Assembly: GCA_947470855.1 (NCBI GenBank)
Contig: CANIUQ010000007.1
Coordinates: 1-64,000 of the forward strand
Source of the DNA: Opitutia bacterium
GTDB lineage: Bacteria > Verrucomicrobiota > Verrucomicrobiia > Opitutales > UBA953
Reading direction: 5' to 3'
Length of the DNA: 64,000 nucleotides
Part shown: positions 1 through 64,000 of the stretch, piece by piece
Position numbering within the stretch: the first letter of the stretch is position 1
Layout of the letters: each line of letters starts with the position of its first letter
Made by a program: the position numbers and the translations under genes
The notes under the pieces: model-generated
Database searches by the model: none
Seen by the model: only the letters and a program-made list of their open reading frames with translations
What the model was told of the DNA's origin: nothing

Positions 1-420
1 CATGTGCTTTGGCGTATTCAGAATGGTGAACTTGATGGGATTCAGCCCAAGGTCGTGGTCTTAATGATTGGAACTAATAACAGCGGGGTTGCTGAGAATT
101 CGGCCGAGGAAGTGGCGGTAGGTATTAAGAAGATTATCGAGGCTATTCACGCTAAAGCTCCTCAAGCCAAAATCCTTCTCCACGCCATTTTCCCTCGAGC
201 CCGTGAGAGTGAAGACGCGAAAAACATTGCGGTGAATCAAATCATCCAAAAGTACGCCGATGGAAACAAGGTGTATTGGTTGGATATTCGCAAAAACCTT
301 TTAACGCCCCAAGGCGAGTTGTCCTATGAGATTATGCCCGACCTGTTGCACTTGAGTTCGAAGGGCTATCAAATCTGGGCCGACAGTTTAAATGCCCCTT
401 TGGCTGAATTAATGAAGTAA
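1..420 (+). CDS. SGNH/GDSL-family hydrolase, C-terminal part (5' end outside window)
   Basis: The reading frame is already open at base 1, so the N-terminus with the nucleophile Ser block is missing. The visible part has the SGNH block III motif GTNN (about residue 23 of the visible frame) and, near the end, the block V signature D-L-L-H-L with the catalytic Asp and His. The pattern fits secreted esterases of the platelet-activating-factor acetylhydrolase/GDSL class, which cleave acyl or acetyl esters on carbohydrates or lipids. The substrate cannot be told from this fragment. The gene stops 63 bases before the next start on the same strand. Confidence 0.8.
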   Translation, partial: HVLWRIQNGELDGIQPKVVVLMIGTNNSGVAENSAEEVAVGIKKIIEAIHAKAPQAKILLHAIFPRARESEDAKNIAVNQIIQKYADGNKVYWLDIRKNLLTPQGELSYEIMPDLLHLSSKGYQIWADSLNAPLAELMK

Positions 421-483
421 ATTTAGGGTGCTTCAATCCTTGGTGGCTTGACGACCCGAGGCTTCCTCGAAAACGTTGGAGTT

Positions 484-1047
484 ATGAGTTCATCCTCCAA
501 GCGCGGTTTTTGGTCGAAACTGGAAATCGCTTTAGAGTCTTTCATTTTTGCCAGTCGATGGATACAGGCACCGATTTATCTCGCGCTGATTTTTGCAGCT
601 TTTGCCTATGCTTGGAAAAGTGTCCTCGAACTTTTTCATCTTTTTGCTAATTTTTCCACGGCAACGGAGAGCACCATCATGCTCGGTATACTCTCCTTGG
701 TTGATATCTCTATGGTGGCCAATTTGGTAAATATGGTTGTTGTTGGTGGTTACGCGACCTTTGTGAGTCGGATTGAGTTTGGTGATAATTCCGACCGCCC
801 TAACTGGCTAGATCACATCAACGTCAATACTCTCAAAACGAAATTAGCTGGTAGTCTCGCCAGTATTTCCGCCATCCATTTACTTAAAAGTTTCATCGAT
901 ATTACGGCCGCCTCCTCCACCGTTGCTTTTACTGCGCAGCACGAAAAAATTATTTTTTGGCAGGCGATTATTCACGCTATTTTCCTCTTCTCGATGATGT
1001 TGTTTGCTTGGAGTGAAAAAATTCAGCGTCACCCATCCGATCATTAA
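484..1047 (+). CDS. YqhA/UPF0114-family integral membrane protein
   Basis: A 187-residue protein with about four hydrophobic segments. Segments such as FIFASRWIQAPIYLALI, LVDISMVANLVNMVVVGGY and the stretch around residues 130-140 (KLAGSLASISAIHLLKSF) match the conserved pattern of the YqhA family. The function of that family is not established. I chose the ATG at 484 because the family begins just before the first membrane segment; a TTG 36 bases upstream would add 12 unlikely residues. Its stop codon directly abuts the ATG of the following lactonase-like gene, so the two are probably co-transcribed. Confidence 0.75.
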   Translation: MSSSSKRGFWSKLEIALESFIFASRWIQAPIYLALIFAAFAYAWKSVLELFHLFANFSTATESTIMLGILSLVDISMVANLVNMVVVGGYATFVSRIEFGDNSDRPNWLDHINVNTLKTKLAGSLASISAIHLLKSFIDITAASSTVAFTAQHEKIIFWQAIIHAIFLFSMMLFAWSEKIQRHPSDH

Positions 1048-2157
1048 ATGGGCAATCTGTTCTGGTTGCTCTTGGGGTTTGTTTTGGTGGGTTCACTTAA
1101 TGCGGATGAGGTGCGATTTTACATTGGCACCTCAGGAAGGGAAGGCGCGGGGATTTTGCAAGGGGTGCTGGATAGTAAAACAGGTAAACTGACCACTCCT
1201 CAGCTGATTGCTGAAGCAAAAGGGGCTTCATTTTTGGCGATGAGCAAAGATCGGCGAATTCTTTACGCTACTTTAGATTTAGGTCAGGGCAACGGAGGGG
1301 TGGGGGCTTTTCAATTACGCGATGGTCAGCCTGCACGTTTACTAAACATCCAGCCCTCGCAGGGAACCAATGCTACACATGTTGCACTTGATCAAAAAGG
1401 GAAAGTTCTCCTTGTGGCAAATTATGGGTCAGGGTCGATGGCGAGTTTCCCGCTTAACCCTGATGGGTCAATCCAGCCCCCCAAAGATTTTTTTGTCTAT
1501 CAAGGACGGAGCCTTGATCAAGTGCGACAGGAGGCTTCGCATCCGCATGGAGCTTTTGTGGATCAGCTGAATCGATTTGTTTATGTGCCTGATCTCGGAC
1601 TCGATAAAATTTTTGTCTACGCGCTCAATGAGGATCGCTTGGAGTCATTAACTCAATGCACCTTTGAACTTAGTCCAGGTAGTGGCCCACGTCATCTGGC
1701 TTTTCATCCTCATTTACCTGTCGCTTTTGTGGTGAACGAGTTGTCGCTCACGGTTGCGGTGATGAAACTCGACCCACATTCGGGCCAGCTGAGTCTCAAT
1801 CAGGTGATTTCAAGTTTGCCTGTAGGGGTGTCAGCCAAAGGCGTTACCTCCTCGGCTATTTTTTGCTCTCCGAATGGGAAGAATTTGTATGTCGCTAATC
1901 GTGGTCACGATTCCCTCGCCGTTTTTGCCATAAACCCGCAGGGTCAAATAACCTTAATACAGCATATGCTGAATGTACCAGCGACACCTCGAGGATTTGG
2001 TATTTCCCCAGATGGTCATTGGTTAGTTTGCGCTGGGCAAAAATCAGGTACGCTCAATGCTTATCGCATTGATTCAGCCACGGGTAAATTAAGCGATACG
2101 CACCAGTCTGTTGTAGTACCCGCTGCGTCGAGTATTCTTTTTGTGGATACGAAATAA
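1048..2157 (+). CDS. Secreted lactonase / 6-phosphogluconolactonase-like beta-propeller (YbhE type)
   Basis: A 369-residue protein with an N-terminal hydrophobic signal (about residues 1-19, ending GSLNA) and then the repeating blades of the seven-bladed lactonase family. Family motifs visible are SHPHGAFVD, GSGPRHLAFHP, VANRGHDSLAVF and TPRGFGISPDGHWL. Family members hydrolyse 6-phosphogluconolactone or related sugar lactones. A secreted member is more likely to act on a periplasmic lactone than in the cytosolic pentose phosphate pathway, which is an inference. The ATG follows the preceding stop codon without a gap. The gene converges on panC with only nine bases between their stop codons. 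Confidence 0.8.
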   Translation: MGNLFWLLLGFVLVGSLNADEVRFYIGTSGREGAGILQGVLDSKTGKLTTPQLIAEAKGASFLAMSKDRRILYATLDLGQGNGGVGAFQLRDGQPARLLNIQPSQGTNATHVALDQKGKVLLVANYGSGSMASFPLNPDGSIQPPKDFFVYQGRSLDQVRQEASHPHGAFVDQLNRFVYVPDLGLDKIFVYALNEDRLESLTQCTFELSPGSGPRHLAFHPHLPVAFVVNELSLTVAVMKLDPHSGQLSLNQVISSLPVGVSAKGVTSSAIFCSPNGKNLYVANRGHDSLAVFAINPQGQITLIQHMLNVPATPRGFGISPDGHWLVCAGQKSGTLNAYRIDSATGKLSDTHQSVVVPAASSILFVDTK

Positions 2158-2166
2158 TCAAACCGT

Positions 2167-3012
2167 TTAGCGGAGAATGAGGTTATCAATCAGTCGCGTT
2201 TTGCCCAAGTAGCCTGCGACAGCAATCGCACATTCGCCGCGTTCAATGGTTGGGCATGGGGCCATGGTTTCGCAGTTCACAATCTCGATATACTGAATTT
2301 GAAAATCGGGCAGGCTAGATAAGTTTTCTCTGACAGCGATTAAGATTCGATGGGCGTCGGATTCGCCTTTTTCCACAAGTGACTGAGCTAATTTTAAAGC
2401 TTTAGGTATGGCTTCGGCTTTCGTCTTCTCTATTTCACTCAAATAGCGATTGCGCGAACTCATCGCCACACCGTTTGGTTCTCGAACGGTTTCGTGGGCG
2501 ATGATTTTGATAGGGAAATGTAAATCGCGCACCAAACGCCGTATCACAGCTAACTGTTGTAAGTCTTTTTGACCAAAGACAGTGATTTGAGGTTGTACGG
2601 CATTAAACAGCATCGTCACCACTGTAGCGACGCCTTGAAAATGCCCAGGGCGAAACTTTCCGCATAGCCCTTCAGAAACATACCCAACATTGACCCAGGT
2701 TGAGGCATCGCTGGCATAGAAGTCTTCCGTTGATGGGGCGAAAATAATGTCCGCTCCACTTTCACGGCAAGCTTGCTCATCCGCCGCAAAAGTTCGCGGG
2801 TAGCGAGCGAAGTCTTCATTGGGGCCAAATTGTGTCGGGTTAACAAAAATCGAGACGACAACAACGGCAGATTCTTTTTTTGCCCGTTTGATAAGCGCCT
2901 GATGTCCAGAATGGAGGCAGCCCATGGTTGGAACCAGCCCGATTGATAGCCCTTGATGTCGTTTAGGGGCTAGGGCTTTTTGTAGTTCTGGGATGGTACG
3001 AACAACCTGCAT
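2167..3012 (-). CDS. panC: Pantoate--beta-alanine ligase (pantothenate synthetase)
   Basis: Joins pantoate and beta-alanine with ATP to give pantothenate, the last step of vitamin B5 synthesis. It has the family's HIGH-like nucleotide site (VPTMGCLHSGHQALI), the VSIFVNPTQFGPNEDF segment, GLCGKFRPGHFQGVATVV, FGQKDLQQL and the KMSKS-like MSSRNRYLS. The 281 residues from the ATG at 3012 match the usual length. A GTG at 3054 would add 14 residues without homology to the family. It is monocistronic on the minus strand here, and no other pantothenate gene is nearby. Confidence 0.95.
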   Translation of the reverse strand: MQVVRTIPELQKALAPKRHQGLSIGLVPTMGCLHSGHQALIKRAKKESAVVVVSIFVNPTQFGPNEDFARYPRTFAADEQACRESGADIIFAPSTEDFYASDASTWVNVGYVSEGLCGKFRPGHFQGVATVVTMLFNAVQPQITVFGQKDLQQLAVIRRLVRDLHFPIKIIAHETVREPNGVAMSSRNRYLSEIEKTKAEAIPKALKLAQSLVEKGESDAHRILIAVRENLSSLPDFQIQYIEIVNCETMAPCPTIERGECAIAVAGYLGKTRLIDNLILR

Positions 3013-3237
3013 GGGGCGGATGCTGGGGGAATGAATCGGGGTTGCAAGTGACACTTCTCTCTCGTCACTGCAATAACTTCGAAAGGGGTGGGATTTCTTG
3101 GGCGTTTCTTAAGCCTTTATCTTCATGAGGTTAACTTGAGCAGGGGAGCAAGGGTGTCCGACGACCCTAAAGTCTCTTTTTGCTCTAACTCTTAGAAATA
3201 GCCCCCGTGATTTTTTGAAAATCCCTTCTTGGCAGGC

Positions 3238-3275
3238 TTGAGGTAAATCTCAAAGTTAGGGGTTCTATCCCCCTA
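3238..3275 (+). promoter_or_regulatory. Inverted repeats immediately upstream of xylA
   Basis: Two inverted repeats lie in the 225-base gap before xylA: TTGAG(N6)CTCAA at 3238-3253, and TAGGGG(N7)CCCCTA at 3257-3275. The second ends four bases before the xylA ATG. They could be an operator or a translation-controlling hairpin. No regulator gene is adjacent, so the role is unproven. Confidence 0.3.
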
Positions 3276-3279
3276 TATC

Positions 3280-4590
3280 ATGTCTCACTTCAAGAATGTG
3301 CCGGTCATTCGCTACGAAGGACCCAAGTCTAAAAATCCATTTGCTTTTAAGCATTATAATCCCGACGAAAAAGTTGGTGGTAAAAAAATGAAAGACCACA
3401 TGCGTTTTGCGGCCGCTTACTGGCACGTGATGCGCAATGGTTTGAGTGATCCCTTTGGTGGTGCGACAGCATTGATGCCTTGGGATGATGGTTCAGAGTC
3501 CCTCGATAATGCATTGCGTCGCGTACCCGTCTTTTTCGAGTTTCTCGAAAAGTGCCAAATCGACTTTTACTGCTTCCACGACCGCGATATTGCCCCCGAA
3601 GGCTCTACCCTGACTCAGACACACGCTAATCTCGCTCGTGTTGTCCAAGAATTAAAAGGTTATCAAAAGGAAACAGGTAAAAAGCTTCTTTGGGGTACGG
3701 CCTGTCTTTTCTCGCACCCTCGCTATGCACAGGGTGCAGGTACTTCTCCTAATGCTGATGTCTTTGCCTACGGTGCTAGCCAAGTGCGTCATGCTTTAGA
3801 TGCAACGAAGGCATTAGGTGGTGAAGGTTATGTCTTCTGGGGTGGTCGCGAAGGTTATGCGACGTTGTTGAACACCAACATGAAGCGCGAACTCGATCAC
3901 CTGGCTGCTTTACTGCACCTTGCCGTCGATCATGCGAAGAAGATTGGTTTTAAAGGACAGTTCTACATCGAGCCAAAACCACGCGAACCCTCGACGCACC
4001 AATACGATTCTGATTCCGCAGCCTGCCTTAACTTCCTCCGCGAGTATGGCCTATTGAAGTACTTCAAACTCAATATCGAAACCAATCACGCTACGCTCGC
4101 TGGTCATACCATGGAGCATGAACTCGAAGTCGCGATTGGAGCGAATGCACTTGGCTCGATTGATGCGAATCGTGGAGACACTCTCTTGGGTTGGGACACG
4201 GACCAATTCCCCACCGACCTCTATCTCACGACCAACATTATGTTGCGCGTCTTGAAGATGGGTGGATTCACCACGGGTGGATTGAACTTCGACGCTAAAC
4301 GTCGTCGCGAATCTCACGAGCCAGTTGACCTCTTCCATGCTCATATTGGTGGTATGGATGCCTTTGCTCGTGGCTTAAAGATTGCGCATGCGATTATCAA
4401 GGATGGCAAATTGGATAATTTCGTCGATAAGCGTTACTCCTCTTGGGATAAGGGTATTGGTCGCACAATCGAGAAAGGTAAGACCTCACTGGTTGCACTC
4501 GATAAATACGCTCAAGGCATCAAGCCTCCTCATCTCGACTCTGGTCGCCAAGAGTTGCTCGAAAATCTCATCAACGAATACATTCGTTAA
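3280..4590 (+). CDS. xylA: Xylose isomerase
   Basis: Interconverts D-xylose and D-xylulose in the cytoplasm. All metal and catalytic residues of the family are visible at near-canonical positions: His100 and Asp103 in CFHDRD, Glu231 and Lys233 in FYIEPKP, Glu267 and His270 in NIETNH, and Asp295, Asp306 and Asp308 in [15 protein letters not shown]. The 436-residue length is that of the long class II enzymes. It is the first gene of an operon, with xylB starting five bases after its stop. No xylose transporter or XylR-type regulator is present in the window. There is no Shine-Dalgarno sequence, and a GC-rich hairpin ends just before the start codon. Confidence 0.97.
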
Positions 4591-4595
4591 TCCTT

Positions 4596-6122
4596 ATGGC
4601 TGTTGTCCTCGGTCTGGACCTATCTACCCAAAGTGCTACGGCGCTGGTGTTAGATACTAAGTCTGGAAAGAATCTCGCCACCGCTCGTGCGGCTTTCGGT
4701 CCAGACTTTCCTGACCGAGGACATCCAGAAGGGTTTATTCGCGGTGGTCAAAACGGGGAGGTTCATGCTGACCCATTGCTGTGGTTGGATGGATTAGAGT
4801 TGGCTTTAACTCGACTCGCTAAACTGACCGACCTTTCTAAAATTGAAGCCGTCTCAGTTTCTGGCCAGCAACATGGCAGCGTCTATTTAGGTTTTGGTTA
4901 TCAATCTGCTTTAGCTGATGGTAACCCGCAGACTTCTTTAGCGGCTAAAATTAAGCCAGTGCTTTCACGTGTAACCTCTCCCATTTGGATGGATGGTTCA
5001 ACGGTGAAAGAGTGTGCGGAAATTGCTGCAGCCTTGGGAGGTGATCAGGCAGTGTGTGATCTCACTGGAAGCGTGGCTACGCCACGTTTTACTGGTCCGC
5101 AAATTCGTCGTTTCGCTAAAAATAATCCGCAAGCCTGGGAGAAGACAGAGAGAGTTCACTTGGTCTCCTCTTTCTTTGCGTCAATTTTAGCCGGGGCCGA
5201 TGCGGCTATTGATACCGGCGATGGTGCAGGAATGAATTTAATGGATATACGCAGGGGCGATTGGTCCCCTGCCGCTTTGCAAGCGACTGCACCTGATTTA
5301 GCGAAAAAGCTTCCTCCTGTTCGCCCCGGTTCTACCGTGGCTGGACCCATTTCCAAATATTTTGTCGCCCGCTATGGTTTCTCTCCATCCTGCCAGGTAG
5401 TCATTGGTACAGGTGATAATCCCTCGAGTTTGGTGGGCATGGGTGCCTCTCGCCCTGGAAAAGTCGTAATCAGTTTAGGAACCAGTGATACAATTTTTGC
5501 AGCGATTGAGGGTATTCGCACTGATGCCGCTGGATTAGGCCACGCCTTTGGTAATCCTCTCGGTGGAAGTATGAGCTTAATCTGTGTGCGCAACGGTTCT
5601 TTGGCGCGTGAAGCTATTCGCTGGGAGTGTGGATTTAAAGATTGGGACGAATTTTCAGCAGCGATTAATCAATCACCAGCAGCCCAATCGGCGATTCTTC
5701 CGATGGAAGAAGATGAGATTACTCCTCGCCGTTCAGCCGGTCGAATTTCTCTCGGTAAGCCTGCCACGGCTCAATCTTTGCCTCGTGCTGCCGTGGAAGG
5801 TCAGGCTCTTAATATGCGTTTGCATAGTCGCTGGGTTGGTACGCCGACTACCCAACTTCTTTTGACAGGTGGAGCGTCCAATAACCCAGCGATTGCCAAG
5901 ATTTTCGCGGATGTGTTTGGAGCCCCAGTCTTGCGTTTAACTGTTTCTGATTCGGCAGCTTTGGGCGCTGCATTGCGAGCGGCTGAGGCTGCTTGTGGGG
6001 CAAAAATGGCTTATTTAGAAGCAGTTTTCTGTGCACCTGCTCCTGGGGTAGTTCAGCCCGATCCCGCTTTGCGTTCGGCCTACGATGCCCTCGAGGCCGA
6101 ATTGGCTAAAAAACTTTCCTAA
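4596..6122 (+). CDS. xylB: Xylulokinase
   Basis: Phosphorylates D-xylulose to xylulose 5-phosphate, feeding the pentose phosphate pathway. It is a 508-residue FGGY-family kinase with the N-terminal phosphate-binding LGLDLSTQS, the SGQQHGSVY segment, GTGDNPSSLVGMG and GTSDTIFAA (the phosphate 2 loop), and the C-terminal adenosine motif LLTGGASNNPAI. The gene follows xylA after five bases, so translational coupling is likely. It is followed by three more sugar-metabolism genes on the same strand. Confidence 0.95.
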   Translation: MAVVLGLDLSTQSATALVLDTKSGKNLATARAAFGPDFPDRGHPEGFIRGGQNGEVHADPLLWLDGLELALTRLAKLTDLSKIEAVSVSGQQHGSVYLGFGYQSALADGNPQTSLAAKIKPVLSRVTSPIWMDGSTVKECAEIAAALGGDQAVCDLTGSVATPRFTGPQIRRFAKNNPQAWEKTERVHLVSSFFASILAGADAAIDTGDGAGMNLMDIRRGDWSPAALQATAPDLAKKLPPVRPGSTVAGPISKYFVARYGFSPSCQVVIGTGDNPSSLVGMGASRPGKVVISLGTSDTIFAAIEGIRTDAAGLGHAFGNPLGGSMSLICVRNGSLAREAIRWECGFKDWDEFSAAINQSPAAQSAILPMEEDEITPRRSAGRISLGKPATAQSLPRAAVEGQALNMRLHSRWVGTPTTQLLLTGGASNNPAIAKIFADVFGAPVLRLTVSDSAALGAALRAAEAACGAKMAYLEAVFCAPAPGVVQPDPALRSAYDALEAELAKKLS

Positions 6123-6209
6123 TTTTTTAAACGGCACCCATTGCCCGCTTGAACTAGTTCCGCTAATTTGGCTGAATCCAAGTCTCACCCCTCTCATCCA
6201 CCTACAACT

Positions 6210-7271
6210 ATGTCACAACGTCCCGTCACTCTGTTCACTGGCCAATGGGCCGACCTCCCGATTGCTGAATTATTGCCCAAAGTGAAAGCGATGGGTTATG
6301 ACGGTGTTGAACTGGCATGTTGGGGTGATCACTTCGATGTTACCCGTGCGGTAAAAGAAAAAGGTTATATCGAGTCTCTCTGGGCATTGCTGGAGAAAAA
6401 TGGTTTAGGCTGCTGGGCGATTTCTTCGCACTTAGTTGGCCAAGCGACTTGTGACAATATCGATGAGCGTCACCAAGCGATCCTCTCCCCGCAAATTTGG
6501 GGCGATGGAAATCCTGAGGGTGTGCGCACGCGTGCTGCTGCGGAAATGATTCTTACCGCAGAGGCTGCACGTAAATTCTTTGATGCGGGAAAGTCTTACA
6601 TGGCTAAATTCCCCAAGGGTACGGGCAAGGTAGTGGTTAATGGTTTTACGGGTTCCTCTATCTGGCATGCGATTTATGCCTTCCCTCCAACCAATCAGGC
6701 ATTCTTGCAAAAAGGCTACGATGATTTTGCCAAGCGTTGGAAGCCCATCCTCGATGCGTTCGAAAAGCATGATGTTTATTTTGCCCTCGAAGTGCACCCT
6801 ACCGAAATTGCTTTTGATATTACTTCAGCCCAACGTGCTCTTGAAGCCGTTGGCCATCATAAGCGCTTTGGATTTAACTACGACCCCAGTCACTTGGGTT
6901 ACCAAGGCGTGGATTACGTAAAATTTATTCGTACTTTTGCTAAGCAAATTCACCACGCTCACATGAAAGATGTTTGGTGGGGTCATGGTGACGGCACGGT
7001 GGGTGTGTTCGGTGGCCATACTGATTTCTGTGATGCACGACGTGCTTGGGATTTTCGCTCCGTTGGCCGTGGCGATATTCGTTTTGAAGACGTTATTGTG
7101 GCTCTGAATGATATCGACTATGCTGGCCCGCTCTCGGTTGAGTGGGAAGATGGTCGCATGGATCGTTTCCATGGAGCGACCGAAAGTTGTGCTTATGTAA
7201 AGCGCTTGGCTTTTCCCTCCAATAAAGTAGCTTTCGATGCCGCCTTCGACAAGGCTAAGCAAAAGAAGTAA
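6210..7271 (+). CDS. Sugar phosphate isomerase/epimerase-like TIM-barrel protein
   Basis: A 353-residue member of the xylose-isomerase-like TIM-barrel (AP endonuclease 2) superfamily. Likely metal ligands are visible in order: Glu in FALEVHPTE, Asp and His in NYDPSHLGY, His in HAHMKDVWW and Glu in LSVEWEDG. Members isomerise or epimerise keto-sugars, or dehydrate inosose; the exact substrate is unknown. The ATG at 6210 is preferred because the upstream extension (from 6168) has no family similarity. It sits between xylB and two Gfo/Idh/MocA oxidoreductases. That is a common partnership in inositol and unusual-sugar catabolism. Confidence 0.8.
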
Positions 7272-7291
7272 TCTTTTCGCAAAGATTCACC

Positions 7292-8374
7292 ATGGCCACA
7301 CAAGTTGGAATCATTGGAGCAGGCGGTATGCTTCAATATCACGCTGCGGGATTTCGTTTGGCGAAAGCTGATATTGTTGCCGTTGCTGATCCAGCTCCAG
7401 GGGCTGCGAAAAAAGCCGCTGAAAAATGGGGCATCCCACATGCTTATGAATCGGTAGAGGCAATGTTGGCGGCACACCCAAGTCTGAATGCAATCAGCAT
7501 TATCGTCCCTAACAAATTCCATGCTCCGCTTGCGATTCAGTGTTTAAATGCAGGCAAGCATGTTTTCTGCGAAAAACCGCCAGCGCTTAATGCGCAAGAA
7601 GTTGGTGGTATTATTGCTGCGGCGAAAAAATCTGGAAAGCATGTTATGTTTAACTTTAACAACCGTGCTCGTCCTGAATCGCAAGCAATGATGAAGTACA
7701 TCGAAGCTGGTCAGGTTGGAAAAATTAATTCCGCACAAGCAAAGTGGATTCGTCGCACGGGCATTCCAGGTTTTGGTGGCTGGTTTACCACTAAGGAGCA
7801 ATCCGGTGGTGGACCGTTGATTGATCTTTTACACATGGTCGATTTAGCCATGTATTTCATGGGCTATCCTGAACCTGCTCATGTCATGGGCCAGACCTTC
7901 AATGATTTCATTCAGGATAAATCATTTAAGGGTCCTTGGGGTATCCCTGATCGCATCGGTGGCACCACTGACGTGGAAAACTCCGCGCACGGTTTTATTT
8001 CCTTCAAGACTGGCCAAGTTCTTTCTCTGCAAGTTTCTTGGGCGGAGATGGTCAAGCGCGAGGAAGTTTCTGTTGTTTTCCAAGGCACGAAAGCTGGCGG
8101 TAAGGTTGAGCGCCTCTTTGGAGTCGATGGATTGGATGACACGGCCATCGATACTTGCGAGTTATACGTTCAAGAAAACGGCAACAGCGTGAATCGCTCC
8201 ATTGTCACCCCTGCGTGTGAAGACATGGGACGCTCTGCTTCGGCCGCTAATTTTATTGAAGCCATTGAGGGCAAAGCTGCGCCCTTAAATACTCCTGAGC
8301 AATCCCTCCGTCTCATGCAGGTTATCGATGCCATTTATGCTTCGGCACGCTCGGGTAAACCAGTTTCTATCTAA
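7292..8374 (+). CDS. Gfo/Idh/MocA-family NAD(P)-dependent sugar oxidoreductase (first of two)
   Basis: A 360-residue protein with an N-terminal Rossmann fold (GIIGAGGMLQYHAAG), the family's Glu-Lys-Pro signature (FCEKPPALN, catalytic Lys near residue 94) and the C-terminal domain motif GGGPLIDLLHMVDLAMYF, holding the conserved Asp and His. Such enzymes oxidise or reduce sugar or inositol hydroxyls with NAD(P). It follows the TIM-barrel gene by 20 bases and precedes a second, distantly similar oxidoreductase by nine bases. The operon therefore likely converts a modified sugar, but the substrate cannot be read from sequence. Confidence 0.85.
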   Translation: MATQVGIIGAGGMLQYHAAGFRLAKADIVAVADPAPGAAKKAAEKWGIPHAYESVEAMLAAHPSLNAISIIVPNKFHAPLAIQCLNAGKHVFCEKPPALNAQEVGGIIAAAKKSGKHVMFNFNNRARPESQAMMKYIEAGQVGKINSAQAKWIRRTGIPGFGGWFTTKEQSGGGPLIDLLHMVDLAMYFMGYPEPAHVMGQTFNDFIQDKSFKGPWGIPDRIGGTTDVENSAHGFISFKTGQVLSLQVSWAEMVKREEVSVVFQGTKAGGKVERLFGVDGLDDTAIDTCELYVQENGNSVNRSIVTPACEDMGRSASAANFIEAIEGKAAPLNTPEQSLRLMQVIDAIYASARSGKPVSI

Positions 8375-8383
8375 TTATACACT

Positions 8384-9553
8384 ATGAGTTCATTAAATCG
8401 TAAAATTCGTATGGGCATGGTCGGCGGTGGCCGCGGTGCTTTCATTGGCGCAGTTCACCGCATGGCAGCTGCACTCGATGGCCAAATCGAGCTCGTTGCC
8501 GGAGCCTTTTCTTCAGATCCCGAAAAATCCCGTCTCTCGGGTCAGGACTTATTCATTAATCCTCAGCGTGTTTATGCTTCTTATCAAGAGATGGCCAAAG
8601 CTGAGGCTAAACTTCCTTTGGGCGAGCGGATTGACTTCGTGTCCATTGTTGCTCGTAACGACATGCATTACCCTGTCGCCAAAGCTTTTCTTGAGGCTGG
8701 CATTCACGTCGTCTGCGAAAAGCCACTAGCTTATACTCTCGCCGAGGCTAAAAAATTGCGCGATTTGGCGAAGAAGAGTGGTCTGATTTTTGCTCTCACG
8801 CACAACTATACTGGCTATCCCATGGTCAAGGAAGCACGTGCCATGGTTGCTGCAGGTAAGCTCGGCAAGATTAACAAAATCGTGGTCGAGTATCCGCAGG
8901 GTTACGCCATCACGGCTTTAAAGTCGGCTAAAGACTCCAAGATTTCGAATTGGCGGATGGATCCTAATGTTTCGGGTATTTCAAACTGTATTGGTGATAT
9001 TGGTACGCATGCTGAAAACCTTGCGCAGTACATTACGGGTTTGGAAATTGAAGAAGTGGCTGCTGAACTCAGTACCTTCATTCCTGGTCGCCCCTTGGAC
9101 GATGATGGTAACATGCTTGTGCGTTACAAGGGTGGTGCTCGCGGAATTCTTTACGCTTCGCAGATTTCTACCGGTGACGAAAATAATTTAAATATTCGTG
9201 TCTACGGTACTGTAGCATCATTGGAGTGGCATCAGGAGCACCCGAATGAATTAATCGTGAAGTTTGCTGAGGCTCCTCGCCAAGTTTGGCGCCGTGGTAA
9301 CTCCTATAATGGTCCCGAAGCCAAGAAGTATACGCGTACTCCTTTTGGTCACCCCGAGGCTTTCATTGAGGCTTTTGCAAACATTTATCGAGCGGTGGTG
9401 GAAGCAATCACCGATCGTCTCTTGGGACGCAAGGCTCCTAAAGAAGGCTATGATTTCCCCTCTATTGATGATGGGGTAACGGGCATGGCCTTTGTCGAGG
9501 CAGCCGTGAAGTCATCCAAGGCCAACGCACGTTGGACGAAGTTGAAAGCTTAA
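8384..9553 (+). CDS. Gfo/Idh/MocA-family oxidoreductase (second of two)
   Basis: A 389-residue protein with the Rossmann motif GMVGGGRGAFIGAVHR, the catalytic segment VCEKPLAYT and the C-terminal domain segment GDIGTHAENLAQYITG. It is clearly of the same superfamily as the preceding gene, but divergent in length and motif detail, so it is probably a different activity rather than a recent duplicate. It is the last gene of the xyl operon, and a strong terminator follows within 25 bases. The substrate is unknown. Confidence 0.85.
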   Translation: MSSLNRKIRMGMVGGGRGAFIGAVHRMAAALDGQIELVAGAFSSDPEKSRLSGQDLFINPQRVYASYQEMAKAEAKLPLGERIDFVSIVARNDMHYPVAKAFLEAGIHVVCEKPLAYTLAEAKKLRDLAKKSGLIFALTHNYTGYPMVKEARAMVAAGKLGKINKIVVEYPQGYAITALKSAKDSKISNWRMDPNVSGISNCIGDIGTHAENLAQYITGLEIEEVAAELSTFIPGRPLDDDGNMLVRYKGGARGILYASQISTGDENNLNIRVYGTVASLEWHQEHPNELIVKFAEAPRQVWRRGNSYNGPEAKKYTRTPFGHPEAFIEAFANIYRAVVEAITDRLLGRKAPKEGYDFPSIDDGVTGMAFVEAAVKSSKANARWTKLKA

Positions 9554-9574
9554 ACGCCTTTCGCTTTTCCATGA

Positions 9575-9603
9575 GGGCTCGGGTAAAACCGAGCCCTTTT
9601 TGT
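9575..9603 (+). terminator. Rho-independent terminator of the xyl operon
   Basis: Perfect 8-bp stem GGGCTCGG/CCGAGCCC with a six-base loop (9575-9596), followed directly by a run of five T and then GTTT. Confidence 0.9.
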
Positions 9604-9642
9604 TTAGTCTGCATGATAAGGTTGGGGGATTTCGTTGAGAAT

Positions 9643-9683
9643 GAGGATGACCGCTTGCCATCGGGCGGTTTGTTCCTCTTTTT
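9643..9683 (+). terminator. Second terminator-like hairpin just before dapL (possible attenuator)
   Basis: GAGGA (9643-9647) pairs with TCCTC (9674-9678), and inside this ACCGC (9650-9654) pairs with GCGGT (9665-9669). TTTTT follows at 9679-9683, only 15 bases before the dapL ATG. It could be a backup terminator for the upstream operon or an attenuator of dapL. I found no convincing leader peptide. Confidence 0.5.
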
Positions 9684-9698
9684 CGAGGTCTCATCGCC

Positions 9699-10943
9699 AT
9701 GTCTGAGTCTTATATTCAACAGCTATTCGCCGAACGAATCGGTGGAGTAAACTATGGTAAATCCACTGCCATTTATAAGTTTGAAAAAATTAAGCGTGCT
9801 AAAGCAGCGGCTAAAAAGGCGAAACCCGATGTTGCTCTGATTGATTTAGGCGTCGGCGAGCCAGATGAGATGGCGTTTCCTCAAGTGGTCAAAGCTTTGC
9901 AAAGTGAAGCCGCCAAGCCTGAGAATCGCGGTTATGCGGATAATGGTGGGCCTGATTTCCGTCAAGCGGCTGCACGTTATATGAAAAATCTTTTTAATGT
10001 TACGGTCGATGCAGAGACGGAAGTGTTGCACTCTATCGGGTCAAAGGCAGCCCTTTCCATTTTACCCGCCTGTTTGATTAACCCCGGTGATTATGTGCTG
10101 ATGACGGTGCCTGGTTATCCTGTATTTGGCACGCACGCTAAATACTATGGTGGGCTCGTGCATAATCTTCGTCTTACTGCAGAAAACCATTTCTTACCTG
10201 ATTTAAAATCCATTCCAGCCGAGATTTTAGCGAAAGCCAAAGTCCTAGTGCTTAACTATCCCAATAACCCAACGGGTGCTTGTGCGACTCTGGCTTTCTT
10301 TGAGGAAGTCGTCGCCTTTGCGAAGAAGCATAACCTTGTTGTGATTCAAGATGCGGCTTATGGCTCGCTGCATTTCGGTAAAGAGCAGGTTTCCATTTTA
10401 CAGGTTCCTGGCGCCAAAGATGTCGCCGTTGAATTACACTCCCTTTCCAAGAGTCATAATATGACGGGTTGGCGAATTGGTTTTGTTACCGGTAATCCGT
10501 TGCTGGTTCGTGCTTATGGAGATGTAAAAGACAATTCTGATTCGGGACAGTTTTTGGGTATTCAAAAAGCTGGAGTTGCTGGTTTGGACGATGTTTCGAT
10601 TCCTCGTGCAATTGCGGCGAAGTATTCTCGTCGTATGGATAAACTCGTCGGTGTTTTAGCCAAACTTGGTTTCCAAGTACGCAAACCAGGTGCTGGATTC
10701 TTCCTTTACATGCCTGCGCCAAAGTCAGCCACGGGTCCAACGGGAACGGTCACTTTCGATTCGGGCGAGGCGTTTTCCCAGTGGATGATTACCGAGCACC
10801 TCATTTCCACGGTGCCTTGGGATGATTGCGGATCCTTTGTGCGTTTCTCTGTCACGTTCGTTTCCGAGAAAGGTGAGGTAGGTGAAGCCGAAGTGATTAC
10901 TGAAATTGAACGCCGTTTAACGCCCTGGAAGTATATTTTTTAG
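9699..10943 (+). CDS. dapL: LL-diaminopimelate aminotransferase (class I/II PLP aminotransferase)
   Basis: A 414-residue fold-type I aminotransferase. Visible features are the N-terminal LIDLGVGEPDEMAF, the tetrahydrodipicolinate-transaminase-like IGSKAALSILPACLINPGDYVL, the PLP segment YPNNPTGA, and the Schiff-base Lys in LHSLSKSHNMTGWRIGF. DapL makes LL-diaminopimelate from tetrahydrodipicolinate in one step, for lysine and peptidoglycan synthesis, and is typical of Verrucomicrobia. Length and the NMTGWRIGF segment favour DapL over aspartate aminotransferase. The exact substrate still rests on family resemblance. It is separated from the xyl operon by one clear and one possible terminator. 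Confidence 0.75.
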   Translation: MSESYIQQLFAERIGGVNYGKSTAIYKFEKIKRAKAAAKKAKPDVALIDLGVGEPDEMAFPQVVKALQSEAAKPENRGYADNGGPDFRQAAARYMKNLFNVTVDAETEVLHSIGSKAALSILPACLINPGDYVLMTVPGYPVFGTHAKYYGGLVHNLRLTAENHFLPDLKSIPAEILAKAKVLVLNYPNNPTGACATLAFFEEVVAFAKKHNLVVIQDAAYGSLHFGKEQVSILQVPGAKDVAVELHSLSKSHNMTGWRIGFVTGNPLLVRAYGDVKDNSDSGQFLGIQKAGVAGLDDVSIPRAIAAKYSRRMDKLVGVLAKLGFQVRKPGAGFFLYMPAPKSATGPTGTVTFDSGEAFSQWMITEHLISTVPWDDCGSFVRFSVTFVSEKGEVGEAEVITEIERRLTPWKYIF

Positions 10944-11012
10944 GCGTATCTCAGTTTCTGTCGGATTGACAGGGCAGGGGGGGATGGGTCACTTTTTCTT
11001 TCTCCAGTTTAT

Positions 11013-11085
11013 GGCCGGATAGCTCAGTTGGTAGAGCAGGTGCCTGAAGAGCACCGTGTCGTTGGTTCGATTCCGACTCCGGCCA
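11013..11085 (+). tRNA. tRNA-Phe (GAA)
   Basis: Full cloverleaf: acceptor GGCCGGA/TCCGGCC, D-arm AGCTCAGTTGGTAGAGC, anticodon stem GGTGC/GCACC with loop CTGAAGA (anticodon GAA), and T-arm GTTGG-TTCGATT-CCGAC. Discriminator A; the terminal CCA is not encoded (CCT follows). Confidence 0.97.
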
Positions 11086-11092
11086 CCTCTTT

Positions 11093-11128
11093 TTCAGCCC
11101 ACTTATGTTTTAAGTGGGCTGAATTTTT
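11093..11128. terminator. Bidirectional terminator between tRNA-Phe and the facing gene
   Basis: A 13-bp stem TTCAGCCCACTTA/TAAGTGGGCTGAA with a five-base loop. It is followed by T5 on the plus strand and flanked by a T-rich tract on the minus strand as well. It can end both the tRNA transcript and the converging secreted-protein gene. Confidence 0.85.
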
Positions 11129-11882
11129 ATCGATTAAAAAGGAGACGGAAAATGGTATATCTTTCTCCGTGCTCAAAGGGTGTCGCCGGTGTCTTATCGA
11201 ACCCGTGGTTTAAGAGGTAAATAATTTTTTCCTGCTTACCATTGGCCTTATCACCTTTGATAGTTTGTTCAATCCACTTAACTTGAACAACGCCGAAAGG
11301 AGTTGAGTCATCGCGCCATACTGTACCCTGCATGGTAATCGTTTGCTTATTAACAAAGGGTGGATCAATCACGGTTACAGAGTCCATTTTAAGTCGATAG
11401 CAGGAATAAGTTTTTCCACCCAGTTTTACTTTTTCTTTGGGAATTTTTTCGGCAACGAGTGAGCTCTCGGTGGAGTATCCTGCGGTTTGTGAAAGAGAGG
11501 CGACGTCTTCGGGAAGCATATACCACGACCCTTTAACGGGATCAGAAAAAACGACCTCTGCAGAAGTTTGTAAAAGTTTGCTCGCTCTTTCGCGGTCGAT
11601 ATCTTTCGGAACCAAGAAGTGTAAAGGGGCTTTGTTGCTCGAGCCTAGCCAGCGCACAGGCTCGACGGTAAGCCAGACATAAGGCTGTCCGTTGACATTA
11701 CCTGCCTCGGCCACGGATAATTTTATTTCACTGGGTTGCTCGGGGGGGTTGAGGTCGGTGCGGCCAATCGCATAAGTCGCCCAAGACCCCGCAGGAGGTA
11801 GGTTTTCTGCGAAAATGTTCCATTGCGCCTTGGCACTGGGTACGGCCGTAAGAACGGCAATCAGCCACCACAGTAATCGCAT
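11127..11882 (-). CDS. Secreted protein of unknown function
   Basis: A 251-residue protein (from ATG 11882; the adjoining ATG at 11885 is equally possible) with a clear Sec signal, MRLLWWLIAVLTAVPSAKA, and predicted cleavage before Gln20. The mature part looks like soluble beta-rich sequence (ATYAIGRTDLN, YVWLTVEPVRWLG, TVWRDDSTPFGVVQVKW) with one Cys (in YSCYRLKM). I recognise no catalytic motif. The final TVWRDDSTPFGVVQ strand pattern resembles periplasmic proteins that report on lipid-linked or surface components, but that is only an impression. Its stop codon lies inside the bidirectional terminator shared with tRNA-Phe. Confidence 0.65.
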   Translation of the reverse strand: MRLLWWLIAVLTAVPSAKAQWNIFAENLPPAGSWATYAIGRTDLNPPEQPSEIKLSVAEAGNVNGQPYVWLTVEPVRWLGSSNKAPLHFLVPKDIDRERASKLLQTSAEVVFSDPVKGSWYMLPEDVASLSQTAGYSTESSLVAEKIPKEKVKLGGKTYSCYRLKMDSVTVIDPPFVNKQTITMQGTVWRDDSTPFGVVQVKWIEQTIKGDKANGKQEKIIYLLNHGFDKTPATPFEHGERYTIFRLLFNR

Positions 11883-11987
11883 CATGCACGAATAATGGGC
11901 AAAATCGTTGATTTTACCAGCCCGCAATCGTGTTTAGAGCACCTTTGGTTTTGACTCATTCGGTGCTTTGATGACCTTTTTACTCCC

Positions 11988-12071
11988 ATGGAAACAAAAG
12001 CACAGAATCGCCAAGCCCTTAGCCGGGTCGGTCGTGCTTCTATTCCTGCGATTATTATCATTGGGCTCTAG
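11988..12071 (+). CDS. Isoleucine-rich leader peptide (cimA attenuator)
   Basis: A 27-codon open frame from ATG 11988 to TAG 12069-12071. Its C-terminus reads A-S-I-P-A-I-I-I-I-G-L, with four consecutive Ile codons (ATT ATT ATC ATT, 12051-12062), a fifth Ile three residues earlier and a final Leu. Such codon clusters are the hallmark of amino-acid attenuators (ilv and leu leader peptides). The gene downstream makes citramalate, the first intermediate of the pyruvate route to isoleucine, so the amino acid matches the pathway. There is no clear Shine-Dalgarno sequence, as for most genes here. The frame is too short for routine gene callers. Confidence 0.7.
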   Translation: METKAQNRQALSRVGRASIPAIIIIGL

Positions 12072-12078
12072 GCCCGCT

Positions 12079-12142
12079 GAACGGACCGCCTTTGGGCGAT
12101 TGACCGTTCCGCGGCAACCGGAGCGTAGGCTCGCTTTTGTTT
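12079..12142 (+). promoter_or_regulatory. Mutually exclusive leader hairpins upstream of cimA
   Basis: Hairpin A pairs GAACGG (12079-12084) and CGCC (12087-12090) with GGCG (12095-12098) and CCGTTC (12104-12109). Hairpin B pairs CGTTCCG (12105-12111) with CGGAGCG (12119-12125), including one G-U pair. They share bases 12105-12109, so they cannot coexist. A T-rich stretch (TTTTGTTT, 12135-12142) follows, after a small GAGC/GCTC stem. A ribosome at the leader stop codon would cover the 5' arm of hairpin A; one stalled on the Ile codons would not. This is the geometry expected of transcription attenuation, although the terminator arm is weak. Confidence 0.55.
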
Positions 12143-12167
12143 CCCTCTCCCTTTAACCCATCAATCC

Positions 12168-13724
12168 ATGACACGAAAAATTGAAATCTACGATACAACA
12201 CTCCGCGACGGATCGCAGGGGCTGGGGGTGCATTTTTCGGTCGAAGATAAATTGCGCGTTGCACAAGAACTCGAACGCTTTGGGGTTGCTTACATTGAGG
12301 GAGGATGGCCTGGCTCAAATCCTCGCGACATTGAATTTTTCGCCGAAGCTAGAAAATTAAAATTCCGCAAAGCTAAACTTGCTGCTTTTGGTTCGACGCG
12401 AAAAAAGGGTATCCGTGCGTCGGAAGATGCACAGGTGCGTGGCTTACTGGAAGTGCACACGCCAGTCGTTACCATTTATGGTAAGACTTCAGCTTTGCAT
12501 GTGCGTGAAGTTTTACGCTGCTCTCCTGAAGAAAATTTGGCGATGATTGCGGACACGGTGGCCTATTTGAAGTCACATCATCGTGAAGTGGTTTACGATT
12601 GCGAGCATGCGATCGATGGCTGGAAGGAAGATTCCGCTTATGCTCTCGCTTGTTTCCGTGCGGCAGCGGAAGCGGGAGCCTCTCGCATTGTACTCTGCGA
12701 TACGAACGGCGGTTCTTTACCTGATGAAGTAGCCGCCTGCACGCGGGCAGCGATGGCGGCAGTTGCCGTCCCTATCGGCATACACACCCATGATGATTCT
12801 GGTTTAGCGTTAGCGAATGCTCTGGCCTCATTGGATGCGGGAGCCGTTCACGTCCAAGGTACGATGAATGGTATCGGTGAGCGCACAGGGAACTGTGATT
12901 TAACTGCCGTTATTCCAGTTGCTCAAATCAAGCGCGGGTGGAGTTGTGTACCCGCTAGTTCATTGCGACGTCTAACGGCACTTTCACGATTTGTTGATGG
13001 CGTTATCAACCAAGCTCCTGACCCTCGTCGTCCTTGGGTTGGAGCGGCAGCTTTTGCACATAAAGGCGGAACGCACGTTGACGCCGTAAGAAAGTTTTCA
13101 GCAGCCTATGAGCATGTTGATCCCTCGGCCGTGGGAAATAGTCGCGATGTCTTGGTTAGCGATCAATCGGGTCGCAGTAATTTAACCCTCAAAGCTTCCG
13201 AGTTGGGTATCGAATTGGATAAAGATGCTCCTTCCACGCGAGCTGCTCTGGAGGAACTGAAGAAACTTGAACATCAAGGGTGGAGCTTTGAAGATGCCGA
13301 TGCCTCTTTGGCCCTTCTGCTTCGTCATCATTTAGGTAAATCGAAAGAGATACCTTTCACCGTGGTGAGTTATCATGTTTCGGTGCAAGGCGGACAAAAA
13401 GAGACAACTTGCGAGGCCACCGTCCGGGTTCGTGTTGGTAAAACTGAAACTTTAACCGTGGCGGAAGGGCAGGGGCCGGTTCATGCTTTAGATCAAGCTT
13501 TGCGCCAGTCTTTAGTTAAGGCCTTTCCTAAACTTAAAAAAGTACATCTCGCCGATTATAAAGTTCGAGTTTTAGCCGGCCAAGATGGCACATCATCAAA
13601 AACGCGGGTGGTTGTTCGTTCGACTGATGGCAAGCGCTCTTGGGGCACGGTGGGGGTTAGTGCTAATTTAATTGAGGCATCCCTGCGCGCTATCTCTGAC
13701 GGCTATGCCCATGCACTAGTTTAG
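12168..13724 (+). CDS. cimA: (R)-citramalate synthase
   Basis: Condenses acetyl-CoA and pyruvate to citramalate, opening the threonine-independent route to isoleucine. The 518 residues comprise an HMGL-like TIM barrel (YDTTLRDGSQGLGVHFS at residues 6-22, CDTNGGSLP, IGIHTHDDSGLALANA, GTMNGIGERTGNCDL), a linker, and a C-terminal LeuA-type regulatory domain (VRVRVGKTETLTVAEGQGPVHALDQAL). Length and the GGTHVDAVRK segment fit the TIGR00977-type citramalate synthases rather than 2-isopropylmalate synthase; the two are related, so the substrate call is by subfamily. It is preceded by an Ile-codon-rich leader peptide, which supports the isoleucine role. A tRNA-Arg gene converges on its end. Confidence 0.9.
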   Translation: MTRKIEIYDTTLRDGSQGLGVHFSVEDKLRVAQELERFGVAYIEGGWPGSNPRDIEFFAEARKLKFRKAKLAAFGSTRKKGIRASEDAQVRGLLEVHTPVVTIYGKTSALHVREVLRCSPEENLAMIADTVAYLKSHHREVVYDCEHAIDGWKEDSAYALACFRAAAEAGASRIVLCDTNGGSLPDEVAACTRAAMAAVAVPIGIHTHDDSGLALANALASLDAGAVHVQGTMNGIGERTGNCDLTAVIPVAQIKRGWSCVPASSLRRLTALSRFVDGVINQAPDPRRPWVGAAAFAHKGGTHVDAVRKFSAAYEHVDPSAVGNSRDVLVSDQSGRSNLTLKASELGIELDKDAPSTRAALEELKKLEHQGWSFEDADASLALLLRHHLGKSKEIPFTVVSYHVSVQGGQKETTCEATVRVRVGKTETLTVAEGQGPVHALDQALRQSLVKAFPKLKKVHLADYKVRVLAGQDGTSSKTRVVVRSTDGKRSWGTVGVSANLIEASLRAISDGYAHALV

Positions 13725-13732
13725 TTTTCAGC

Positions 13733-13804
13733 TGTCCCCGACAGGAATCGAACCTGTATCCTCGGTTTAGGAAACCAATGTTCTATCCATTGAACTACGG
13801 GAAC
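13733..13804 (-). tRNA. tRNA-Arg (CCT)
   Basis: Reading the minus strand: acceptor GTTCCCG/CGGGGAC, D-arm GTTCAATGGATAGAAC, anticodon stem TTGGT/ACCGA with loop TTCCTAA (anticodon CCT), and T-arm ACAGG-TTCGATT-CCTGT. Discriminator A; CCA is not encoded. Confidence 0.95.
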
Positions 13805-13813
13805 GCCTAAGAC

Positions 13814-13842
13814 AGATAAAGCAAAAGTTAAGGGTTGGGCAA
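13814..13842 (-). promoter_or_regulatory. Sigma-70-type promoter of tRNA-Arg
   Basis: On the minus strand, TTGCCC (-35, 13837-13842) is followed after 17 bases by TTATCT (-10, 13814-13819). This places the start of transcription a few bases before the tRNA 5' end at 13804. Confidence 0.5.
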
Positions 13843-13865
13843 GTCCTCATCGGGTTGACAGGGGT

Positions 13866-13871
13866 TATAAT
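13866..13871 (+). promoter_or_regulatory. Candidate -10 element of the terC-family gene
   Basis: A perfect TATAAT lies 19 bases before the ATG at 13891, preceded by GGGGT. A TTGACA at 13855-13860 is too close to be its -35, so either this -10 works alone or another element is used. The predicted 5' leader is only about 12 bases. Confidence 0.35.
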
Positions 13872-13890
13872 CTGATAAGATTCCTAACTT

Positions 13891-14934
13891 ATGCATGCTC
13901 TTTTGCTTTCGGCAGATACGGCTTTAACGGTTCCGGTTTGGGCGTGGGTTGGATTCCTGCTTTTAGTTACTGTGATGTTGGCTTTGGACTTGGGTGTTTT
14001 TAGTAGTACGGAAAAGGCGCCTTCGTTCAAAGAAGCGGTTGGTTGGTGTGGGGTTTGGGTCGGTCTTGCGGTGGCTTTCGGATTTTTTCTTTCCCATTGG
14101 CATGGTAGTGAGACCGCTGAGTTATTTGCCGCGGGTTATATTTTGGAATTAGCTCTCTCGGTTGATAATCTTTTCATTTTCATTCTGGTTTTTGCGCACT
14201 TTAAAATTCCTGGGCATTTACAACACCGCGTGCTTTTTTGGGGAATCATTGGGGCTGTGGTAATGCGAGCTGTTTTCATTATCGCAGGGGTGGCAGCGGT
14301 TGATCGCTTTACCTTTTTGCTGCCTCTCTTTGGAATTTTTCTCATCTTTACCGGATTTAAACTGGCCTTCGCCAAAGATGAAGAGCACGGCAAGGGCGTG
14401 GATGAACAATTTGCCGTTCGTATGGTGAAAAAGTTTTTCCCCGTCACGAATCAGTTACATGGAAAAGCCTTTTGGATTATTGAAAATGGCAAACGCGTTT
14501 TTACGCCACTCTTTGTGGTTATCGTCGTCATCGAGTTTACTGATTTAGTTTTCGCAATTGATTCTATTCCTGCCGTTTTAGGAATTTTACCTGTGGGAAT
14601 GTCGGCCGAGGAACGCCGCTTTATTGCTTTTACCTCAAATATTTTTGCGATTCTTGGCTTACGTTCAATGTACTTTGCCATTGCTGGGTTTATGCAGTAT
14701 TTCCGTTTCCTCAGGCCAGCCTTGGCGATTATCCTTGGGTTTATCGGATTAAAGATGCTTCTTCCTTGGGTCGATTCGTTGAGCACGACCGAGAGCTTGC
14801 TTGGTGCTTGGTTGCCAGCTTCGTTCTTTGCTCAGGGTAAATTCCATGTACCCACGCAAGTTTCTCTAAGTATCATCGGAGTTATTTTAGCAACGGCCAT
14901 TGCACTATCGGTCGCTTTCCCGAAAAAGAAATAG
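13891..14934 (+). CDS. TerC/Alx-family integral membrane protein
   Basis: A 347-residue polytopic protein with about nine hydrophobic segments. The two conserved TerC cores are visible, each carrying an acidic residue in a membrane helix: ELALSVDNLFIFILVFAHF (near residues 89-107) and EFTDLVFAIDSIPAVLGI (near residues 214-231). Family members are linked to manganese export, pH response (Alx, MntP-like) and tellurite resistance. The precise ion is unknown, and no yybP-ykoY riboswitch was recognised in the short upstream region. The gene has its own candidate promoter divergent from that of tRNA-Arg. Confidence 0.88.
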   Translation: MHALLLSADTALTVPVWAWVGFLLLVTVMLALDLGVFSSTEKAPSFKEAVGWCGVWVGLAVAFGFFLSHWHGSETAELFAAGYILELALSVDNLFIFILVFAHFKIPGHLQHRVLFWGIIGAVVMRAVFIIAGVAAVDRFTFLLPLFGIFLIFTGFKLAFAKDEEHGKGVDEQFAVRMVKKFFPVTNQLHGKAFWIIENGKRVFTPLFVVIVVIEFTDLVFAIDSIPAVLGILPVGMSAEERRFIAFTSNIFAILGLRSMYFAIAGFMQYFRFLRPALAIILGFIGLKMLLPWVDSLSTTESLLGAWLPASFFAQGKFHVPTQVSLSIIGVILATAIALSVAFPKKK

Positions 14935-14979
14935 GTTTTTGGTGTTTCCTAACGAGCGACTCTCGCTCAGTGTGGCCTA

Positions 14980-16782
14980 GTGTTTAAAGGTCATCGTCAG
15001 TTTTACTTATCCCACCTTAAAGGTAGCCGTACCCTGTTGGTGGTTTCACTGTTTTTTGGTTTAGTTTATGCTTCCTCGAGTGCTTTAGGATTTCCCTTTT
15101 TAGTCGGCAAAATTCTTCCCACGGTCTTCGGAACTCCCGAAGAAAGACTTAAGCCACTCTTATCCTTTCCTGAGTGGTTAGGTTGGGCTCCATGGTATTT
15201 ACCCAAGGGCCACGAGGTTTTCTTTGCGGTCGCTTTTTTGCCAGCGATTTTTTTGATTCGTGGCCTCTCGCAGTTTATTTCGACCTTTTTGCTTAATTTA
15301 GCAGGATTGAAAGTTGTGGAGTCGGTACGTCGGGCGGTCTTTGTTAAAATACAAGAGATGCATTTAGGCTTTTTTGGTAAGATACCTACGGGGGATCTTT
15401 TACAGAGAATCATCAACGATGCTAATGCAGTTCGTTTGGTTTTAATCGATATTTCCAACGATCTTTTTGTTCAGCCTCTCACCGTTCTTCTCTCTGTTAT
15501 CTATGTTATCTTCCTCTGCCTTTCTAAGCCTGGCGGTTATTGGTTCCTGATTTGTCTTCTGGTTATTCCCCTCGTTGTTTTTGTTGTTCGATATATTGGT
15601 CGTTCGATACAGCAAAAAGCGCAACGCACTTTAACCTCTTCCTCGAGTTTAAATACCATCACCGTTGAGAATTTGCAGTCTGCACGCGATGTTCGAGCCT
15701 ATGGACTGCAACAACGAGAGCAGCAGCGTTTCGCCCTCGCAAGTGCGGAAGGCTTGCGCATGCAGGCTAAATTGGTGCGTTATGAAAAAGCATTATCCCC
15801 ATTGATTGAATTTTCGGCGGCTCTGGGAATTGCGCTCGCCGTTGGGGTGGGCGCTGGGATTGGGTTTAAGTTCGAAGAAATCTTATCACTGATTACGGCT
15901 TTTTATATCGCTTACAGTCCAATCAAACGCATCGGTATGATCAGTGCACAGATTAACATCGCTTTGCCAAGTTTGGCTCGTCTCGAGGAAGTTTTGAATG
16001 CACGAGTCGAGGTGGCGGACGCTCCTGACGCACAGCCTTTGCCTAACGTGAAAGGCGAGATTGAGTTTCAAGGAATGTCTTTTGCTTATGGCGAGGAGGT
16101 TGTTTTAGAGATTGGGCAGTTAAAAATCCCTGCTGGTCAATCGGTGGCCTTGGTTGGTCCTAGTGGTGCCGGTAAAAGTACTTTTGTTAATTTAGTTCCA
16201 CGATTCTTCGATCCTCAGAAAGGTGTCATTAAAGTGGATGGTCATGATTTGCGCACGTTGCGGCAGGCTGATTTGCGTGCAAATATTGCTTTAGTTTCGC
16301 AGGAACCGGTTTTGTTTGATGAGACTATTTTAGAGAATATTCGATTAGGTAAATTGGGGGCGACCGACGATGAAGTGCGTGAAGCAGCTCGTTTGGCAGG
16401 TGCTTTAGAATTTATCGAAGCCCAGCCACAGGGCTTTCACACTCGAGTCGGCGAGCGGGGAATGCGTCTTTCAGGTGGTCAGCGTCAGCGAGTTTCTATC
16501 GCCCGTGCTTTTCTTAAGAATGCACCCATTCTTATTTTAGATGAGGCTACTTCTGCTTTGGATACGGATACCGAGCGAAGCATTCAAGAGTCCCTCTCGC
16601 ACCTCATGGTCGGACGTACTACCTTAATTGTAGCTCATCGCTTTAGTACAATTCGTGATGCCCAACGCATTTTAGTTTTTGCTGAGGGCAAGATTGTCGC
16701 CGATGGATCTCGAGAAGAAGTCTACCGTCAAAATGAATTGTTCCGTCGTCTATGGGACAACCAAGCCCAAGGTTTAGGATGA
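14980..16782 (+). CDS. MsbA-like ABC exporter (fused transmembrane and ATPase domains)
   Basis: A 600-residue half-transporter. The N-terminal six-helix exporter domain spans about residues 15-330, and the C-terminal ATPase has Walker A GPSGAGKST (near residue 392), a Q-loop VSQEPVLFD, the signature LSGGQRQRVSIARA, Walker B ILILDEATSALD and the H-loop VAHRFST. Architecture and the following heptosyltransferase-like gene suggest export of lipid A-core or another glycolipid across the inner membrane. The start is GTG 14980. Its TGA is directly followed by the ATG of the glycosyltransferase gene, so the two are coupled. Confidence 0.85.
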   Translation: MFKGHRQFYLSHLKGSRTLLVVSLFFGLVYASSSALGFPFLVGKILPTVFGTPEERLKPLLSFPEWLGWAPWYLPKGHEVFFAVAFLPAIFLIRGLSQFISTFLLNLAGLKVVESVRRAVFVKIQEMHLGFFGKIPTGDLLQRIINDANAVRLVLIDISNDLFVQPLTVLLSVIYVIFLCLSKPGGYWFLICLLVIPLVVFVVRYIGRSIQQKAQRTLTSSSSLNTITVENLQSARDVRAYGLQQREQQRFALASAEGLRMQAKLVRYEKALSPLIEFSAALGIALAVGVGAGIGFKFEEILSLITAFYIAYSPIKRIGMISAQINIALPSLARLEEVLNARVEVADAPDAQPLPNVKGEIEFQGMSFAYGEEVVLEIGQLKIPAGQSVALVGPSGAGKSTFVNLVPRFFDPQKGVIKVDGHDLRTLRQADLRANIALVSQEPVLFDETILENIRLGKLGATDDEVREAARLAGALEFIEAQPQGFHTRVGERGMRLSGGQRQRVSIARAFLKNAPILILDEATSALDTDTERSIQESLSHLMVGRTTLIVAHRFSTIRDAQRILVFAEGKIVADGSREEVYRQNELFRRLWDNQAQGLG

Positions 16783-17790
16783 ATGAGAATTCTCATTGTT
16801 AAATTTACTGGCTTACGCGGTGCTTTAGCGACTTCAGCCAGTCTGCGTGCACTCAAGGAAGTGATTCCTGGAGCGGCGATTACTTATGTAACGCTTCCCT
16901 CAGCTCAACCAGCCACCGAAGGTTGTCCTTTAATTGTTGAAACGATTGGCTATGAGCCTAATTCGGGTATGGCTGATTTTTTGGGACTTTTGGGTCACCT
17001 GCGTCGCCAGAGGTTTGATTTTGCTCTAGCCTTATCTCCCCATCCTCTAGCGCGCCTGCTTGTGGCTCTTAGTGGAGCTCGCCAGCGTGTCTGCGCTGGT
17101 CGAGCTCCTTTTTATCTCCGCCACTTTTTTCATCAGCAGGTTGCGGATCTTTTAGTGGATCCCCACGAGGCGGCCCAAGACTTCGCAGTTATTTCCAAAG
17201 CCTTTCATTTATCTGCTGAAGTCCCACGTATGTGGTTTGCTTCGTCGCGTATGAATGAGCATGGCTTACTGGTTGAACCACAAAAGTATTGTGTGATTCA
17301 TCCAGGAGCAGCTCGACGAGAGCAGATTTTAGAAATCGATAAATGGGTTGTGGTGGCCAAAGAATTAGTGGCATCGGGTATGGTCGAGCGTGTTGTGATT
17401 TCAGCTGGGCGCAGTTCAGAAGAACGGCTCATGGCTGAAGCCCTTTGCGGTCTCATTGGCCCCGTTGCACAATCAACACAGGGGCGATTATCTTTTTCAC
17501 AGTTGGCCAAGTTAATTCAGGATGCGCGTCTTTTCCTTGGCACTGACTCGGCAATTCTGCAGCTAGCCTCAGCCGTAAGGACTCCAGTCGTGGGAGTTTA
17601 TGGACCATCGGATTACAATCGCACCCGTCCATGGGGAACGCTTAGTCGGGTCGTGCGTATTGATACGACCTCTTTTGAAGGGGAAGATCGTGCGGATTAT
17701 CTGGCGCGATTGGATCGCGCGATGGCAAGAATTACACCCCAGCAAATCATCCGTGCGGCCGAAGAAGTTGTGCGGTTAAGTCACCCCTAA
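16783..17790 (+). CDS. GT9-family glycosyltransferase (heptosyltransferase-like)
   Basis: A 335-residue protein with the GT9 pattern: N-terminal MRILIVKFTGLRGALATSASLRAL, a mid-protein VIHPGAARREQILEIDKW (the usual position of the W-rich acceptor segment), and the C-terminal donor site LGTDSAILQLASAVRTPVVGVYGPSDYNRTRPWG. GT9 enzymes add ADP-heptose to the lipopolysaccharide inner core at the cytoplasmic membrane face. The exact sugar is not certain. It begins directly after the ABC exporter stop codon, consistent with a joint envelope-glycolipid role. Confidence 0.82.
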   Translation: MRILIVKFTGLRGALATSASLRALKEVIPGAAITYVTLPSAQPATEGCPLIVETIGYEPNSGMADFLGLLGHLRRQRFDFALALSPHPLARLLVALSGARQRVCAGRAPFYLRHFFHQQVADLLVDPHEAAQDFAVISKAFHLSAEVPRMWFASSRMNEHGLLVEPQKYCVIHPGAARREQILEIDKWVVVAKELVASGMVERVVISAGRSSEERLMAEALCGLIGPVAQSTQGRLSFSQLAKLIQDARLFLGTDSAILQLASAVRTPVVGVYGPSDYNRTRPWGTLSRVVRIDTTSFEGEDRADYLARLDRAMARITPQQIIRAAEEVVRLSHP

Positions 17791-17810
17791 ATGAAGGAGT
17801 CGCTTGACCC

Positions 17811-19268
17811 TTGGCGAAGCTTTCGGACTCTATCGCTGTGAGTGTTTCATCGACCCATTATGATGCTGTCATTATCGGGGCTGGCATGTCTGGTTTAGCA
17901 GCTGCGGTGCGTCTGGGTATGTATGGACAAAAAGTTCTTGTTTTAGAACGACACAACTCTCCGGGAGGTCTGAATTCATTTTATGCACGTGGACTGAGAA
18001 AATATGATGTAGGTTTACATGCTTTGACGAATTGGGTTCCAGAAGGAACGAAAGGAGCTCCTTTGGTTAAATTAATGCGACAACTGCGAATAAAGCGCGA
18101 AGAGTTAGATTTGTGTCCACAGTTTGGATCGCGTATTACGATGGCGGGTAAAAATCTCCGTCTCACGAATCGCTTTGAAGATTTAGTCGCCGATGTTGCT
18201 CGAGAATTCCCTCGGCAGATTGACCGATTTTTAGCATTGGATAAATATCTCTCTGGTTTGGATGAAGCAGCTTTGGAGGCTTCAGGCGGTTCAGCCCGGG
18301 CTCTGCTTGATGAGTCACTCGCTCATCCACTTCTTCGGGATATGTTGCTTCTGCCGACATGTTTTTATGGCAGTGCGGTAGAAGATGATATTGAGGTCTC
18401 GCAATTTGCGGTGATGTGGCGCTCTCTTTTTAAAGAGGGTTTTGCACGGCCTTATATTGGTGTCCGTCAAGTGATTCGACTCTTGTTGGATCGCTGTCGC
18501 GAATATCAAGTTGAGCGACGGATGAAATGTGGCGTTCGCCGTCTGGTGATTGATGGACAACGTGTTTCGGTTTTGGAGTTGGATGATGGAACTGCCATCA
18601 CCGCTACACGGATTTATTCATCGGCAGGATTGGTTGAAACCCAACGACTAAGGTCCGATAAATCCCCTGAAGAAGGGGCGACAAAGATTGGTCGTTTAGG
18701 TTATACCGAGACGATTAGCACATATCAGGCTAGTTCCTTTGCGGATTTTGGCTGGAAAGACACGATTGTTTTTTTCTGTGATGCCGAATCATTTTCATAC
18801 CGCTCTCCGCAGGGTTTAGTCGACCCACAGTCGGGAGTCATCTGTATTCCCAATCATTACCATTATGGTGTAGGTCGACAGCTAGAAGAAGGGTGGTTGC
18901 GCGTCACCGCCTTGGCCAATCATGATGCCTGGTGTCGCTTACCTGAGTCTGAATACAGTGCGCAGAAAGCCTTCTGGTTTAGTCAACTTAATCGTGTTGC
19001 CCGAAAGCACCTGCCAGCCATATCTGATTCGGTTCACGACGGGGCTTTAACTTCCACTGATGTTTTCACTCCTCGCACTGTGCGGAAGTTTACAGGTCAT
19101 CTTAATGGGGCGATTTATGGATCACCGACCAAGCGACGTGATGGTCGAACGGACCTAGAAAATCTGTTTCTTATTGGAACGGATCAAGGATTTTTAGGTG
19201 TAACGGGGGCAATGCTGTCTGGCATTTCGATGGCCAATCTGCATGGTCTTAAATCACTGACCGCATGA
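17811..19268 (+). CDS. CrtI/CrtISO-like FAD-dependent oxidoreductase
   Basis: A 485-residue flavoprotein with an N-terminal dinucleotide fold (DAVIIGAGMSGLAAAVRLG near residues 18-36, then LERHNSPGGLNSF) and a C-terminal FAD motif, GTDQGFLGVTGAMLSGISMAN. This organisation is that of phytoene desaturases, carotenoid isomerases and retinol saturases. No other carotenoid gene is close, so the substrate is open. Start: TTG 17811 or GTG 17838, both ahead of the Rossmann fold; an AAGGAG at 17794-17799 may serve the TTG. The gene overlaps the following MFS gene by four bases (ATGA). Confidence 0.75.
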   Translation: MAKLSDSIAVSVSSTHYDAVIIGAGMSGLAAAVRLGMYGQKVLVLERHNSPGGLNSFYARGLRKYDVGLHALTNWVPEGTKGAPLVKLMRQLRIKREELDLCPQFGSRITMAGKNLRLTNRFEDLVADVAREFPRQIDRFLALDKYLSGLDEAALEASGGSARALLDESLAHPLLRDMLLLPTCFYGSAVEDDIEVSQFAVMWRSLFKEGFARPYIGVRQVIRLLLDRCREYQVERRMKCGVRRLVIDGQRVSVLELDDGTAITATRIYSSAGLVETQRLRSDKSPEEGATKIGRLGYTETISTYQASSFADFGWKDTIVFFCDAESFSYRSPQGLVDPQSGVICIPNHYHYGVGRQLEEGWLRVTALANHDAWCRLPESEYSAQKAFWFSQLNRVARKHLPAISDSVHDGALTSTDVFTPRTVRKFTGHLNGAIYGSPTKRRDGRTDLENLFLIGTDQGFLGVTGAMLSGISMANLHGLKSLTA

Positions 19269-20530
19269 CTACCCCCGAGCAGTCCACCGCTCCTCGTTCT
19301 TTGTGGCAGGATTTGACTCATCCAGCGGTGGTCGTTGGTGCTTTGGGTTATTTTGTCGATATTTATGATCTCACACTCTGTATGGCGGTGAAGAGTGTTA
19401 GTTATGACTCTTTTGGCATTAAGGGTGAATTGGTGTGGTATGCCGACCCGATGAACTGGCAGATGATGGGCATGCTACTCGGCGGTATTTTTTTTGGAGT
19501 TCTAGGTGATCGCCTTGGGCGTTTAGCGACACTTTTTGGATCCATCTTGCTCTATTCTTTGGCGAATATTGCCAACGGCTTCGTTCCCACCATGGAGCTT
19601 TATTCCGCCTGTCGCTTCATTGCTGGTATCGGTTTAGCAGGTGAGTTGGGCGGATGTATTGCATTGGTCTCAGAAGTTTTATCAAAAGAGCGCCGTGGCT
19701 ACGGAACTGCATTAGTGGCTGCAGTAGGTGTCATGGGGGCAGTGGCCGCCGGCTTTGTTGCCGAATTGGTTTCTTGGCGTACAAATTACATTATCGGTGG
19801 AATTCTCGGACTTTGCCTCTTAGTCACACGCTTGAGTGTCAAAGAGTCGGGCATGTTTAATCAGGCGAAAATGGTCACGGGAAAAGGCATCGTTGCTCGG
19901 GGGAATTTTTTTGCACTCTTTACTAATGCTAATCGCTTGAAGCGTTACCTGCAATGTATTGCGATTGGTTTTCCAACCTGGTTTATGATTGGGATTTTAG
20001 TGCTCAAGGCGGAGCGAGTCTTTGCTCCTCTTCTCGGGATTGCAGAGGTAAAAACGAATCGTGCAGTGGCTCTTTTTTACCTCGGTTTAACTTTTGGAGA
20101 TTTGCTGAGTGGGTTTGCCAGTCAGTGGGCAAAGTCGCGTAAGAAAATCGTCGCCAGCTTTTTAGTCTTCAGCGCTATTTGTGGAATTATCTTCCTTTAT
20201 GGCTCGCATCATTGGACGAGTGCTCAATTTTACCTTCTCGTTTTTGTCATGGGGTTAAGCATGGGTTACTGGGCGGTATTTGTTACCATTGCGGCTGAGC
20301 AGTTTGGGACAAATTTACGAGCAACCGTTGCCACAACAGTGCCCAATTTTGTCCGAGGGTCTTTGGTGATTATGTCTTTCGCCTTTGGTTTTCTTAACCA
20401 ATCTGGTTTGCGAGAGACTTCTTCAGCCCTCATTCTCGGTGTCGTTTGTTTTGGATTAGCCTTCTGGGCACTACAGGGAATGGAAGAAACTTATGGTAAG
20501 GATTTGAATTATCAGGAGCGAGAAGCCTGA
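19265..20530 (+). CDS. Major facilitator superfamily transporter
   Basis: A 421-residue polytopic protein with about 12 hydrophobic segments. The loop 2-3 signature GVLGDRLGRLATLFG (near residues 79-93), the helix 4 segment RFIAGIGLAGELGGCIALVSE and a mid-protein cytoplasmic loop fit sugar or aromatic-acid transporters of the MFS. The substrate is unknown. Its ATGA overlap with the flavoprotein gene indicates translational coupling, and pyrE follows after 49 bases. No Shine-Dalgarno sequence is needed if coupling operates. Confidence 0.85.
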   Translation: MTTPEQSTAPRSLWQDLTHPAVVVGALGYFVDIYDLTLCMAVKSVSYDSFGIKGELVWYADPMNWQMMGMLLGGIFFGVLGDRLGRLATLFGSILLYSLANIANGFVPTMELYSACRFIAGIGLAGELGGCIALVSEVLSKERRGYGTALVAAVGVMGAVAAGFVAELVSWRTNYIIGGILGLCLLVTRLSVKESGMFNQAKMVTGKGIVARGNFFALFTNANRLKRYLQCIAIGFPTWFMIGILVLKAERVFAPLLGIAEVKTNRAVALFYLGLTFGDLLSGFASQWAKSRKKIVASFLVFSAICGIIFLYGSHHWTSAQFYLLVFVMGLSMGYWAVFVTIAAEQFGTNLRATVATTVPNFVRGSLVIMSFAFGFLNQSGLRETSSALILGVVCFGLAFWALQGMEETYGKDLNYQEREA

Positions 20531-20579
20531 TTTTTATGGTATCGCCTCATCGCGTCTCGTCGTTCTATTCTTTCTTCTT

Positions 20580-21152
20580 ATGTCGAGTTCAACTCAAGAA
20601 GAGGTCCTCCAAATTTTTCGTGATTCCCGTGCTCTTTTGACGGGGCACTTTGTTTTGCGTTCGGGGTTACACAGCGGGCATTTCTTTCAGTGTGCACAAG
20701 TGTGCCAATACCTTGATAAAGTGACCCGACTGATTGAGTTGCTTCGTCCGAAGCTGGCTCAGTATCCCTGTGATGTGGTCCTAGCTCCAGCGATGGGTGG
20801 CTTGGTGGTTGGTCAGGAGTTGGCTCGTCAATTGGGAGTGCGTTTTATTTTTGTTGAAAAAGAAAATGATCGGTTGGTGCTGCGTCGTAATTTCTCTTTC
20901 CAGCCACATGAGCGTGTTTTAATCGCAGAAGATGTCGTGACCCGAGGTGGTCGAGTTCTGGAGTGCTTGGAGATTGTTAAGAAGCACGGAGCAAAACCAG
21001 TTGCCGTGGCTGCTTTGGTGGATCGTTCTGGCGGTCAGACGAAGTTTGAGGTGCCATTTCTTTCTTTGTTGGAACTCACGTTCCCCACTTATCCAGCCGA
21101 CCAGTTGCCCCCCGAGTTGGCGAAAATACCAGCGACCAAGCCCGGTTCTTGA
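20580..21152 (+). CDS. pyrE: Orotate phosphoribosyltransferase
   Basis: Transfers ribose 5-phosphate from PRPP to orotate, giving OMP in pyrimidine synthesis. The 190-residue protein has FVLRSGLHSGHFFQ at the N-terminus, VVLAPAMGGLVVGQELARQLG, the FVEKENDRLVLRR segment, and the PRPP-binding loop VLIAEDVVTRGGRVLE. In the shorter OPRTases this loop carries the acidic pair. The length is normal. The 49-base upstream gap is pyrimidine-rich but lacks a recognisable UTP-type attenuator. A weak imperfect hairpin (21170-21202) follows the stop codon. Confidence 0.92.
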   Translation: MSSSTQEEVLQIFRDSRALLTGHFVLRSGLHSGHFFQCAQVCQYLDKVTRLIELLRPKLAQYPCDVVLAPAMGGLVVGQELARQLGVRFIFVEKENDRLVLRRNFSFQPHERVLIAEDVVTRGGRVLECLEIVKKHGAKPVAVAALVDRSGGQTKFEVPFLSLLELTFPTYPADQLPPELAKIPATKPGS

Positions 21153-21259
21153 GTTATTAACAGCACGGAAAGCCCCTCTGTTCAAAGAAGTTTAAGGGGT
21201 TTACTTCGTTGTGCCTTGCACCCAGCGTCGCAGTTCCCTACGCCAACAAGGTTATCTCT

Positions 21260-23002
21260 ATGGATCGCAAAAACCTCTTTCTCGGCCTTGCCTGTATTGC
21301 TGGTGCGATGGCCCTCTTTTTTAGCGCAAAGCCCGTTACGCAGGCACCAGGTGCAGCAACACCCCCTGTCGCTGCACCTGTTGTTGCAGGAACAACCGCT
21401 CCTGCCGCTGCTCCTGCTTTAAAAGCAAACAACGATATCCCTCTGGCTGCTGCGCAAAAAACCATTCTCGAGAACAAGCACATTCGCGCAACATTTACCT
21501 CGCGCGGTGGCGCAATTGAGAAAGTTGAACTTTTGCAACAGCCTGCCGATTTATCTCGAAAGTCCACGGTTGTCTTTAATGTCGGCAATGCTGATGCGGC
21601 GATGGCTTTGGCTGTGGTTAATCGGGCGACGAATCAGTTGGAACCTGTTTACAGTGAATTTAAATTAGTCGAAGCTTCTGCTCATTCCATAAGTTACGAA
21701 GGTATTTTACCAGATGGCTCTAAAGTAACGCGCACCTTTACTTTAGCTGAAGAAAAAGAGGGCGTTGAGCCACACTCCATCCGTTTTTATACGAAAGTAG
21801 CTCCTGCTGCTCCTGGTGCGATTCCCTCGCGTGTATGGTTTTCTACCGGTTGCTGGCAGCACTCACAGGGTGATACAATTCACCAATTTCTCTCGGTCTT
21901 AGCAGATAATGGAGACGAGCTTTCTCACCTAAATATTTCTACGTTTAAGGATTCGAGCGGTTTCCTTGGTCTGGGGGCACACAAAGCTGAAAAAGAGCAT
22001 CCCATTGTTGCAGCGGGTAAGCCTTTTAATTGGGTTTCTTCGGGCAATCATTTCTTTGCTTCCATCATACGTGTTGAAGCGGCTCAACGAGGTAATCGCG
22101 CCGAGTTATTGGCCCGTCCAGTGAAGTTTAACGAAACGGATTTAGGTATACAGGCTTTTGCTTACTGGGAGGGGGTGCCAGCTGTCGATTTATCCGTAAC
22201 TACCGAGGGCGATTTCTTTGTTGGACCGAAAGAGTATGCTCGTGTTTCGGCTCTGCCCGATGGGCAGGTAGCCGTTTTACAGTTTTCCAAAATCCTTGGA
22301 TTCATTTCCTTCAGTGCGATTTGTAAATTACTTCTCGCTTGTTTAGGCGGTGTTCACGCCTTGCTGGAATGGACTGGGTCGTGGTCATGGGGGTGGGCCA
22401 TTGTTCTGCTGACGATTTTGATTAAGTTAATCACCTGGCCCTTGACGGCAGCACAGCAGAGAAGTGCGAAAAAAATGCAGCAGTTTGCTGGTCCGATGAA
22501 AGAAATTCGTGAGAAGTACAAGGATAACTCCGAAAAGATGAATAAGGAGATGATGAAACTCTACCAAGAGCATAAGATTAACCCCTTTGCTGGTTGTTTG
22601 CCGATCTTTATTCAGATTCCGATTTTCTTTGGTCTCTATACTGCCTTCCAAACCACGGTTGAGTTGCGACTCATGCCTTTCCTTTGGATTCATGATTTAG
22701 CTTCACCAGACACTTTATTCCATATCGCAGGCTTTGGGTTCAACCTCTTGCCTATCTTAATGGGTATAACGATGTGGCTTTCGATGCGTATGACGCCGAT
22801 GCCTTCGGCGGATGATACCCAGAAAATCATCATGTACACGATGGCGTTCCTGTTTCCAGTCATTTGTTATGCTCTGCCCGCTGCACTTTCGTTGTATATG
22901 ACATTGCAGAATCTCTTGCAGATGTTGCAAATCGCGCTTACTAAGGATGCTACAGTCGTAGCCGAAGTGGCTTCGGCGAAAAAGAAGAAATCCAAAGGTT
23001 AA
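21260..23002 (+). CDS. yidC: Membrane protein insertase YidC
   Basis: A 580-residue Gram-negative type YidC that inserts and folds inner-membrane proteins. In order: an N-terminal membrane anchor (DRKNLFLGLACIAGAMALFF), an Ala/Pro-rich linker (about residues 28-60), a large periplasmic P1 beta-domain (about 65-340), and the Oxa1 core with the coiled cytosolic segment (AAQQRSAKKMQQFAGPMKEI), NPFAGCLPIFIQIPIFFGLY and a C-terminal Lys tail (AKKKKSKG). ATG 21260 is chosen because the family starts with M-D-R/K-x-N; the longer frame adds 17 residues without a signal. yebC follows after six bases. Confidence 0.95.
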   Translation: MDRKNLFLGLACIAGAMALFFSAKPVTQAPGAATPPVAAPVVAGTTAPAAAPALKANNDIPLAAAQKTILENKHIRATFTSRGGAIEKVELLQQPADLSRKSTVVFNVGNADAAMALAVVNRATNQLEPVYSEFKLVEASAHSISYEGILPDGSKVTRTFTLAEEKEGVEPHSIRFYTKVAPAAPGAIPSRVWFSTGCWQHSQGDTIHQFLSVLADNGDELSHLNISTFKDSSGFLGLGAHKAEKEHPIVAAGKPFNWVSSGNHFFASIIRVEAAQRGNRAELLARPVKFNETDLGIQAFAYWEGVPAVDLSVTTEGDFFVGPKEYARVSALPDGQVAVLQFSKILGFISFSAICKLLLACLGGVHALLEWTGSWSWGWAIVLLTILIKLITWPLTAAQQRSAKKMQQFAGPMKEIREKYKDNSEKMNKEMMKLYQEHKINPFAGCLPIFIQIPIFFGLYTAFQTTVELRLMPFLWIHDLASPDTLFHIAGFGFNLLPILMGITMWLSMRMTPMPSADDTQKIIMYTMAFLFPVICYALPAALSLYMTLQNLLQMLQIALTKDATVVAEVASAKKKKSKG

Positions 23003-23008
23003 TTTATC

Positions 23009-23749
23009 ATGTCAGGTCATAGCAAGTGGCATACGACGAAGCGACATAAAGCGGTTATCGACGCGAAGCGCGGGAAAATTTTTTCCGTCTTAGCTAAAGA
23101 AATCACGCTCGCTGCTCGGTCGGGTGGAGGTAATCCAGATAGTAATGCACGCCTGCGTACTTTGATGGATAAAGCACGCGGGGCGAATATGCCTACCGAC
23201 AATATCAAGCGTGCGATTCAGAAGGGGACGGGAGAAATTCCCGGTGTCACCTATGAAGAAATTACCTATGAAGGTTATGCCCCTGGTGGGGTGGGTATTA
23301 TTGTCGAAGTGACCACAGATAATAAGAATCGTGCTGCCGCTGAGGTGCGTCAGGCCTTTAACGACCATGGTGGAAATATGGCACAAACCGGTGCCGTTTC
23401 TCATAGCTTCCAGAGGAAAGGACAGTTTCTTATCAGTGCGTCGCAGATTCCTGAGGATCAATTAATGGAGGTCGCTCTCGAGGCTGGTGCAGATGATATT
23501 CTTAATCATGGTGACCATTTTGAAGTGCTTTGTCCCGTTCCAGCTTATGATGCCTTAGCCAAGGCTTTGCAGGAAAAATCCATCAAGCCTGAATCCAGTG
23601 AAATTGCCTACGTGACTAGTATTCCTGTGCCCGTGCAAGAGGCAGAGACAGCCAAAAAAGTCTTAGAACTTATTGAGGCGCTTGATGCGCTTGATGACGT
23701 AAAGGCCGTGCATGGAAATCATGAAATTGACCCTAAGTTTTTAGGGTAG
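23009..23749 (+). CDS. yebC: YebC/PmpR-family protein (TACO1-like)
   Basis: A 246-residue protein of the canonical YebC length. It opens with MSGHSKWHTTKRHKAVIDAK and carries KARGANMPTDNIKRAIQKGTG and EGYAPGGVGIIVEV, all diagnostic. The family was annotated as transcription regulators; more recent work places YebC proteins with the ribosome, helping translation of proline stretches. It lies six bases behind yidC. The end of the gene forms a small hairpin (ACCCTAA/TTAGGGT, 23730-23747) overlapping its stop codon. Confidence 0.95.
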   Translation: MSGHSKWHTTKRHKAVIDAKRGKIFSVLAKEITLAARSGGGNPDSNARLRTLMDKARGANMPTDNIKRAIQKGTGEIPGVTYEEITYEGYAPGGVGIIVEVTTDNKNRAAAEVRQAFNDHGGNMAQTGAVSHSFQRKGQFLISASQIPEDQLMEVALEAGADDILNHGDHFEVLCPVPAYDALAKALQEKSIKPESSEIAYVTSIPVPVQEAETAKKVLELIEALDALDDVKAVHGNHEIDPKFLG

Positions 23750-23797
23750 GGTGATTTCGGGCTTTCCCCTTGGTATAAGAGTGGTAGGGTAGACCCC

Positions 23798-24283
23798 GTG
23801 GCGGTTCATTCACATCGGGACTCTCCATTGGTCCGCACGGCAGCACGAGCAGTGATTTTGCGCGGGGAGGATTTACTGGTGGTGCGGATTCGAATGGAGG
23901 AGGGCGAGTTTATGGTTTTACCTGGAGGTGGACAAAACCATGGAGAGACTTTGATGCAGACTGTGGTGCGAGAGGTTCGTGAAGAATTAGGACTCACGAT
24001 TACCGTCACTGGACTTGCCTACGTGCGAGAGTATGTGGGGAAGAATCATGCGATGCATCGTATGCATGGCCATTTTCATCAGGTTGAGACTGTCTTTCAT
24101 TGTCAGTGTCAGGACTTTTCTGTTTTGGGTACGGGTCGAGAACAAGACCGTCGGCAAGTTGGATTTCTTTGGCTTCCGCTTCATAAATTGCCTGAATATC
24201 CACTTTCTCCGCCAGGGTTGAGGGAGATTATAAAAAATTCCAAGGAAAGTGGGGTAGCAGTTTACTTGGGTGATGTGCACTGA
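23798..24283 (+). CDS. Nudix hydrolase
   Basis: A 161-residue protein with a complete Nudix box. From GGGQNHGETLMQTVVREVRE into ELGLTI it fits G-x5-E-x7-R-E-U-x-E-E-x-G-U, with the metal-binding Glu residues present. The enzyme should hydrolyse a nucleoside diphosphate linked to another group; the substrate is unknown. The only in-frame ATG codons are internal, so the start is GTG 23798 or another non-ATG codon. The gene ends 49 bases before tRNA-Val. Confidence 0.85.
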   Translation: MAVHSHRDSPLVRTAARAVILRGEDLLVVRIRMEEGEFMVLPGGGQNHGETLMQTVVREVREELGLTITVTGLAYVREYVGKNHAMHRMHGHFHQVETVFHCQCQDFSVLGTGREQDRRQVGFLWLPLHKLPEYPLSPPGLREIIKNSKESGVAVYLGDVH

Positions 24284-24332
24284 AGGCTTGCCACTCTGGC
24301 TGCGCCTCCCTTTGTTAATCTTCTCGATTTTT

Positions 24333-24409
24333 GGGGGTATAGCTCAGTTGGTTAGAGCGCCTGCATGACACGCAGGAGGTCGATGGTTCGAGTCCATCTA
24401 CTCCCACCA
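24333..24409 (+). tRNA. tRNA-Val (GAC)
   Basis: Acceptor GGGGGTA/TACTCCC (one G-U), D-arm AGCTCAGTTGGTTAGAGC, anticodon stem CCTGC/GCAGG with loop ATGACAC (anticodon GAC), and T-arm GATGG-TTCGAGT-CCATC. The terminal CCA is encoded (24407-24409). Confidence 0.97.
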
Positions 24410-24518
24410 TTTTAAATCCAGTCGCCAGAGAGGGGTTCGTTTATTTTTGGGCATAATATTTATGTCTAATTATTGCTTTTTTCTCGCCCCCACCCGTCCC
24501 TTATCCCTACCCCTATAG

Positions 24519-25859
<1,341 letters not shown>

Positions 25860-25885
25860 TCGGTGCTGAGTCGGTTGATTTGATT

Positions 25886-25909
25886 AAGGGGCCCTCGGGC
25901 CCCTTTTTT
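25886..25909. terminator. Rho-independent terminator after eno
   Basis: GGGGCC(CTCG)GGCCCC stem at 25888-25903 with flanking AA/TT, followed by T6. It lies eight bases from the stop of the convergent kelch gene and may serve it too, although the minus-strand T tract is weak. Confidence 0.9.
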
Positions 25910-25917
25910 GTGCCGGT

Positions 25918-26892
25918 TTAGGTGGAGGGGCTTCCTAGCCAGCCTTCGGAGGATCTTTGGCTTGGACGGGTTTCGCCGTTAACATAGGCAAAACCTTGAT
26001 TCCATTTAGTACAACCCGTGGCAATTAGAGCAGCAGGAGTTTTCCCTCCTTGGCTCCATGTATCAGTGGCTTTGTTGTAAACCAAAATTTCAGATGAAAA
26101 GCCAGGGTGTCGAGCCGCTTCGATTTTGCCCGCAAGGCTTCCATCATCTCCTCCCAAAAGAAAGATTTCATCTTGGATAACAGGACAAGGCGAAGGAGCC
26201 GCGGCGAGAGGGTGTGGCATCGCTGATAAACGACGCCATGTTTTTCCCAAAGTGAAGGCATGGCAATCGGTCAGATACTCTTTGGTTGTGCCCTTGCTTC
26301 CTGAAACGAGAGAGACGCCACCAAATAGAAAAAAAGTATCTTTAATGCCTGCAGATTGAGCGAGCATGCGGCCCGATCCTGCCCACAAAGGTAACTCCTT
26401 CCAGCCACCCATTAAATTTGCTAAGTCAATGGCGTAGGCGGCCGATGACGCAGCTGTTGCATCAGGTGTTTCAGTTCCACCTGCTACAATAACTTTGCTC
26501 CCCACTAAGGCGCCAGTGGCGTAAGCTAAGGGGCGAGGTAAAAAGGGAAACGGACGTATGATACATTTCTCGTTCTCAACCGATAAAACATAACAATCTT
26601 GATAATGTTTTTCGGCATCAGCTCCACCAATCATGAGTAGTCCTTGGCGAATGGAAACACCAACTCCATAGGCCAGCGCCCGAGGTAACTCGCCTATTTC
26701 GTTCCACTTTCTTTGTCGCGGTCCAATTCCATAAATCGATTTATGCCATACTTTATCCCCCCCTTCCCAGGCGGGTTTAATTGGGAAGTTAGAGCCACCT
26801 GCGAGGATGAGAGTTTCCCCAGAGGTGCCTAAAAAAGCACCACCAACGCCAGGACTATTGGGGGTTTCGGGAACACGCGACCAACGTAACAT
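25918..26892 (-). CDS. Kelch-repeat protein, cyclically permuted mutarotase / sialate-mutarotase-like
   Basis: A 324-residue beta-propeller. Repeated kelch motifs are visible: LILAGGSNFP, LLMIGGADAE, KVIVAGGTETPD, FFLFGGVSLVSGSKG and IFLLGGDDGSLAG. The opening LRWSRVPETPNSPGVGGAFLG and the spacing resemble the cyclically permuted mutarotases related to N-acetylneuraminate epimerase (YjhT/NanM). No signal peptide is seen, unlike periplasmic NanM. It may act on a cytoplasmic amino sugar; no sialic-acid gene is nearby. It converges on eno across the shared terminator. Confidence 0.75.
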   Translation of the reverse strand: MLRWSRVPETPNSPGVGGAFLGTSGETLILAGGSNFPIKPAWEGGDKVWHKSIYGIGPRQRKWNEIGELPRALAYGVGVSIRQGLLMIGGADAEKHYQDCYVLSVENEKCIIRPFPFLPRPLAYATGALVGSKVIVAGGTETPDATAASSAAYAIDLANLMGGWKELPLWAGSGRMLAQSAGIKDTFFLFGGVSLVSGSKGTTKEYLTDCHAFTLGKTWRRLSAMPHPLAAAPSPCPVIQDEIFLLGGDDGSLAGKIEAARHPGFSSEILVYNKATDTWSQGGKTPAALIATGCTKWNQGFAYVNGETRPSQRSSEGWLGSPST

Positions 26893-27057
26893 TGGGTTAA
26901 AGAACAGAGACTTTGCTCAACTGTCCAGAGATTAGCAGAAATTGCCCAGGGCTTTATTTAATATTCTGTAGTCTCTTTGGGTTGCCGTGAATTCTTGGGG
27001 GTGGGATTTGTTTGACACCGACGCCTGGTTGTTGCCTTGATTCAGGTCCTTTCGCAC

Positions 27058-27132
<75 letters not shown>

Positions 27133-27204
27133 GAAAGGGATTCCTCGAGGTGCTTTTCACCTTGTCCTTGACCACGGGGAGAGATGCGGAAGGATGCTCT
27201 TACT

Positions 27205-27324
27205 ATGGGTCAGCAATCCAATAAGGTTATTAAGCGTCGTCGTCGTCGTGCTTATCTCGAACGCAAGAAGGCGCGCATCAAACTTGCTCGTGTCGCTGCG
27301 AGCAAGAAGAAGGCCAAGAAGTGA
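27205..27324 (+). CDS. Small highly basic protein (39 aa)
   Basis: ATG 27205 to TGA 27322-27324. The 39 residues start MGQQSNKVIKRRRRRAYLER and end ASKKKAKK; more than 40% are Lys or Arg. Such tiny basic proteins are often ribosome- or nucleic-acid-bound (compare bTHX-type ribosomal proteins), but I cannot assign a family with certainty. A purine-rich GGAAGGA lies 9 bases upstream, one of the few Shine-Dalgarno-like sites in the window, which supports real translation. Its stop overlaps the GTG start of the next gene (GTGA). It lies 72 bases after tRNA-Asn. Confidence 0.65.
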   Translation: MGQQSNKVIKRRRRRAYLERKKARIKLARVAASKKKAKK

Positions 27325-27836
27325 GCTCATCGCTCGGCATTACTTTCTGTCGAGCCATCATCGTCTCTCTGGCTTTGGTGGCCTGCCAAGCTCCGCCACC
27401 TTCGGTGACGGATATGCCAGGGTTCTCTTACATCCACTCTAAGAGACGTTCCGAAGCAGACGTAGCTCGTGCTTCTGAAGCTTTTTATGCCCGTGAAAAA
27501 CACGGCCAAGATGTCGTTTTCCGAACCACCGAAAACGAGCGTGCTGGTTATTATTTTTATTTTAAGTTGGATTTCGATCCACCGCCCCAATCGCGACTCG
27601 TTTTGGAAGTCACCCGCACCGAGAATGTCGCACCTGAGCGATACGATTTTTCTCTATCCATGAAGCCAAAATTCCCTTGGGGTGAGTATGTGGTGGGTTT
27701 AACGGGCAAGGAAGCGGGTGGCTCGAAATGGATTCCGATTGCTTGGTGTCTTACGGTGGTTGACGCGCAAGGAAAGGTACTGGCATCTCAGCACAGTTTT
27801 CTGTGGGGAACGCCCATGGAGTTAGAAGCGAACTAG
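27321..27836 (+). CDS. Predicted lipoprotein of unknown function
   Basis: A 171-residue protein from GTG 27321, overlapping the stop of the basic peptide gene by four bases. Residues 8-20 form a short signal ending in the lipobox LVAC (Cys21), followed by a Pro-rich stretch (QAPPPSV), so it should be lipidated and exported. The mature domain has beta-type segments (GYYFYFKLDFDPPPQSRLVLEV, YVVGLTGKE) without known catalytic motifs. Its stop codon touches the reading frame of the following DNA glycosylase, suggesting a three-gene transcript. Confidence 0.65.
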   Translation: MSSSLGITFCRAIIVSLALVACQAPPPSVTDMPGFSYIHSKRRSEADVARASEAFYAREKHGQDVVFRTTENERAGYYFYFKLDFDPPPQSRLVLEVTRTENVAPERYDFSLSMKPKFPWGEYVVGLTGKEAGGSKWIPIAWCLTVVDAQGKVLASQHSFLWGTPMELEAN

Positions 27837-27845
27837 TTGATATCG

Positions 27846-28751
27846 ATGATGGATTCACTGCGGTGGAATTCATGGAGACCTTTAACGCTAAGCTGTCCTA
27901 TTCCCGCTTCGACTTTGCCCGAGCAGTTGGATGGAGGCCAAGCGTTTCGTTGGCGTCTATCCGATAACCACGAATGGCTAGGAGTAATTGGTCGAGCGGT
28001 CGTTCGATTGCGATTCCGAGAAACTCAGCTCGAGTGGTGCAGTTCCGATAGCTCTTCGGCTTTTGCAAAAAGGATGGGGGATTACTTTGATGAGTCGGGT
28101 ATTCAGGTTCAACTGATTGATCAATTACCCTGGCGTTCTGATGTCGTTTTAAGTCAAGCGATTCGAAGTTATCCAGGATTACGGATTCTTCGCCAAGATC
28201 CCCACGAAACGCTTGTTGGATTTCTTTGCAGTTCGAACAAAAGAATTCAGCAAATTCGTATGATGGTTTCTTCTCTCGCCCAGAATTTGGGTGAACCCAT
28301 CGCCGAGGATTATTATGCTTTGCCGTCATGGTCGGCGATAGCCAGTGCTTCTGCCACCCAATTAAAGTCGTGCGCCTTGGGATATCGCGCAAAATTTCTT
28401 CAAGGCACCGCACACAAACTCAAAGATAGACCCGATTGGGAAAAAGAATTTTCCAGCCTTCCAACGCCGCAACTCCTTGAAACTCTGCAAACCCTGCCTG
28501 GGGTAGGTCCTAAAGTGGCAGCCTGTGTAGCCCTTTTTGGTTTTGGTCGTTGGGAGAGTTTTCCTGTCGATACTTGGATAGTACAGGTGCTAACTCAGGC
28601 CTACCGTTTACAGGGATATTCTGCGAAACAGTTGGAGAAGTTTGGCCAGGCCCATTTTGGTGCAGCAGCGGGAATTGCCCAGCAATACCTCTTTGCGAGT
28701 GCTCGTTCGGGTCAATTAGGTGTCCGCCTTGGCAAAAACGAGAAGCTATAA
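27846..28751 (+). CDS. OGG1-type 8-oxoguanine DNA glycosylase / lyase (HhH-GPD family)
   Basis: A 301-residue protein with the OGG1 layout. The N-terminal domain has LDGGQAFRW, then FLCSSNKRIQQIRMM, LGYRAKFL, and the helix-hairpin-helix LPGVGPKVAACVALF, whose Lys (in PKVAAC) is the expected Schiff-base nucleophile. PVDTW follows with the catalytic Asp. Such enzymes excise 8-oxoguanine opposite C and nick the abasic site. Bacterial OGG1 homologues are much rarer than MutM. ATG 27846 (or 27849) is preferred over the TTG abutting the upstream stop. The gene converges on the ABC ATPase gene with a six-base overlap of the 3' ends. Confidence 0.85.
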   Translation: MMDSLRWNSWRPLTLSCPIPASTLPEQLDGGQAFRWRLSDNHEWLGVIGRAVVRLRFRETQLEWCSSDSSSAFAKRMGDYFDESGIQVQLIDQLPWRSDVVLSQAIRSYPGLRILRQDPHETLVGFLCSSNKRIQQIRMMVSSLAQNLGEPIAEDYYALPSWSAIASASATQLKSCALGYRAKFLQGTAHKLKDRPDWEKEFSSLPTPQLLETLQTLPGVGPKVAACVALFGFGRWESFPVDTWIVQVLTQAYRLQGYSAKQLEKFGQAHFGAAAGIAQQYLFASARSGQLGVRLGKNEKL

Positions 28752-29450
28752 TTTAACCGGAACCCCCCAAGTTTCTTGAATGATGGTAGGGGTTAAAACT
28801 TCTCGCGGTTTACCATGGGCTACGTTTTGACCAGCTTTGAGTAGAGTGAGTTCATGGCATTGATAGGCTAATGATAAATCATGGGTTGCGACGAGAACAC
28901 CTGCACCCTGATCGGCCATTTCTTTTATGGCACGCGTTACGAGTTCGGCTCGGCAAAAATCGAGGGCTGCCGTGGGCTCATCAAGTATGACACATTTATC
29001 TAAAAAATTTCGATGCAGGCTGAAAGTGAGGCAAAGATGAGCAATCTTGCGTTCACCGCCTGACAAAGCTGAAAGACGATAAGATTTTTTCTCACTAAGA
29101 GCGAAGCGCCTCGTCCATTCTTCAAATAAATCTATTTGCGGTGAAAGTTGACCGAGTTCTTCGATTGTAAAATCCCAAGTAGAGTGAGGGTTTTGTGGAG
29201 CGTAGGCGAAATGGTTAGCCAAATTTTGAGTCAGTGAAATCGACGAAGGAATTTGAGTGACCAAAACTTCACCCTGGATGGCGGGAATAAGACCCATGCT
29301 GGAGCGTAATAAAGAGGTTTTGCCAGCCCCATTCGCTCCGACCACGCCGATAATTTCTCCCGAAGAAACCGTTGTCTGAATTCTTTCTAAAATCGTTTTT
29401 CTCCCTAGGACGGCGGAGAAATTTTTAAACTGTAATAAAATTTTACTCAT
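28746..29450 (-). CDS. ABC transporter ATPase, FecE/BtuD type (metal-chelate or cobalamin import)
   Basis: A 234-residue ATPase with Walker A GANGAGKTS, a Q-loop in YAPQNPHS, the signature LSGGERKIAHL, Walker B CVILDEPTAALD and the switch His in VATHDLSL. The sequence type and the adjacent FecCD permease point to iron-siderophore, haem or vitamin B12 uptake. ATG 29450 is chosen because homologues begin just before the first strand; it lies inside the permease's end, giving an eight-base overlap. No periplasmic binding-protein gene or TonB receptor is in the window. Confidence 0.85.
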   Translation of the reverse strand: MSKILLQFKNFSAVLGRKTILERIQTTVSSGEIIGVVGANGAGKTSLLRSSMGLIPAIQGEVLVTQIPSSISLTQNLANHFAYAPQNPHSTWDFTIEELGQLSPQIDLFEEWTRRFALSEKKSYRLSALSGGERKIAHLCLTFSLHRNFLDKCVILDEPTAALDFCRAELVTRAIKEMADQGAGVLVATHDLSLAYQCHELTLLKAGQNVAHGKPREVLTPTIIQETWGVPVKL

Positions 29451-30393
29451 GTTGACGTGAGGCAATCCAAACAAAAACGGGAGCGCCTAACAGGGCTGTC
29501 ATGGCTGCTGCAGAGAGAGGTGTTTGTGGCCAAAGTGTACGACCGAGGGTGTCGGCAGTTAGTAAAAGGATGCCACCAAGTAATCCTGCTAAAGGCAGGG
29601 CCGTTGCATGTCTTGGGCCTAGAATAGCACGAGCTAAATGCGGAGCAAGGAGTCCGATGAAGGCAATTTGTCCGACCAAGCAAGTGGCGGCGGCGGCAGC
29701 GAGAGCAGTAAAAAGAATGCTGTGGCGACGAACTTGTTGAACTGGGCAGCCCAGCGTGAGGGCAACATCCTCCCCTAAGGAGAGTCGATCGAGGTTTCTA
29801 CTTTGCAGGCATAAAAAAACCGAAGCGGTGAGACATAGAATCACAGGCACAGCAATCAAGGGAAGGGTGGCAGTTCCGAGCCAATCGCCAGCCATTCCGC
29901 TGACTAAAACGTCGCGCGTCTGACTGTTTCGTGCCGCTAGTATAAGTGTGCCAGCGGCGGCAAATGCATTGAGTCCTAGTCCTGTTAAAAGCAATCGAGC
30001 GGTTGATCCTTTACCACCGAGGATAACGAGTAAAAGCGAAAGCAGGAGGGCACCGGTGAAAGCCGCACTAGGAATTAACCAAGGATTTTCCCAAACAATT
30101 GTATCGGTGCTAGATAAAAGGACGGCGATGCCGAGAAGTGCTCCGCCAAAAACTCCAGTTAAACCAGGGTCGGCCAGTGGATTCCGAAAAAGGCCTTGTT
30201 GGGATGCTCCGCCTATACCTAGAGCAATTCCAGCGATAACAGCGGCTAAGACTCGCGGAAGTCTCAAGAAAAGTAATTCATTTTCATTACCCCAGCCTGT
30301 CGCCGAACTTCCCAGAGCTAGAGCACCTAGCGCACAAAGGGAGAGTCCGAGACAGAGAAAGCTTATCGCAAGCCAGGGATGGATTCTCTTCAT
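29443..30393 (-). CDS. ABC transporter permease, FecCD/BtuC family
   Basis: A 316-residue polytopic protein (about nine to ten segments) with family motifs LRLPRVLAAVIAGIALGIGG, ASQQGLFRNPLADPGLTGVFGG, LVGQIAFIGLLAPHLARAIL and the final ADTLGRTLW. It forms the membrane channel for a metal-chelate or cobalamin importer with the ATPase gene downstream (eight-base overlap). Its ATG overlaps the stop of the AsmA-like gene by four bases, so all three minus-strand genes are translationally coupled. Confidence 0.88.
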   Translation of the reverse strand: MKRIHPWLAISFLCLGLSLCALGALALGSSATGWGNENELLFLRLPRVLAAVIAGIALGIGGASQQGLFRNPLADPGLTGVFGGALLGIAVLLSSTDTIVWENPWLIPSAAFTGALLLSLLLVILGGKGSTARLLLTGLGLNAFAAAGTLILAARNSQTRDVLVSGMAGDWLGTATLPLIAVPVILCLTASVFLCLQSRNLDRLSLGEDVALTLGCPVQQVRRHSILFTALAAAAATCLVGQIAFIGLLAPHLARAILGPRHATALPLAGLLGGILLLTADTLGRTLWPQTPLSAAAMTALLGAPVFVWIASRQHE

Positions 30394-33300
30394 CGGCCTA
30401 AAATAATCTCAAAAGGATTCGCCTCAGCGGGAACAATATTCCGCGGAGAGGGACCAGTGGGTGTACCTTGAGTGGGGTTCCGGTTTCGATAATTTTCACC
30501 CGATTGAATGCGATTGATGGCGGATTGAAGGCGCTGCGTTAAATCGTTTCGCAAATCATTGAGTGAACCAGAAAATTGGACACCAGGTCCTTGCGTGAGG
30601 CCATCGGTGCTAGGTGCATTATCGGCAAAACCCAATAGAGTAAAATAGTCTGCGTATGGTCCACTTCCTCTCATTTCGGCTTTGATACTAAGCGGCCAGT
30701 CAGCAAATTTCATTTGTGGGTAGGATGTTATTTGACCGCTTGCGGAAAGATTCAATTGAGCGTTTTTTACCAATCCTTTTTTAATTTTGATTGTCCCATC
30801 GGGTAATCGCTGTAGCTCAATATCCGCTAAATCGTAATTAAACTGAGCAAGAGATTGTTGTAGTTTGGCTCCTGCTTTCATCGCTGTTGCTGCCTTGGTG
30901 ATTAAGTCGGCCTGCTTCTGGTTTTTTGTGAGTGCTCCTGCAATCAATGCAATATTGCCGATAGTTTCTGCCGTCGTGGCTGCTTGGTTGGCACTCAGGG
31001 CCATGGCTCCTTGTTGCGATCCAAACGCCTGAATTTTTCCGCCCTTGGAAGTAGCTCCTGCCTGTAAATTGATTCTATCAATGAGTTGGTCTAGATTGGT
31101 GGCTAATCCCTCAGCGTTTACATAAGCATCTCCTTTGCCTTGAATAAACTCTTTCAGGGCAGGGAAACTTGCAGCCACGGCTCCAAAATCGAATTGGGTT
31201 AAAGTTAATTTGCTGTTTAGTAGATAGGGGCCACCCAAAAGAGAAGGCTGGAAGCTTAATTTGCCGCTACCGCCTAGTGTGCCTTGAGCGAATTTCCCTT
31301 GAAGACTACTTAAGGTGATTGTTTCAGGCGTGGCCTCGGCTTTTAGATTTAAATTTTCTGCGTCAAAATTTTTGGCAGTAACTTTCTGAAGATTGAGCAC
31401 GAGCGAGCCTTGATGGTTTTGCCAGAAGGGCACGCGGTCGGGCTGAGTATTTTTAGGTAAAGGCCGTGTTTCGCCATCGGATTGGCTAATGAAACCGCTG
31501 ATATCATCCCAATAAAGATTTTCAAAATCACATTGAATTTTCCAGTCATTCAAGGCGCCCTCGATTTTTTGTGTGACAGCGAGTTTTCCGCGTGTTCGAC
31601 CCATGCCATCAAGCTGGCAAAGCAGGTTGGCGGCTTTTCCTGTTTCGTTGGATGAATAATTTCCCTCGAGTGTGAGAGATTTAACTTTGGCTACTCGGTC
31701 TTTGAAACTCAGATCGGTGATAGTGAGGTTTCCTTGGCTATCGCCACTGGTGGAAATCTCGCCTTGTGCACGATAATTTCCCGTCGAGATGTTTGAGAGA
31801 AAAGAAACGAATGGTTGTTCTGCTAGTGCTCCCAGATTTCCTTGTAATTGTAGGCGCGTTGGTGAATTGCCTAAACCGGCTTCCACATTTCCTGAGGCTA
31901 AAACTCTCAATCGGTTGCTTAAGGTTGCTTGTTGAAACTGGAGTTGAGTGGTTTTTTCTCCGAAAAGAAGTTCGAGTTGAGTAGAAAAGTCGCACTGATT
32001 AATCCATGATTTTTCTTTCCATTGCACACTCGTATCGCGGAAGGATAGGGGTGCTCCTTCGGTACGAATAAACCAGCCCTCGGTTTTAAACCCTGCAACG
32101 ATATCGGCTTTCTCAAGCGTGCCAGATATTTTAAGATGCGGAATTAGAGCCGAAAGGGATTCGAGAGGAAGTTTTTCCGCTGTTGCCTCGATGACCACAC
32201 CCGTTGGCTTGGATCCTTCCCATGTATAAGGTTGGCGGAGTTTTACGTTTAACAGGTTTTGGCTATTTTGTTTAATCGTAGCCTCGAGCTTTTGTATGAC
32301 AGGTGACTGATTTTTTTCTGAACTCGCATCGAATCGTGCAAATAAGCGAACACCTTTTACTTTGTCTTTTGGTAAATCTTGCCAACCGGGTTGTGAGAAT
32401 AGCTCAGCGAGACCGAGATCAATCGATGAAGATAACTTCCAAGAATTATCGGTTTGAAGACTGAGTGTAGCTTCTCCTTCGGCGATGGTCCCAGTTGATG
32501 ACTGAATTCGGAAAGGAGATAGGCAGATAGACTTGGCTTTACTCGATAAGGGAATTTCTAAGTCGACTTCTTGTAGTAGCGGTTTGCCGTCCTTTTGTAG
32601 ACTAAGTCCAGAGATGCGATGTGTTTTGAGGGTTTTAATTTGTGGTTCACCATTGCGAAATTGAATCTCCGCTTCGCCTGTCCATCGACCTGCCGTTGCC
32701 GTCATTTGCCCGAGGGAAAGAAAAGGATTGAGAGAAACCATTTCTGCTTCCTGTGCGACGAGGCCAAAGGTTAGGTCGTCCAGAGGCTTCCCTGGCTGCC
32801 ATTGCCATGGTTTAGTGAGCGAGAGTTTAATGCCATTTCCCGATAGATTAAATTGTGAGAAATTTAAGCGTTCTTTGGTTTTTTGAATTTCAGACTGTAG
32901 AATCCATTTCGATGACGTCGCGGGTAAAGCAACACGCATCATCGGAGGCGATTTCATCCATTGTAGGATTAAATCAGTTTTTACTGTCCATTCCTCTTTC
33001 GCTGGCTCCAGTGTAGCAGAGAGTTTTCCTTTGATGCCGAGTGGCGGTAGGTCGGCGCTGAGAATACCAAAGCGCTGTGGATCCAGATTTAAATCTGCTT
33101 CCGCACGAATTTTACTTTCTTCGGCCTGAGTTAATATTTGCGCAGCAATTTTTTGTGAAGCATCGCGAATGGTACCATTGAGCACAAGAACTCCCTCTGC
33201 ATTGCGCTGACCTTCCAAATCTAGACTCATGCTGCCCGCTGCAATCGGGCTTTCATCTTTGGCTAGAATATTAAGACGGCAGTTTTTTACGTCGGACAGG

Positions 33301-33935
33301 AGAGATGTTAGATTGAGTCCCGATTTACCTAGCGGTCTTTGCAGTTCTGCTTTGAGGATGATTTCTCCGCGGGGTGTCGTGGGAGTGTTGCCCACATTAA
33401 ATCCAGGCCATGCCAATCCTGCTCTCAAATCGACTGAGCCCGAAGAATCAATCCCTTCCCCTCTTGCGCTGAAGCGTATGACTTGTGAGTCGGAAAGAAT
33501 AATCCGTCCCGTAACTCCATAAGGACCGATAGCAAACAAGGGGATGGATGGTTGAGGAGTGGCTTCTTTTGATTTTATTGGGGGCTGGATTGGTTTCTTG
33601 GATAAGTCGACTTCTAGTCCTTTAACTTCAATTTCTTTAAGCGTGTATTTGCCGAATAGAGAAGCGAGTAGGTCTGCTTTCCCCTGAACAAGTGCGAATT
33701 TAACCTGCGTGCCATCTTCGAGGGTGAGATTGGCATTCTCCGCCAAAAAACTTCCATCGAAAGAAGCCTGTACCTTTTTTATTCCTCCAGTGATCTTGGA
33801 TTCCGCAAGAAGGTTGGCGACTCTTTTGCCGAGGGGCTCGGGTTTCAATTCCGTATCAATCCAAAGCACCGTAAGGCCGCTGAGTAAAATAATGGATCCG
33901 ACTATCCAAAGGGTGATACGGACGGCTCGCGACAT
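30390..33935 (-). CDS. Large AsmA-like / TamB-related envelope protein
   Basis: A 1181-residue protein with one N-terminal membrane anchor (ITLWIVGSIILLSGLTVLWI, about residues 7-26), followed by more than 1100 residues of repetitive beta-rich, low-Cys sequence typical of AsmA-clan proteins. The C-terminal third carries an AsmA-like segment (LTLTQFDFGAVAASFPALKE, then GGKIQAF). AsmA/TamB proteins are now seen as bridges for phospholipid transport to the outer membrane. It heads the operon with the FecCD-type importer, an unusual partnership. The start at 33935 follows a non-coding 153-base gap with the amt terminator. Confidence 0.75.
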   Translation of the reverse strand: MSRAVRITLWIVGSIILLSGLTVLWIDTELKPEPLGKRVANLLAESKITGGIKKVQASFDGSFLAENANLTLEDGTQVKFALVQGKADLLASLFGKYTLKEIEVKGLEVDLSKKPIQPPIKSKEATPQPSIPLFAIGPYGVTGRIILSDSQVIRFSARGEGIDSSGSVDLRAGLAWPGFNVGNTPTTPRGEIILKAELQRPLGKSGLNLTSLLSDVKNCRLNILAKDESPIAAGSMSLDLEGQRNAEGVLVLNGTIRDASQKIAAQILTQAEESKIRAEADLNLDPQRFGILSADLPPLGIKGKLSATLEPAKEEWTVKTDLILQWMKSPPMMRVALPATSSKWILQSEIQKTKERLNFSQFNLSGNGIKLSLTKPWQWQPGKPLDDLTFGLVAQEAEMVSLNPFLSLGQMTATAGRWTGEAEIQFRNGEPQIKTLKTHRISGLSLQKDGKPLLQEVDLEIPLSSKAKSICLSPFRIQSSTGTIAEGEATLSLQTDNSWKLSSSIDLGLAELFSQPGWQDLPKDKVKGVRLFARFDASSEKNQSPVIQKLEATIKQNSQNLLNVKLRQPYTWEGSKPTGVVIEATAEKLPLESLSALIPHLKISGTLEKADIVAGFKTEGWFIRTEGAPLSFRDTSVQWKEKSWINQCDFSTQLELLFGEKTTQLQFQQATLSNRLRVLASGNVEAGLGNSPTRLQLQGNLGALAEQPFVSFLSNISTGNYRAQGEISTSGDSQGNLTITDLSFKDRVAKVKSLTLEGNYSSNETGKAANLLCQLDGMGRTRGKLAVTQKIEGALNDWKIQCDFENLYWDDISGFISQSDGETRPLPKNTQPDRVPFWQNHQGSLVLNLQKVTAKNFDAENLNLKAEATPETITLSSLQGKFAQGTLGGSGKLSFQPSLLGGPYLLNSKLTLTQFDFGAVAASFPALKEFIQGKGDAYVNAEGLATNLDQLIDRINLQAGATSKGGKIQAFGSQQGAMALSANQAATTAETIGNIALIAGALTKNQKQADLITKAATAMKAGAKLQQSLAQFNYDLADIELQRLPDGTIKIKKGLVKNAQLNLSASGQITSYPQMKFADWPLSIKAEMRGSGPYADYFTLLGFADNAPSTDGLTQGPGVQFSGSLNDLRNDLTQRLQSAINRIQSGENYRNRNPTQGTPTGPSPRNIVPAEANPFEIILGR

Positions 33936-34034
33936 AGGACGACCTTATGAGAATGGGCTTCCATGAAAGACGAGCAACAAAAAGTGCCAGAGGGTAATAA
34001 ATCGCTGAGGTTTCGCAGGGATTATCCCAAAGAA

Positions 34035-34062
34035 ACAGGCCGCCCGATGATGGGCGGCCTGT
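34035..34062 (-). terminator. Terminator-like hairpin after the first amt gene
   Basis: A perfect 11-bp stem ACAGGCCGCCC/GGGCGGCCTGT with a six-base loop. It lies 27 bases beyond the amt stop codon on the minus strand. The following T tract is short (TTCTTT), so termination may be partial. Confidence 0.7.
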
Positions 34063-34088
34063 GCGAGCCGAACTCCAGAGAGACCAGC

Positions 34089-35636
34089 TTAGGAGTTGTA
34101 ATTGTAACCCTCTTCGCCGTGGTCGGTGATATCCAAGCCACGAGCTTCCTCTTCTTCCGTTGGGCGAAGGCCGATAATCGCTTTGACGACATAAGCGATG
34201 ATTACGGTCGCAACGATGGAGAGGACGAGGGTAACGCCAATCGCTTTGTATTGTTCGTTGAGGAGTGTGTTGCCTACGACGTCCTTGAGGTTGATCGCCA
34301 GGTTGGCATTCGCATCGATGGTTGCAAGAATTCCAGTCATGATTGCACCCAAGGTACCACCGACAGCGTGAACGCCGAAGGTATCGAGAGCGTCATCATA
34401 GCCGAGTTTGGACTTGAGATAGACCACGGCAAGGAAGGGTATAATACCTGCCAGAACGCCGATCAAAACGGCACCACCAGCGGTCACGAATCCAGCGGCA
34501 GGGGTGATAACAACTAATCCTGCGACTGCACCAGAGCAGAAGCCGAGAACGCTAGCATGCTTACGGAGAATCCACTCAAGTGCAGCCCAGGTGAATGCAG
34601 CAACGGCAGCTGCAAGGGTTGTGGTCATGAAAGCTTGTGCAGCAACACCATCAGCAGCGAGTGCCGATCCCGCGTTGAATCCGTACCAGCCAACCCAGAG
34701 CATGCCAGTGCCGATAGCACAAAGAACCATGCTGTGAGGAGTCATGGACTTCTTGCCGAATCCTGCACGAGGACCAAGGATAAGGCAAAGGATTAGAGCA
34801 GACCAACCAGAGGTCATGTGAACCACGGTTCCGCCAGCGAAGTCGATAGCTTTAATGGAGGCAGCAGAATTCCAAACACCATTCATCTCACCCGTGATAC
34901 CCCAAACCGCGTGAGCCATGGGGAAGTAAACGAGGAACATCCAAGCGGTCATGAAGAGAGCGAGGGCGGAGAATTTCATTCGCTCAGCGATTGCACCCAC
35001 AATCAGAGCAGGCGTGATGATTGCGAACATGAGCTGATACATCGAGAACACGTTCTGTGACGTCCAGTAAGCATAGTCGGTGTTGGGTGCGGAAGTTACA
35101 CCATTAAGGAAGAAGTATTCACTGCCTCCGAAAATCGTTCCAAGAGTGGTTCCGGAAAAACTCTTACCAAAGACAAGAGAGTAACCGACTGCCCACCAGA
35201 GGATGGCAACAAGCCCAGCCAGACCAAAACATTGAGCAACCACAGAGAGAACATTTTTGCTGCGGACGAGACCTCCGTAGAAAAGGAATAGTCCAGGAAG
35301 TGTCATGAAGAGGACAAGGGCAGCACAGATCATCATGAACCCGTTGTGACCTGGGCCAGGATTGCTTGCAGCGGCCGTTGTCAGTCCCGAGGGGATTGAG
35401 CCTGAGGCATCTTTAAGTGGCGCAGAGGGATCTCCGTTACCTAGGTAGGCCTCCAAGCCAGCCACACGCTGTTCAAGGGTTGGACCGGAAGGCGCTGGGG
35501 GTGTTGTGGATGCCGGAGCCACTGCAGGGGCAGGGGCTGCGGGTGCAGCAGGAGCTGCGGTGTTCTCGGTAGCCGATGCCAGATATGGAATCGTTGCGAG
35601 AGCGATTATGGTTAATGTTCGTAACAGGGAGTTCAT
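34089..35636 (-). CDS. amt: Ammonium transporter (Amt family) with N-terminal extension
   Basis: A 515-residue channel for ammonium. After a cleavable signal (SLLRTLTIIALATIPYLASA) comes an Ala/Pro-rich stretch (about residues 24-50) and a short helical segment (LEQRVAGLEAYLG). The 11-helix Amt core then begins near residue 98, with FLFYGGLVRSKNVLSV, FAGGTVVHMTSGWSAL (pore His), GWYGFNAGSALAADG and DALDTFGVHAVGGTLGA (second pore His). The conserved tail GLRPTEEEEARGLDITDHGEEGY is the PII/GlnK docking region. ATG 35636 is supported by the signal peptide and by a sigma-54 promoter ending 16 bases upstream. A paralogue lies directly upstream; no glnK is next to either. Confidence 0.95.
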   Translation of the reverse strand: MNSLLRTLTIIALATIPYLASATENTAAPAAPAAPAPAVAPASTTPPAPSGPTLEQRVAGLEAYLGNGDPSAPLKDASGSIPSGLTTAAASNPGPGHNGFMMICAALVLFMTLPGLFLFYGGLVRSKNVLSVVAQCFGLAGLVAILWWAVGYSLVFGKSFSGTTLGTIFGGSEYFFLNGVTSAPNTDYAYWTSQNVFSMYQLMFAIITPALIVGAIAERMKFSALALFMTAWMFLVYFPMAHAVWGITGEMNGVWNSAASIKAIDFAGGTVVHMTSGWSALILCLILGPRAGFGKKSMTPHSMVLCAIGTGMLWVGWYGFNAGSALAADGVAAQAFMTTTLAAAVAAFTWAALEWILRKHASVLGFCSGAVAGLVVITPAAGFVTAGGAVLIGVLAGIIPFLAVVYLKSKLGYDDALDTFGVHAVGGTLGAIMTGILATIDANANLAINLKDVVGNTLLNEQYKAIGVTLVLSIVATVIIAYVVKAIIGLRPTEEEEARGLDITDHGEEGYNYNS

Positions 35637-35650
35637 GGCAACGTTTCTAT

Positions 35651-35667
35651 CGCAACGCCCGTGCCAA
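35651..35667 (-). promoter_or_regulatory. Sigma-54 (-24/-12) promoter of the downstream amt gene
   Basis: The minus strand reads TTGGCACGGGCGTTGCG, matching the RpoN consensus YTGGCACGN4TTGCW at every key base (GG at -24, GC at -12). The -12 C (35652) is 16 bases from the A of the ATG at 35636, so transcription should begin about four bases before the start codon. Confidence 0.85.
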
Positions 35668-35823
35668 TGGAGACGGTCCTCGGCGGTCGGTCTATTTTGA
35701 TTAAAAATATACTCAGGCTCTTTATGGGCGTGCTTTTTTTCAGACAAATCGCCCTTAAAGGGGCAACTTTCGCCCTTACGATTAACCCGCCAAAGTGGCC
35801 ATTAAACGTTAGAGTGTTCTCTT

Positions 35824-37098
35824 TTAGGTGTGTTGGTAGCCCTCTTCGCCGTGATCCGCGATGTCTAGTCCTTGTGCTTCCTGCTCCTCGGTTGGACGTA
35901 AACCGATAGTTTTTTCTACTACCTTCGCGATTAACCAAGTCATTAAAAGTGAAGTAGCGACGCAAAGAATCATCGCGAGAATTTGTCCTTTTAAGAGTCC
36001 TTTCGATAAAAGTGCTCCACCTGCTGAATGAACTTCAGATGACATCAGCAATGCAGTCGCTAAGGCACCGATGGTACCACCAACACCATGCACGCCAAAG
36101 GTATCGAGTGCATCATCATAACCTATCTTCCCTTTAAGAACGGAACAGGCCCAATAGGAAATCGAACCAGCGAGCAGGCCGATTAGAAAAGCAGAGTTTG
36201 CACTAACAAATCCCGCTGCATTGGTGATGGTAGCCAATCCCGCAATGGATCCGGAGCATAATCCTAAAACAGAAATTTTTCCGCGGTGTAATTTTTCGAT
36301 GACTGCCCAAATGAGAGTTGCACTGGCTGCTGCCAGTGTCGTGGTGGTGAAAGCTTGAATAGCAACAGCATCGGCAGCCAGAGCAGAGCCTGCGTTAAAG
36401 CCGTACCATCCAACCCAAAGGAAACCCGTTCCCAATACGCATAAAACCATGCTGTGAGGAGTCAGGGCTCGTTTACCGAAGCCATTTCTTGGCCCCACTA
36501 AAATACATAGGAGCAGCGCAGACCAACCTGAAGTCATATGGACCACAATCCCGCCAGCAAAATCAGCAGCCTTAAAAGTTGATTGCGCATTAGCGAGGCC
36601 AGAAAAATCTCCCGTTAACCCCCATACGGCATGGGCGACGGGGTAATAGACCAATAAAGTCCATAGCGCCGAAAAAATCATTACTGCCGAAAACTTCATC
36701 CGCTCAGCCACGGCACCAATAATGAGGGCAGGGGTTATCGAGGCGAACATCGCTTGGAAAAGTGCGAAAGTCGCTGAGGAGATTCGACCATCATAGGGGC
36801 TCGGCGAATAATCGAGACCAGTGAATCCAAAATTTTCGGTGCCACCAAAAATATGTCCAATCCATGATCCTGCAAAAGATTTTCCAAAAACAAAACTATA
36901 GCCCACTGCCCACCATAAAATTAAACCCATGGCGGTTAGAGAAATACACTGGGCTGCAATGGAGAGTACATTTTTGGTGCGAACGAGACCTCCGTAGAAT
37001 AAGAAGAGCCCTGGGATGCACATCATCATCACCAGCGCGGCACTAAAAAGAACCCAAACATTGTCCGCGGTGTTTACTGTGGATATAAAATTAATCAT
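35824..37098 (-). CDS. amt: Ammonium transporter (Amt family), second copy
   Basis: A 424-residue Amt protein without the signal peptide and Ala/Pro extension of its neighbour. Core motifs are FLFYGGLVRTKNVLSIAAQ, FAGGIVVHMTSGWSALLL, GWYGFNAGSALAADAVA and DALDTFGVHGVGGTIGAL, with the two pore His residues. It ends with the same PII-docking tail, GLRPTEEQEAQGLDIADHGEEGY. The two copies are adjacent on the minus strand, 187 bases apart, and clearly paralogous but diverged. It has its own sigma-54 promoter, which argues for independent nitrogen-controlled expression rather than one operon. Confidence 0.95.
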   Translation of the reverse strand: MINFISTVNTADNVWVLFSAALVMMMCIPGLFLFYGGLVRTKNVLSIAAQCISLTAMGLILWWAVGYSFVFGKSFAGSWIGHIFGGTENFGFTGLDYSPSPYDGRISSATFALFQAMFASITPALIIGAVAERMKFSAVMIFSALWTLLVYYPVAHAVWGLTGDFSGLANAQSTFKAADFAGGIVVHMTSGWSALLLCILVGPRNGFGKRALTPHSMVLCVLGTGFLWVGWYGFNAGSALAADAVAIQAFTTTTLAAASATLIWAVIEKLHRGKISVLGLCSGSIAGLATITNAAGFVSANSAFLIGLLAGSISYWACSVLKGKIGYDDALDTFGVHGVGGTIGALATALLMSSEVHSAGGALLSKGLLKGQILAMILCVATSLLMTWLIAKVVEKTIGLRPTEEQEAQGLDIADHGEEGYQHT

Positions 37099-37111
37099 GA
37101 TGATGATTTAT

Positions 37112-37138
37112 GAGCAAATTTTGTGCCAATTTTTGCTC
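37112..37138 (-). promoter_or_regulatory. Sigma-54 promoter of the second amt gene, within an inverted repeat
   Basis: The minus strand reads TTGGCACAAAATTTGCT (37113-37129), with GG at -24 and GC at -12. The -12 C (37114) is 16 bases from the A of the ATG at 37098, the same distance as at the other amt gene. A 7-bp inverted repeat GAGCAAA (37112-37118)/TTTGCTC (37132-37138) overlaps it. Confidence 0.88.
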
Positions 37139-37203
37139 AAACAGTCACACTATTGCATTTCTCCACGAAAATTGCTTTAACAAAAATACTAACGATATTA
37201 AAA

Positions 37204-38097
37204 ATGATTAAATTTACACAAAATGCTTTTTTATGCGCAATAGCTCTTCCGCTTTTGGCAGAGGTTAAGTTGGAGCAGTCAGTTAGCAAAGATTGGTCAG
37301 CGATGTTGGATTGGCAGAATCGTTTTCCGTCCAACATAACGCACAATGCATCTACGGGCAGTTACGGAAAATCGCGTGTTGGTTTTGAGTTAATCAAGCA
37401 GGATGAAGGTGGCATCACGGATTTCGAATATTATCGATATAATAACGTTTTCAAAGGATCCATCGCTGGAACGGAAACATCCTTTGGTGATACAACGGAT
37501 TTAATGCTCACGGGGTTTCGGCAGTGGCAATGGAATCCAGATTGTGCCGTGCAGTTTATTTACGCTGCCGAATTGGCGGCCGAAGACTCGCTGTCCTTAA
37601 CCGATGGATTTCGCTGGGGATTAGGAATGGCTGCACGTTGGCGTCCCGCTTCCGATACAGATTTAGCTTTAGGGATTCTTTTTCAGGATCGTTTTGAAAA
37701 CTCCCTTTTACCCATCCCCTATGTGAAAATGATTTGGACTCCCTGTCGTTTTGCTGAGGTAGAGTTTCGGGCAACGGGCCTGCAAAACGGATTTATCATC
37801 CGCGGCTTTCTCACGGAAGATAAAGCAACCATGGTGGATTTAGTTGTGGCTTATGAGACGCTGACTTTCCGTTTAGAAGATGCCTCTTACGGAAGTCGTG
37901 CGGTTGCTATTGGTGATGTGGTGACACGCATCGGAATCACTCAATTCCTCGAGCCCACGGGTACTTGGTTTGTGCGTTTCTCTGGTGAATACATCAACTT
38001 CAGTCGCTATACTTTTAAGCACGATAGTGAAACTCAAGGTGTATTCCAAACCCATCCTGCTTGGGCCACAAATCTGCGTTTAGGGGCTCGTTTCTAA
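37204..38097 (+). CDS. Predicted outer-membrane beta-barrel protein
   Basis: A 297-residue protein with an N-terminal signal (IKFTQNAFLCAIALPLLAE), then alternating amphipathic strands (RVGFELIKQ, TDLALGILFQDRF, GTWFVRFSGEYINFSRYTF) and a C-terminal Phe preceded by alternating hydrophobic residues (LRLGARF), the usual BAM-recognition signature. No family was recognised. It is transcribed away from the second amt gene; the intergenic region holds the amt sigma-54 promoter. A link to ammonium uptake is possible but not shown. The ATG at 37204 is chosen because the upstream 27 codons do not extend the signal. Confidence 0.65.
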   Translation: MIKFTQNAFLCAIALPLLAEVKLEQSVSKDWSAMLDWQNRFPSNITHNASTGSYGKSRVGFELIKQDEGGITDFEYYRYNNVFKGSIAGTETSFGDTTDLMLTGFRQWQWNPDCAVQFIYAAELAAEDSLSLTDGFRWGLGMAARWRPASDTDLALGILFQDRFENSLLPIPYVKMIWTPCRFAEVEFRATGLQNGFIIRGFLTEDKATMVDLVVAYETLTFRLEDASYGSRAVAIGDVVTRIGITQFLEPTGTWFVRFSGEYINFSRYTFKHDSETQGVFQTHPAWATNLRLGARF

Positions 38098-38122
38098 TCG
38101 AGTGTTACGCTAGCCTCTTCAT

Positions 38123-38368
38123 CTAGATGATGAGCGATCTCGCTTTAGCTTGATTTAATAATTCATCGCGACGTCGAATCGCTTCACCGACTTCTTGAGT
38201 CGCTAAAGATTGGCGAACGCGTTTCGCAGTGTAATCAGCTAAATGAACTGTGTAGTGAATCCACCACGTTCCGTTGTTATTCCAGAGGTGGTGTAGGGGA
38301 TTATCTCCTTTCACTCGTAAGGACAGGCGAGTGCTTGGAGTAGTGAGGTTTTCTTGGGTTTGGATCAT
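38123..38368 (-). CDS. Small protein resembling the N-terminal arm-binding part of tyrosine recombinases
   Basis: An 81-residue protein. The central block, GTWWIHYTVHLADYTAKRVR with QSLATQEVGEAIRRRDELL after it, has the W-x2-H/Y ... R-x2-L-x-T ... A-x-x-R-R pattern seen in the small DNA-binding N-terminal domain of phage-type integrases. No core-binding or catalytic domain follows, so it is either a stand-alone DNA-binding protein, a remnant, or an unrelated small protein of this lineage. The stop is 26 bases from the end of the convergent beta-barrel gene. Confidence 0.5.
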   Translation of the reverse strand: MIQTQENLTTPSTRLSLRVKGDNPLHHLWNNNGTWWIHYTVHLADYTAKRVRQSLATQEVGEAIRRRDELLNQAKARSLII

Positions 38369-38688
38369 GGCTGTTTGGGTTGAGTGAAAATATCACACAC
38401 CACGATCGACCCGTTAGGGTTTGTTTGTGACCTTGCGGTCCGCATCTCAGATTTTTTCTGAAAACCACCGCGGTCTTGTTAAGGACTCGGTTGGTGCAAC
38501 ATTGGCGGGAAGCCTTTGTTTGCTCGTGATGTGTTTTAAAGGAACAAGATGAGATTGGATATAGTCACCCCAAAAGGCAAGACCACACCTCGCTCACCTG
38601 TGTCATAAAAAAGGGGCGAAGTGACTTATCTCACTTTAAACCTGAGCCTAAAGCAGAGATCGGGCGTTCTTGAAAACTTTTACGCAAG
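38369..38688. other. 320-base non-coding stretch with hairpins
   Basis: No plausible gene on either strand. It holds an imperfect stem, CCACCG(CG)GTC with GAC(T)CGGTTGG, around 38468-38502, and a 6-bp inverted repeat AAGTGA/TCACTT at 38619-38636. The part next to 38368 should contain the promoter of the small minus-strand gene. I could not match it to tmRNA, RNase P RNA, SRP RNA or 6S RNA. Confidence 0.4.
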
Positions 38689-38783
38689 TGCCCGGGAAAG
38701 GACTCGAACCTTCACGCCTTTAGAGGGCGGCGGATTTTGAATCCGCTGCGGCTGCCATTTCGCCACCCGGGCCAACTTGCGTA
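38681..38783. repeat. 9-bp inverted repeat flanking tRNA-Leu
   Basis: TACGCAAGT (38681-38689) and ACTTGCGTA (38775-38783) enclose the tRNA gene. In the precursor the 5' leader would pair with the discriminator base and 3' trailer, extending the acceptor stem past a two-base bulge. Confidence 0.8.
38689..38772 (-). tRNA. tRNA-Leu (CAA)
   Basis: Minus strand: acceptor GCCCGGG/CCCGGGC, anticodon stem GCGGA/TCCGC with loop TTCAAAA (anticodon CAA), long class II variable arm (CGCCCTCTAAAGGCG), and T-arm GAAGG-TTCGAGT-CCTTT. Discriminator A; CCA is not encoded. Confidence 0.95.
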
Positions 38784-38855
38784 GCCAACATTAATTCTTT
38801 CTCTCCTAAATCCTGCAAGTAAAACCTGCCGAGGGTGACGATTAATTCTAAAATA

Positions 38856-38887
38856 AAAAAGGCGCCTCAATAAAGAGGCGCCTTTTT
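38856..38887. terminator. Bidirectional terminator downstream of hup
   Basis: Stem GGCGCCTC/GAGGCGCC with a six-base loop (AATAAA), extended by A6 on one side and T5 on the other. It works symmetrically and sits 20 bases beyond the hup stop on the minus strand. Confidence 0.9.
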
Positions 38888-38906
38888 AAAAAGATAATCG
38901 AATGAA

Positions 38907-39188
38907 TTATCCGAGAATCGCGTCCTTAGCAGCTTTCGCTACGCGGAACTTAACAACTTTCTTAGCTTTGATCTGAATCGTTTCGCCAGTGGCAGGATTA
39001 CGACCGATGCGAGCTTTGCGGTGCACGAGCACGAGCTTGCCGAGACCAGGAAGGGTGAAAGAATTCTTCGCGTTCTTGTAAGCAAGTTGCGCGATGATTT
39101 CGAGAATCGCTACAGCTTGCTTTTTGCTGATTTCAGCTTTTTCGGCAATGGCAGCGGCGATTTGTGATTTGGTGAGTGCTTTGGACAT
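38907..39188 (-). CDS. hup: HU-family DNA-binding protein
   Basis: A 93-residue histone-like protein that bends and compacts DNA as a dimer. It has the N-terminal helix pair (LTKSQIAAAIAEKAEISKKQ), the core FTLPGLGKLVLVHRKARIGR, and the DNA-binding arm signature IGRNPATGETIQIKAKKVVKF. Length and motif are canonical. It is monocistronic, with a strong terminator downstream. The upstream gap to the divergent sugar dehydrogenase gene (39189-39362) is AT-rich and should hold both promoters. Confidence 0.93.
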   Translation of the reverse strand: MSKALTKSQIAAAIAEKAEISKKQAVAILEIIAQLAYKNAKNSFTLPGLGKLVLVHRKARIGRNPATGETIQIKAKKVVKFRVAKAAKDAILG

Positions 39189-39362
39189 GTTGTTTATTTG
39201 GTTAGGGTGCAGTAATGCGGTTTTATTTTGTAGCGAAGATTTGCATGAGAACCAGCGAAAAATAGAGGTTTTTTAAACTTTTTATTTAGCAGGATTTTTT
39301 TGACCCTCTTGCCCCGTCTGCTTGCCGAAAAAGAATTGTGCGTTAGGATGAAGCATTGAATC

Positions 39363-40664
39363 ATGGATGCGGGCATGAAGTTACCTTTTACATTCATCCT
39401 AGGATTAGTGATTATTTTCTCATTACCGAGGGTTAGAGCCGAGGGCTATGTTGCCGAACCAGCTTTCCCTGGTAACCCACTTTTTAAACAGCCCGTTGGC
39501 ATCGTCTCATGGGGCGGTGGAGACATCGATCCATCCATCCATTTTTTTATCTTGGAAAAGGTCGGGCGAATTCAGTGGGAACGCCCTGATTACCCTGAGA
39601 AAAAAGCTAGGATAATTTTTGATATTACGCAGCCAAAAGATGGAGATTTTTATGATAAGAGTGAATGCGGATTGCTTGGTTTTGCCCTACATCCTCAGTT
39701 CAAATCTAATGGACAAGTCTTTGTCTATTATAGCCTTAAGATAAAAGGTAGGCTGTATCAGCGGGTTTCTCGATTTATGATACCCGATCGAAATACTATG
39801 CTGGTAGATAAATCATCGGAAGTACCCTTGATTAGCCAAGAAGACCCGGCTGATAACCATAATGGAGGTGACCTGCATTTTGGTCCAGATGGCTACCTTT
39901 ATATCAGCACGGGGGATGGGGGTTGGGCTGATGATTATTTCGATAATGCTGGTCATATCGATAAAGGTTTTTTTGGAGCCATTTATCGCATCGATGTGGA
40001 TAAGGGGTTCGGGAATTTGGAGCCCAATCCACATCCTGCCGTCCATCGGGACATGCAGGGTAGGGCATTATACTCTATACCTGCGGATAATCCCTTTCTG
40101 GGGGTGGAAAAGATTCGGGGGGAGCCCCTGGCCTCTTCTAAGAAGGTAAGGACCGAAACATGGGCCTTTGGCTTAAGAAACCCATGGCGTTTTTGCTTCC
40201 ACCCCAGCGATGGACGACTCTTTACAGGGGATGTCGGTCAGAATCTTTTTGAGGAGATTAATGTCATTACTCCAGGGGGAGACTACGGTTGGAGCGAAAG
40301 AGAGGGTTTTCATCCTTTTCGAAAATCAGGGGAGAGGGACGTGAAAAAGATGAAGTCAAAGGAATCGGATAGCAGGTTTATAAACCCGATTTACGAATAC
40401 CCTCATCACGAAGGCTACTCCGTAACTGGTGGAGTTTTTTACTTTGGTAATCGTCTCCCGTCGCTCAATGGCGCCTATCTTTTCGCTGATTACTCTTCCG
40501 GATGGATCAAAGCATTGCGAGAACAGGGAGGTCGTTGGACGGCGGAGTTTCTTTTAAAAGATGAGTTTGTTACTGGATTTACTGCCGATCCTGCCAATGG
40601 GGACATTCTTTTCGTCAGTCTCTCAAGTGGCCAAGTTAAACGTATCGTTAAAAAATCTCTCTAA
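39363..40664 (+). CDS. Secreted PQQ-type glucose/sorbosone dehydrogenase-like protein
   Basis: A 433-residue protein (a second ATG at 39375 is equally possible) with a Sec signal, LPFTFILGLVIIFSLPRVRA, and a six-bladed propeller of the soluble glucose dehydrogenase/HHIP-like family. Diagnostic segments are LLGFALHPQFKSNGQVFVYY, ADNHNGGDLHFGPDGYLYIS (active-site His, Ca site), ETWAFGLRNPWRFCF, DVGQNLFEEINVI and NPIYEYPHHEGYSVTGG. Such enzymes oxidise aldoses with PQQ in the periplasm; whether PQQ is made by this organism is unknown. The gene stands alone. Confidence 0.85.
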   Translation: MDAGMKLPFTFILGLVIIFSLPRVRAEGYVAEPAFPGNPLFKQPVGIVSWGGGDIDPSIHFFILEKVGRIQWERPDYPEKKARIIFDITQPKDGDFYDKSECGLLGFALHPQFKSNGQVFVYYSLKIKGRLYQRVSRFMIPDRNTMLVDKSSEVPLISQEDPADNHNGGDLHFGPDGYLYISTGDGGWADDYFDNAGHIDKGFFGAIYRIDVDKGFGNLEPNPHPAVHRDMQGRALYSIPADNPFLGVEKIRGEPLASSKKVRTETWAFGLRNPWRFCFHPSDGRLFTGDVGQNLFEEINVITPGGDYGWSEREGFHPFRKSGERDVKKMKSKESDSRFINPIYEYPHHEGYSVTGGVFYFGNRLPSLNGAYLFADYSSGWIKALREQGGRWTAEFLLKDEFVTGFTADPANGDILFVSLSSGQVKRIVKKSL

Positions 40665-40845
40665 AGTCTGTTGAATAGTTAGATTTAATCGTATGCCAAG
40701 AGCTGGTTCGGGGGATAGTTTGGCTGTCAGTGATTTAAAGTAGGGGTTTTTAGGTCTATTTTGGCTGTTAAATAGTCGAATTTACCGCTTGCTTCCTAGG
40801 CTTGGGTTCCCAATTTCAACCTTCCTTTCCTTAGTCATGGCACGG

Positions 40846-40858
40846 CCGCACAATGCGG
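40846..40858 (+). promoter_or_regulatory. Hairpin in the long leader of rplY
   Basis: CCGCA(CAA)TGCGG, followed directly by the palindrome-like GGCCCGCG, lies 39-51 bases before the rplY ATG, inside a 232-base gap. It could be an autoregulatory binding site, as known for L25 leaders elsewhere, but no homology was tested. Confidence 0.25.
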
Positions 40859-40896
40859 GCCCGCGACTTACTAAGACAATAAGTACCTTTACACCT

Positions 40897-41595
40897 ATGA
40901 AGCAGCTCAGTCTCTCCGTCACCAGCCGACAGAACCATGGTCGTGGCCACTCACGCCGCCTCCGTATCAGTGGTTCTATCCCAGCCGTTATTTATGGTCC
41001 TGCAGGTATCCACAGTGTTTCTGTGAACCAAGAAAAGTTTCGCGACTTAATGCGCACGAAAGGTAACGCTGCTGCGCTTATCGAGCTCGAGTTGGATGGT
41101 AAAAAAATGCTTTCAATCATTAAAGAGTTTCAGCGCCATCCTATCACTCAAAAATTTCTGCACATCGACATTCAGCAAATCGATCCGAACGCCCCGATGA
41201 CGGCCGCAATTCCTGTTCGTGTGGTCGGTGAGGCTTATGGTGTTAAAACCGAAGGCGGTACCTTGGCTGTTGTTTCTCAGACGATTAATGTCCGTTGCTT
41301 GCCGAAGAACCTTCCTGAATTTATCGAAGTGGACGTAGCCCCCTTAAAGGTTAATCAGTCTATTCACGTGGGAGAAATCAAGGCTCCTGAAGGTATTACT
41401 TTCCCTGGCGATCCTGCTCGCGTTGTGGTGGTTTGCTCTGAAATGGCTGAAGAAGAAGCCGCTCCAGAACCTGCTGCCGCTGCTGCGACTGCCGCTGCTC
41501 CTGCTGAAGGTGCCGCTGCGACCGCCGCTGCTCCTGCCGCCGCTGGTGCCCCTGCTGCTGCCGCTGCTCCTGCTGCCGCTCCTGCGAAGAAATAA
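40897..41595 (+). CDS. rplY: 50S ribosomal protein L25 (CTC form) with Ala/Pro-rich tail
   Basis: A 232-residue L25 of the long CTC type, which binds 5S rRNA. The N-terminal L25 domain (about residues 1-92) has the opening LSVTSRQNHGRGHSRRLRIS and IPAVIYGPAG; the C-terminal beta-domain runs to about 187. Residues from about 188 on are almost only Ala, Pro, Glu and Gly, an unusually long low-complexity tail. ATG 40897 is chosen from the family start; the longer frame adds 36 unrelated residues. It heads the cluster rplY-pth-rpsF-ssb-rplI. Confidence 0.93.
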   Translation: MKQLSLSVTSRQNHGRGHSRRLRISGSIPAVIYGPAGIHSVSVNQEKFRDLMRTKGNAAALIELELDGKKMLSIIKEFQRHPITQKFLHIDIQQIDPNAPMTAAIPVRVVGEAYGVKTEGGTLAVVSQTINVRCLPKNLPEFIEVDVAPLKVNQSIHVGEIKAPEGITFPGDPARVVVVCSEMAEEEAAPEPAAAAATAAAPAEGAAATAAAPAAAGAPAAAAAPAAAPAKK

Positions 41596-41638
41596 TTTTT
41601 AAGCCAGGTTCTCCTGGTTACTGTTCTTTAAAGTCAAA

Positions 41639-42223
41639 ATGCCATTCACGGTTTTCGCTGCCCTAGGCAACTACGGGCGACAATACATCACCACGCGACA
41701 CAACGTCGGCTGGTTCATCATCGATATTATGGCAGATAAGTATCAGGTGAAGTGGAAGGAGGAAAGTCGCTTTCCCGTTTCATTGGCTCAAGCCACCTTG
41801 GGTAATCACACCATCTATCTGATTAAGCCATTGTCTTTAATGAATGAATCGGGCGGACCGATAGCGAAGTTTCTTCGATATCACAAAATACCCGCCAGTG
41901 AACTTGTAGTGATTCACGATGACATTGCTTTTTCCCCTGGGCAAATGCGATTAACCTTCGGAGGATCCGAAGGTGGTCACAACGGAGTGGGTAGTTGTAT
42001 TGAGCATTTAGGTACAGACTTCGTTCGAGCTCGTATTGGAATCGGCCCTAAAACTAATGCAAAACAAGATCTCGCCGACCACGTTCTCGGAAAAGTGCCC
42101 GAACCTGATCTCTACAAAATCTACGATGGCAGCCATGACTTTATCAAAGGATTTGAACTTTTAATCACCCAAGGCCTACCCGCCGCCCAAAACTTTATTC
42201 ATCACAAAAAATTACCAACATGA
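41639..42223 (+). CDS. pth: Peptidyl-tRNA hydrolase
   Basis: Releases peptides from tRNAs that have dropped off the ribosome. The 194-residue protein has the catalytic His in TRHNVGWFIID (near residue 22), LIKPLSLMNESGGPI, the DDIAFSPGQMRLTFGGS segment with the catalytic Asp, and GGHNGVGSCIEHLGTDFVRARIGIG. The order rplY-pth is common in bacteria, which supports both calls. Its stop codon overlaps the rpsF start (ATGA), so translation is coupled. Confidence 0.95.
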   Translation: MPFTVFAALGNYGRQYITTRHNVGWFIIDIMADKYQVKWKEESRFPVSLAQATLGNHTIYLIKPLSLMNESGGPIAKFLRYHKIPASELVVIHDDIAFSPGQMRLTFGGSEGGHNGVGSCIEHLGTDFVRARIGIGPKTNAKQDLADHVLGKVPEPDLYKIYDGSHDFIKGFELLITQGLPAAQNFIHHKKLPT

Positions 42224-42531
42224 CCTCCGCCACCACCCGTCGTCGCCCCTATCGCGTTAGTCTGATTCTCGACTTGCGCGGATCGGCTGAGTCTCCTGAA
42301 GCCGCTATCGAGCGACTCAAAGAGATTTTGCAATCGATTGATTGCAAGGTGACCGAAGTGGAAAACCTCGGTCAACGTGACTTCAGTCGCGCCGTAGACC
42401 GTAATTTCCTCAATGGTCTTTACGTCCAATTCCATTTCGAAGGTCCCGTAAACGCTCCGGCTGCCTTTGCTGAAAAACTTCGTCTCGATCGCACCGTTGA
42501 CCGCATCATGGTGCAAGCCTCCAAGCGCTAA
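42220..42531 (+). CDS. rpsF: 30S ribosomal protein S6
   Basis: A 103-residue S6 with the family's ferredoxin-like pattern: RRPYRVSLILDLRG at the start, IDCKVTEVENLGQRDFSR and YVQFHFEGP. In the 30S subunit S6 pairs with S18. The start codon overlaps the pth stop by four bases. The following gene is ssb, as usual, but the S18 gene (rpsR) normally found between ssb and rplI is missing here. Confidence 0.9.
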   Translation: MTSATTRRRPYRVSLILDLRGSAESPEAAIERLKEILQSIDCKVTEVENLGQRDFSRAVDRNFLNGLYVQFHFEGPVNAPAAFAEKLRLDRTVDRIMVQASKR

Positions 42532-42549
42532 TCCTTACTTTTTACCCCG

Positions 42550-42984
42550 ATGGCTTCGTCATTCAATCGCGTGATTCTCGCTGGTAATATGACCCGTGAT
42601 CCCGAGGCCCGTGCTCTGCCTTCTGGGCAAGCCCTGACGAAGTTTTCCTTGGCCATTAATCGTGCTTACACGACCAAAGAAGGAGAGAAGCGCGAAGAAG
42701 TCACTTACGTTGATGTCGAGAGTTACGGCAAACAGGCCGAAATTATTGCCAAGTATTGCAGTAAAGGATCTGGCATCTTGGTCGAAGGTCGTCTTAAACT
42801 TGATCAATGGGACGATAAGAAGACAGGCGAAAAACGCTCTCGCCTCGGTGTTGTCTTAGAAAACTTCACCTTCCTTGGTAGTAAGCCTCAAGGTGGTGAT
42901 GAAGGTGGTAGTTCGCGCAGCCGCGGTAGCCAAGATCATTCTGCCCCTTCCGCATCCGACACCAGCGACGACGTTCCCTTTTAA
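42550..42984 (+). CDS. ssb: Single-stranded DNA-binding protein
   Basis: A 144-residue SSB. It has an N-terminal OB fold (SFNRVILAGNMTRDPEARAL, FSLAINRAYTT, YVDVESYGKQAEIIAKYCSKG, SGILVEGRLKLDQWDDKKTG), a flexible Gly/Ser-rich linker (about residues 115-135) and the acidic C-terminal tip DDVPF that recruits repair and replication partners. The gene is in the ribosomal cluster between rpsF and rplI. Confidence 0.96.
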   Translation: MASSFNRVILAGNMTRDPEARALPSGQALTKFSLAINRAYTTKEGEKREEVTYVDVESYGKQAEIIAKYCSKGSGILVEGRLKLDQWDDKKTGEKRSRLGVVLENFTFLGSKPQGGDEGGSSRSRGSQDHSAPSASDTSDDVPF

Positions 42985-43020
42985 TTAATTTTCAAAACAT
43001 TCTATAAACCCACGACAAAC

Positions 43021-43581
43021 ATGTCCTACACTGAAGTTTTACTCATCAAACCTGTTGACGGCCTCGGCGCCGAAGGTGAACAAGTGCGCGTACGCTCTGG
43101 CTACGCTCGCAATTATCTTCTTTTGCAAGGTATCGCTTTACCTGTCAATCGTGCCAATTCGAAATACATCGAATCTTTGAAGAAGGCTCGCGAGGTTCGC
43201 GAAGCACGCGACCTCGAAGCGGCCAATGCCATCGCCACCAAACTCGCTGGTATTAAATTAGTCTTTGCCGTTAAGACCGGTGAAGGCGGTAAGATGTTTG
43301 GTGCAATTAGCACTGCAGAAATTGCCTCTAAACTAGCCGAGCATGGCGTTACACTAGAGCGCAAGCGCATCCACCTTGGTCAAGGACCAGTTAAACTTCT
43401 AGGAAAACACGTTACCACAATTCGACTGCACAATAATGTGACCGTTGAACAAGAGTTTGAAGTCGTTTCGGAAAATCCGATCGAGCCAGTCGCAGAGGTA
43501 GCCGAAGAGGCTGAACGCCCTGAGCGCGAGAAGAAACCTCGTAAACCCCGCAAGGAAAAGTCCGAAAAATCTAAGAAGTAA
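43021..43581 (+). CDS. rplI: 50S ribosomal protein L9 with charged C-terminal extension
   Basis: A 186-residue L9 with an N-terminal 23S rRNA-binding domain (VLLIKPVDGLGAEGEQVRVR, then GYARNYLLLQGIALP), a connecting helix (residues 45-80) and a C-terminal domain to about 150. The remaining 35 residues are Glu/Lys/Arg/Pro-rich (REKKPRKPRKEKSEKSKK), beyond the usual length of about 150. It ends the rplY cluster and is followed by a terminator. Confidence 0.93.
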   Translation: MSYTEVLLIKPVDGLGAEGEQVRVRSGYARNYLLLQGIALPVNRANSKYIESLKKAREVREARDLEAANAIATKLAGIKLVFAVKTGEGGKMFGAISTAEIASKLAEHGVTLERKRIHLGQGPVKLLGKHVTTIRLHNNVTVEQEFEVVSENPIEPVAEVAEEAERPEREKKPRKPRKEKSEKSKK

Positions 43582-43604
43582 ATTCTTCTTCGATTTCAAA
43601 ACGT

Positions 43605-43633
43605 AAACCCGCCAACCCCGGCGGGTTTATTGT
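43605..43633. terminator. Terminator between rplI and the convergent pseudopilin gene
   Basis: A 9-bp stem AAACCCGCC/GGCGGGTTT with a six-base loop at 43605-43628. The T-rich flank on the plus side is ATTGTTT. It can act on both strands. Confidence 0.8.
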
Positions 43634-43640
43634 TTGGTGA

Positions 43641-46600
43641 TTAAAGATCCTGGGTGCCTAACCAACGGCAGGATAAAACAATAAATCTTCGACCGAGTAA
43701 GCGATTGATGGGTGAGTGTTCAGTGGATGAAAATTGAATCCATGGGAGTTGAGTTGAATCCACGTATTCAGGCGTTCGCTGAACAATCATTTCTAAAACA
43801 ACTGAAGCTCTTTGTCTTCCTTCTGCGAAACTTTCACCATAAGCACGAATGGTGAACGTGTCCGAGCGTGTGGCAATTTTAGGTCCGAGATTGCGGAGTA
43901 AATCTCCTTGGAAAAGACAACCCGCCGCACCGAATCCATTATGGGTACGTGGGCGATTCTCGTGATCCAAAACTTGAATACTACCAAAATAACATCCTGG
44001 GGGCATTCCCGATTGGCGTCCACTACCAGCCCCATAGTGCCAATGATGTGACAAAGAGGGATTAATGATCAATGAACCTGGAGGTGGCGTCGTGAATCGC
44101 GTGCCAAACGTTTTATCAGATCGAGCTAAACTGCTCTCTAGAGTGCCCGACCGGAATAGCCAGCGATAGTCATTGGCATTATTCGAAGCTGCGGAGGTTG
44201 CAGGGTAAGGGGTCGGCGTTTCGCTTGCTGTTGGGTTAAGAGGGTAAAATGAATTTGTGTAGCGTGCACCTAACTTTTTGGTGGGGCCGAGAAAGCGATT
44301 GATAAACTCATTTAACCCTAAAAAAGGAGTCCGTGGATTTTGGTTTTTAGGAAAGTCTAAAAATCTTCTTTGGTTCGGTGGGTACTCTTGATCCCGTTCG
44401 GTGCGCTGGTGGAATTGCCCGCGGGCTTTAATCTCTGCGACAATTGCTTGAGACAGCGCAGTGATTTCTTTTTCGGTTAGAGAGTTAAATCCATTCCAAT
44501 AACTGGATTGTCGGATATCCCAGATCGCTGGCTTTTGCCCCTCCCATATCTCACTGCGTGATAGAGGACTTTTTAACTGGGCTAAAAGAAAAACTCGCCA
44601 AGCCTCTGGCGAGGTAGAGTTAACATTAAAAGTCCCCTCACTCAGTACATAGCCAGCTAGGCGTCGGTAACCATCAGGAGGGTCGCCATTGAGATGGCGT
44701 TGACTAAAACCAGGTCGATTAAAAATAGCACTCGCCGCTTCAACTTGACTGGGTTGATAAAGACGAAGGTGTTGATTGAAGAAAGAGCGGCTCCCTTGAG
44801 CAAAGCTTTCCAGTGTTTCTTGAGTCGTTTTTCTTCTAACCGAATTATAATTTCCGTTTTTTAATTCCTGAAGTAGGGGAGCAGCTCCAGAAAAAAAGAA
44901 ACTATCCCAGAGTGCGTGATTGAGTAAAAAACTATTATCCGAAAAGGTGTGACCGCCTTGATAGGCTGGGATTCCATAAGTCCAGGATTTGTCCAACGGA
45001 CAGACGAGATTAGGAAATGAATTGCCTACGTTGTAGTAGGGAAACCAATCCCAAACGCTTAAGTTAGCATACATGAGTTGCCCCAAGGAGACGAGGGGTT
45101 GACGTGGAATACTTACAGGCGAAAAGCGGGAAACGCTATTTGCTTGATGAGAATATCCGCCCCACGCATTCCCGCCTTCAGGGTGAAGGGTTAAATCAAC
45201 TTGGAAAAAGTTACTCCAAGAAGACGTTGATCCACTTAACAGTAATTCATCTCCTCCGTAAATTTGCGTGCGTAAACTCGCACCACCGATGCCAGGCATT
45301 CCGTTTTGTGCCGCAGCTGTCGAACACTGGGCTAGCGGATTACTGAATAACCAAGGTGGATGACAAGCAGGAGTGGGCTGATTTTGGGCAACAATCCATG
45401 GACGTAAGCCTCGATCATAGGTAGTTTGGCGAACAGAATCAGCCACCCGTATTTGCGTATCAACCACAGCAATGACTGCTCCAGGTTTATCTTTTTCGAA
45501 TAGGGCATCGCGCAGACTGTAAACTGGGCCGATGACCACGGGGTTTGTTTCATTCCCCGGATCGCCAAAAAAGTCGCTGGGCTGTTGAGCAAACGCTGTG
45601 CCGACATTAATCATAAGGCCATAACTGGCTCGTGAATTTTTGCGCTCGGTGCCCAGAAACTCTTCAGTGTCCATGAGAGATCCAACCCGATCCTGCGCCC
45701 GATTCTGTTTCCATCCTGAATTAAGATAGAGCCAATGATGCCAGTAAGTATTCGGACGAATTCTTAGCCATGTTTGTATGGTATCTTGCGCCGTGAACCT
45801 TCTTAGAAGAAACCGTGTTCGTCCATCGGGGTTTCCTGTACTTTCCACGCACTGATAAGTTCTTAAATCCGCCCGTAATCCGCCCGTGAAGTAGAGTCCT
45901 CTTTCGAGTTTAACGATGATTGGCACAAGAGAAGGGGAGGAAATGGCAAGGGCTTCTTTGGCGGAGAAAACAGCAAATTCTCCAGGTTCGAGAACTGTTT
46001 CAGGAATGACGCAGGAAAAATTTTCAGCTTTTTTTGCATCTTCATTTTTTTGCATTTGAAAAATATCATCAATCGCAGCGCCCGTTGTTTCCCAGAGCGA
46101 GTTATTGGTATTGTTGCTCAAGTGGGATTTGAGGTAGATGCATAATCCATCGAGCAAAGAAAAACCCACGCGTGCGCCACAGCCTTGCACCCGAGCATCG
46201 GGTTCGACTGTGGTAGATGCCTTAAACTTTAATCTAAGGTCGAAGGGATTGTGTAAAACAATGACAGGTGTGGCCAAAATTTTTAGGGCATAATCCGCAT
46301 CAATAGTTTGTTTTTGCACAGAAAAAACCAAACTCAAGCGATGCAGAGCGGGCAGGTATGCACCGCGAACGGCTCGAGCCATAAATCGATTTTCTTTTCG
46401 TCCATTAACCCATCCCAGTGGATCGGGCGTACTACCTTCATTATCGAGATATTGAGCTGAACTCGAAGTGCTTCCACCATTGGGCCAATAGCCATAATCA
46501 AGATTGTAATTGGAGTTAGGATTTACGCCCAGAGAGGGACGATAGCCTCCTTGAAGAAACTGATCGGTATTGGGATAAAAGGATCGAGCTTCCAGAGTGG

Positions 46601-47873
46601 GTTGATTGCCCGCCCATTCGATTTCTTTATAGAGGCGATAGTAGTCGCGAACGAGATGCCAGAGCGGTCCGAGTAATCGGCGCCGTGTTCCTTGAGGACT
46701 AGTGGATAGGCCCACCTGAGGTAAAACAAGAGGGGATTCGGCAAGCGGTTGTCCCATTTCATCTTCTCGCAGATAAACGGGGGACCATGGTAAATAATGT
46801 GTTCCTGTGGTTCCCAGAAATCGTCCTGGGTTATTAGGATTTTTTTCGTGCATAGGCACCCAGACGCGTGGACGAGGATCAGGGGACTCAAGGGTGCCAA
46901 TTTTGCCCGCGGGGAATAATGGAAAACGCGAGCCCCTCGTTTTCTTCTGCGGATCTTGCTCTAGTGAGTTAGGACCCGTGTATATTTCAATAACATCGCT
47001 GGCACCCGAACCAAATCCCGATCGATCAAAATCTTCGTCATCCATTTCAAAGGCCAGTGATAGATCGCGGCGAAGACCGCCACGGTAACTGTCAGCGAGA
47101 ACACCCGATGCCCAAAGCGTGTGGTGGTGAAACTGAAAAAGAGGTACAGGGTTATCATCGGGCGTGGTGAGAATTGATTCTTGGGAAGAAAGGCGTGCTT
47201 TGACTCCTTCATCGCCAATCCAGTAAGCAAAAAAGCCTAAACTTTGATTCTTATCATCTGAAAAAGGTCTTTTGGGGAGAAGGACTTGTCCTTCACTATT
47301 TACACTACCAGCCGATTCCATCGAAGATTTTAAATCTGATTTTGTGGCGCGTGCCCTGACTAATAGAATCCATGAACCCCAATCTTCAGGGTTGTTTTGC
47401 CAAGGTGCCCATTGGCTCGGTAAATAGTCCTGCGTGTCGGCGAGGCTGTAAGATTGTGCTAAGATTCCACCAGAATTGTTTGAAGAAAGGGTAGCGGAAA
47501 TATTTTTTCCACTAATAAGCCAAGCTGGCGGTTCATTGGGTTTATCGGTTCGCCAAACTCCAGTCCAATAAGATTGGCCAATGAAATCATTAGAGGGGAA
47601 ATTTTCGGAGATGTTTTCTGGTGACGATGGGTTGGCAATCCCTGCGAAATCACCTGTGGCCGTGCTTCGCTGGTCTGGACCGGCCGTTTGTTGTAAATGA
47701 CCCAGAGCTAGCCGTGCGGCCATGAAAGCATGGAGTTTGGCTTGGGCTACATTCTTTGCGGTGACCAAACTTCTTGTTTCTAATGTCAGAAACGCTGACA
47801 GGGTTAAAAAACTTAAAATCAAAAAAGAAACAACGACGAGCGATAGCAATAAAGCAAAGCCCGTCCGTTTCAT
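43641..47873 (-). CDS. Giant GspK/PilX-like pseudopilin-type protein (1410 aa)
   Basis: A 1410-residue protein. The N-terminus reads MKRTGFALLLSLVVVSFLIL, a short basic leader, Gly-Phe prepilin-type cleavage site and a long hydrophobic helix without Glu5, as in GspK and PilX minor pseudopilins. The rest is mostly beta/loop sequence with many Trp, Pro and Asn. Near residues 1090-1110 a segment (LSEGTFNVNSTSPEAWRVFL) resembles the GspK N-V-N-T/S motif. The size is about four times that of GspK. It resembles, from memory, the Verru_Chthon cassette A proteins of Verrucomicrobia. It should be membrane-anchored and exported. The upstream 218-residue gene overlaps its start by four bases. Confidence 0.6.
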   Translation of the reverse strand: MKRTGFALLLSLVVVSFLILSFLTLSAFLTLETRSLVTAKNVAQAKLHAFMAARLALGHLQQTAGPDQRSTATGDFAGIANPSSPENISENFPSNDFIGQSYWTGVWRTDKPNEPPAWLISGKNISATLSSNNSGGILAQSYSLADTQDYLPSQWAPWQNNPEDWGSWILLVRARATKSDLKSSMESAGSVNSEGQVLLPKRPFSDDKNQSLGFFAYWIGDEGVKARLSSQESILTTPDDNPVPLFQFHHHTLWASGVLADSYRGGLRRDLSLAFEMDDEDFDRSGFGSGASDVIEIYTGPNSLEQDPQKKTRGSRFPLFPAGKIGTLESPDPRPRVWVPMHEKNPNNPGRFLGTTGTHYLPWSPVYLREDEMGQPLAESPLVLPQVGLSTSPQGTRRRLLGPLWHLVRDYYRLYKEIEWAGNQPTLEARSFYPNTDQFLQGGYRPSLGVNPNSNYNLDYGYWPNGGSTSSSAQYLDNEGSTPDPLGWVNGRKENRFMARAVRGAYLPALHRLSLVFSVQKQTIDADYALKILATPVIVLHNPFDLRLKFKASTTVEPDARVQGCGARVGFSLLDGLCIYLKSHLSNNTNNSLWETTGAAIDDIFQMQKNEDAKKAENFSCVIPETVLEPGEFAVFSAKEALAISSPSLVPIIVKLERGLYFTGGLRADLRTYQCVESTGNPDGRTRFLLRRFTAQDTIQTWLRIRPNTYWHHWLYLNSGWKQNRAQDRVGSLMDTEEFLGTERKNSRASYGLMINVGTAFAQQPSDFFGDPGNETNPVVIGPVYSLRDALFEKDKPGAVIAVVDTQIRVADSVRQTTYDRGLRPWIVAQNQPTPACHPPWLFSNPLAQCSTAAAQNGMPGIGGASLRTQIYGGDELLLSGSTSSWSNFFQVDLTLHPEGGNAWGGYSHQANSVSRFSPVSIPRQPLVSLGQLMYANLSVWDWFPYYNVGNSFPNLVCPLDKSWTYGIPAYQGGHTFSDNSFLLNHALWDSFFFSGAAPLLQELKNGNYNSVRRKTTQETLESFAQGSRSFFNQHLRLYQPSQVEAASAIFNRPGFSQRHLNGDPPDGYRRLAGYVLSEGTFNVNSTSPEAWRVFLLAQLKSPLSRSEIWEGQKPAIWDIRQSSYWNGFNSLTEKEITALSQAIVAEIKARGQFHQRTERDQEYPPNQRRFLDFPKNQNPRTPFLGLNEFINRFLGPTKKLGARYTNSFYPLNPTASETPTPYPATSAASNNANDYRWLFRSGTLESSLARSDKTFGTRFTTPPPGSLIINPSLSHHWHYGAGSGRQSGMPPGCYFGSIQVLDHENRPRTHNGFGAAGCLFQGDLLRNLGPKIATRSDTFTIRAYGESFAEGRQRASVVLEMIVQRTPEYVDSTQLPWIQFSSTEHSPINRLLGRRFIVLSCRWLGTQDL

Positions 47874-48526
47874 GGCACCAAAATTCGGTCTTCGATATTT
47901 TTTAAAACAAAAGAGGGTCCTTCAAAAGCAGGCGGAAGAATAAACCAGAATGAGCGAATGTCTTCCATTTGAAGCCAGCGGACTCCATTTTGTCGGGTTT
48001 CCGAATCGATTTCTCCTACCATCGAAAATCGTCCCTGACCATAAGTGGCATTTTTAACTTGAGGTCGAAACTGGATGGATTGTCCGCGAGTTAGAACTTT
48101 TTTCTGGCCAGGAAAATCAATCGCTACGGGTGCAGATGATAAATTGAATACATGAAAAATTCCGCCCTCTTGCTGGTAATTGGAATCCGATAATAGGTAT
48201 AATTTCGGTGACGGTGTTTCGGAAATAATTGCCAAAAAATTTTCTCCTGAACTGGGAACGGTAGCCGAAACCCAGGGCAACCATTCGACCGACTTTGATG
48301 GGTGAGGCTGAATGCGGTAGAGAGTTAGTTTATTTTCAGGGCAATGCACCGCAAAGAAGGGAGTGAATGAATGGGTATAAACGGAATGTTGTGTGATTTC
48401 TCCATGGTGGTCTTTGATGCCGATTTGTTTAGGATTTGTTCCAAAATACAGGGCTTTAATCTTAATGTTCGGGCTAGAGTGCGGGGTTAAGGCCAAGCCG
48501 AGGAGGAGGGTGCTGAGGGCAAACAT
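47870..48526 (-). CDS. Exported protein of unknown function, partner of the giant pseudopilin-like protein
   Basis: A 218-residue protein with a short N-terminal hydrophobic signal (FALSTLLLGLALTPHSS) and a beta-rich body (LTLYRIQPHPSKSVEWLPWV, FHVFNLSSAPVAIDFPGQ). No family or catalytic motif was recognised. Its last four bases overlap the start of the 1410-residue gene (ATGG/ATGA type overlap), so the pair is expressed together and probably works together. The N-terminus lacks a prepilin cleavage site. Confidence 0.6.
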   Translation of the reverse strand: MFALSTLLLGLALTPHSSPNIKIKALYFGTNPKQIGIKDHHGEITQHSVYTHSFTPFFAVHCPENKLTLYRIQPHPSKSVEWLPWVSATVPSSGENFLAIISETPSPKLYLLSDSNYQQEGGIFHVFNLSSAPVAIDFPGQKKVLTRGQSIQFRPQVKNATYGQGRFSMVGEIDSETRQNGVRWLQMEDIRSFWFILPPAFEGPSFVLKNIEDRILVP

Positions 48527-48626
48527 AGCAAGTCCAAGATAATTTCTTCATGAATCGCATAGACACGCTTTGATTCTGCCATTTTTCCCTTCATTAATTC
48601 CCTAAAACTTCTTAACCTGAGTAAAG

Positions 48627-48635
48627 TTATTCACA
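48627..48635 (+). promoter_or_regulatory. DnaA box upstream of dnaB
   Basis: TTATTCACA is an exact match to the DnaA-box consensus TTATNCACA. It lies 77 bases before the dnaB ATG, in the 185-base gap between the divergent genes. A single box does not make an origin but could allow DnaA control of dnaB. Confidence 0.5.
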
Positions 48636-48711
48636 GTTGGCTGGGGGTAACTTGGTGTCAGTTCAGGCTCCGTCCTTGGTTCAGTTTTATCTACAACCCC
48701 TTCTTCTCTCT

Positions 48712-50136
48712 ATGGCTGAAAAAATGAAGCGTACTCGTCGCGAGGAAAAACCCAATTACGGTGATCGCGTACCCCCACATAATCTTGATGCCGAGAGAGG
48801 ATTAATTGCGAGTATCATTATCGATGGTGGCGAAACCTTACAGCGGTGTTTGGCGGAGAAGATTACCCCTGACTATTTTTTTGACCCCAAGCACCAAGAT
48901 ATTTACCGCACGGCCGTCGCTCTTTCGCAGGAGAGTACAGGAATTGATGAAATTACTATAACCGAAAGATTGCGTCGAGAGGAGCGCCTCGAGTCGGCGG
49001 GCGGAGTGGCTTATGTTAATGAGTTAACCGGTTTAGTAGCTTCGACCGCTCATGCGCCACACTGGATTGCGATTGTTCGCGAGAAACATTTTCTTCGTTG
49101 TTTAATCTCTACCTCGGTTAATACCGTTGAGCGAGCTCATGCTCACACTGAAGGCATTGAAAGGTTGCTTGAAGAAGTGGAGCAGTCATTTTTCAAAATC
49201 AGTGAAAATCGTGTGGGCGATTCGGCGGTGAAGATTGATAAACCAGTGGAGGAGGCAATGGAGCTGGTGCAAAAAATGATTCAAGAAGGTGATAGCATCC
49301 AAGGCATTCCTTCTGGCTTAATTGAACTCGATCGTCTGACTTTTGGTTTTCAGCCTGGGCAAATGATTATTGTGGCGGCACGTCCTGGTATGGGGAAGAC
49401 TTCCATCGGACTTAACTTTATTGAAGCGGCTGTTTTCCCAAGGCATCGAGAGTCCGCCCATATTTTGCTTTTCTCTTTGGAAATGCCAGCCCGTGAACTC
49501 GCCTTGCGTTTACTGGGTGCTCGGGCGCGGGTTAACATCCAAAAAATCCGTTCCGCCCGCCCGACGCCTCAAGAGCAAATGGATTTGGCGCAAGCCGCTC
49601 AAGAATATAAAGGAAAATCACTTATCATCGATGATAACGGGGGACAAAATATTTTGGAGATTCGAGCTAAGTGCCGTCGAGTTCATTCGCAACGTCCCCT
49701 CGATCTGATTGTTATCGATTATATTCAGTTGATTAATGGTTTGGATTCTAGTCTGCCCCGAGAACAGCAAATTGCCGAGGTTTCACGAAGTATCAAAGCC
49801 ATGGCTAAGGAGTTTAAGGTTCCAATCGTTGCCTTGGCCCAGTTGAATCGAAAATCCGAGGATGAAGGTCGCCAGCCAAGGATGTCGGATTTGCGTGAGT
49901 CGGGCTCCATCGAACAAGATGCCGACATCGTACTCTTGATTTCGCGACCTTCGGCTAGCCAGAGTAAAGCAGCCGAGGCTGAGGCTGAATTAGCAGGGCA
50001 AGATGGGTTTTATTCTCGTCAATTAATTGTCGCTAAAAACCGAAACGGCCCTACAAGGGAGTTGGATGTGCTCTGGAATCCAGGGCTTACACGCTTCGAA
50101 ACTCCCGCCAAAGATAATCGCCATGAGTCAACTTAA
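48712..50136 (+). CDS. dnaB: Replicative DNA helicase DnaB
   Basis: A 474-residue hexameric helicase. The N-terminal domain opens VPPHNLDAERGLIASIII (near residue 19) and contains FFDPKHQDIYRTAV. The RecA-like domain has IPSGLIELDRLTFGFQPGQM, Walker A ARPGMGKTS, FSLEMPARELALRLL, Walker B LDLIVIDYIQLI, and the DLRESGSIEQDADIVLLI and IVAKNRNGPTRE segments. ATG 48712 is chosen by homology; the longer frame adds 25 unrelated residues. Its end overlaps the bamA start by 14 bases in another frame. Confidence 0.96.
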   Translation: MAEKMKRTRREEKPNYGDRVPPHNLDAERGLIASIIIDGGETLQRCLAEKITPDYFFDPKHQDIYRTAVALSQESTGIDEITITERLRREERLESAGGVAYVNELTGLVASTAHAPHWIAIVREKHFLRCLISTSVNTVERAHAHTEGIERLLEEVEQSFFKISENRVGDSAVKIDKPVEEAMELVQKMIQEGDSIQGIPSGLIELDRLTFGFQPGQMIIVAARPGMGKTSIGLNFIEAAVFPRHRESAHILLFSLEMPARELALRLLGARARVNIQKIRSARPTPQEQMDLAQAAQEYKGKSLIIDDNGGQNILEIRAKCRRVHSQRPLDLIVIDYIQLINGLDSSLPREQQIAEVSRSIKAMAKEFKVPIVALAQLNRKSEDEGRQPRMSDLRESGSIEQDADIVLLISRPSASQSKAAEAEAELAGQDGFYSRQLIVAKNRNGPTRELDVLWNPGLTRFETPAKDNRHEST

Positions 50137-52597
50137 ACTTCGCCGTAGCCTTTTGCAAATGGCTGCTTTTGCCCTCGCTTTGAATCCTTTGGCGAGTTTT
50201 GCCCAAGAGGCGAGTTCGCAGGAAAAAGTTCCCATCGTTCGCTCGGTCAAAGTAAAGTCCGAGGGTGGTTTGGCCTCTGAGCAATTTGTCTTAGGTTACG
50301 TTTCCTTGCGTGCGGGAGAGCCATTTACCCAGGAAAAAAGTACTAGCACGGTGAGGGCGCTTTATGCTACCGGACGTTTCAATCAGGCCAGTGTTATACC
50401 TCAACTTGATGCTAAAACGGGAGAGGTTGATTTGGTTATCTTAGTCGAGCCTCGTCCTATTATTACTAAATTTGAATATATCGGCGGCGAAGGGCTTTTT
50501 GACAAAGAAAGCGAGGATCGTTTTGCCGATGGATTGCGGGTAGGCGAGCCACTCGACATGGCGGCATTGCGTCGTGCGGAAGTAAAATTGCAGGACGACA
50601 TTCGTAAGGAGCATCCATTCACTTCGGTCAGTGCCCAAACTTACACGGCTCCAGGTGGTGTTGTTGTCTCCTACATAATTCGCGAAGGTGCTAACTTGCG
50701 GGTGGATAATATTATTATCAAAGGCGCTGAACAGTTATCAGCCGACGAAGTGATTGAGGGAGCTGATTTAAAAGCCACGAATTGGCGCTGGTGGCAGTTT
50801 TCTTGGTTAAGAAGTAGCGGTCGTTTGAATCACGAAGAATATAAAAAAGACTGTAATTCGATTTTGGAATACTATCGCTCGCAGGGATTTTTAGATGCAG
50901 AAATTCTTGAGTTTGATCCAGAAAAAATCTGTGTGGTTAAAGATTTAACGAAGCCTAACACACCTGAAGCGAGTGGTTGGATTGATTTGGTTTACTCGCT
51001 CAAGGAAGGCCGTCGTTACTTCATTGGTAATCTATCGGTTGCTGGTAATCGTTTGGCATCCACTAGTCCTACCTTCAGCAATGAATCCCTTCTCAAAGTG
51101 GTAAACGAACCATCGTTGCGTCGTGGGGCTCATAAGCCTGAGGTTGATCGTTTTGTCAAAGGTGAGCCTTTTTCCACCGCAGCGCTGGATGTCGCCGCTG
51201 AGAAGTTGAGAGAGTATTACGGCCAAATGGGTTACTTGAACACCCAATTAGAGATTTTACGAAAACCTAATTTACAGAATGGCACTATCGATGTGCTTTT
51301 TACCGTTCGGGAGGGAGTTCGTCACACGGTACGTGCAATCGATATTCAAGGTAACACGAAGACGCGCTCTACGGTTATTGCTCGCGAATTAGCTTTATCG
51401 CCAGGTGAGGTTTTTGACCTTGCTCGTGCGCGAGTTTCCGAGGCTCGTTTGCGCAACACGCAGTTCTTTGAGGAAGTTCAGGTGACTCCTGTGCCTACAC
51501 CCATACCGGGTCAAAGTGATTTACGCGTGAACGTTAAAGAAGGTAATACAGGTAGTGTGAGTTTTGGAGCGGGTTACAGCACGGTCGAAAAATTAGTTGG
51601 CTTTGTTGAGTATTCAGAGGGCAATTTTGATGCGAGTAATCCCGAAGGATGGTACCGCGGTGGTGGTCAGAAATTCCGCGTTCGTGCTTCCTTGGGAAGT
51701 TCGACAAACTCCATCGAGCACTCCTTCGAAGAACCTTCCTTGTGGGAGCGTGATTTAGCCGTCGGCTATAAAATTGAACGCCGATTTACTGGTTATCTTT
51801 CATCTAATTATAACGTCATTAATGAGGCCTTTGGCGTTTATGCACGCCGTCGTTTATGGGGTGCTGTAGAAGGTCGTTTGGCTTATGATATTCGCCGAGT
51901 TAGTGTTAAAAATGTTCAAGCGGCTGCTCCCAGTGATGTTAAAATTGAAGATGGTAATCCGAAAGTGATCTCGGCGATTTCTGCTTCGCTAACCAAGGAT
52001 ACGCGAGACGAATACAATTTCCCCACAAAAGGCGTCCGTCTTTCTCTAACCGAAGAACTGGCTGGTCTCGGGGGTGATGTGAATTATTTGCGCTCCGAGT
52101 TTCGTGCGGGCAAGTGGATCTTAGTGTCACCAACCTCTGAGCAAACTTTAGCTCTCCTTGCTCGCGTGGGAATGATTACGGGAGCGGGTTCGACGCTTCC
52201 CTTTTATGAGCGATTTTATTTAGGTGGTGCCTATGATATGCGCGGCTTCGGATATAACGATGTCGGTGCTTACGATACTTGGGATACCACAAGTGGCAAT
52301 CAGCCGATGGGTGGACAAACCTATGGCTATCTATCTGGCGAATACACCATTCGAGCGGCGGAGAATCTACGCTTTGCGCTTTTCTATGATCATGGATTCG
52401 TGAATCGCGGAGCCGCCAAGTTTAATCTTGGCGAAGCCAATTCCGACTGGGGGGTCGGTGCACGAATTTTATTGGGTGGTGCTGTGATGCGTCTCGATTT
52501 TGGTTTCCCTTTGAAAACGACAAAAAATCCCGTCACAGGGGAAAAACTCAACGATGGCGGTATGAAGTTTAACTTCAGTTTCGGCACTGTCTTTTGA
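50123..52597 (+). CDS. bamA: Outer membrane protein assembly factor BamA
   Basis: An 824-residue Omp85 protein that inserts beta-barrels into the outer membrane. After a signal (about residues 1-29, ending ASFA) come five POTRA-like repeats (to about residue 460), then the 16-strand barrel. The loop 6 signature GGAYDMRGFGYNDVGA is present, with MRGF replacing the usual VRGF. The chain ends in an aromatic strand, NFSFGTVF. The start at 50123 lies inside the end of dnaB. An OmpH-like chaperone gene and lpxD follow, the common bamA-skp-lpxD order. Confidence 0.95.
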   Translation: MSQLKLRRSLLQMAAFALALNPLASFAQEASSQEKVPIVRSVKVKSEGGLASEQFVLGYVSLRAGEPFTQEKSTSTVRALYATGRFNQASVIPQLDAKTGEVDLVILVEPRPIITKFEYIGGEGLFDKESEDRFADGLRVGEPLDMAALRRAEVKLQDDIRKEHPFTSVSAQTYTAPGGVVVSYIIREGANLRVDNIIIKGAEQLSADEVIEGADLKATNWRWWQFSWLRSSGRLNHEEYKKDCNSILEYYRSQGFLDAEILEFDPEKICVVKDLTKPNTPEASGWIDLVYSLKEGRRYFIGNLSVAGNRLASTSPTFSNESLLKVVNEPSLRRGAHKPEVDRFVKGEPFSTAALDVAAEKLREYYGQMGYLNTQLEILRKPNLQNGTIDVLFTVREGVRHTVRAIDIQGNTKTRSTVIARELALSPGEVFDLARARVSEARLRNTQFFEEVQVTPVPTPIPGQSDLRVNVKEGNTGSVSFGAGYSTVEKLVGFVEYSEGNFDASNPEGWYRGGGQKFRVRASLGSSTNSIEHSFEEPSLWERDLAVGYKIERRFTGYLSSNYNVINEAFGVYARRRLWGAVEGRLAYDIRRVSVKNVQAAAPSDVKIEDGNPKVISAISASLTKDTRDEYNFPTKGVRLSLTEELAGLGGDVNYLRSEFRAGKWILVSPTSEQTLALLARVGMITGAGSTLPFYERFYLGGAYDMRGFGYNDVGAYDTWDTTSGNQPMGGQTYGYLSGEYTIRAAENLRFALFYDHGFVNRGAAKFNLGEANSDWGVGARILLGGAVMRLDFGFPLKTTKNPVTGEKLNDGGMKFNFSFGTVF

Positions 52598-52635
52598 TTG
52601 CCAAGGCCTGTTGGCTAGGCCTTTATGAGGGTACT

Positions 52636-53214
52636 ATGAAATCTCTCGGCGCTCTTTTTCTCTTAGTTTGTGCTCCTCTTCTGGCTGCCCCCACTAGCGT
52701 AGGGATTGTGGATGTGGCACAGGTAATGAACAAATACAATAAGGCCATCGAGATTAAGGCCAGCATCGATAAATCAGTCGAAGTTAGCCGTGCGGCAATC
52801 AACGATCGTCGAACTGAGTTAGACCAACTTAAAACCGATTTAGACTCTTCCATTAAGCGCACCCAAGATCCTCTCTTAAATGAGTCGGGCAAGAAGAGTG
52901 CACAAGCTGAAGCACAGACGAAGGCACAAAATTTTCAACAGCGTGTGAACGACTTTGAGCAATTCGTTAAAAACGCTCAGGGACAAATTCAGCAGCGAGC
53001 TACCGAATTAGAGCAAAACGTTATTGCTGATATTCGCCTAGAAGCAGAAAAAATTTCTAAAGAAAAAAACATCCAAGTCGTTCTGCCTAAGTCGATGACC
53101 TTTGTCTCCGATTCTTCGCTGGATATCACAGACGCAATTATCTCGAATTTAAACGCTAGTTACAAATCGACCAACCCTGCTGGTTCGGGTGATCAGCCCG
53201 CCGAGAAGAAATAA
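52636..53214 (+). CDS. OmpH/Skp-family periplasmic chaperone
   Basis: A 192-residue protein with a Sec signal ([17 protein letters not shown]) and the typical opening strand [22 protein letters not shown] long Lys/Glu/Gln-rich coiled-coil follows (about residues 40-150), then a closing strand, [22 protein letters not shown]. Skp proteins hold unfolded outer-membrane proteins for BamA; the upstream neighbour is bamA. A GAGGG lies five bases before the ATG. A hairpin terminator follows the stop. Confidence 0.88.
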
Positions 53215-53224
53215 AACCAACATC

Positions 53225-53251
53225 GCCCCTGTTATCCAGGGGCTTTTTCTT
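53225..53251 (+). terminator. Terminator between the ompH/skp homologue and lpxD
   Basis: A perfect 7-bp stem GCCCCTG/CAGGGGC with a five-base loop, followed by TTTTTCTTT. It is only about 11 bases before the lpxD start, so lpxD depends on read-through or on a promoter inside the upstream gene. Confidence 0.8.
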
Positions 53252-53261
53252 TACGGTCATC

Positions 53262-54311
53262 ATGCTTTCACTTTCAACCCCTCAATTAGCCTCGATAGCC
53301 GGTGCTGTGGCAATTGAGGGAGAGCGTGAAGGAGTGATTAAAGCGATTGCCGCTTTGAGTGAAGCGGGTCCCGATGATCTCTCTTTTTTAGGTAATGCTA
53401 AGTATACCGCTGAAGTGGCTCGTTCGAAAGCGGGAGTTATTCTTGTTCCACGCGATTATGTCGGAAAGCCTGCTCAGAATCAGGTTTTCCTCAGGGTGGA
53501 GAAGCCTTCTTTTGCCCTCGCTCTTGTTTGTGCAGCGATTGAGGCGCAACTTTGGCCTAAGCCCAAACCAGGCATTCATCCCACAGCCGTGGTTGATGCC
53601 ACGGCGCAAATAGACCGTTCAGTTTCGATTGGTCCGCTTTCTGTCATCGGCGCAGGAGCCGTCATCGGTCCTAGGGTTGTCATCGAATCACATTGTGTGA
53701 TTGGCACTCAATCGGTGGTTGGCGAGGGTTCTTGGATAAAGTCGGGAGTAACCGTTGCTGATTACTGCGTTGTTGGAGCACGTTGCCGTTTGCAATCCGG
53801 AGTCGTGATTGGGTCGGATGGATTTGGCTACGAGCCCATCGAAAAAGAAATACATCGCATTCCTCAAATTGGTAATGTTGTGTTGGAGGACGATGTTGAT
53901 GTGGGAGCCAATACCACCATCGATCGAGCTCGCTTTAGCCAAACTGTCATCGGTCGAGGAACTAAAATCGATAATCTTGTTCAAATTGCTCATAATGTTC
54001 GGATTGGTCGTCAGTGCCTTATCACTGCCCAAGTGGGGATTGCGGGTAGCACGACCTTGGGCGATTACTGTGTCCTAGGCGGTCAAGCCGGGGTGGCTGG
54101 CCACCTTCATTTGGGAGACCGCGTTCATCTCGGCGCCCAAGCGGGTCTATTTGAGGATATTCCTAAGGATAGTTTCTATAACGGAACTCCTGCAGTCCCG
54201 ATTGGATTAGAGCGGCGACTCGTGGTTCTTTCCAGAAAGTTGCCAGATTTATTCAAAAAGGTTGATTCGCTGGCCGCATCCTTGGACGCTGTTACTCGTT
54301 CGAAATCATGA
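53262..54311 (+). CDS. lpxD: UDP-3-O-acylglucosamine N-acyltransferase
   Basis: Adds the N-linked acyl chain in lipid A synthesis. The 349 residues comprise an N-terminal uridine-binding domain ([29 protein letters not shown]), a left-handed beta-helix of hexapeptide repeats (about residues 100-290) with the catalytic His in [12 protein letters not shown], and GSDGFGYEP. The C-terminal helix is present. It follows the ompH-like gene and overlaps prs by four bases (ATGA). Confidence 0.95.
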
Positions 54312-55258
54312 ACCTGCCAGCCATCAAAATTTTCTCAGGTAACGCAAACCCCGAACTGGCTCGCGAGATTTGTACGCATCTCGGCGAACCATTAGGTTCA
54401 GCCACAGTAAATTGTTTTCCTGACGGCGAGACCTTTGTTCAGATTAACGAGAATATTCGAGGCTGCGATGTCTTCGTGATTCAGCCAACCTGTGCTCCCG
54501 CGAATGATCGTATCATGGAATTGCTCATCATGATTGATGCGCTTCGCCGAGCCTCGGCCGCACGCATCACCGCGGTTATTCCTTTTTTCGGGTATGCACG
54601 ACAGGATCGCAAAGATCGTCCACGCGTGCCCATCACGGCTAAATTAGTGGCTAATCTTCTAACCGCAGCTGGTGCTAACCGCGTTTTGACGGTTGATTTG
54701 CATGCTCAGCAGATTCAGGGATTTTTCGATATCCCCGTCGACCATCTCTATGCCTCGCCCGTGTTCTACGCTCACATCAAGAGTAAACCCTGGCTGAAAG
54801 ACGCCACGGTCTTCTCGCCCGACGTGGGTGGATTAAAGTACGCTTCGGCTGTGGCTGATATGTTGAACTTGCCTTATGGTTTTGTGGCTAAGCGCCGAAC
54901 CAGTGCTACGACCGTGCAAGCAACAAGTTTGGTTGGTGAAGTGGAAGACCGAGACGTCATTTTGGTTGATGATATGACTGAAACTGCTGGAACGCTGGTG
55001 GCGGCTGCTGAATTATTGAAGAAAAACGGAGCACGCACAGTTCGGGCAATGGTCTCGCACTGCATGATTCAAGAAATTGCTTACGAACGTTTACGTAAGG
55101 GTTTTATTGATGAAGTTATCACAACCAATTCGGTGCCTGTAGACACACGTGGTTTGCCAATCACGGTTTTATCCATTGCTCCTTTACTGGCCGATGCGAT
55201 TCGACGGATTCACGGCAATAACAGCGTGACGGACCTTTTTCCGATTAAAGGACACTGA
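54308..55258 (+). CDS. prs: Ribose-phosphate pyrophosphokinase
   Basis: Makes PRPP from ribose 5-phosphate and ATP. The 316-residue protein has [20 protein letters not shown], the flexible-loop region [21 protein letters not shown], the metal-binding [21 protein letters not shown] region, [11 protein letters not shown], and the PRPP loop [15 protein letters not shown]. The length is canonical. Its ATG overlaps the lpxD stop, an unusual coupling of nucleotide and lipid A genes. Confidence 0.96.
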
Positions 55259-55290
55259 GCCAACGCCTCCTTGAGGCGTGGTATCAAACG

Positions 55291-55797
55291 TTATTTCTTT
55301 TGCTGAAGAAACTTGATGACCTCAGCGGCTTGATCACCGGTGTGGCCTTCGTAGTCGGCCATGATGCAAATGCCGTCACGGAAGAGGTAGGCTGATCGAC
55401 TAGCAAAACCGAAATTCGTTTTAACTTTAAAAGCGGTAACGACTTTTTTCTCACTATCAGCTAAAAGAGGGAAGGGGAATTTTTGCTCAGTGTGAAAGGT
55501 TTTTTGGGCAGCGACACCGTCAGTGCTTACTCCCAAGACCTTAACTCCCATTTTGGTTAAGTCCTCCCAGCTATCCCGCAAAGAGCATCCTTGTTTAGTG
55601 CAACCAGGGGTGCTGGCTTTGGGGTAGAAATAGACCAAGAGATAGCCTTGAGAGCCGTATTCTTTGACAGAGATGGGGGTACTATCTTGGTTAATGCAGG
55701 TCACCTTGGGCAGGGGGTCGCCAACGGCTAAACGTTCTGCTGCATTGCCAAAAAAAGGGAGGGTAGAGAAAAGCATGATGAGAAAAGTTTTGGCCAT
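55291..55797 (-). CDS. Secreted peroxiredoxin (BCP/AhpC-TSA type)
   Basis: A 168-residue thiol peroxidase. An N-terminal signal (KTFLIMLFSTLPFFGNAAE) precedes the fold LPKVTCINQDSTPISVKEY, LVYFYPKASTPGCTKQGCSL and VKVLGVSTDGVAAQKTFHTE. The peroxidatic Cys is in TPGC and a likely resolving Cys is five residues later, as in atypical BCP proteins. Export suggests detoxification of periplasmic peroxides. ATG 55797 starts the signal; the longer frame upstream overlaps the divergent fabZ gene and is not credible. Confidence 0.85.
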   Translation of the reverse strand: MAKTFLIMLFSTLPFFGNAAERLAVGDPLPKVTCINQDSTPISVKEYGSQGYLLVYFYPKASTPGCTKQGCSLRDSWEDLTKMGVKVLGVSTDGVAAQKTFHTEQKFPFPLLADSEKKVVTAFKVKTNFGFASRSAYLFRDGICIMADYEGHTGDQAAEVIKFLQQKK

Positions 55798-55887
55798 AAT
55801 GAGAAGGATGCGAGGCCTGTTTGGAAAAGCAATTCGCCCCCCTCTTTTCCTATCGCTTGTTCGGCATTCTCTGCACAAAAATGAGGT

Positions 55888-56328
55888 ATGTTGCAGGAAA
55901 TTCTCGCGATTATCCCCCATCGACCGCCCTTTCTCTTTATCGATGAAATCAAAGAGATTCGTGACGATGGAGCAATTTGTGCCCGAACTTTTCGAGCCGA
56001 TGAGCCTTTTTATTCTGGTCACTACCCTGGAAATCCCATCACCCCAGGGGTGTTGCTCTGCGAGTCAGTTTTTCAAACGGGAGCTGTTTATCTCACGCAA
56101 AAACTTCAAAAAGCTGGTCAACAGTCAGATCATAAAACGCCTGTTTTATGTCGGATTGAGGAGGCTAAATTTAAAGGTATGGTGAAGCCAGGTGATACGG
56201 TGACAATTGAAGTTAAGCATACTGAAACTTTGCAGCAGTTTCATTTCCTCTCGGGTAGTGTAAAACGAGAAGGCAAAGTTGTTTTGTCTTTGCGATTCGC
56301 ACTCGCTCTCATCGATCAACCCAATTGA
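55888..56328 (+). CDS. fabZ: 3-hydroxyacyl-ACP dehydratase (FabZ type)
   Basis: A 146-residue hotdog-fold protein with IPHRPPFLFIDEI at the start. The active-site segment SGHYPGNPITPGVLLCESVFQ contains the catalytic His and the Glu used for dehydration, and EEAKFKGMVKPGDTVTIEV follows. FabZ removes water from 3-hydroxyacyl-ACP in fatty acid synthesis. It heads the unit fabZ-fabI-oleA-oleB; only eight bases separate its stop from the fabI ATG. The 90-base gap to the divergent peroxiredoxin should hold both promoters. Confidence 0.9.
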   Translation: MLQEILAIIPHRPPFLFIDEIKEIRDDGAICARTFRADEPFYSGHYPGNPITPGVLLCESVFQTGAVYLTQKLQKAGQQSDHKTPVLCRIEEAKFKGMVKPGDTVTIEVKHTETLQQFHFLSGSVKREGKVVLSLRFALALIDQPN

Positions 56329-56336
56329 ATTTCCCC

Positions 56337-57137
56337 ATGTCGTTCCTCGGACTTTCTGGTAAAACTTTTTTAGTATTAGGTGTAGCCAATAAAAAATCGG
56401 TTGCTTGGCACGTAGCCAAGACGCTGGAGGAGGAAGGAGCTAAAGTTATCTATTCCGTTCGATCGCCTGCTCGCAAAGAATCACTAGCCTCTCTTTTGGC
56501 GCATAAGCCAGTTTATGTCTGTGATTTGGAATTCGAGGATCAGACGCAGAAGTTGGCGGAACAGGTTGGTCGGGAACATGGTCCAATTGACGGAATTCTC
56601 CACAGTGTCGCTTTTGCCAATTTTTCTCGAGGTATTCAGTCGTTTCATGAAACGGTGAGGGCGGATTTTCTTCAAGCAACCGCCATTTCCTGTTTCTCTT
56701 TAGTCGAGTTGGCACGTTATTTTAAGCCTTATCTTAGCCAAGAGGCATCGGTGGTAGCGATTGGAATCTCTTCTCAGGTTACGGCTGCTAATTACGGCTA
56801 TATGTCTCCGATTAAAGCCGCTCTGGAATCGGCTACACGTTTTTTGGCCAAATCATTTTCGGCCGATACTCGCATTCGATTTAATACCGTCAATGCAGGT
56901 CCCTTGAAGACCAGTGCGAGCGCAGGGATTCCTGGTTATCTCGATAACTATCTCCACGCGGAGAAGATGACGTTACGTAAGGCAGCGCTGAAAACTCAAG
57001 AAGTTGCTGATGCGGCGGTCTGGCTTCTGTCTTCACGTTCCAGTGGAGTGAATGGTCAGGGTATTATTGTTGATGCCGGAATGGGGTTAAATTTCTTTGA
57101 TGAAGAGTTGGTCAAAGCCTCATCGCGTATTTCTTAA
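56337..57137 (+). CDS. fabI: Enoyl-ACP reductase (FabI type, NADH)
   Basis: A 266-residue short-chain reductase completing each fatty-acid elongation cycle. The FabI signature VLGVANKKSVAWHVAKTL is at the N-terminus, then DGILHSVAFANFSRGIQSFHE and the catalytic Tyr-x6-Lys in NYGYMSPIKAALESATRFLA, followed by FNTVNAGPLKTSASAGI. ATG 56337 is preferred to TTG 56325. It lies between fabZ and an OleA-like condensing enzyme and two bases before the latter. Confidence 0.92.
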   Translation: MSFLGLSGKTFLVLGVANKKSVAWHVAKTLEEEGAKVIYSVRSPARKESLASLLAHKPVYVCDLEFEDQTQKLAEQVGREHGPIDGILHSVAFANFSRGIQSFHETVRADFLQATAISCFSLVELARYFKPYLSQEASVVAIGISSQVTAANYGYMSPIKAALESATRFLAKSFSADTRIRFNTVNAGPLKTSASAGIPGYLDNYLHAEKMTLRKAALKTQEVADAAVWLLSSRSSGVNGQGIIVDAGMGLNFFDEELVKASSRIS

Positions 57138-57139
57138 TC

Positions 57140-58174
57140 GTGCAGTTCCATCGCACAGTTTTAACAGATTTAGTTTGTGAATTGCCTCCTGAGGTTTGGA
57201 CCTCGGCCGAGATCGAGCAACGATTAGCCCCCTTGTATTCTCGTTTAAAACTTCCTGAGGGACGTTTGGAATTAATGACGGGCATTAAAGAGCGACGCTT
57301 TTGGCCTCAGGCAATTCGTCCATCACAAGCCTCTGCTATGGCAGGTCGTAAGGCCATGGCCTCGGCGGGCGTAGGGCAAAAAGATATTGATTTACTAATA
57401 CATGCCTCGGTTTGTCGTGATCGTCTTGAGCCATCAACAGCGGCCTATGTTCATGGTCTCTTGGGTTTAGGTTCCCAGGCACAGATTCTCGATGTTTCGA
57501 ATGCTTGTTTAGGCTTTCTTAATGCCGTGGTTTTAGCCGCTGGATTGGTTGAATCGGGACAAATCAAAAGAGCATTAGTGTGTGCTGGTGAGGATGGTCG
57601 TCCCTTGGTCGAACATACCATTCGTCAATTAAACGAAGATCTCTCGTTAACTCGGGAAACGATTAAGCCTTTTTTTGCGAATCTCACCATTGGGGCTGGG
57701 GCTGCGGCCGCTCTGGTTTGTCGCGATGATTTGGCGAGCGCAGGAGCGATTCGTCTATGTGCAGGTGCTTGGGAAACAGATTCTTCAGCGAATGCCTTGT
57801 GCGAAGGGGATACTACGGCAAACGAATTAGATATGCGTACCGACTCGGAAGCTTTACTGGTCGCAGGAGTACGTTTGGCGCAGTCTTGTTGGCAAAAATT
57901 TAAAAACGAAAGTGGATGGGATGAAAATATCCCGCAAAAAATCGTAACTCACCAGGTTGGCCGTCGTCACTCCTCGTTGCTTTTTGAACGTTTAGGGCTT
58001 AATCCTCAAAAAGATTGTCCTTCTTTTGAAAGACTAGGAAATGTTGGGTCGGTTTCTTTACCAGCTACTCTGGCTCTCGCTCGTGCCGAAGGTAGAATTC
58101 AATCGGGCGACAAAACCGCTTTACTGGGCATTGGCAGTGGCTTGGCGAGCCTGATGCTCGCTGTCGAATGTTAA
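57140..58174 (+). CDS. oleA: FabH-like condensing enzyme, OleA type
   Basis: A 344-residue thiolase-fold protein from GTG 57140. It has the nucleophile Cys in DVSNACLGFLNAV (near residue 122), the active-site His in VTHQVGRRHSS and the Asn in GNVGSVSLPATLA. The S-N-A-C-L-G-F context and the following HDWGG-type hydrolase match OleA, which condenses two acyl-CoAs head-to-head in long-chain olefin synthesis, rather than housekeeping FabH. A secondary-metabolite KASIII is an alternative. It overlaps oleB by seven bases. Confidence 0.7.
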   Translation: MQFHRTVLTDLVCELPPEVWTSAEIEQRLAPLYSRLKLPEGRLELMTGIKERRFWPQAIRPSQASAMAGRKAMASAGVGQKDIDLLIHASVCRDRLEPSTAAYVHGLLGLGSQAQILDVSNACLGFLNAVVLAAGLVESGQIKRALVCAGEDGRPLVEHTIRQLNEDLSLTRETIKPFFANLTIGAGAAAALVCRDDLASAGAIRLCAGAWETDSSANALCEGDTTANELDMRTDSEALLVAGVRLAQSCWQKFKNESGWDENIPQKIVTHQVGRRHSSLLFERLGLNPQKDCPSFERLGNVGSVSLPATLALARAEGRIQSGDKTALLGIGSGLASLMLAVEC

Positions 58175-59061
58175 TTCCTAATCTCCATACCATTCCCCCA
58201 GAGGTGAAAGCGCTTTATCCCTTTCAGGTTAAAGAGCATCCCACTTCATTGGGTGTCATGCGCTATGTCGATCATGGGCCGGCCGGGGGTGCGCCAGTGC
58301 TTCTTTTGCATGGGAATCCTTCCTGGTCTTTTCTTTGGAGGAAGTTTATCGGCCCTTTGGCTGAACGCGGCTTTCGGGTCATTGCTCCAGATCACCTAGG
58401 GATGGGCTTGTCTGCTCGGCCACAGACGATGCTGCGATTGGAGGATCGTATTCAATCGATTAAAGAATTAGTCGATGCCTTGTCTTTATCCTCGTTTCAT
58501 CTCGGAGTTCACGACTGGGGCGGTGCGATTGGCTTAGGTTTAGCCACACGAATGCCCCAGCGAGTTAACCACATTCTGATTACGAATACGGGTGCTTTTC
58601 TTTCGGACAATATACCGCGCCGTATCGCTCTTTGTCGTCTTCCAGTGCTAGGACGATTAATCACGCAGTATGGCGACGGATTCGCTTGGCCAGCCACGTG
58701 GATGGCCGTAGAAAAGCCCTTAAGTTCTGCGGTAAAAAAGGGGTTTCTTTTTCCGTATTCTTCAGCTCCATTGCGTCGTGCGATTGCTGATTTCGTTTTG
58801 GATATTCCAATGGAAGAGAATCATCCCACTCGAAGTGTCTTAGCTGAGGTTGAAAATCAATTAGGCCAGCTTCGGAATAAAAAGGTAATGCTCCTTTGGG
58901 GTATGAAAGATTTTTGTTTCGATGAAACCTTTTTTGCTGAATTTGCCCAAAGATTTCCGACCGCTCAGAAGATTGTTTTTCCTCAAGCTGGCCATTATGT
59001 CCTGGAAGATATCTCCGAATCAGAAATTGCCCAAGCCGCCGATTTTTTCCTGCAAAAATAA
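58168..59061 (+). CDS. oleB: Alpha/beta hydrolase, OleB (beta-lactone decarboxylase)-like
   Basis: A 297-residue haloalkane-dehalogenase-like protein. The oxyanion segment LLLHGNPSWSFLWRKFIGPL, the nucleophile Asp in VHDWGGAIGLGLA (near residue 113), the acid in LLWGMKDFCFDETF and the His in FPQAGHYVLEDISESE are all visible. OleB proteins decarboxylate beta-lactones to alkenes and share this HDWGG nucleophile elbow with dehalogenases. Direct overlap with the OleA-like gene supports OleB; without oleC and oleD nearby, a dehalogenase-like function remains possible. Confidence 0.7.
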   Translation: MLIPNLHTIPPEVKALYPFQVKEHPTSLGVMRYVDHGPAGGAPVLLLHGNPSWSFLWRKFIGPLAERGFRVIAPDHLGMGLSARPQTMLRLEDRIQSIKELVDALSLSSFHLGVHDWGGAIGLGLATRMPQRVNHILITNTGAFLSDNIPRRIALCRLPVLGRLITQYGDGFAWPATWMAVEKPLSSAVKKGFLFPYSSAPLRRAIADFVLDIPMEENHPTRSVLAEVENQLGQLRNKKVMLLWGMKDFCFDETFFAEFAQRFPTAQKIVFPQAGHYVLEDISESEIAQAADFFLQK

Positions 59062-61924
<2,863 letters not shown>

Positions 61925-61954
61925 TTCCTTACTCACTTCTAAATTTATCAATCA

Positions 61955-64000
61955 ATGTATTCTGAAAAAGAAAAATTAACTTCCGCGAATATCTCGGAAA
62001 TTATGCAAACCGCTTACATCGATTACTCGATGTCAGTGATTGTTTCGCGTGCCTTACCCGATGCTCGCGACGGGTTGAAGCCCGTGCAGCGACGCATTCT
62101 TTATGCGATGTTACGCGAAGGGTTGGTATATAACCGTCCCTTCGATAAGTGCGCAGGTGTGGTCGGTGAAGTTTTAAAGAACTACCACCCACACGGTGAT
62201 AGTTCAGTCTATGATACTTTAGTCCGATTGGCCCAAAATTGGGTGATGCGTTATCCATTGATAGAACCACAGGGCAACTTCGGTTCGGTCGACGGTGATC
62301 CGCCCGCCGCTTACCGCTATACAGAGTGTCGATTATCCGAAGTTTCAGCAGAGTTACTGGGCGATATCGATGAAGATACTGTAGACTTCATTCCGAACTA
62401 CAAAGAGTCGACCACGGAGCCAACGGTGTTGCCTTGCGCATTGCCACACCTCCTGATGAATGGATCGACCGGTATTGCGGTTGGTATGACCACCAATATC
62501 CCTCCGCATAATTTAAATGAACTGGTTGAGGCGACTTGCTTGATTATCGATAAGCCAAGTACGACGGTTGAGGATTTAGAAAAAATTATCACCGGACCTG
62601 ATTTTCCAACCGGTGGCGTCATCAATGGCAAAGAAGGGATTAAGCAATACCTGAAAACGGGACGTGGTATTGTCCGAGTTCGGGGTGTTGCTCATACAGA
62701 AGAGCTGAAAAACGGTAAGGAGCAAGTGATTCTAACTGAACTTCCTTATAACGTTAACCGTTCATCATTGGTCAAACATATCGCAGATTTGGTGGGCGAG
62801 AAAGTCTTGGATGAAGTTTCAGATTTACGCGATGAGTCGGATGAAAATACCCGAATCGTCATTGAGTTAAAACGCAATGAATCAGCCAAGGTTGTTGTTA
62901 ATAAGCTTTATAAAAATACAGCATTTGAAAGTTCTTTCGGCGTCATTTTATTAGCGCTGGATAAACGTCGCCCCAAGCAGATGAACATCCGGGAGATGCT
63001 CGAGTGTTTTGTTGAGCATCGACGCGATGTCGTCACACGACGCACCCGTTTCCGCTTACGGAAAGCCGAGGATCGCGCACACATTCTAGAAGGTTTCAAA
63101 ATCGCGCTGCGTAATCTGGATGATTTTGTAAAAATTATTCGTGCGGCTGCGAATCGTGATGAAGCTCGAGTTAAGCTGATGGCCAAGTATGGCCTCAGTG
63201 AAAGACAAGCCGTGGCGATTCTTGATTTGCGTCTCTACCAACTCACTGGCTTGGAGCGCGATAAGATTGAAGAGGAATACCGCGAGCTCATGGCCTTGGT
63301 CGAAGAACTCCGTTCCATTTTAAGTAGCGAGGCGAAATTGCTTTCTCTAATTAAAAAAGAATTACGTGAAGCGGCTAAGAACCACCTTTCGCCGCGTAAG
63401 ACTAAGGTTATTAACCAAGAAGGTGATTTGGCGATGGAGGACGTTATTGCGAATGAAGGTTGTGTGGTTACCGTTTCCCATGCGGGCTTCATTAAGCGGA
63501 CCCCCGTGGATCAGTATCGTCTGCAGAAAAAAGGTGGCAAGGGGACGAAAGGCGCAGAGCTTTCCAAGGCAGCAACCGATGAAGATTCAGATTTCATTGA
63601 GCATTTATTTACTGCGAATACCCACGACCACGTGATGTTCTTTATGAACAACGGCCGTGTTTATGTCGAAAAAGTTTATGAAATCGAAGAAGCGGCTCGC
63701 GCTACTCGTGGCAAATCGATTGCCCGTCTTCTGGATTTAAAAGAAGACGAGAAATTAGCAGCGATGGTTTGTGTGCAGGATTTCCAGGAAGGTAAATTCT
63801 TGATCATGTGTACCGCCAATGGCACGATTAAGAAAACCGAAATCTCTAAATATGAAAACTACCGTAAAGGTGGCATTATTGGGATTAACATCGAACACGG
63901 GGATAAGCTCATCGCAGTTAAGTTAACCAACGGTGATAACGAAGTCGTGTTGATTTCTCAGTCGGGCATGTCGATTCGTTTCCACGAGTCTGATGTTCGT
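61955..64000 (+). CDS. gyrA: DNA gyrase subunit A (3' end outside window)
   Basis: An open frame from ATG 61955 to the window end gives 682 codons of the breakage-reunion subunit. The N-terminus has MQTAYIDYSMSVIVSRALPD and GLKPVQRRILYAM, the HPHGDSSVYDTLVRLAQ segment at the quinolone-determining region (Ser at the E. coli 83 position), and the catalytic Tyr122 in YRYTECRLS. The coiled-coil gate region (ILDLRLYQLTGLERDKIEEE) and several beta-pinwheel blades (VTVSHAGFIKRTP, MFFMNNGRVYVEKVYE) follow, including KGGKGTKGAEL in place of the GyrA box Q-R-R-G-G-x-G. The box substitution deserves care in calling gyrase versus topoisomerase IV, but pairing with gyrB supports GyrA. Confidence 0.93.
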   Translation, partial: MYSEKEKLTSANISEIMQTAYIDYSMSVIVSRALPDARDGLKPVQRRILYAMLREGLVYNRPFDKCAGVVGEVLKNYHPHGDSSVYDTLVRLAQNWVMRYPLIEPQGNFGSVDGDPPAAYRYTECRLSEVSAELLGDIDEDTVDFIPNYKESTTEPTVLPCALPHLLMNGSTGIAVGMTTNIPPHNLNELVEATCLIIDKPSTTVEDLEKIITGPDFPTGGVINGKEGIKQYLKTGRGIVRVRGVAHTEELKNGKEQVILTELPYNVNRSSLVKHIADLVGEKVLDEVSDLRDESDENTRIVIELKRNESAKVVVNKLYKNTAFESSFGVILLALDKRRPKQMNIREMLECFVEHRRDVVTRRTRFRLRKAEDRAHILEGFKIALRNLDDFVKIIRAAANRDEARVKLMAKYGLSERQAVAILDLRLYQLTGLERDKIEEEYRELMALVEELRSILSSEAKLLSLIKKELREAAKNHLSPRKTKVINQEGDLAMEDVIANEGCVVTVSHAGFIKRTPVDQYRLQKKGGKGTKGAELSKAATDEDSDFIEHLFTANTHDHVMFFMNNGRVYVEKVYEIEEAARATRGKSIARLLDLKEDEKLAAMVCVQDFQEGKFLIMCTANGTIKKTEISKYENYRKGGIIGINIEHGDKLIAVKLTNGDNEVVLISQSGMSIRFHESDVR

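Follow-up and report, generated by a model that had tools for sequence, protein, structure and literature searches.

The trp, his, ilvGMEDA and leu leaders of E. coli are ribosome-mediated transcription attenuators of the trp type. Peptide leaders have also been described in other bacteria. For instance, the ilvB-II motif (Corynebacterium) and the ilvB-OMG and ilvB motifs carry a conserved uORF rich in BCAA codons before ilvB (PMC10272879), and the leader peptides of Mycobacterium cys operons are presented, in the available part of the source, as having no obvious terminators, with Rho as one proposed possibility (PMC1262725). T-boxes are listed in Bacillota for the COG that includes isopropylmalate, homocitrate and citramalate synthases (available part of PMC12452182). 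In the available parts of the papers on ilvB-II, ilvB-OMG and the Actinobacteria leaders, cimA is not the subject of the uORF leaders described (PMC10272879, PMC1262725), and no report of a cimA attenuator, leader peptide or T-box, or of such a leader peptide in Verrucomicrobia or Opitutus, was found in the open-access literature.

Here we describe a leader found directly upstream of cimA in a 64,000-nucleotide stretch of DNA (the window, to which all coordinates refer). An earlier note on this DNA had proposed a classical isoleucine attenuator of cimA. Conservation, ribosome geometry, gene content and the presence of separate cimA leaders in the same order speak for that proposal; the second of its two hairpins, by contrast, is only a putative terminator, and this arm reads as an unusual element, either a non-canonical terminator or a pause element.

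The leader frame upstream of cimA and its distribution

The source genome (1.36 Mb, 96% complete) encodes three PALP proteins, CysK, TrpB and ThrC. As no threonine deaminase was found among them, CimA is probably the sole entry route to isoleucine in this genome, and isoleucine control of cimA would be expected. As the earlier note had read it, a frame of 27 codons that ends in Ile-Ile-Ile-Ile-Gly-Leu-stop lies upstream of the gene:

11951-11956, + strand: TTGACT, putative -35 element, kept upstream of the leader ATG in relatives
11988-12071, + strand: leader ORF of 27 codons, METKAQNRQALSRVGRASIPAIIIIGL*, with ATG at 11988 and TAG at 12069-12071
12042-12062, + strand: putative regulatory Ile codons (ATT 12042, ATT 12051, ATT 12054, ATC 12057, ATT 12060)
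12168-13724, + strand: cimA (citramalate synthase), the putatively controlled gene; TIGR00977, 642 bits against a cut-off of 450

A CimA scan of public genomes yielded 80 loci, and the nearest relatives of the source genome were mostly Opitutae MAGs, some of them lake-derived going by their names. In the nearest group, 46 distinct upstream regions were compared and 44 have the leader, one of them (L024) holding the leader end only, at a contig edge. There is no leader before cimA in L019 and L020, which belong to the 46, or in L040, which does not, and these three stand outside the alignments A1 and A2. L024 is included in A1/A2 and not counted among the 41 complete leaders; L031 and L034, whose last 200 nt duplicate those of L029, were left out, and L015, L039, L041 and L050 have no upstream DNA.

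The 41 genus leaders are 27 or 29 codons long, with L018 counted from an inner ATG (30 codons from its first ATG). Their last 12 codons contain four to six Ile in 40 of the 41 and three Ile in the remaining one, and Ile codon usage is mixed (ATT 108, ATC 99). The identity of the stop codon varies while its place is constant (TAA 23, TGA 15, TAG 4; n = 42). A short ORF with at least four Ile in its last 12 codons occurs in 40/41 genus cimA upstream regions, and dinucleotide shuffles (60 per sequence) contain such an ORF at a frequency of 0.0012 per sequence; consequently, the frame is not a product of chance. As a control, the equal test on other genus genes gave 0/20 upstream of leuA and 1/13 upstream of ilvB, and no convincing leaders were seen before either gene in the genus. 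A short frame with clustered codons for an end-product amino acid, placed before a biosynthesis gene of that same amino acid, is what trp-type attenuators have, and both features are present here.

A covariance model of the element (R1) found matches in 45 of the 55 genus genomes, one in each. Among the R1-negative genus genomes, six (G007, G010, G022, G024, G065 and G068) are without cimA at the thresholds used and four (G008, G060, G067 and G070) have a cimA that is missing its 5′ part. In a phylum sample of 387 genomes, R1 gave three matches, all in the source genus, which is a soft negative for the rest of the sample, as strict filters were used and ten candidates were scored per genome. 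In the single genome of the sister genus g23, cimA is present and the leader absent; cimA was not found in the searched genomes of g22.

The TTGACT element precedes the leader ATG in 41/41 genus sequences, at 37-42 nt in 40 of them and at 51 nt in L018 (from the inner ATG). Thus, a transcription start downstream of 12071, which the earlier note had named as fatal to the idea, appears unlikely. No clear -10 was seen by eye in the window, and the terminator/promoter-type scan listed no promoter here. Judged by eye, the leader ATG is so near the presumed promoter that the cimA leader mRNA may be nearly leaderless. Additionally, the start codons that were viewed in the genus (cimA, leuA and others) are preceded by a pyrimidine-rich, G-poor stretch with no Shine-Dalgarno visible by eye.

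Alternative pairings and the position of the ribosome

Two mutually exclusive hairpins, A (12079-12109) and B (12105-12125), had been proposed in the earlier note. Both are present, and they exclude each other because they share one arm, arm 3. Hairpin A (GAACGG 12079-12084 : CCGTTC 12104-12109) is the core of a stem 2:3, and hairpin B is hairpin 3:4. Beyond that description, hairpin A is extended by CCGC 12074-12077 : GCGG 12111-12114, and stem 1:2 is a further element:

12062-12076, + strand: hairpin 1:2 around the stop codon (12062-12066 : 12072-12076)
12074-12114, + strand: antiterminator-like stem 2:3 (12074-12077 : 12111-12114 plus 12079-12084 : 12104-12109)
12086-12099, + strand: inner hairpin within 2:3 (12087-12090 : 12095-12098 plus an outer position)
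12105-12125, + strand: hairpin 3:4, presumed terminator or pause arm (12105-12111 : 12119-12125)

Pairing statistics were taken from alignment A2 (42 sequences, 35 distinct rows). Hairpin 1:2 is paired in 99.4% of cells, with a two-sided change at one pair (C-G to G-C, in two sequences), and stem 2:3, which is almost invariant, in 98.6%. Hairpin 3:4 is paired in 95.7% of cells; in three relatives (L014, L016 and L069) the standard arm 4 is lost and 3:4 is formed via a shifted partner. The inner hairpin is paired in 85.1% of cells, and four of its five pairs change on both sides; its outer pair is paired only in some relatives, being unpaired in 18 of the 35 distinct rows. No covariation was seen in 2:3 and 3:4 across the 42 sequences, because their arms hardly vary, and the fit of arm 3 to two partners may be the reason for this near-invariance. 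It is conservation rather than covariation, then, that argues for the pairing of these two stems.

The composite of 1:2, the 2:3 core and the inner stem has 94.6% of its cells paired and five pairs changed on both sides, four in the inner stem and one in 1:2. None of 500 shuffles was as high for pairing, two-sided changes or covariation score, with the caveat that kinship among sequences can by itself give values above shuffles, even where no structure exists; further pair types were not above shuffles (223/500 as high). The Ile-rich short frame and the pairing that the earlier note had proposed to look for in close relatives are, thus, both kept there, so that the loss of either, which it had set as grounds for rejection, was not observed. 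The covarying stems that it also expected are 1:2 and the inner stem, and not 2:3 or 3:4. A perfect 12-bp helix in the MFE fold, which joins the leader start to the T-rich run behind arm 4 (11990-12001 : 12133-12144), was rejected, as it is broken in L003, whose CimA is nevertheless 99% identical to that of the source genome; L002 retains it with one wobble.

The front of a ribosome lies about 12 nt past the first base of the codon in the A site. With this front, a ribosome would cover the RNA no further than 12072 when on the Ile run, and to 12075 on Gly, 12078 on Leu and 12081 on the stop codon. Of these positions, only the stop is predicted to mask arm 2 in the 2:3 core (12079-12084), which supports the geometry suggested in the earlier note and corresponds to the trp-type arrangement, in which 2:3 and 3:4 exclude each other (here with conserved pairing and no covariation). 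In folds with the ribosome at the stop and arm 2 masked, 3:4 forms in 42/42 sequences. With the ribosome on the last Ile, 2:3 forms in 26/42 and 3:4 in 15/42; although these 15 stalled-state folds favour 3:4, stem 2:3 is transcribed before it.

On this basis, we consider it likely that the leader is a ribosome-mediated isoleucine attenuator of cimA. We infer a transcription start a short way before the leader ATG, and translation of the frame. When Ile-tRNA is plentiful, the ribosome would reach the TAG and cover the RNA to about 12081, arm 2 would be masked, hairpin 3:4 would form and the RNA polymerase would be stopped or strongly paused before cimA. When Ile-tRNA is scarce, the ribosome would stall on the Ile codons and cover no further than 12072; arm 2 would remain free, 2:3 would fold first and prevent 3:4, and cimA would be expressed. 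Hairpin 1:2 would act as the usual 1:2 pause or no-translation element.

The region behind hairpin 3:4 and the rival explanations

The step in which hairpin 3:4 would stop the polymerase is the least certain part of this model, and two further features of the window bear on it:

12134-12142, + strand: T-rich run CTTTTGTTT, with T at fixed spacing behind arm 4 in relatives
12094-12136, + strand: window-specific lower stem (GGGCGA 12094-12099 : TCGCTT 12131-12136), from RNAfold in the ribosome-at-stop state

The weak point that the earlier note had itself named, a T-rich run some nine bases past hairpin B, is real. No U run adjoins 3:4 in the 22 distinct tails (from 39 of the 42 sequences) that form the tail statistics, or in L014, L016 and L069, which were left out of them; a 3:4 intrinsic terminator with a directly adjoining U run, as in trp-type attenuators, is therefore not what is found. 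Arm 4 and the T run are separated by a spacer of about ten bases, in which C predominates in most relatives and to a lesser degree in the window; counted from the end of CGGA[AG]CG, positions 11, 12 and 13 have T fractions of 0.91, 0.95 and 0.68. The lower stem would stand below 3:4 and adjoin TTGTTT, and it is absent from the folds of the near relative L003 and the other relatives shown. Other places in these genomes do have canonical intrinsic terminators, for instance 9573-9598 and 11093-11123 in the window. The scan for terminator-like sites gave 26 against 27.3 expected in shuffles, so that sites were counted only where a long stem stands at a gene end. Because there is no adjacent U run and no Rho was found (see below), hairpin 3:4 would be a terminator without a U run or a pause signal, or else a step is missing from the picture.

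A first alternative, which we regard as rather improbable, is that the leader does sense isoleucine and that 3:4 is a pause element, with the outcome set either through the pause itself or through control of cimA translation. Hairpin-stabilised pauses show a spacing of 10-12 nt past the hairpin, which the conserved T behind arm 4, preceded mostly by C, would fit; in addition, the scan for terminator-like sites did not report hairpin B. However, the distance separating arm 4 from the cimA ATG ranges from 22 to 50 nt (39 sequences), so 3:4 does not cover the cimA start codon and there is no sign of a translational switch. Moreover, plain terminators precede cimA in some genomes of other families of the Opitutales.

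Those families were reached by inspecting the cimA upstream regions of 85 Opitutales genomes outside the genus, 16 of which have a candidate leader: 3/16 genomes of family f14, 11/16 of f21 and the weaker candidates G452 (f94) and G459 (f4). In each of the three f14 genomes (G163, G209 and G157), an Ile leader is accompanied by an arm that can pair with the 5′ arm of the terminator (2:3 arms assigned by eye) and by a canonical poly-U terminator hairpin before cimA, recognized by script in G209 and by eye in G163 and G157. As the Ile run falls earlier in their peptides, f14 scored 0/16 in the end-weighted Ile-ORF test, which gave 9/16 in f21 (0.0073 in shuffles) and 3/37 in other Opitutales (0.009 in shuffles).

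In f21, nine of the 11 leaders end in Ile-Ile-Ser or Arg-Ile-Ser, and a stem of 8-10 bp is found at or near the leader end in 11/16 genomes, with stem sequences that differ among genomes; G534 and G562 have a T-run hairpin further downstream. When arms were swapped between f21 genomes, the mean was -16.5 kcal/mol against -18.9 for their own pairing, a moderately specific result, as 6/10 swaps were equally good in L178, L254 and L258. Two of the f21 leaders (L252 and L253) are Ile-poor and were accepted by eye on their shared end and stem, and L256 has no stop at the usual place. No leader was found in the 251 nt upstream of cimA in L227. Loose ORF matches in L168, L242, L244, L272, L278, L283 and others were taken as chance.

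Some observations were made beside this survey. In L068, a Candidatus Sumerlaeaceae MAG, MTNSAASFLPISRIIIIGPPRVR* is encoded about 109 nt upstream of cimA and is followed by GC-rich repeats; this may be an attenuator of cimA outside the phylum. Upstream of ilvB in L135, L137 and L161 (Opitutales families f3, f5 and f4) lie short ORFs in which Val codons occur in runs, such as ...GVVVVTVDVVS*; they are probable valine attenuators. In several Limisphaerales-like Verrucomicrobia (L042-L065), a short CCGC...GCGG repeat was seen by eye right before the cimA ATG, without a leader.

A second alternative is that the element is a conserved structured leader or a small RNA, with a short frame that is not used and Ile codons that are incidental. 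It draws on the stronger conservation of the RNA arms relative to the start-proximal part of the leader, and on the substitution pattern. Near the Ile run, pN/pS is 0.28 in the 27-aa leaders (17 sequences) and 1.15 in the 29-aa leaders (23 sequences; L018 excluded from the count), while whole-leader values are 0.77 and 1.07 for the two groups against 0.88-1.09 in shifted frames, so a constraint on the peptide is seen only near the Ile run of the 27-aa leaders. From this mixed result it follows that Ile content, frame and stop position are conserved, and the exact peptide is not. Nevertheless, frame, stop position and Ile content persist while the start-proximal sequence drifts, the Ile-ended ORF far exceeds its expectation in shuffles, and the differing cimA leaders of other families are likewise Ile-rich. 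Consequently, we consider an unused frame very unlikely.

Rho-dependent attenuation, with Rho loading on a C-rich, G-poor stretch once the ribosome leaves at the stop, would suit the region from arm 4 to the cimA ATG, whose base composition across 39 sequences is 51% C and 5% G, and the terminator-less peptide leaders of Mycobacterium were tentatively ascribed to Rho in the available part of the source (PMC1262725). Yet no Rho (TIGR00767, E 1e-20) was found in any of the 55 genus genomes, of which 22 have a completeness of 90% or more, and the best TIGR00767 match in the source genome reaches 23.8 bits. This is set against its presence in 140/144 genomes of the phylum Verrucomicrobiota (115 over the cut-off and three others only at 1e-21 to 1e-32), where two of the four negative genomes belong to the source genus, and in 14/15 chosen relatives, including other genera of the same family; the exception is the sister genus g23 (G449). 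There is, thus, an apparent lineage-specific loss of Rho in the source genus and g23, of which no report was found in the open-access literature. C-rich leaders also precede other genes here, as judged by eye. Even if a highly diverged Rho is conceivable, Rho-dependent attenuation is unlikely on these searches, and we give it hardly any weight.

Finally, a T-box or other known riboswitch sensing tRNA-Ile or a metabolite is barely credible in spite of the T-boxes recorded for the citramalate synthase COG in Bacillota (available part of PMC12452182), since the element contains a conserved frame and an Rfam scan of 11800-12300 (E up to 10) gave only two chance-level matches (E 4.1 and 6.9).

Returning to the isoleucine attenuator, it is tempting, if rather doubtful, to see the combination of hairpin 3:4, a C-rich spacer and a T run at a fixed distance, in a lineage without Rho, as a distinct class of termination or long pausing, with cimA attenuators having arisen repeatedly in the Opitutales.

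Comparison with known attenuators

The element is real and conserved, and it is very probably an isoleucine attenuator of cimA. If this is true, attenuation by peptide leaders would in Verrucomicrobiota also reach citramalate synthase, with which the isoleucine route independent of threonine begins, and translation in Opitutales would follow transcription closely enough for a ribosome to steer folding. It would also raise the question of how RNA polymerase, in a genus with no detectable Rho, is halted by a hairpin that has no U run behind it; the three f14 and two f21 genomes with an ordinary terminator at cimA could serve for comparison.

As far as the available part of the source goes, the Mycobacterium cys leaders are similar in their runs of control codons near the stop and in having no canonical terminator, and differ in having no conserved hairpin (PMC1262725), whereas the cimA leader combines conserved hairpins with undetected Rho. 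The ilvB-II motif, to judge from the available part of its description, also occurs once per genome and has overlapping RNA pairing, but it has a U-run terminator and precedes ilvB (PMC10272879), while the cimA leader precedes cimA and has no Rfam match.

Among the described systems, the trp-type attenuators provide the class. The cimA leader is unlike them in that it would control cimA, in its Ile control codons, some with Thr or Gly between them, in the mostly C-rich spacer that follows arm 4 instead of a U run, in the very short probable 5′ UTR before the leader ATG and in belonging to a genus where no Rho was found. Because one tested feature, the adjacent U run, fails, it is filed as a variant of the trp type, with which it shares a short leader ORF with control codons, a stop codon beside arm 2, alternating 1:2, 2:3 and 3:4 pairings and a place just before a biosynthetic gene.

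Follow-up and report, generated by a model that had tools for sequence, protein, structure and literature searches.

Results

A giant prepilin gene and its partner between dnaB and rplI

The window (the whole stretch of DNA analysed here, 64,000 nucleotides from an Opitutia bacterium) carries two overlapping genes on its minus strand, set between housekeeping genes, with dnaB on one side and rplI and ssb on the other. Both reading frames are open and start with ATG, and the four bases ATGA are common to the two, which bears out the two-gene unit with a four-base overlap proposed in a preliminary description of this DNA. The features of the unit are as follows.

43641..47873, minus strand: gene for a giant Glu5-less prepilin (1410 aa) with a large insert, predicted to be of GspK class from the ORF, its homologs and the fold of a homolog
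47859..47873, minus strand: prepilin leader MKRTG, residues 1-5; the first codon carries the ATGA overlap
47682..47858, minus strand: predicted N-terminal pilin helix, residues 6-64 (TIGR02600 positions 1-60, NF037980 positions 2-67; helix 6-65 in the homolog model)
47196..47237, minus strand: first GspK-like motif, GFFAYWIGDEGVKA, residues 213-226, near-invariant in homolog sets A1 and A3
44652..47195, minus strand: large insert, approximate, residues about 227-1074, from the secondary structure of the homolog model mapped to the window protein
44598..44636, minus strand: second GspK-like motif, GTFNVNSTSPEAW, residues 1080-1092, near-invariant in homolog sets A1, A2 and A3
43659..43868, minus strand: predicted C-terminal pilin-sheet strands, residues 1336-1405, RSDTFTIRAYGE...VLEMIVQR...GRRFIVLSCRW (strands 1053-1063, 1070-1085 and 1108-1118 of the homolog model)
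47870..48526, minus strand: gene for a cognate exported partner (218 aa), predicted to form two tandem beta-sandwich domains, from the ORF, a model and conservation of the unit
43603..43630, no strand assigned: GC-rich hairpin between the giant gene and rplI, which converge here; likely a terminator common to both

No pilin gene and no Verru_Chthon B, C or D gene adjoins the giant, whose neighbours are rplI, ssb and dnaB. The earlier remark that the other cassette genes are not adjacent stands, with the amendment that cassette-like G and H pilins exist away from the window, on contig C20. Encoding together with GspH-I-J, as is typical of GspK, is absent from the window and is found for a homolog in the related genome G094. 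Unlike partners from other loci, those encoded beside dnaB begin with a signal-like stretch that is very short and lacks Lys and Arg (window 48466-48551), and ATGAAGAAA begins in another frame at 48551; the start site or export route of these partners may be unusual.

Leader, motifs and family scores of the giant protein

The giant begins with MKRTG followed by FALLLSLVVVSFLILSFLTL, a short basic leader with Gly at -1 and Phe at +1, and residue 5 of the mature protein is Leu rather than Glu (MKRTG, then FALLL). The prepilin leader and Glu5-less helix read from the sequence earlier are thus borne out, and the GspK-like N-V-N-S segment reported with them is present as the second motif. Within the first motif, YWIGDEGVKA (residues 217-226) resembles by eye both the DE[ST]xK of canonical GspK and the NINTA-bearing segment of TIGR02600.

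Neither protein of the pair reaches any curated family, and Pfam and PHROGs were empty for both. Two of the families that the preliminary description had named for comparison match the giant at its N-terminus only and below their cut-offs: TIGR02600, the family of Verru_Chthon cassette protein A, scores 12.3 bits over 60-66 residues (cut-off 332.3) and the T2SS GspK family NF037980 scores 11.5 bits over 66 residues (cut-off 130). Profile-profile alignments likewise span only the N-terminal 69-75 columns, with E-values of 8e-8 to TIGR02600 and 1e-4 to GspK, and a PDB sequence search with profile A1 returned nothing relevant. By the families' own criteria the giant is a member of neither, and at 1410 aa it lies far outside the 300-470 aa expected of GspK and the 429-471 aa of canonical GspK proteins in its genus. 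Beyond the N-terminus its kinship with GspK is suggested by predicted structure. Matches to T2SSK (PF03934) in relatives were dropped because they proved, on reading the regions, to be mostly helix-hairpin-helix false positives in dnaE-like proteins of 1250-1290 aa. This weak matching of PF03934 to DnaE-like proteins of the order (for example at L074:4805-8629) is a trap for automated GspK annotation.

Predicted structures of the two proteins

The fold of the giant was modelled with AlphaFold on a full-length homolog, L231 (1123 aa, about 28% identical to the window protein), from an alignment of 41 sequences that included the window protein (pLDDT 76.8, pTM 0.84). The model has a 60-residue N-terminal helix, strands, a large mixed region and three long C-terminal strands. 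On structural realignment it matched XcpX (5vtm_X; Z 12.9, 225 of 259 residues, 3.0 A) and ETEC GspK (3ci0_K; Z 11.9, 249 of 280 residues, 3.4 A), in both cases from L231 residue 35-43 to the end of the model, and the third-ranked match was a weak one to a lamin Ig-like domain (Z 3.9). Plain Foldseek gave no match under E 0.19 and left GspK unranked, as we would expect of a small fold split by a large insert. According to the model, L231 is a complete GspK fold with both the pilin domain and the K alpha domain, so the structure prediction supports the earlier assignment of the giant to the pseudopilins.

Mapped onto the window protein, the model describes a modular pilin, that is, a pilin scaffold carrying an inserted non-pilin module. 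The predicted insert of ~750-850 residues lies between the two K-type motifs, which are about 850 residues apart in the window protein and, by eye, about 105 apart in E. coli GspK. It includes a predicted Ig/lamin-like beta-sandwich at residues about 505-760, which corresponds to the weak lamin match; the insert yielded no domain whose ligand specificity is known, and no beta-solenoid is evident in the L231 model. The partner, also modelled from 41 sequences (pLDDT 90.6), is predicted to be all-beta with two tandem sandwiches. Its best structural matches are the two-domain ectodomains of PepT2 and PepT1 (Z 12-14), followed by domain 4 of cholesterol-dependent cytolysins, AlgF and transthyretin (about Z 7-9). 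These matches point to tandem Ig/transthyretin-like sandwiches rather than to a function, with no catalytic fold indicated, and Pfam searches of the 41 partners gave stray matches only (DUF4397, E 0.013, in one member).

The giant and its partner recur as a unit

Relatives of the giant (E <= 0.001) occur in 82 of 95 related genomes and relatives of the small protein in 31. One full-length ortholog is 80% identical to the window giant, and many others share about 50% identity with it; this conservation, together with the spread through related genomes and the recurrence of the two genes as a unit, argues that the pair is not a product of chance. Within the genus, units recur at three sites, namely the dnaB/rplI site of the window, a site between a chromate transporter and recJ-secDF with either a single unit or two in tandem, and a site beside glnS/gltX-like genes. 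The window genome has a second giant and partner, split over contigs C28 and C35, and the ends of these contigs (L048 and L049) share the translated stretch SYAGTMTNSYNTNTG.

With profile searches, relatives turn up in other families of the order as well, as many as 115 first-look candidates in a single genome of 4.6 Mb, and a scan of genome contigs found 80 loci, including ones in Akkermansiaceae, Cerasicoccus, Coraliomargarita and Rubritalea records. Cerasicoccus arenae and Opitutae bacterium BS10 are among the relatives with such units. Three genomes (G092, G071 and G081) have roughly 68 to 115 first-look giant GspK-like candidates each, and several of their giants that were read (for example L151, L152, L154 and L155) adjoin sulfatase-, mannosidase- or acetylesterase-like genes. 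In distant relatives as a whole, neighbours include sulfatases (6 of 82, a raw count without matched background), GH95 and GH2. The preliminary description had suggested that the giant may be a tip component specific to this lineage; the GspK-class reading finds support in the model, while the family extends across the class and is often multicopy.

A profile built from window-type partners also finds the partners of distant giants and grew to 64 members on iteration. Of 40 giants whose flanks could be read, 38 adjoin a homologous partner, which lies upstream in 12 cases and downstream in 26 and usually overlaps the giant gene. The small protein, previously described as of unknown family, indeed belongs to no curated family, yet it represents a recognisable unnamed family that stands beside almost every giant. 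One of the two exceptions is a giant at a dnaB locus (L171:6971-11239, contig C2 of genome G042), and G042 has paralogous units with a partner elsewhere in its genome. Evolutionary distances among giants and among their partners correlate (r 0.92 overall, 0.66 among distant pairs), and none of 2000 permutations was as high. Since the partner switches sides and the pairing is nevertheless kept, we infer a working association rather than chance neighbourhood.

Glu5, gene order and companion pilins

Glu5 is absent from all 53 giants (0/53) and present in all G-, H-, I- and J-type pilins examined at four loci of relatives, as well as in four pilins of the window's own genome. In the complete genome of relative G094 the genes form an operon G-H-I-J-giant-partner, with a giant of 998 aa, an order that matches gspG-H-I-J-K of E. 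coli. In the window genus, G-H-I-J lie separately, beside accA, and the giants are dispersed. In the own genome, contig C20 opens with the G and H orthologs and contig C18 ends in a truncated accA; a search of the genome's contig starts and ends found neither I nor J. If the order seen in G042 holds, the cut in accA at the end of C18 and the position of H at the start of C20 place I and J in the assembly gap. At the tip of type IV filaments an H-I-J-K complex ends in a capping subunit without Glu5, and modular pilins are known (PMC10191384). The absence of Glu5 and the GspK fold most likely place the giant at the distal end of a filament.

The assembly machine encoded in the window's genome

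The preliminary description had looked to a prepilin peptidase and a secretin elsewhere in the genome, and both are there, along with PilB, PilT and PilC. The genome encodes E5-type pilins and one detected secretin, of Amuc_1098 type (975 aa), and proteins of the Amuc_1098, Amuc_1100 and Amuc_1101 families (NCBIfam) lie in one locus. A PilB-PilT-PilB-PilC cluster stands beside coaE (L258:6604-12344). PilT exceeds its curated cut-off (444.5 bits against 319.1), and the other machine proteins match below theirs with E-values of 3e-7 to 5e-184 (3e-7 to 3e-109 for the Amuc-type matches). With a PilM-like protein, the Amuc_1098-type secretin, PilB, PilT, PilC and prepilin peptidase, the genome has the components of a MUL2-type machine. 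Two near full-length assembly ATPases flank PilT, and this tandem pair recurs in many relatives. A phmmer search of two proteins of the Amuc locus against the PDB found nothing, and no giant read in this genome adjoins machine genes.

In the genus, most of the larger genomes have two secretins, and those read carry a canonical T2SS with a 429-471-aa GspK that scores E 1e-17 against NF037980. In the window's own genome (96% complete) six T2SSE-type ATPase matches were found, of which three were placed, and a T2SS may lie in the unassembled part. That giants are kept alongside a single secretin of Amuc_1098 type favours a pilus machine.

Relation to the Verru_Chthon cassette

True members of TIGR02600 turned up in the class, but in other orders than this one, and the best TIGR02600 score in the own genome is 17 bits. 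At a TIGR02600 locus with adjacent A, B, C and D genes (L162), D matches GspH (3e-13), C matches GspJ (2e-5) and A matches GspK (3e-5); B matches more weakly, with XpsI, a GspI-type protein, at 1e-3 and also PilV. On this sequence evidence Verru_Chthon A-D would be a K-I-J-H tip set. Protein A, hitherto unexplained, is thereby placed in the GspK class; D and C resemble GspH and GspJ, and B, less strongly, GspI-type minor pilins. The papers searched make no mention of Verru_Chthon. Directly upstream of the L162 cassette is a 2473-aa ORF (L162:11886-19307), and L163 has an 823-aa exported-looking ORF in the equivalent position.

A relation of the window giant to Verru_Chthon A had been suggested earlier and holds in part: by sequence, the N-terminal 60-70 residues point to distant kinship, and at 12.3 against 332 bits the giant is a distant relative of cassette protein A, not a member of its family.

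Discussion

Our results make it probable that the giant is a Glu5-less, GspK-class modular tip pilin that acts with a cognate partner on a MUL2-type pilus machine, and we predict that it works like a tip pilin of the GspK/ComZ type. We envision a scenario in which prepilin peptidase cleaves the giant between G5 and F6 and the mature protein takes the distal position in a type IV filament, above the I- and J-type minor pilins, capping I/J/H. The insert of ~750-850 residues in the GspK frame would then point outward as a recognition head, which the small two-sandwich partner probably binds as a chaperone, cap or scaffold. The filament would most likely be built by the Amuc_1098-1101 (MUL2)-type machine, with its Amuc_1100-like and PilM-like proteins and with G and H pilins supplied from contig C20, and retraction by PilT would pull bound polymer to the cell. 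Duplicated giant and partner units could serve as exchangeable tips for one machine.

A surface polysaccharide is our favoured candidate ligand. The case for a glycan is circumstantial and draws on the sulfatase and glycoside hydrolase neighbours, on the proposal that a MUL2-type pilus attaches to fucose-rich glycans in Akkermansiaceae (PMC13174399), and on a verrucomicrobial isolate in which a pseudopilin is among the few alginate-induced genes (PMC13274419). An excess of pseudopilins in the phylum has been reported, with 67 PulG-like copies in one genome and no function given (PMC13274419). As a tentative extension, one retractable MUL2-type pilus might be served by a library of giant GspK-class tips, each glycan-specific and with its own chaperone or cap, as the pilus counterpart of the SusCD libraries of Bacteroidota.

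Because the fold is closest to GspK and XcpX, and the G094 order is that of gspG-K, the unit could instead form the tip of a T2SS-like pseudopilus, in which the insert would select hydrolases or sulfatases in the periplasm for the filament to push out through the secretin. The sulfatases and glycoside hydrolases near units in some relatives would suit such cargo, and larger genomes of the genus do carry a second, canonical T2SS. That system has its own GspK, however, so the giants cannot simply be taken for its tip, and the one secretin found in the window genome is of Amuc_1098 type and is accompanied by PilT; we regard the secretion reading as rather unlikely. The presence of PilT would also fit a DNA-uptake pilus, in which the giant would be a DNA receptor like ComZ of Thermus, a tip pilin that resembles GspK and has a large domain inserted in it (PMC6561018). 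The homolog model shows no evident beta-solenoid, however, and a generic DNA receptor is difficult to reconcile with paralog numbers of several per genome in the genus and tens in relatives; this role is hardly likely at all. That no pilin gene adjoins the giant in the window genome would fit a membrane-anchored surface or periplasmic protein with a borrowed prepilin-like leader that never polymerises; the complete GspK fold of the homolog model, including the sheet from the C-terminus, and membership of the G094 operon with G-H-I-J speak against it and make it very improbable.

Verrucomicrobiota are major degraders of algal and host polysaccharides. The tip-pilin reading bears on how they catch these polymers: the accessible part of PMC13174399 leaves the MUL2 tip receptor unnamed, and the giants provide a defined class of candidates. 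For these the fold is predicted and a cognate partner is at hand, and the paralogs can be counted and tested one gene at a time.

Several known systems bear comparison. The window's genome resembles the Akkermansia Amuc_1098-1102 (MUL2) locus (PMC13174399) in having the Amuc_1098, 1100 and 1101 families in one locus; the giants are encoded apart from it, and we found no published link between giants and MUL2. The giant shares with TIGR02600 protein A (about 1300 aa) the character of a GspK-like giant prepilin of Verrucomicrobiota but reaches only 12.3 of the 332-bit cut-off and lacks adjacent B-D genes, and no counterpart of the small partner was noticed in the two TIGR02600 loci read. The modular pilins PilB and PilC of Streptococcus sanguinis likewise carry a grafted module in a tip complex (PMC10191384), whereas the module of the giant is a different one, on a GspK-type scaffold and with a cognate exported partner. 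A precedent is ComZ of Thermus thermophilus, a GspK-like pilin that also bears a large inserted domain and is argued to be a tip receptor (PMC6561018). In ComZ a beta-solenoid of about 380 residues is inserted between the two final strands (PMC6561018), whereas the insert of the giant is larger, has no evident solenoid and sits between the K-type motifs. The closest likeness is to GspK/XcpX (NF037980; 3ci0, 5vtm), with which the giant shares the basic leader, Gly at -1, the lack of Glu5, two K-type motifs, the whole-chain fold of the homolog model and, in one relative, a position as the last pilin gene after G-H-I-J. It differs in being about four times longer, with an insert of ~750-850 residues and a dedicated two-sandwich partner. 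Set against these systems, what we predict to be new is a giant tip pilin of GspK class that is modular, comes with a cognate partner and has multiplied in Verrucomicrobiota.
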